A stretch of DNA of 12,500 nucleotides from Actinidia chinensis. Its lineage: Eukaryota; Streptophyta; Magnoliopsida; Ericales; Actinidiaceae. The stretch covers positions 11,869,076 through 11,881,575 of the forward strand of contig CM018901.1 of assembly GCA_009663005.1 (NCBI GenBank), in the 5' to 3' direction. The notes beneath the pieces were generated by a model. The model was not told where the DNA came from and did no database searches. It was given only the letters and a program-made list of their open reading frames with translations. Shown in pieces: positions 1-12,500 of the stretch (its first letter is position 1; every line of letters starts with the position of its first letter). Made by a program: the position numbers and the translations under genes.

Positions 1-326
1 GCTGGGTGTTTCCAATGTACGGGGGAGCAGCCCGGCTCTTCCGCCCCTGATTTGTTCCCTTAGGTGCTGTTGTATGGATGCCATCTGTCAGTGATCAATT
101 GAATTTGTCATGACGGTTCGCTCGCGAAACGATGCGCCCCTGTGCCGCGTTTGGCTCAGTTCCCGCCTCTTCGAGTTCCTTTTTAGGGCATCGCTATTTC
201 CCACATTTTCGTCGTTGTAGCAACTTCTAGAGAGAGAAGGAGATCATAGTTTTGCGTCCTCTGCACCATTTCCTGGCGGCTGTGATTATACTGTTACGCG
301 TCGGAAGAGCGCCCCCATTCGATACG
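1..326 (+). promoter_or_regulatory. Upstream region and possible first (non-coding) exon of the antisense gene
   Basis: No convincing protein frame was seen here. The stretch has a purine-rich run (tctagagagagaaggagatc, about 227-246) and ends at a good plant 5' splice site, acggtaagt, whose GT is at 327-328. The simplest reading is promoter plus 5' untranslated leader of the plus-strand accessory gene. No clear TATA box was found, and the transcription start cannot be placed. It may also include internal DNA between that gene and the unseen 3' LTR. Confidence 0.3.
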
Positions 327-521
327 GTAAGTCACTATTTCTCTGGGCCTCTTTTGTACATTTGCTTAGAATGCCATTCAAATCTCCGTCGTAGTCCGAC
401 GTCTTACAAATCATTGAATAGGGTTCGGGTCAGACCCGATTGGAGTAATTTGGGTTACCTAGATTCAACCTCGCTCCTTGGAGCGCTTTAAGCCCCTCTG
501 ACCATCTGCCTCCACTTTCAG
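327..521 (+). other. Candidate spliceosomal intron 1 of the antisense gene (195 bp)
   Basis: The donor cg|gtaagt matches the plant consensus well. The acceptor at 512-521 is ccactttcag, after which gacATGG places a start codon four bases into the next exon (ATG at 525-527). The 195 bp length is normal for a plant intron. Splicing is inferred from the sites only. An open frame crosses part of this stretch (252-491), but its product resembles nothing recognisable. Confidence 0.45.
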
Positions 522-1101
522 GACATGGCGTTGAATCGGGCTTAAATGCTTGTTCGCAATAGTGAGGCCTTAGCCTAATTCCGTGTTGACCATAGGATTC
601 CTGACGATGTAGTAATAGAGCGCCCCGAGTCCAAACGATGACGCGGATTGGGTGGAAGGAGAGGTGATCGATGCCCATTCGACCTGGTCATTTACCAAGC
701 AGGGCTTCGATTCCCCTCAGTAAACTCTTGAGATCCATCATTCTACCTGCGAGCTCCACTTTTATGCAAGTCTCTGTGAACTTTGTCCGAACCGTGCTGG
801 CGGTGGTGGTAGAGTGGTAGAAGGCTTTGATGTAGACAGACGGATTAGAGTTTACCGTGGACGATTGTTTCATGTTTATGCGTGGTCAAGCTAGGTAAAA
901 AACCCTGAGACCCAAAATGCTCGAAGGCAATCACTATCTTGGCCTTAGGAAGCCAAACAGCCTCAGACGAGGTTAGTTACGGATTCTCCGGAAAAGGATC
1001 GGTATTAAAATGACTTCCTGGGTTGGGTCCAATGGGGAGTTCCCTGTCAACGGAACCCGACCCTTCTAGGTTCACCTAGGCAAGGGGTTACGTCCCTGTA
1101 G

Positions 1102-1202
1102 GTGAGAATCGGGTGCTTCAACTTGTGATATATTTGTCAAAACACTCGATCATGCTGTATATTAACGGATAATTGACTGTGTTGTACGGTTCACTTTTGC
1201 AG
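1102..1202 (+). other. Candidate intron 2 of the antisense gene (acceptor firm, donor ambiguous)
   Basis: The acceptor cacttttgcag|gattc ends at 1202 and is preceded by a pyrimidine-rich stretch and a branch-like ttaacgg/taattgac region. Two donors are possible: g|gtgagaat with GT at 1102 (101 bp intron) or ctt|gtgata with GT at 1125 (78 bp, near the plant minimum). The 1125 donor keeps the frame GENRVLQL joined to DSIDVLDESDRVF, which reads more protein-like. Reading straight through is blocked by a TAA just before LTVLYGS. Confidence 0.4.
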
Positions 1203-2181
1203 GATTCAATAGACGTTTTGGACGAGAGCGACCGGGTGTTCAGCTTGACAATCGTTACTGTGAACAACTGTGGGCGCTCCCGCAACGTCTCTGATTTACT
1301 AGGCTACATCCCCTTGTACCGGTACAACCATTCCTCTCGAGCCGGCTCATCAAGGGCGGCCCGTTCTTCGCCTCTCCAGATCCGAGGACTCGGGTTTCTA
1401 GGCTGAGGAGCTCGCTATTGACGAGGTCAGTGACTTATTTTGAGGGACCTCAGCGAGCTTCGAGGCTGTGTTAGAGATTGGCCGAAGGGGAACGTTCTCG
1501 CTCCAGGCGAATCGAGCTCTTCCAGCTGCGGACATCGATCTGGGCGATGAGGCCTGAACGGAAGAGGTCCGAGGTCGAAGACGGCGGAAGAGGTTGATCA
1601 AATCCCTCTGCGGTCCTTGGTTTCAGCTCCCATATTCCTGGTTCCAGAACCTATTAAATCTTCCCGAGCTCTGATTCTGACGGTCGCCATCATCGAATGA
1701 GGGAGATTATTGAGCACTCCTACTCTCACAACGATAGTTCATCTGTTGGGTCTCAACTTGAACCGGAAAGAATCAATGGCCCATAGGTGAGGATTTTGGG
1801 GGGAAGAAGCCAAGCCCCAACAACTGATCCCCCCACACTCCCCGAGGCCCATATCTCGTCCATTACAGACCCAGCGAAGATCAGTCCAACGCGCCGTCCT
1901 TGATGGGTGGCAAACGGAAAGGGGAGGAAACAACCTGCAGAGGGAACCTCCGATCGAGAGGGGAAGGGATGTAGGACGGCCGCTGGCACCCGAGCTGTGC
2001 GGCCCCTCAATTTCATGTGGAGCTCGGCCCCAAACAAGTTAACTCGGCGGATATTCTAGGACCATGAGACCTGTGTTGCGCTGGGCAACGCGGTGATGCT
2101 CCCCCCCCAAGACGTCCCGCGGTCATGCTGCTGAGGACCACGGGCAGCATTGGGGGCAAGCTCGTTATGTTGGGGGCCCAG

Positions 2182-2281
2182 GTTAGAATCTTTAGTTCCA
2201 GCTTTCAACTCTGATTGAATGTGTCTGTCCATTGCTGTTCTGTTCTAATCAATCTCTTTTTCACCTTTTTAGTTATTGCAG
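2182..2281 (+). other. Candidate intron 3 of the antisense gene (about 91-100 bp)
   Basis: The donor is ggcccag|gttaga. The stretch contains a branch-point-like ttctaatc at about 2243-2250 followed by a pyrimidine tract (tctctttttcacctttttag). Acceptors occur at 2272 (ttttttag) and 2281 (attgcag); both leave the exon frame GAQ joined in frame to the coiled-coil exon (QRAVSSSLRI). Stops occur in the upstream exon's frame inside the stretch, as expected of an intron. Confidence 0.42.
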
Positions 2282-2902
2282 CGGGCTGTGTCTTCCTCAC
2301 TCCGGATTGTGAGCAGGGCGTGGTGGATCTGAAGGGGGGAGATCTGAAGAAGGCGGAATCAGGACGGCGAGAACCTCGAAAAGAGGAGCTGAAACGACCC
2401 AGTCCGAGCTCGCGGATGCACAACGGTCGGCAGCGAGAGATCGTGATCATTCAGCGGAACCCGCCCAGCAGAAGCCGTTCCGGACCTGAAGGCGTTTGCT
2501 TATGGAGAGGGGGTACAAGAAGCTGTTTAGACCGCGCTTCGAGCGGGCTGGGCTGCGGGACGTGATGAAAGACAAGCTAGCCGAGCCTCCGCCCGGCGTT
2601 TTCAAGAGGGATGGCTTGCCTGTTTTGGAAAGAGCTTAGATCCCACCTGATCAATCCCTCATGGTTATCTCCTACACATTCCCGCCACTCTCTGCCTTTC
2701 TGAGAGCGATATTCACCAATCAATCTGCCCGACTCAATGAAGAGGAATATGAACCCTTCCTGCTGCCGAGGGGATAAAAACAACTGTGGTGGTAGGTGGA
2801 GGCTCACGCAGGGGTTCACAGAGACTTGCTGATCGGGCCGCCGAGCTGGGAAAGATAGAGGGCGACCGGGCTTTAGAAGCCGAGGGTGAAAACCTCGTCT
2901 AG
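2282..2902 (+). other. Coiled-coil-like C-terminal part of the antisense gene product
   Basis: After the third candidate intron, the frames give a charged, Ala/Glu/Lys/Gln-rich series typical of a long helix: DLKGGDLKKAE at about 2326-2358, then AETTQSELADAQRSAARDRD one frame over at about 2391-2450. Later pieces read KAFAYGEGVQEAV (about 2490-2528) and AELGKIEGDRALEAEGENLV to the TAG at 2900-2902. It is part of the same gene as the GLRFP domain upstream. Coiled-coil tails behind such domains are common in plant transposon-associated proteins; a role in self-association is inference. Confidence 0.5.
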
Positions 2903-3696
2903 GAAACTTCCTTTGATTAAATTCATTCCATTTTGTCGAACTTGTTGACTTGAAACTTTTGACAGTTATTGAATATTGCATTTCGGTATGACTGTTTTTA
3001 CCAGTTTCTTCGGCTTTTGATCTCGGTTTATGACATAGCTCTTGTTAAGAACGATTATTTCTTCGAGTCTTGCATAATGCTGGACTTAACCTCGGCCGGG
3101 GTTCATAAGGATGCTTCGCATTCCGCGCGAATTTGCGCTGGATCGCCCACATGTTAAACAACGATTCGTAACTAGGTCCGGTTGGTTCAATGAAACGTCA
3201 TGGTCCACGTTCATGCCCCTATTTCGACAAACGTAACGTCGTTGGGAACCGATGAACCGACTCTTGATGCACCGTTTACCAGTCCAGTTTTGAACGTCGC
3301 ATCTAAATTTGGTCTAAACTTCCGCTGTTATTGGCGTGATTTCGTTGTCCTTCGAGGGTCCTTTAAATAGTTGAAGCACCCTGACTCTGATGAACACATC
3401 ACCATCATTCGAACAACCTTTCTGAGGAGCAATCATCGTCACAAAAATGCCCTTGTCTTCCAGATTGGCTAGGCTTCGTACTTGAAAATCCCCTGTTGTA
3501 AACTCAAGTGGTCAAGATGATTTCCTCCTGGACGTGGGTGGGATTGGCAAGCACTTTTGTCTCATCAACCTCTGCGTCTCAAACAACTCTGTAAGATCTA
3601 CAGCTGATGTTCCCAAAGCTCTGTAGCTTTTGAGCTTCAGTCCGGTATTCGGTGGACCCGTGCTCAGTGGTTCGTTGAAGTTGGCCTCGAATCCCG

Positions 3697-3954
3697 TTGA
3701 CCCCCGCACTTTGGGCCGAGTATCGGAGTCTTGTGGAGTATACCGTTAATCTCAAGGCAACTATCCACAAGACTAAAAAGAATCAGTTGAATGCCCGTGC
3801 CGCTTGCAGTAACTCGCTGACCGGGCCCATGGTTTCCATTATCAGTCAGAAGGGAAGGCTCAGCTCGTTAAACAGTGTTGCTGCAAGATGGAAGCTTGAA
3901 CGTGGACCTCTCAAACCGTTCCTCAAGCGTAGTCCTCTTTTACCTTGTACGTGA
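3697..3954 (+). CDS. Unrecognised 85-codon frame, possible terminal exon or chance ORF
   Basis: The frame starts MTPALWAEYRSLVEYTVNL and runs through a Lys/Arg-rich stretch (KATIHKTKKNQLNARAA) to a TGA at 3952-3954. The family is not recognised. It lies on the same strand as the accessory gene, 0.8 kb beyond that gene's stop, and about 60 bp before an AATAAA, so it could be a separate small unit or a downstream exon. It is unbroken while every known coding part nearby is broken, but 85 codons in this GC range can also arise by chance. Confidence 0.2.
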   Translation: MTPALWAEYRSLVEYTVNLKATIHKTKKNQLNARAACSNSLTGPMVSIISQKGRLSSLNSVAARWKLERGPLKPFLKRSPLLPCT

Positions 3955-4011
3955 GTGTAGTTGTCGTATCCAAGAACATACTTGTCTGACGCGTTCTTCC
4001 TTTATATACTT

Positions 4012-4017
4012 AATAAA
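4012..4017 (+). terminator. Possible polyadenylation signal (AATAAA) on the plus strand
   Basis: The hexamer sits in tatacttaataaaatgctg, with T-rich DNA after it (acttctcattctattgtcgc). It is on the strand of the accessory gene and lies between that gene and the tandem array, where a transcript end would keep the two converging units apart. The evidence is the hexamer and context only. Confidence 0.3.
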
Positions 4018-4171
4018 ATGCTGATTTACTTCTCATTCTATTGTCGCTTGAATTCTTGCAAAGTTTGTCTTTCCATTCTGGCCTTCACTTAAGTTAAATG
4101 ATGGAACTACAGTCCATTCGGACCTTGGTTGCGCTTAACTAATTCTTCGCGATTGAAATTTTAATCGTTGT

Positions 4172-4950
4172 AACTTGTAAAAATTATGGACAGACTCGAG
4201 CATGTAAGCTCGGCTAGCTTCACCTCGAATTTTACCAAGTGTTGCTGATTAACGCGAACGACAGCGTTCGGTGCTTGTTCAAAGCTCGCTAACCCCTTCT
4301 CGCAGATTTATCAAGATAACTTGTAAAAATTAATGGACAAGCGTCGGAGCATTGTAAAGCTCGGCTAGCTTCCTTCGAGTTTACAAGTGTTACTTGATTA
4401 AAGCGAACGAATGCAGTTCAATGCTTTTTCGACTTCTCGGGCTACCCTCCCCTTCTCGCGATTTTGACAGATACTTATAAATTAAAGACCGCTCAGGAGT
4501 ATTGTAAAAGCCGGCTAGCTTTCTTCCCCTCGAATTTTACCAGTGTTACTGATAAGCGGAATGAAGGCAGTTTGGTACTTTTTCAAAGCTCGGCTAACCC
4601 TTCATCGACGATTTAATTCAAGTAACTTGTAAAAATTAATGGACCAGCTCGGAGCAGGTAAAGCTCGGCTAGCTTTTTCCCCTGATGTACCAAGTGTACT
4701 TGAGTAAAACGAACGAATGCAGAGTTCAGTGCTTTTTGCGAAGCTCGGCTAACCCCTTCTCGCGATGTAATCAAGATGATAACTTGTAAAAATAATGGAC
4801 AAGCTGTCGGAGCATTGTAAAGGATCGGCTAGCTGTCACCTCGATTTGGTACCACGTTTACTTGATTAAAGCGACGGAAGCAGTTTGGTGCTTTTTCAAA
4901 GCTCGGCTAACCCCTTCTCGCGATTTATCCAAGAAACTTGTAAAAATTAA
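4172..4950. repeat. Tandem repeat array, five units of about 153 bp plus a partial sixth
   Basis: Units begin at the anchor aacttgtaaaaatt at 4172, 4318, about 4472, 4624 and 4781, with a partial sixth at 4935. The spacings are 146, 154, 152, 157 and 154. Each unit holds cggagcattgtaaagctcgg, then gctagctt, then a ttacttgattaaagcgaacg block, and ends aagctcggctaacccctt plus ctcgcgattta. A degraded half unit (gcttaactaattcttcgcga) precedes 4172. Units differ more by small insertions and deletions than by substitutions. The array begins about 100 bp beyond the pol stop, in the 3' untranslated part of the retrotransposon, a site known in Tat/Ogre elements to grow satellite-like arrays. Confidence 0.93.
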
Positions 4951-5050
4951 TAGAATTAAGGTTGTAAAACCATAATTACCGTGAAAAAGATAATGAAAGA
5001 GGCATACTTATATACATAAGATGAAAGCCCGGTCGGGGGATGATTACAAT
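4951..5050. other. Spacer between the pol stop and the tandem array
   Basis: About 100 bp, AT-rich on the left (aaccataattaccgtgaaaa) and with gcccggtcgggg near the pol stop. It is the first part of the element's 3' untranslated region on the minus strand. No gene was seen in it. Confidence 0.6.
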
Positions 5051-6275
5051 TTAGTGGAAGTACTTTCGAGATTGCTGGTATTCCAAGGGTCGTGGGATTT
5101 CTTTTCCTTCTGCATCCTCAGATAGTAAGAACTCCTTCCAGCAAGTTTGATTATTTTGTTGCCCCCTCCAAGTTCGGTCCAAGGCTTCTGCCCGTGTCTG
5201 GTTGGATCTTTGGTGTTTCCAACGACCTTTCTGAGAACGAGACTTCCCACTTCAAACTCTCTCCGTTGTGAAAACCTTCTGGGTAAGGATTAGCCAGTGC
5301 TTCGATACTCGGCATTCTGATGAGTGCATTCTCTACATTTTTCACTCCAAGTTCTAGATCTCGTTGCCAGGGACCTAGTGTTGTTAGACGTGTTGTAAGC
5401 CTCTGTCCGGATTGTGGGAAGACCAACTTAGTGGGATACGGGGATTCGAATCCGAAAGGCAGTGAGTATGTGTTAGTTCGTCGCCTTCAGGGTGTGGTCC
5501 GATAGCCCATAAACGTTTGCCAATTATCGACCCATCGGTACTTTGGCATTCTTAAGTCGTTTTTTGATCCCATTCATGAGAGTTCTATTTGAGGGCCTCG
5601 GCTTGTCCGTTGCACTGCGGAGTAGCTCGAGCGTTTGAGTTGTAGGAATTCAATCTTCAATTGCTCTAACAGACCCTAACTTTGACTTCCTACAACTTGG
5701 TATCGTATCCGAAACGAAGGCCCGTTGGATTGCCAAATCTGGAGAGGATGTTACCTCGAAGAAACCTTATCACGTTTGTCTCTCTGATTTGTGATAGCGG
5801 CTCAGATTCTACCAATTTAGTAAGTAATCGGCGCTTACAAGTAAGAACCTTTGTTGCCAGGAGCTTGGGTAGGACACCTACGATATCCATTCCCATTGGG
5901 CGATAGGGCCAGAGGACTAGTAAGCTGGGGGACAAGTCCCTGCAGTGTTGATGGATCAGGGAGTTTGGAAAGAGTGGACCTTTTGCACCTGCGCACATAT
6001 ACATAAGCGCCTTTTGCATGTAAGGCCACCGTACCCCTGGGAAAGATCTCTATGTGCCAGCGATCTCCCCCCAGAGTGTAATCCGCACACCCTAAGGATT
6101 TCATAAAGTACGGTCCTCGACGAGGCTCGGAATGTACACACACAAGTAAGGGCCTGAATTAAAGACCTTTTGTACAAGTCTCTTGTGGGAGATATCTAGA
6201 AACCGTGCAGGCCTTGATCCATGATCTTATGCGCCTCTTTTCTGTCACTGGCAGCTGGTCGGTCCGTAAATAGTT
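5051..6275 (-). pseudogene. int: Integrase region of pol (HHCC finger, catalytic core, C-terminal GPY/F-like part)
   Basis: A linker with NYLRTDQLPVTEK (from about 6275) leads into the zinc-binding part, with CGLHSGGRSLAH (from about 6085) and YVRRCKRS; the second finger Cys is off frame. The core shows GMDIVGVLP, its first catalytic Asp at 5885-5887, then TKLVESEPLSQIRET. Next are a frame-broken VSD block near 5702-5712 and TPQCNGQAEA at 5594-5623, whose Glu codon (5597-5599) is the third catalytic residue. VGLPTIRTEAY (about 5395-5427) follows. The C-terminal part has KIIKLAGRSSYYL and PWNTSNL (5068-5088), the expected GPY/F-type tail. All three catalytic positions can be traced, but only across frameshifts. 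Confidence 0.9.
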
Positions 6276-6424
6276 CAGAAGGGTCCATCCAGCTCGGATC
6301 CGAGTTGAGTGTTGACAAGAACGGATGAATGTGTTTTCCTCTATACGGGGGAAGAGACATGTCCGACTGCTACCATTTACATGGTCTCCTTCAAAAAGTG
6401 GACGCTTAACGAAGCAAGTGCACT

Positions 6425-6850
6425 GCATGCGTGTAATTCTCTCCCGACCTGCTTGATGGTTAAATGACTCGAAACTCGCTGAGAACGGTTTTTGCCACCT
6501 GTAAATATTTCCATTTAACTCCTTGAGCCTCGAATTGCGGTTGACTGATTTACGACAGTTTCAAATCGCTTATATATGCATAGCTCTAGCACTCCAAGCT
6601 TACGGGCAGACCTAAACGCCTGCGATCAAGCTTCATACGAGCTTCATTTGTTCGGCGCTGGGAAATTAAATTTGAGGCTTTCCGTTCGAAGTTGGCGCCG
6701 TTCGGGACTCTTTCAAACACCACACCTACACCTGGCGCCTACCCCTTGGCGGTTCTTCTTGGCTCCGTCGACGTACATTCTGCCATGCCCACAGAGGTCC
6801 TACCTGAGGTGGGTCCAAAGTAGACCTCTGATCCCCTTCGGGTATTCCTT
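6425..6850 (-). pseudogene. Second RNase H domain of pol (archaeal-like type expected in Tat elements)
   Basis: The block MYVDGAKKNRQGVGA at about 6735-6780 carries the first catalytic Asp in the YVDGA context. FERKASN, then NEASYEA-like and LGVLELCIY follow. The far end has a HA.ALAS motif at about 6405-6425 with the Asp codon hit by a one-base loss. This is a second RNase H: an earlier, Ty3-type one lies upstream in pol. A duplicate RNase H after the first is a known mark of the Tat clade; assignment to the archaeal-like type rests on family knowledge, not on a search. Confidence 0.75.
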
Positions 6851-7039
6851 TAGTTCGGCGGGGTCCTCTTTCTCTTGGTGTCTCTGGATTGACCCTCAGT
6901 TTCTCTCTCACCTCTCCTGTTAGTTTAAGCTCGGACGGTGCGTTTTGTGAGTTTTCCCCTTCCTCTAAGGGTTTGGACTGTATCTGCCCTGAGATTTCTT
7001 TCTGAGTTGTGGGGGAAAACCTCTGCCACAAGTCTGCCA

Positions 7040-7480
7040 ATACCTCTGCCCCTTGCATTTCCCGCCCTTGGTTAAGAAGCTTATGTCAAACTTGGGCCCC
7101 CAAGTTTTCTAGGGACCATTTAGAGAGTCATCCCATCAGGTTGCTTTCATCAATATGGCCTTGAGCGGAATCTCGTTGTACAACCGAGATGGGGTGTGCT
7201 TGAAAGTATGCTGATCTTCGTGAGGTCACCCACTGACTTTCCAGAACAGCTTTTTTCGCAAAGGCAGTATCGTGTTCTGACAATCGGTCAATGTTTTGCT
7301 TGTCAAATAGATTGGGCGCTGGCTTCATTGTCCACCTCTCTTAACAAAACCGAACTCAACCTCGTGTTCGGGACACAGCAAGATAAACGTGGGAGCAATT
7401 CTCCTTCGTCCGGGGTGGATAGGAGTGGAGGCTTTGTCAGGTATTTTTTTGAATTGTTTTGGAGCGCCCCTCGGACTCCT
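7040..7480 (-). pseudogene. First (Ty3-type) RNase H and connection region of pol
   Basis: Visible blocks are SSVLLREVDNEA (about 7325-7362), a LRKAVLES piece, AYFQAHPISVV (about 7178-7210) and the connection end AEVLADLWQRFSPTTQKE (about 6997-7050). These match the usual run in plant Tat elements, from the RNase H fold after reverse transcriptase to the 'LADF..EFSP' tether. The frame changes at least four times. The tether is followed by a Glu/Lys/Ser/Pro-rich stretch (SKPLEEGENSQNAPSELKL) that links to the second RNase H. Confidence 0.75.
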
Positions 7481-7489
7481 CATCCCAAT

Positions 7490-8481
7490 CCCACTAGAAC
7501 TTGGCATTTTTGCGTAAGAGCTTAAAAAATGGACGACATTTATCCGAAGACTTACTGATAAACGATTGAGTGCTGCTTGCCCTCCGAGCGGGTGCTACCT
7601 GAGGGAACGAGAAAGGGCTGTCCTGGTTAGTTTCTTGAACTTCCTTGGCATTCCTTGGCTGCTTCTGGTCAAATGGCAGCATCTGTTCTGGGTTCCTTCA
7701 ATTCCTCGTCTCGTGATTAGATTCCAAGAATTTTCCTCGAGCCCACTCCAAAGGCACACTTTGCTGCATTAAGTCTGAGCTTATGTTGCCGGAGGATTTG
7801 CAAATATCTCGGCCAGTCCCTGAGGTGATCCTACTCTTTTTTTTGCTTTTCAATCACATTTTCATCCACCATGTCATCGATGTATGCTCCATGGTCTTTC
7901 CCAGGACGTGATTGAACATCTTGTTACCATTCGCTGGTATGTGGCCCCCGCCGTTCTTGAAGCCGCAAAGGGCATGAACCTTGTAGCAAAACACTCCCTT
8001 GAGAGCATATAAAACGCAGTCTTCTCTTTGCTCTGGTCCGTGCAGAGCGATTTGGTGATATCCCTCTGTACGCATCAGAAAACCTCATTCGGGCATGAAC
8101 CCGAGGTACGGTCAACCAACTGATCTATCTTTGCAATGAGACATAGTCCTTGGGACAACCCGGTTGAGATTGGTGAAATCGACACAGAGCTCGCCATTTG
8201 CCCATTTTCTTTTTTACGACACGGTATTCGACAGCCAACTGGGTAGATGACTCGACTATTCGTCGGCCTCCCTGAGCTTCTCCATTTTCTTCGATCACCA
8301 GCATCGCGTGCTCGGGAGCCAGCCCTCCGTCCCCTTTGTTTGACCGGTCTAAATCCTTTGAACGTTCAAAACAACTCGTGCCTGATAAAATTTGGGTCGA
8401 TTCCCAGGCATTTCGTACGGGGTCCATGCAAAGGCTTTTCGAGTTAGCTTTCAGGAATTGGATGAGCCGGACCTCTCGCAT
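7490..8481 (-). pseudogene. Reverse transcriptase region of pol
   Basis: Before the palm, pieces of an 'AWTPYEMPGIDPNFI'-like segment lie at about 8380-8430 in alternating frames. Fingers and palm show VVKKKMGKWR, CPKDYVSL (about 8133-8156), FSDAY with the first catalytic Asp, and GYHQIALHGPEQ (from about 8063). KGVFCYKV follows, and the catalytic box YIDD is intact at 7873-7884 within a short frame AYIDDMVDEN. After the palm, FISKSSDKCRPFFKLLRKNA (about 7500-7562) marks the thumb to RNase H transition. The motifs are clear, but the frame breaks between almost all of them. Confidence 0.94.
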
Positions 8482-8581
8482 TCATTTAGGTTTAATTCTG
8501 ACGAGAAAGAACCGTCTGACCTGAGGCCCCGGCTCATCCAAAAAATTTTTTTTTCATTAGCCAGCACCAATTCCTCAGACC

Positions 8582-8950
8582 TTACCTCGGGGTCACGACC
8601 ACATCTTCCAATACTTCTATGTTCCTCCCCCCGATTATTTGAACTTCCTTCATCGCCATCTTGGTCAAAACCGGGCCAAGTAGCACTGTTTTTGCTGCCA
8701 CTTGGTCTCCATAAATGGCCTCTTCCGCCTCGGGGCGTGAGGAACTTATGGCTTGATGGTGTGGAGGCACCCCTTTCATCCTGTTGGCAACAGTCTTTCC
8801 ACAATACATTATATGGGGATGGTATCCACCACCATAAACTCCGTCATCAGTTCTTGGGAGCCTGCTCGGGTTTTGAGAGACACAACGGTTTCCCAAGGGC
8901 CAATGCGCTTGAGCATAAACCCAACTGAAGAGGAGCTCGGGCTGTTTCAA
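8582..8950 (-). pseudogene. Linker of pol between protease and reverse transcriptase
   Basis: A 122-codon frame retains GDQVAAKTVLLGPVLTKMAM (about 8630-8690) and MKGVPPHHQAI with the alternate-frame STPSSHKFLTPRG. These are the usual segments joining the retropepsin to the reverse transcriptase in Tat pols. No catalytic role is expected. Confidence 0.6.
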
Positions 8951-8959
8951 TTGATCTTT

Positions 8960-9262
8960 GAGGATTTTTAATTTCTTTGGGAAATTTTAAATCTAATACA
9001 TACCTTGACCGAGCTTCCAGTCCACAAGGATTCTTTTGACGTCGTATCCTCCGATCCGCAATTGCACCACTAATGGGTCTGGTGAGGCTGTGTACTCTTC
9101 GGTCCGCTCTGGAGAAGGTAACACGTCCCTCTCGATCTCGGCTGTCTTCATTTTCTTCTGCGGTGATTGGAAAAAAACCGAGAGCACCTCGTGCATTTGA
9201 TAATAATGCGATCTCGCTCTGTATGTTGCTCTACAGACGGGGTCATTCGGGCCCCCGCTCAT
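8960..9262 (-). pseudogene. Aspartic protease (retropepsin) region of pol
   Basis: The frame 9262-8993 reads MSGGPNDPVCRATYRAR, then VLSVFFQSPQKKMKTAE, then DPLVVQLRIGGYDVKRILVD, the typical approach to the retropepsin active site. The active-site Asp is at 9020-9022. Directly after it the frame reads WKLGQGMY, but one frame over the same bases read TGSSV, so an intact D-T-G-S-S needs two bases that are absent here. The loss falls exactly at the catalytic triplet, and the protease of this copy as written would be dead. Confidence 0.86.
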
Positions 9263-9269
9263 GTGGATG

Positions 9270-10896
9270 GTGGCCTAGGGGCAAGTCTTCATCCTCTGCG
9301 TTGCTGCCTCTTCTGTCTCCTCCATGTTCGATAGGCCTTTGTTGGCTCAGGCTTCGGTGCTTCGCAGGGTCTTCTCATTGTCCACGAACTCTTTAAGATG
9401 TCCGTCGTGGACCAATTGCCTAGGACAGCCTTAAGAGCTCTTGGATTTCCTCGGTTTTTGTGTGCCCTTTCTTCTCGCCATGGTATGAGCACTCAACGCT
9501 GATTTCTTATTTTTGGATCTCCACTCTCGGCTCCGGTTTCTTGAATATGGTTTGTCTCGATTCTAGCCAGGAGTTTAATAAATCGGTTCCTTAAAGACCA
9601 CATTAATCCCCTGCTGTAGGCCCTTGTTTCGTATGGATAGACCCGTCTTTCCTCCTCTAACCGAAGCCCTCTCCTCGCCCGAACTTTGCCTTGCCTTCCG
9701 TTTTCCCCTTGGACCTCCCTACGTCATCCTCACATCGGGAGAACATCTCGACCCGGGACAATGAGGTCCCGGAGGTCGGTTAGGATCCACTCAGGGTTTT
9801 CCCATAATCTGTCCCCCGGGGACAATCTAAGCTTGTAGCTTGCCACGGCTCATCTCCTCGAACACTCTTCGATACATTGTTGTTTCCCAGTATCGCTTAC
9901 TATAACTTCTGATTGACTCGTTCTGTCTTCTTCAATGTTAAGGCAACGAGCTAACTGCCTTCGGTGCCTTGGTGTTTTTGACAACCCGAGCTAACAAACG
10001 ACTCGTGAGCTGATAAAAGTTTTCTATTGACCCCGGCGGTAGTCTATCGAACACTTCAACCCCAGGTCTCCCTAGGCTGGACGGGAATACTTACCTTCCC
10101 TGCTATGAGAGCACCAATGATTCCACAGAGCCATCATCTGCCTGACGTGGCTCACATGGACCGAGGAATTTGACTTCCCGTCGTACAAGTGAATCCTGGG
10201 CGGTACGAATTTTCTCCCTCCGTGAGATTCTATCCCCTCTATCTCCCGAGAGAATGGGTCTGGAACCATAATTTATTCCCTTTCGTACTAACGGCCCACT
10301 GGATGAGGCCGCAACATCCCACTGGTAAGTCACTCATTTTCCTACCACTTTCCTCTATCTTCTTCTTTTTCTCTTTTGTCTAAGTCACCATTTGACTTCT
10401 TTTTTTCATTGAGAAAGCGTCCCGTAGGTTTTCACTCCTTCGTCAACCGATGCGGGGGAGACTTCCGCTTGCTAGACTCCTCAGTTCTGTTATCACCATG
10501 ACTCTCTGGTTTCAGATCCGCGTACCGGGTCACCTCTCCCGCTGCATCCTCAATTGGCTGTGGCCTTGCGCTCCTCCTGATTTTTATTCCGGATGACTGT
10601 ATATTGTCCTGGCTGGTCCGGCCCAAAAAAAATAAGAGCCGTTGTCAACTAAAATCTGAGCCATTTTTGCATCAGTTTGCTTGGAGTCTTCCCCTATCGT
10701 GACATCCCGGCGTCTCTTGCCGGGGGATAACCGACCTCGCTTCTGCTTGGAGGTGGCCTTCGCCGCCCTCCTGCGCATCAAGCCATTAGTTTTTGTCCCC
10801 CTCTGTCCCAGGTGTCCTGGGGACTTAGATGTCGGGGGTTCTCACCCCGTGTTCGAACGACTAGCCGGAACAGTTTTTCCCTCCCTCAAAAGTCAT
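9270..10896 (-). pseudogene. gag: Degraded gag (structural polyprotein)
   Basis: The start is uncertain; an ATG at 10896, 32 bases after the primer-binding site, is the nearest candidate and soon meets a stop. The N-terminal third is basic (RRRAAKATSKQKRGRLSPGK). The capsid-like part shows GRKFVPPRIHLYDGKS and HVRQMMALWNH (about 10120-10215), then VFDRLPPGSIENFYQLTSR (about 9992-10050), SYSKRYWET (about 9881-9907) and LWENPEWILTDLRDL. The knuckle lies near 9450-9491 and is followed by PRALKAVL and LKSSWTM. These follow plant Tat gag order. At least six frameshifts break it. Confidence 0.85.
9446..9491 (-). other. Gag zinc knuckle of the CX2HX4HX4C kind
   Basis: From the Cys codon at 9489-9491 the frame reads CSYHGEKKGHTKTEE, which with one extra base removed follows C-x2-H-x4-H-x4-C rather than the retroviral C-x2-C-x4-H-x4-C. 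The His-for-Cys form is what I know from Tat-group gag proteins. The last Cys is frame-shifted. Confidence 0.55.
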
Positions 10897-10927
10897 GGGT
10901 GAACGTCCAGCAGGTACATCAACAGCC

Positions 10928-10947
10928 GATTTCCCACAACGGCGCCA
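10928..10947 (-). promoter_or_regulatory. Primer-binding site, tRNA-Asp-like
   Basis: The minus strand reads TGGCGCCGTTGTGGGAAATC, two bases inside the LTR edge. Its first 11 bases match the complement of the 3' end of plant tRNA-Asp (which ends CAACGGCGCCA). After that the match fails at a few positions. The position directly after the LTR end, and the LTR edge CCCAAAAACA on the minus strand, support the call. Confidence 0.82.
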
Positions 10948-10949
10948 AT

Positions 10950-11752
10950 TGTTTTTGGGTGAGTTTACAATGTGGAAATCGGGAAGTGATACTACGAGTT
11001 TATCCTACCCTTTTTCAAGCTTTCTTATGGAAGTGCCCACAAAATTGTCGTCCTCCTGTATATCTACACACTGACAACAGTGAGTACGCCGCAGAGTGTT
11101 TCGGAAAAACGGCTCTTCGACTGTCAGTTAATGACTGATGGCTCTGCTCAGTTGCTATGGAAAGTTCCTTCATCCCTCCTCCAAGAAGAGAAGAAGAAGA
11201 GAGAAATTGGATTCCCCCCCCACAAAAAGCTCCTTACCATCTACAGTGCTTTCCGCTTATGTAGTTTACTTGGCGGCGGGCTTCGACGCCCAACGAATCC
11301 CTCGATTACTAGGTTGTGTTACCCTCTTCATCCTTGCAGAGGAGTTGGTTATCCTTTCCTTTCCTGCTATCATGATCCTCCTCGCCCGGATTTGGTCTGA
11401 GCCCCTCGTGCCGTGTCGTCAACATCACTATGTCCCGTGTCATTAAATCGGGTTCCCGCCAAACTTTTTTTGGGGGGGTGGGGGGTGTCGACCGAGCTCT
11501 GGTGTTACTGTTTTGCGTGTCCGTCAAAAATCAAGAAGGTATTCCCGAGCTCGGGTAGGGTTCATTCCTGTACTTATACCGAGCTGGTCTCACGGTATAA
11601 CATTGTTTTCTGTTCCTGCGCGTAGGTCGCAACCCCGATATTAACAACCTTTGTATAGTTCTGAGGCTTTCTCGCTTCCCTCTCCCCCTTTCCTTCTTAT
11701 TTCTTGTTAACTTATTCATATGTCTCATGTCCCTACAACGTCATTCAAAACA
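10950..11752 (-). repeat. 5' LTR of the Ty3/gypsy element (right edge uncertain)
   Basis: The inner edge is firm: on the plus strand it begins TGTTTTTGGGTGAG, two bases from the primer-binding site. The outer edge is chosen where the plus strand reads TCATTCAAAACA, ending in CA at 11752, so that the LTR opens TGTTTTGAATGA on the minus strand and closes CCCAAAAACA, an imperfect TGTTTT/AAAACA inverted end. This gives about 803 bp. The promoter for gag-pol should lie inside, reading leftward, but no convincing TATA box was identified. Frames inside the LTR were not taken as genes. Confidence 0.62.
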
Positions 11753-12002
11753 AATATAGGATCGCCATTTATACGTATATGCGTATCTCATTCTTGTTGC
11801 TGAAAAAAAATTCAAAATGTTGATCATATCTGCGACACCATACCTTCTGATGTCATATTTATTAATGAAAAACATTAAAATACCATAAAATAAAAATAAA
11901 AATTTATACAGATCGAGATGGATGTATACCTTCCTGGGTTTTAAGTTCTCAATTCAACCCTTTGATATGCTCTCGAGTCTTAGTTGTCATTTATTATCTG
12001 CA
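11753..12002. other. AT-rich DNA between the two retrotransposons
   Basis: About 250 bp with no gene seen. It is strongly AT-rich (taaaatagcc-like runs, aaaataaaaataaaaattta at about 11886-11906) and clearly differs in composition from the element on its left. It may be the host DNA in which both elements sit, or part of an older element. Confidence 0.5.
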
Positions 12003-12180
12003 TGTGTAGTACCCATAATAATAATATGGGTTTGTGATTGAATAATGCCGAATAAAATTGTATTTATTTATTTATTAATTATTGTATTTTTTTAATTTTT
12101 TAATTAGTTATTTTTTATTTTAAGTTAATTAAAATTTTATTTAATTAGGAGTCTTTATCATGTTAGGAGTCTTGCTTTAT

Positions 12181-12220
12181 ATTTTAGTAGTTATCAAATT
12201 AGATTTTAGTAGTTATCAAA
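12181..12220 (+). repeat. Short direct repeat inside the copia-like LTR
   Basis: ATTTTAGTAGTTATCAAA occurs at 12181-12198 and again at 12203-12220, spaced 22 bp, without mismatch. It lies just upstream of the TATA-like sequence, a usual place for enhancer-like repeats in plant LTRs. A regulatory role is inference. Confidence 0.85.
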
Positions 12221-12237
12221 TAGAGTTAATTTTTGCT

Positions 12238-12247
12238 CTATTTAAGG
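12238..12247 (+). promoter_or_regulatory. TATA-like box of the copia-like LTR
   Basis: The sequence ctatttaagg lies about 195 bp before the LTR end, after the 22 bp direct repeat. Position and composition suit the U3 promoter. No transcription start can be placed. Confidence 0.4.
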
Positions 12248-12428
12248 GATGTTTTGTTACTATGGAAAAAGAGATTATGATTGGTGATTATGAAAAAACG
12301 TTGGTTTTTTCTTCCTTCTTCTTCTAGATTCTGATGAGATGTCAAATTTCTCCCTCCCCTTCTACAATTCTAGTTACGTTTATCCTATTTTTTGATATCG
12401 ATTAAATCGTAGGGCATCAATTTTATTA

Positions 12429-12445
<17 letters not shown>

Positions 12446-12458
<13 letters not shown>
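12446..12458 (+). promoter_or_regulatory. Primer-binding site for initiator Met-tRNA
   Basis: TGGTATCAGAGCC is the complement of the plant initiator Met-tRNA 3' end, the commonest primer site in plant Ty1/copia elements. It follows the LTR end by four bases (aatt). Confidence 0.95.
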
Positions 12459-12462
<4 letters not shown>

Positions 12463-12500
12463 AGATCCCCTTTGTCACCCAAACCCACAATTTATTTTAA

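What the first reader, a model, noticed from the sequence alone, without database searches (positions are those of the whole stretch)
525..2902. Antisense accessory gene in the 3' internal region of a Tat-like retrotransposon
The plus strand carries a multi-part gene opposite to gag-pol, downstream of integrase. It has a GLRFP-type N-terminal domain, several well-kept blocks (FMQVSVNFVRTVLAV, RLVTDSP, AVLEIGRRGTFSL), a coiled-coil-like tail and a clean C-terminus. Accessory genes in long 3' regions are known in Grande-type elements, but their functions are little understood. Domain retention despite many frame breaks suggests selection in the source family.
Basis: partly seen in the sequence, partly recalled or inferred. 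Interest (0 to 1): 0.75.

Follow-up and report, generated by a model that had tools for sequence, protein, structure and literature searches.

The report
Reverse-strand gene of kiwifruit-type retrotransposon
A jumping element in a kiwifruit-type plant genome carries a multi-exon protein gene on the strand opposite to its own replication genes; such backward genes are already known in this class of elements, and the many breaks in this copy look mostly like uncorrected sequencing noise rather than decay.

Summary
The gene is real, and 525-2902 are its start and stop codons. Frameshift-tolerant alignment to two natural Actinidia rufa proteins covers it end to end at 74-77% identity, scoring 1510 and 1611 against 39-71 in twelve controls. 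It lies antisense to gag-pol of a Retand-like (Tat) LTR retrotransposon, between pol and the 3' end. Of 26 copies read in the same genome, 14 have 0.3-1.1 breaks per 100 codons and 12, this one included, have 5.5-12.1; gag, RT and integrase pieces here are equally broken. Selection is shown in another way: 14 clean copies give pooled dN/dS 0.18 (0.11 in the N-terminal domain) against 1.1-1.5 in shifted frames. Three introns are seen; splice sites of the first two are intact in every clean copy covering them. The protein has an N-terminal helical domain resembling Transposase_28 (below Pfam's cut-off), a basic NLS-like stretch and a coiled coil. Antisense Transposase_28 genes are a published hallmark of Retand elements (PMC11963269): a new member of a known kind. 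Its regulatory role is inferred.

The parts
1..326 (+). Probable 5' leader exon of the antisense gene, cut by the window edge
   Evidence: A. rufa models P0004 and P0010 are spliced from here to the MALNRAQ start; P0004 74-132 matches 6-326. Gene models, not transcripts.
327..521 (+). Intron 1 (GTAAGT...CAG)
   Evidence: Donor, acceptor and ATG intact in 10 of 10 clean copies that cover it, 4 of 14 not covered; donor 6/6 and acceptor 5/5 columns invariant against 110/202 interior
522..1101 (+). Coding exon with start codon at 525: N-terminal Transposase_28-like helical domain and RLVTDSP block
   Evidence: Alignment to P0007/P0008; dN/dS 0.11 for residues 1-185
1102..1202 (+). Intron 2 (GTGAGA...TTGCAG)
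   Evidence: GT and AG in 14 of 14 clean copies, 96 bases in each; 101 in the window. The aligner set it about 10 bases to the right.
1203..2181 (+). Long middle exon: acidic/Ser-rich stretch and basic NLS-like stretch
   Evidence: Alignment; unnamed natural frames P0050 and P0052 run through this exon to its donor
2182..2272 (+). Intron 3 (GTTAGA...TTTTAG)
   Evidence: Donor GT in 12 of 12 covered clean copies; acceptor AG seen in 11 of these, one unresolved
2273..2902 (+). Last coding exon: coiled coil and acidic tail, stop at 2900-2902
   Evidence: Alignment to P0008; helix 451-530 of P0008, pLDDT blocks 75-93
4171..4947 (.). Tandem array, 154-base unit, 5.1 copies
   Evidence: the tail of A. 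rufa model P0013 translates such units
5054..10892 (-). gag-pol of the element, broken by frame shifts
   Evidence: tblastn of natural P0080; RT, integrase and gag pieces 80-85% identical
10959..11737 (-). Probable 5' LTR
   Evidence: 75.6% match to L004 655-1401, which lies about 100 bases left of that copy's equivalent of window position 1; the 3' LTR of this copy lies outside the window

Best explanation
This is the antisense accessory gene of a Retand-like Tat LTR retrotransposon in an Actinidia-type genome, in a copy whose assembled sequence is noisy. Shown: the gene, its strand, its place between pol and the 3' end, its end-to-end match to natural proteins, purifying selection on the protein in clean copies, and intact splice sites of the first two introns. 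Inferred: a promoter in or beside the 3' LTR makes an antisense transcript that is spliced; because the genomic RNA is the opposite strand, these introns are not removed during retrotransposition and persist in new copies. The protein of about 600-640 residues would enter the nucleus by its basic stretch, dimerise by its coiled coil and contact DNA or chromatin with its N-terminal domain, regulating the element's own expression or integration. My odds: identity and coding nature 0.95, splicing 0.85, nuclear regulatory role 0.45.
For: End-to-end homology to natural A. rufa proteins. Antisense to gag-pol. Pooled dN/dS 0.18 over 91 of 91 pairs of 14 clean copies, 0.11 in residues 1-185; shifted frames 1.13 and 1.49. 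Splice sites: intron 1 in 10 of 10 covered, intron 2 in 14 of 14. Basic stretch with 11 K+R to 2 D+E in 45 residues; long confident helix 451-530. Published precedent: antisense TRP28 ORFs in 97% of Retand clusters, predicted to bind DNA (PMC11963269), nuclear product of Grande gene23 (PMC7264820). In A. rufa, accessory and pol models bear neighbouring tags (Acr_00g0053650/60, Acr_25g0000710/20).
Against: No transcript, localisation or binding data were seen. Transposase_28 stays below its cut-off (best 16.2 bits against 26.2). The middle of the protein is predicted with low confidence and no solved or viral fold matches. Some clean copies carry several stops (6 and 9 in two). Open length alone does not single out the plus strand: the minus strand holds frames of 312 and 318 codons in two copies. 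Copies are related, so splice-site counts are not independent. The closest single pairs vary in dN/dS from 0.10 to 0.51.
Confidence: 0.85

Rival explanations
1. The frame breaks are real decay of an old copy, and the blocks survived it.
For: Private differences among the five tandem units in the window are 39 substitutions to 24 indel columns, so real divergence is mixed in. The window copy is 83-86.5% identical to the copies it was compared with.
Against: 0.34-0.57 gap openings per mismatch in the window copy against 0.01-0.06 in 11 listed pairs of clean copies. Bimodal break rates: 14 copies 0.3-1.1, 12 copies 5.5-12.1 per 100 codons. Clean older copies show decay as stops (up to 9) with few breaks, noisy ones the reverse. 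One pair has 47 mismatches and 82 gap openings. Gag, RT and integrase pieces have 9.8-11.6 breaks per 100 codons and no stop.
Confidence: 0.08
2. Only the antisense RNA matters (double-stranded RNA or interference with the sense transcript); the protein is incidental.
For: Proposed as a possibility in PMC7264820 alongside a protein role.
Against: Constraint is frame-specific: dN/dS 0.18 in the true frame, 1.13 and 1.49 in shifted frames; start codon and splice sites kept.
Confidence: 0.06
3. A host gene captured by this element, or a host gene family that only looks like a transposon gene.
For: It has introns like a host gene; some A. rufa models carry host-gene names (P0013, P0022, P0029, P0048).
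Against: 76 of 78 hits are A. rufa and the other two are unnamed; no separate host family appeared. The host genome has many copies (48 match rows). In P0022 an AAR2 domain lies beside the accessory homology, which reads as a fused gene model. PMC11963269 reports no TRP28 similarity outside transposable elements.
Confidence: 0.05

Closest known systems
Antisense TRP28 (Transposase_28) ORF of Retand elements (Vicient 2025, PMC11963269; parts 1-3 of 5 read)
   Same: Antisense to gag-pol, between pol and 3' LTR; region of over 5.0 kb inside the published 2.9-6.6 kb; tandem array in the same region; GLRFP-type block with four of six published conserved positions in register
   Different: Pfam score below the cut-off; two of the six positions differ (V for P46 and F55); three introns, which that paper does not mention (the word intron occurs 0 times); repeat unit 154 bases against 8-100 reported
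Grande gene23 of maize (reviewed in PMC7264820, parts 1-2 of 3 read; primary paper not held)
   Same: Antisense accessory gene in a long 3' internal region; nuclear product reported for Grande, a basic NLS-like stretch here
   Different: No gene23 sequence was at hand, so no sequence relation was tested; whether gene23 has introns was not seen
PvRetro13 ORF2 and Smc-type antisense ORFs (PMC7264820, PMC11963269)
   Same: Long coiled-coil segment in an antisense product
   Different: Sequence relation not tested
HBZ of HTLV-1 (as described in PMC11963269)
   Same: Works-like analogy only: nuclear protein from the antisense strand of a retroelement
   Different: No sequence relation tested or claimed

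Membership tests
Tat clade (Ogre/Retand type) | Second (archaeal-type) RNase H between RNase H and integrase (PMC6317226) | tested here: met
   Natural homologue P0080: RT 867-1025, RNase H 1090-1217, RVT_3 1313-1430, integrase core 1597-1693; P0080 maps to the window's minus strand. That RVT_3 marks the second RNase H is recalled.
Retand lineage | RT groups with Retand RTs in a tree | not tested
   No named Retand RT was at hand
Retand lineage | Long pol-3'LTR region (2.9-6.6 kb) | tested here: met
   pol ends near 5054 and the region runs beyond the window's left edge
Retand lineage | Antisense ORF with TRP28 domain in that region (97% of clusters) | tested here: inconclusive
   Antisense gene shown; TRP28 resemblance only below the Pfam cut-off
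Retand lineage | Tandem array in that region (about half of elements) | tested here: met
   154-base unit, 5.1 copies, 4171-4947
Transposase_28, PF04195 | Pfam gathering score 26.2 | tested here: not met
   Best 16.2 bits (6 of 10 proteins touch it at E up to 1); 13 of 46 members at E up to 1, best E 0.0036; three window frames: none
Transposase_28, PF04195 | Conserved positions G21, P25, L34, P46, N47, F55 (PMC11963269) | tested here: inconclusive
   In 44 of 78 family proteins holding the block: G 36, P 39, L 36, N 36; P46 is V in 31, F55 is V in 32. G and P are inside the pattern that found the block. Four of six match at 32 of 25,217 positions
Grande gene23 family | Sequence homology to gene23 | not tested
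   No gene23 sequence at hand
Nuclear antisense regulator (HBZ-like function) | Nuclear localisation and DNA or chromatin contact | not testable with these tools
   Only a Lys/Arg-rich stretch and a coiled-coil helix

The most novel reading that the evidence does not exclude
The antisense accessory gene of Retand-like elements is a properly spliced, multi-exon gene under strong protein-level selection, whose introns persist only because the element moves through the opposite-strand RNA. Surveys that count uninterrupted ORFs would then have truncated such genes, and the TRP28 ORFs under 600 nt that PMC11963269 reports in some eudicots (Camellia among them, also Ericales) would be single exons.
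Probability: 0.4. Interest if true: 0.5.

Novelty: new member of a known kind. Interest (0 to 1): 0.35.

Why it matters
Antisense genes are a hallmark of a large plant retrotransposon lineage and their function is an open question. A family with clean copies, measured purifying selection and conserved introns gives concrete splice junctions that RNA data can test. It also warns that frame breaks in unpolished assemblies can pass for decay, so other copies should be compared before a broken gene is interpreted.

Tried and rejected
Pfam on three plus frames with X at stops: no family at E up to 10, as the breaks split every domain. Pfam on three minus frames: one weak RT match; on ten minus-strand pieces: one weak chance-type match. 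Relatives in viral contigs and in prokaryote genome contigs: none confirmed. PDB by sequence: one match, E 0.68. NCBIfam: chance-level only. Structure of P0008: mean pLDDT 54, usable only for the N-terminal helices and the coil; Foldseek against PDB and viral models: no match at E up to 0.001. The tandem-unit comparison did not by itself separate noise from decay. The left flank could not be read, so the 3' LTR of this copy was not seen.

Papers: PMC7264820 parts 1-2 of 3 read; PMC11963269 parts 1-3 of 5 read plus a term search; PMC6317226 and PMC12786077 passages only; other papers only as search listings; the primary Grande paper and the paper with DOI 10.1007/s10709-012-9654-9 (recalled as Steinbauerova et al.) are not held. 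That introns in such genes are described nowhere is not claimed: I looked only in searches and in the term search.

Full report
What is there. The window lies in a 638 Mb genome of 1,499 contigs. The closest proteins are from Actinidia rufa: 22 of 22 hits and 76 of 78, the other two unnamed. The contig lengths seen for G000 differ from those printed for A. rufa proteins, so the genome is probably another Actinidia; that is inference. On the minus strand lies gag-pol: P0080, a natural polyprotein of 1,881 residues, maps from about 10892 to 5054, with the order gag, protease, RT, RNase H, RVT_3, integrase. A probable 5' LTR lies at about 10959-11737. On the plus strand, between pol and the left edge, lies the gene of the finding.

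The breaks are mostly not biology. The window copy has about 50 frame breaks but only 5-6 in-frame stops. Against eight other copies (L002-L008, L027) it has 83.3-86.5% identity and 0.34-0.57 gap openings per mismatch; 11 listed pairs of clean copies have 93.3-99.0% identity and 0.01-0.06. I read 26 copies with P0008, covering 28 of the 48 rows (the eight that the tool fetched, and 18 stretches that I chose mainly for length): 14 have 0.3-1.1 breaks per 100 codons, partly the cost of introns that split codons, and 12, the window included, have 5.5-12.1. In one pair there are 47 mismatches and 82 gap openings. Older clean copies show decay as stops, up to 9, with few breaks (all). RT, integrase and gag pieces of the window are 80, 85 and 83% identical to P0080 with 11.3, 11.6 and 9.8 breaks per 100 codons and no stop. 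This is the pattern of unpolished long reads (recalled, not tested on reads). Against it, private differences among the five tandem units are 39 substitutions to 24 indel columns, so real divergence is mixed in. Raw reads were not available; noise is the best-supported reading, not a proof.

Selection. From 14 clean copies I took codons aligned to P0008, dropping stops and broken codons; the stretch that P0008 lacks is not covered. Over 91 of 91 pairs pooled dN/dS is 0.18; by part 0.11 (residues 1-185), 0.24 (186-436), both 91 pairs, and 0.19 (437-632, 45 pairs with 60 or more shared codons). Frames shifted by one and two bases give 1.13 and 1.49 overall and 0.94-1.83 by part. Among the 12 closest pairs single values run from 0.10 to 0.51. 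Without the three most distant copies, by a simpler count, it is 0.21 overall and 0.16 in the N domain, 55 pairs. Methylation-driven decay was not modelled.

Introns. P0004 and P0010 are spliced from the same upstream motif to MALNRAQ. In the 10 of 14 clean copies that cover it, start codon, GTAAGT donor and CAG acceptor are intact; donor 6 of 6 and acceptor 5 of 5 columns are invariant against 110 of 202 interior columns. Intron 2 keeps GT and AG in 14 of 14 and is 96 bases in each; its interior is 40 of 91 invariant. Intron 3 keeps its donor in 12 of 12 covered; its acceptor is seen in 11 and unresolved in one. Mean p-distance is 0.159 in intron 2 (66 pairs) and 0.125 in intron 3 (55 pairs). 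The copies are related, so these counts are not independent. That such introns survive retrotransposition because they lie on the strand opposite to the genomic RNA is inference from the retrotransposon life cycle.

The protein. P0008 is predicted (mean pLDDT 54) with N-terminal helices (blocks 76-89 over residues 61-110), a long low-confidence middle and a helix at 451-530 (blocks 75-93). The middle holds a Lys/Arg-rich stretch, 11 K+R to 2 D+E in 45 residues. Transposase_28 is the family most members touch, 13 of 46 at E up to 1, below its cut-off in every score shown. Of six positions reported as conserved in TRP28, four agree in register in most of the 44 of 78 proteins that hold the block; two of the four lie inside the search pattern. 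No solved or viral fold matches at E up to 0.001.

Compared with what is known. Vicient 2025 (PMC11963269, parts 1-3 of 5) reports antisense ORFs between pol and the 3' LTR in all Retand clusters, TRP28 in 97%, and tandem arrays in about half. Vicient and Casacuberta 2020 (PMC7264820, parts 1-2 of 3) review Grande, RIRE2, Retand and PvRetro13 and note a nuclear product for Grande. Neumann 2019 (PMC6317226, passages) gives the position of the second RNase H. The present gene fits this kind in position, strand, region length and array. It fails the Pfam cut-off, so I do not file it as a PF04195 member; the RT was not placed on a tree, so Retand is the likely lineage, not a tested one. PMC11963269 does not hold the word intron; searches showed no paper on introns in such genes in their listings; the primary Grande paper was not available.

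Mechanism. Most likely the gene is transcribed antisense from a promoter in or near the 3' LTR, spliced, and translated into a nuclear coiled-coil protein that regulates the element. The A. rufa models P0003 and P0004 begin in sequence that matches the LTR, a hint only, since gene models are not transcripts. Neighbouring tags of accessory and pol models in A. rufa (Acr_00g0053650/60, Acr_25g0000710/20) agree with the arrangement. A purely RNA role is made unlikely by the frame-specific constraint; a double role is not excluded.

Verdict. A real, selected and very probably spliced antisense accessory gene of a known kind, in a copy whose breaks are mainly noise. Its interest lies in the conserved introns and in the set of clean copies.

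Noticed in passing
G000 assembly; 12 of 26 copies read, window included: Patches of the assembly look like unpolished long-read sequence: indel-rich, with break rates 5.5-12.1 per 100 codons against 0.3-1.1 in the other 14 copies.
   Followed up: partly
window 4171-4947: Tandem array of a 154-base unit, longer than the 8-100 bases that PMC11963269 reports; the tail of A. rufa model P0013 translates such units.
   Followed up: partly
window 11339-11752 and 11531-11590: N-terminal residues of A. rufa models P0003 and P0004 match LTR sequence read on the antisense strand, a hint that the antisense transcript may start in the 3' LTR.
   Followed up: partly
window 3591-3803: A plus-strand stretch past the stop codon matches the C-terminal extension of A. 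rufa model P0005; further 3' exon, second antisense ORF or over-extended model.
   Followed up: no
A. rufa P0013, P0022, P0029, P0048: Accessory-gene homology inside gene models with host-gene names (methyltransferase, AAR2, insulinase, pyruvate dehydrogenase): probably fused models.
   Followed up: no
window about 12440-12460: TTTGGTATCAGAGCC on the plus strand near the right end looks like a primer-binding site for initiator Met tRNA (recalled), so this element may sit beside or inside another one.
   Followed up: no
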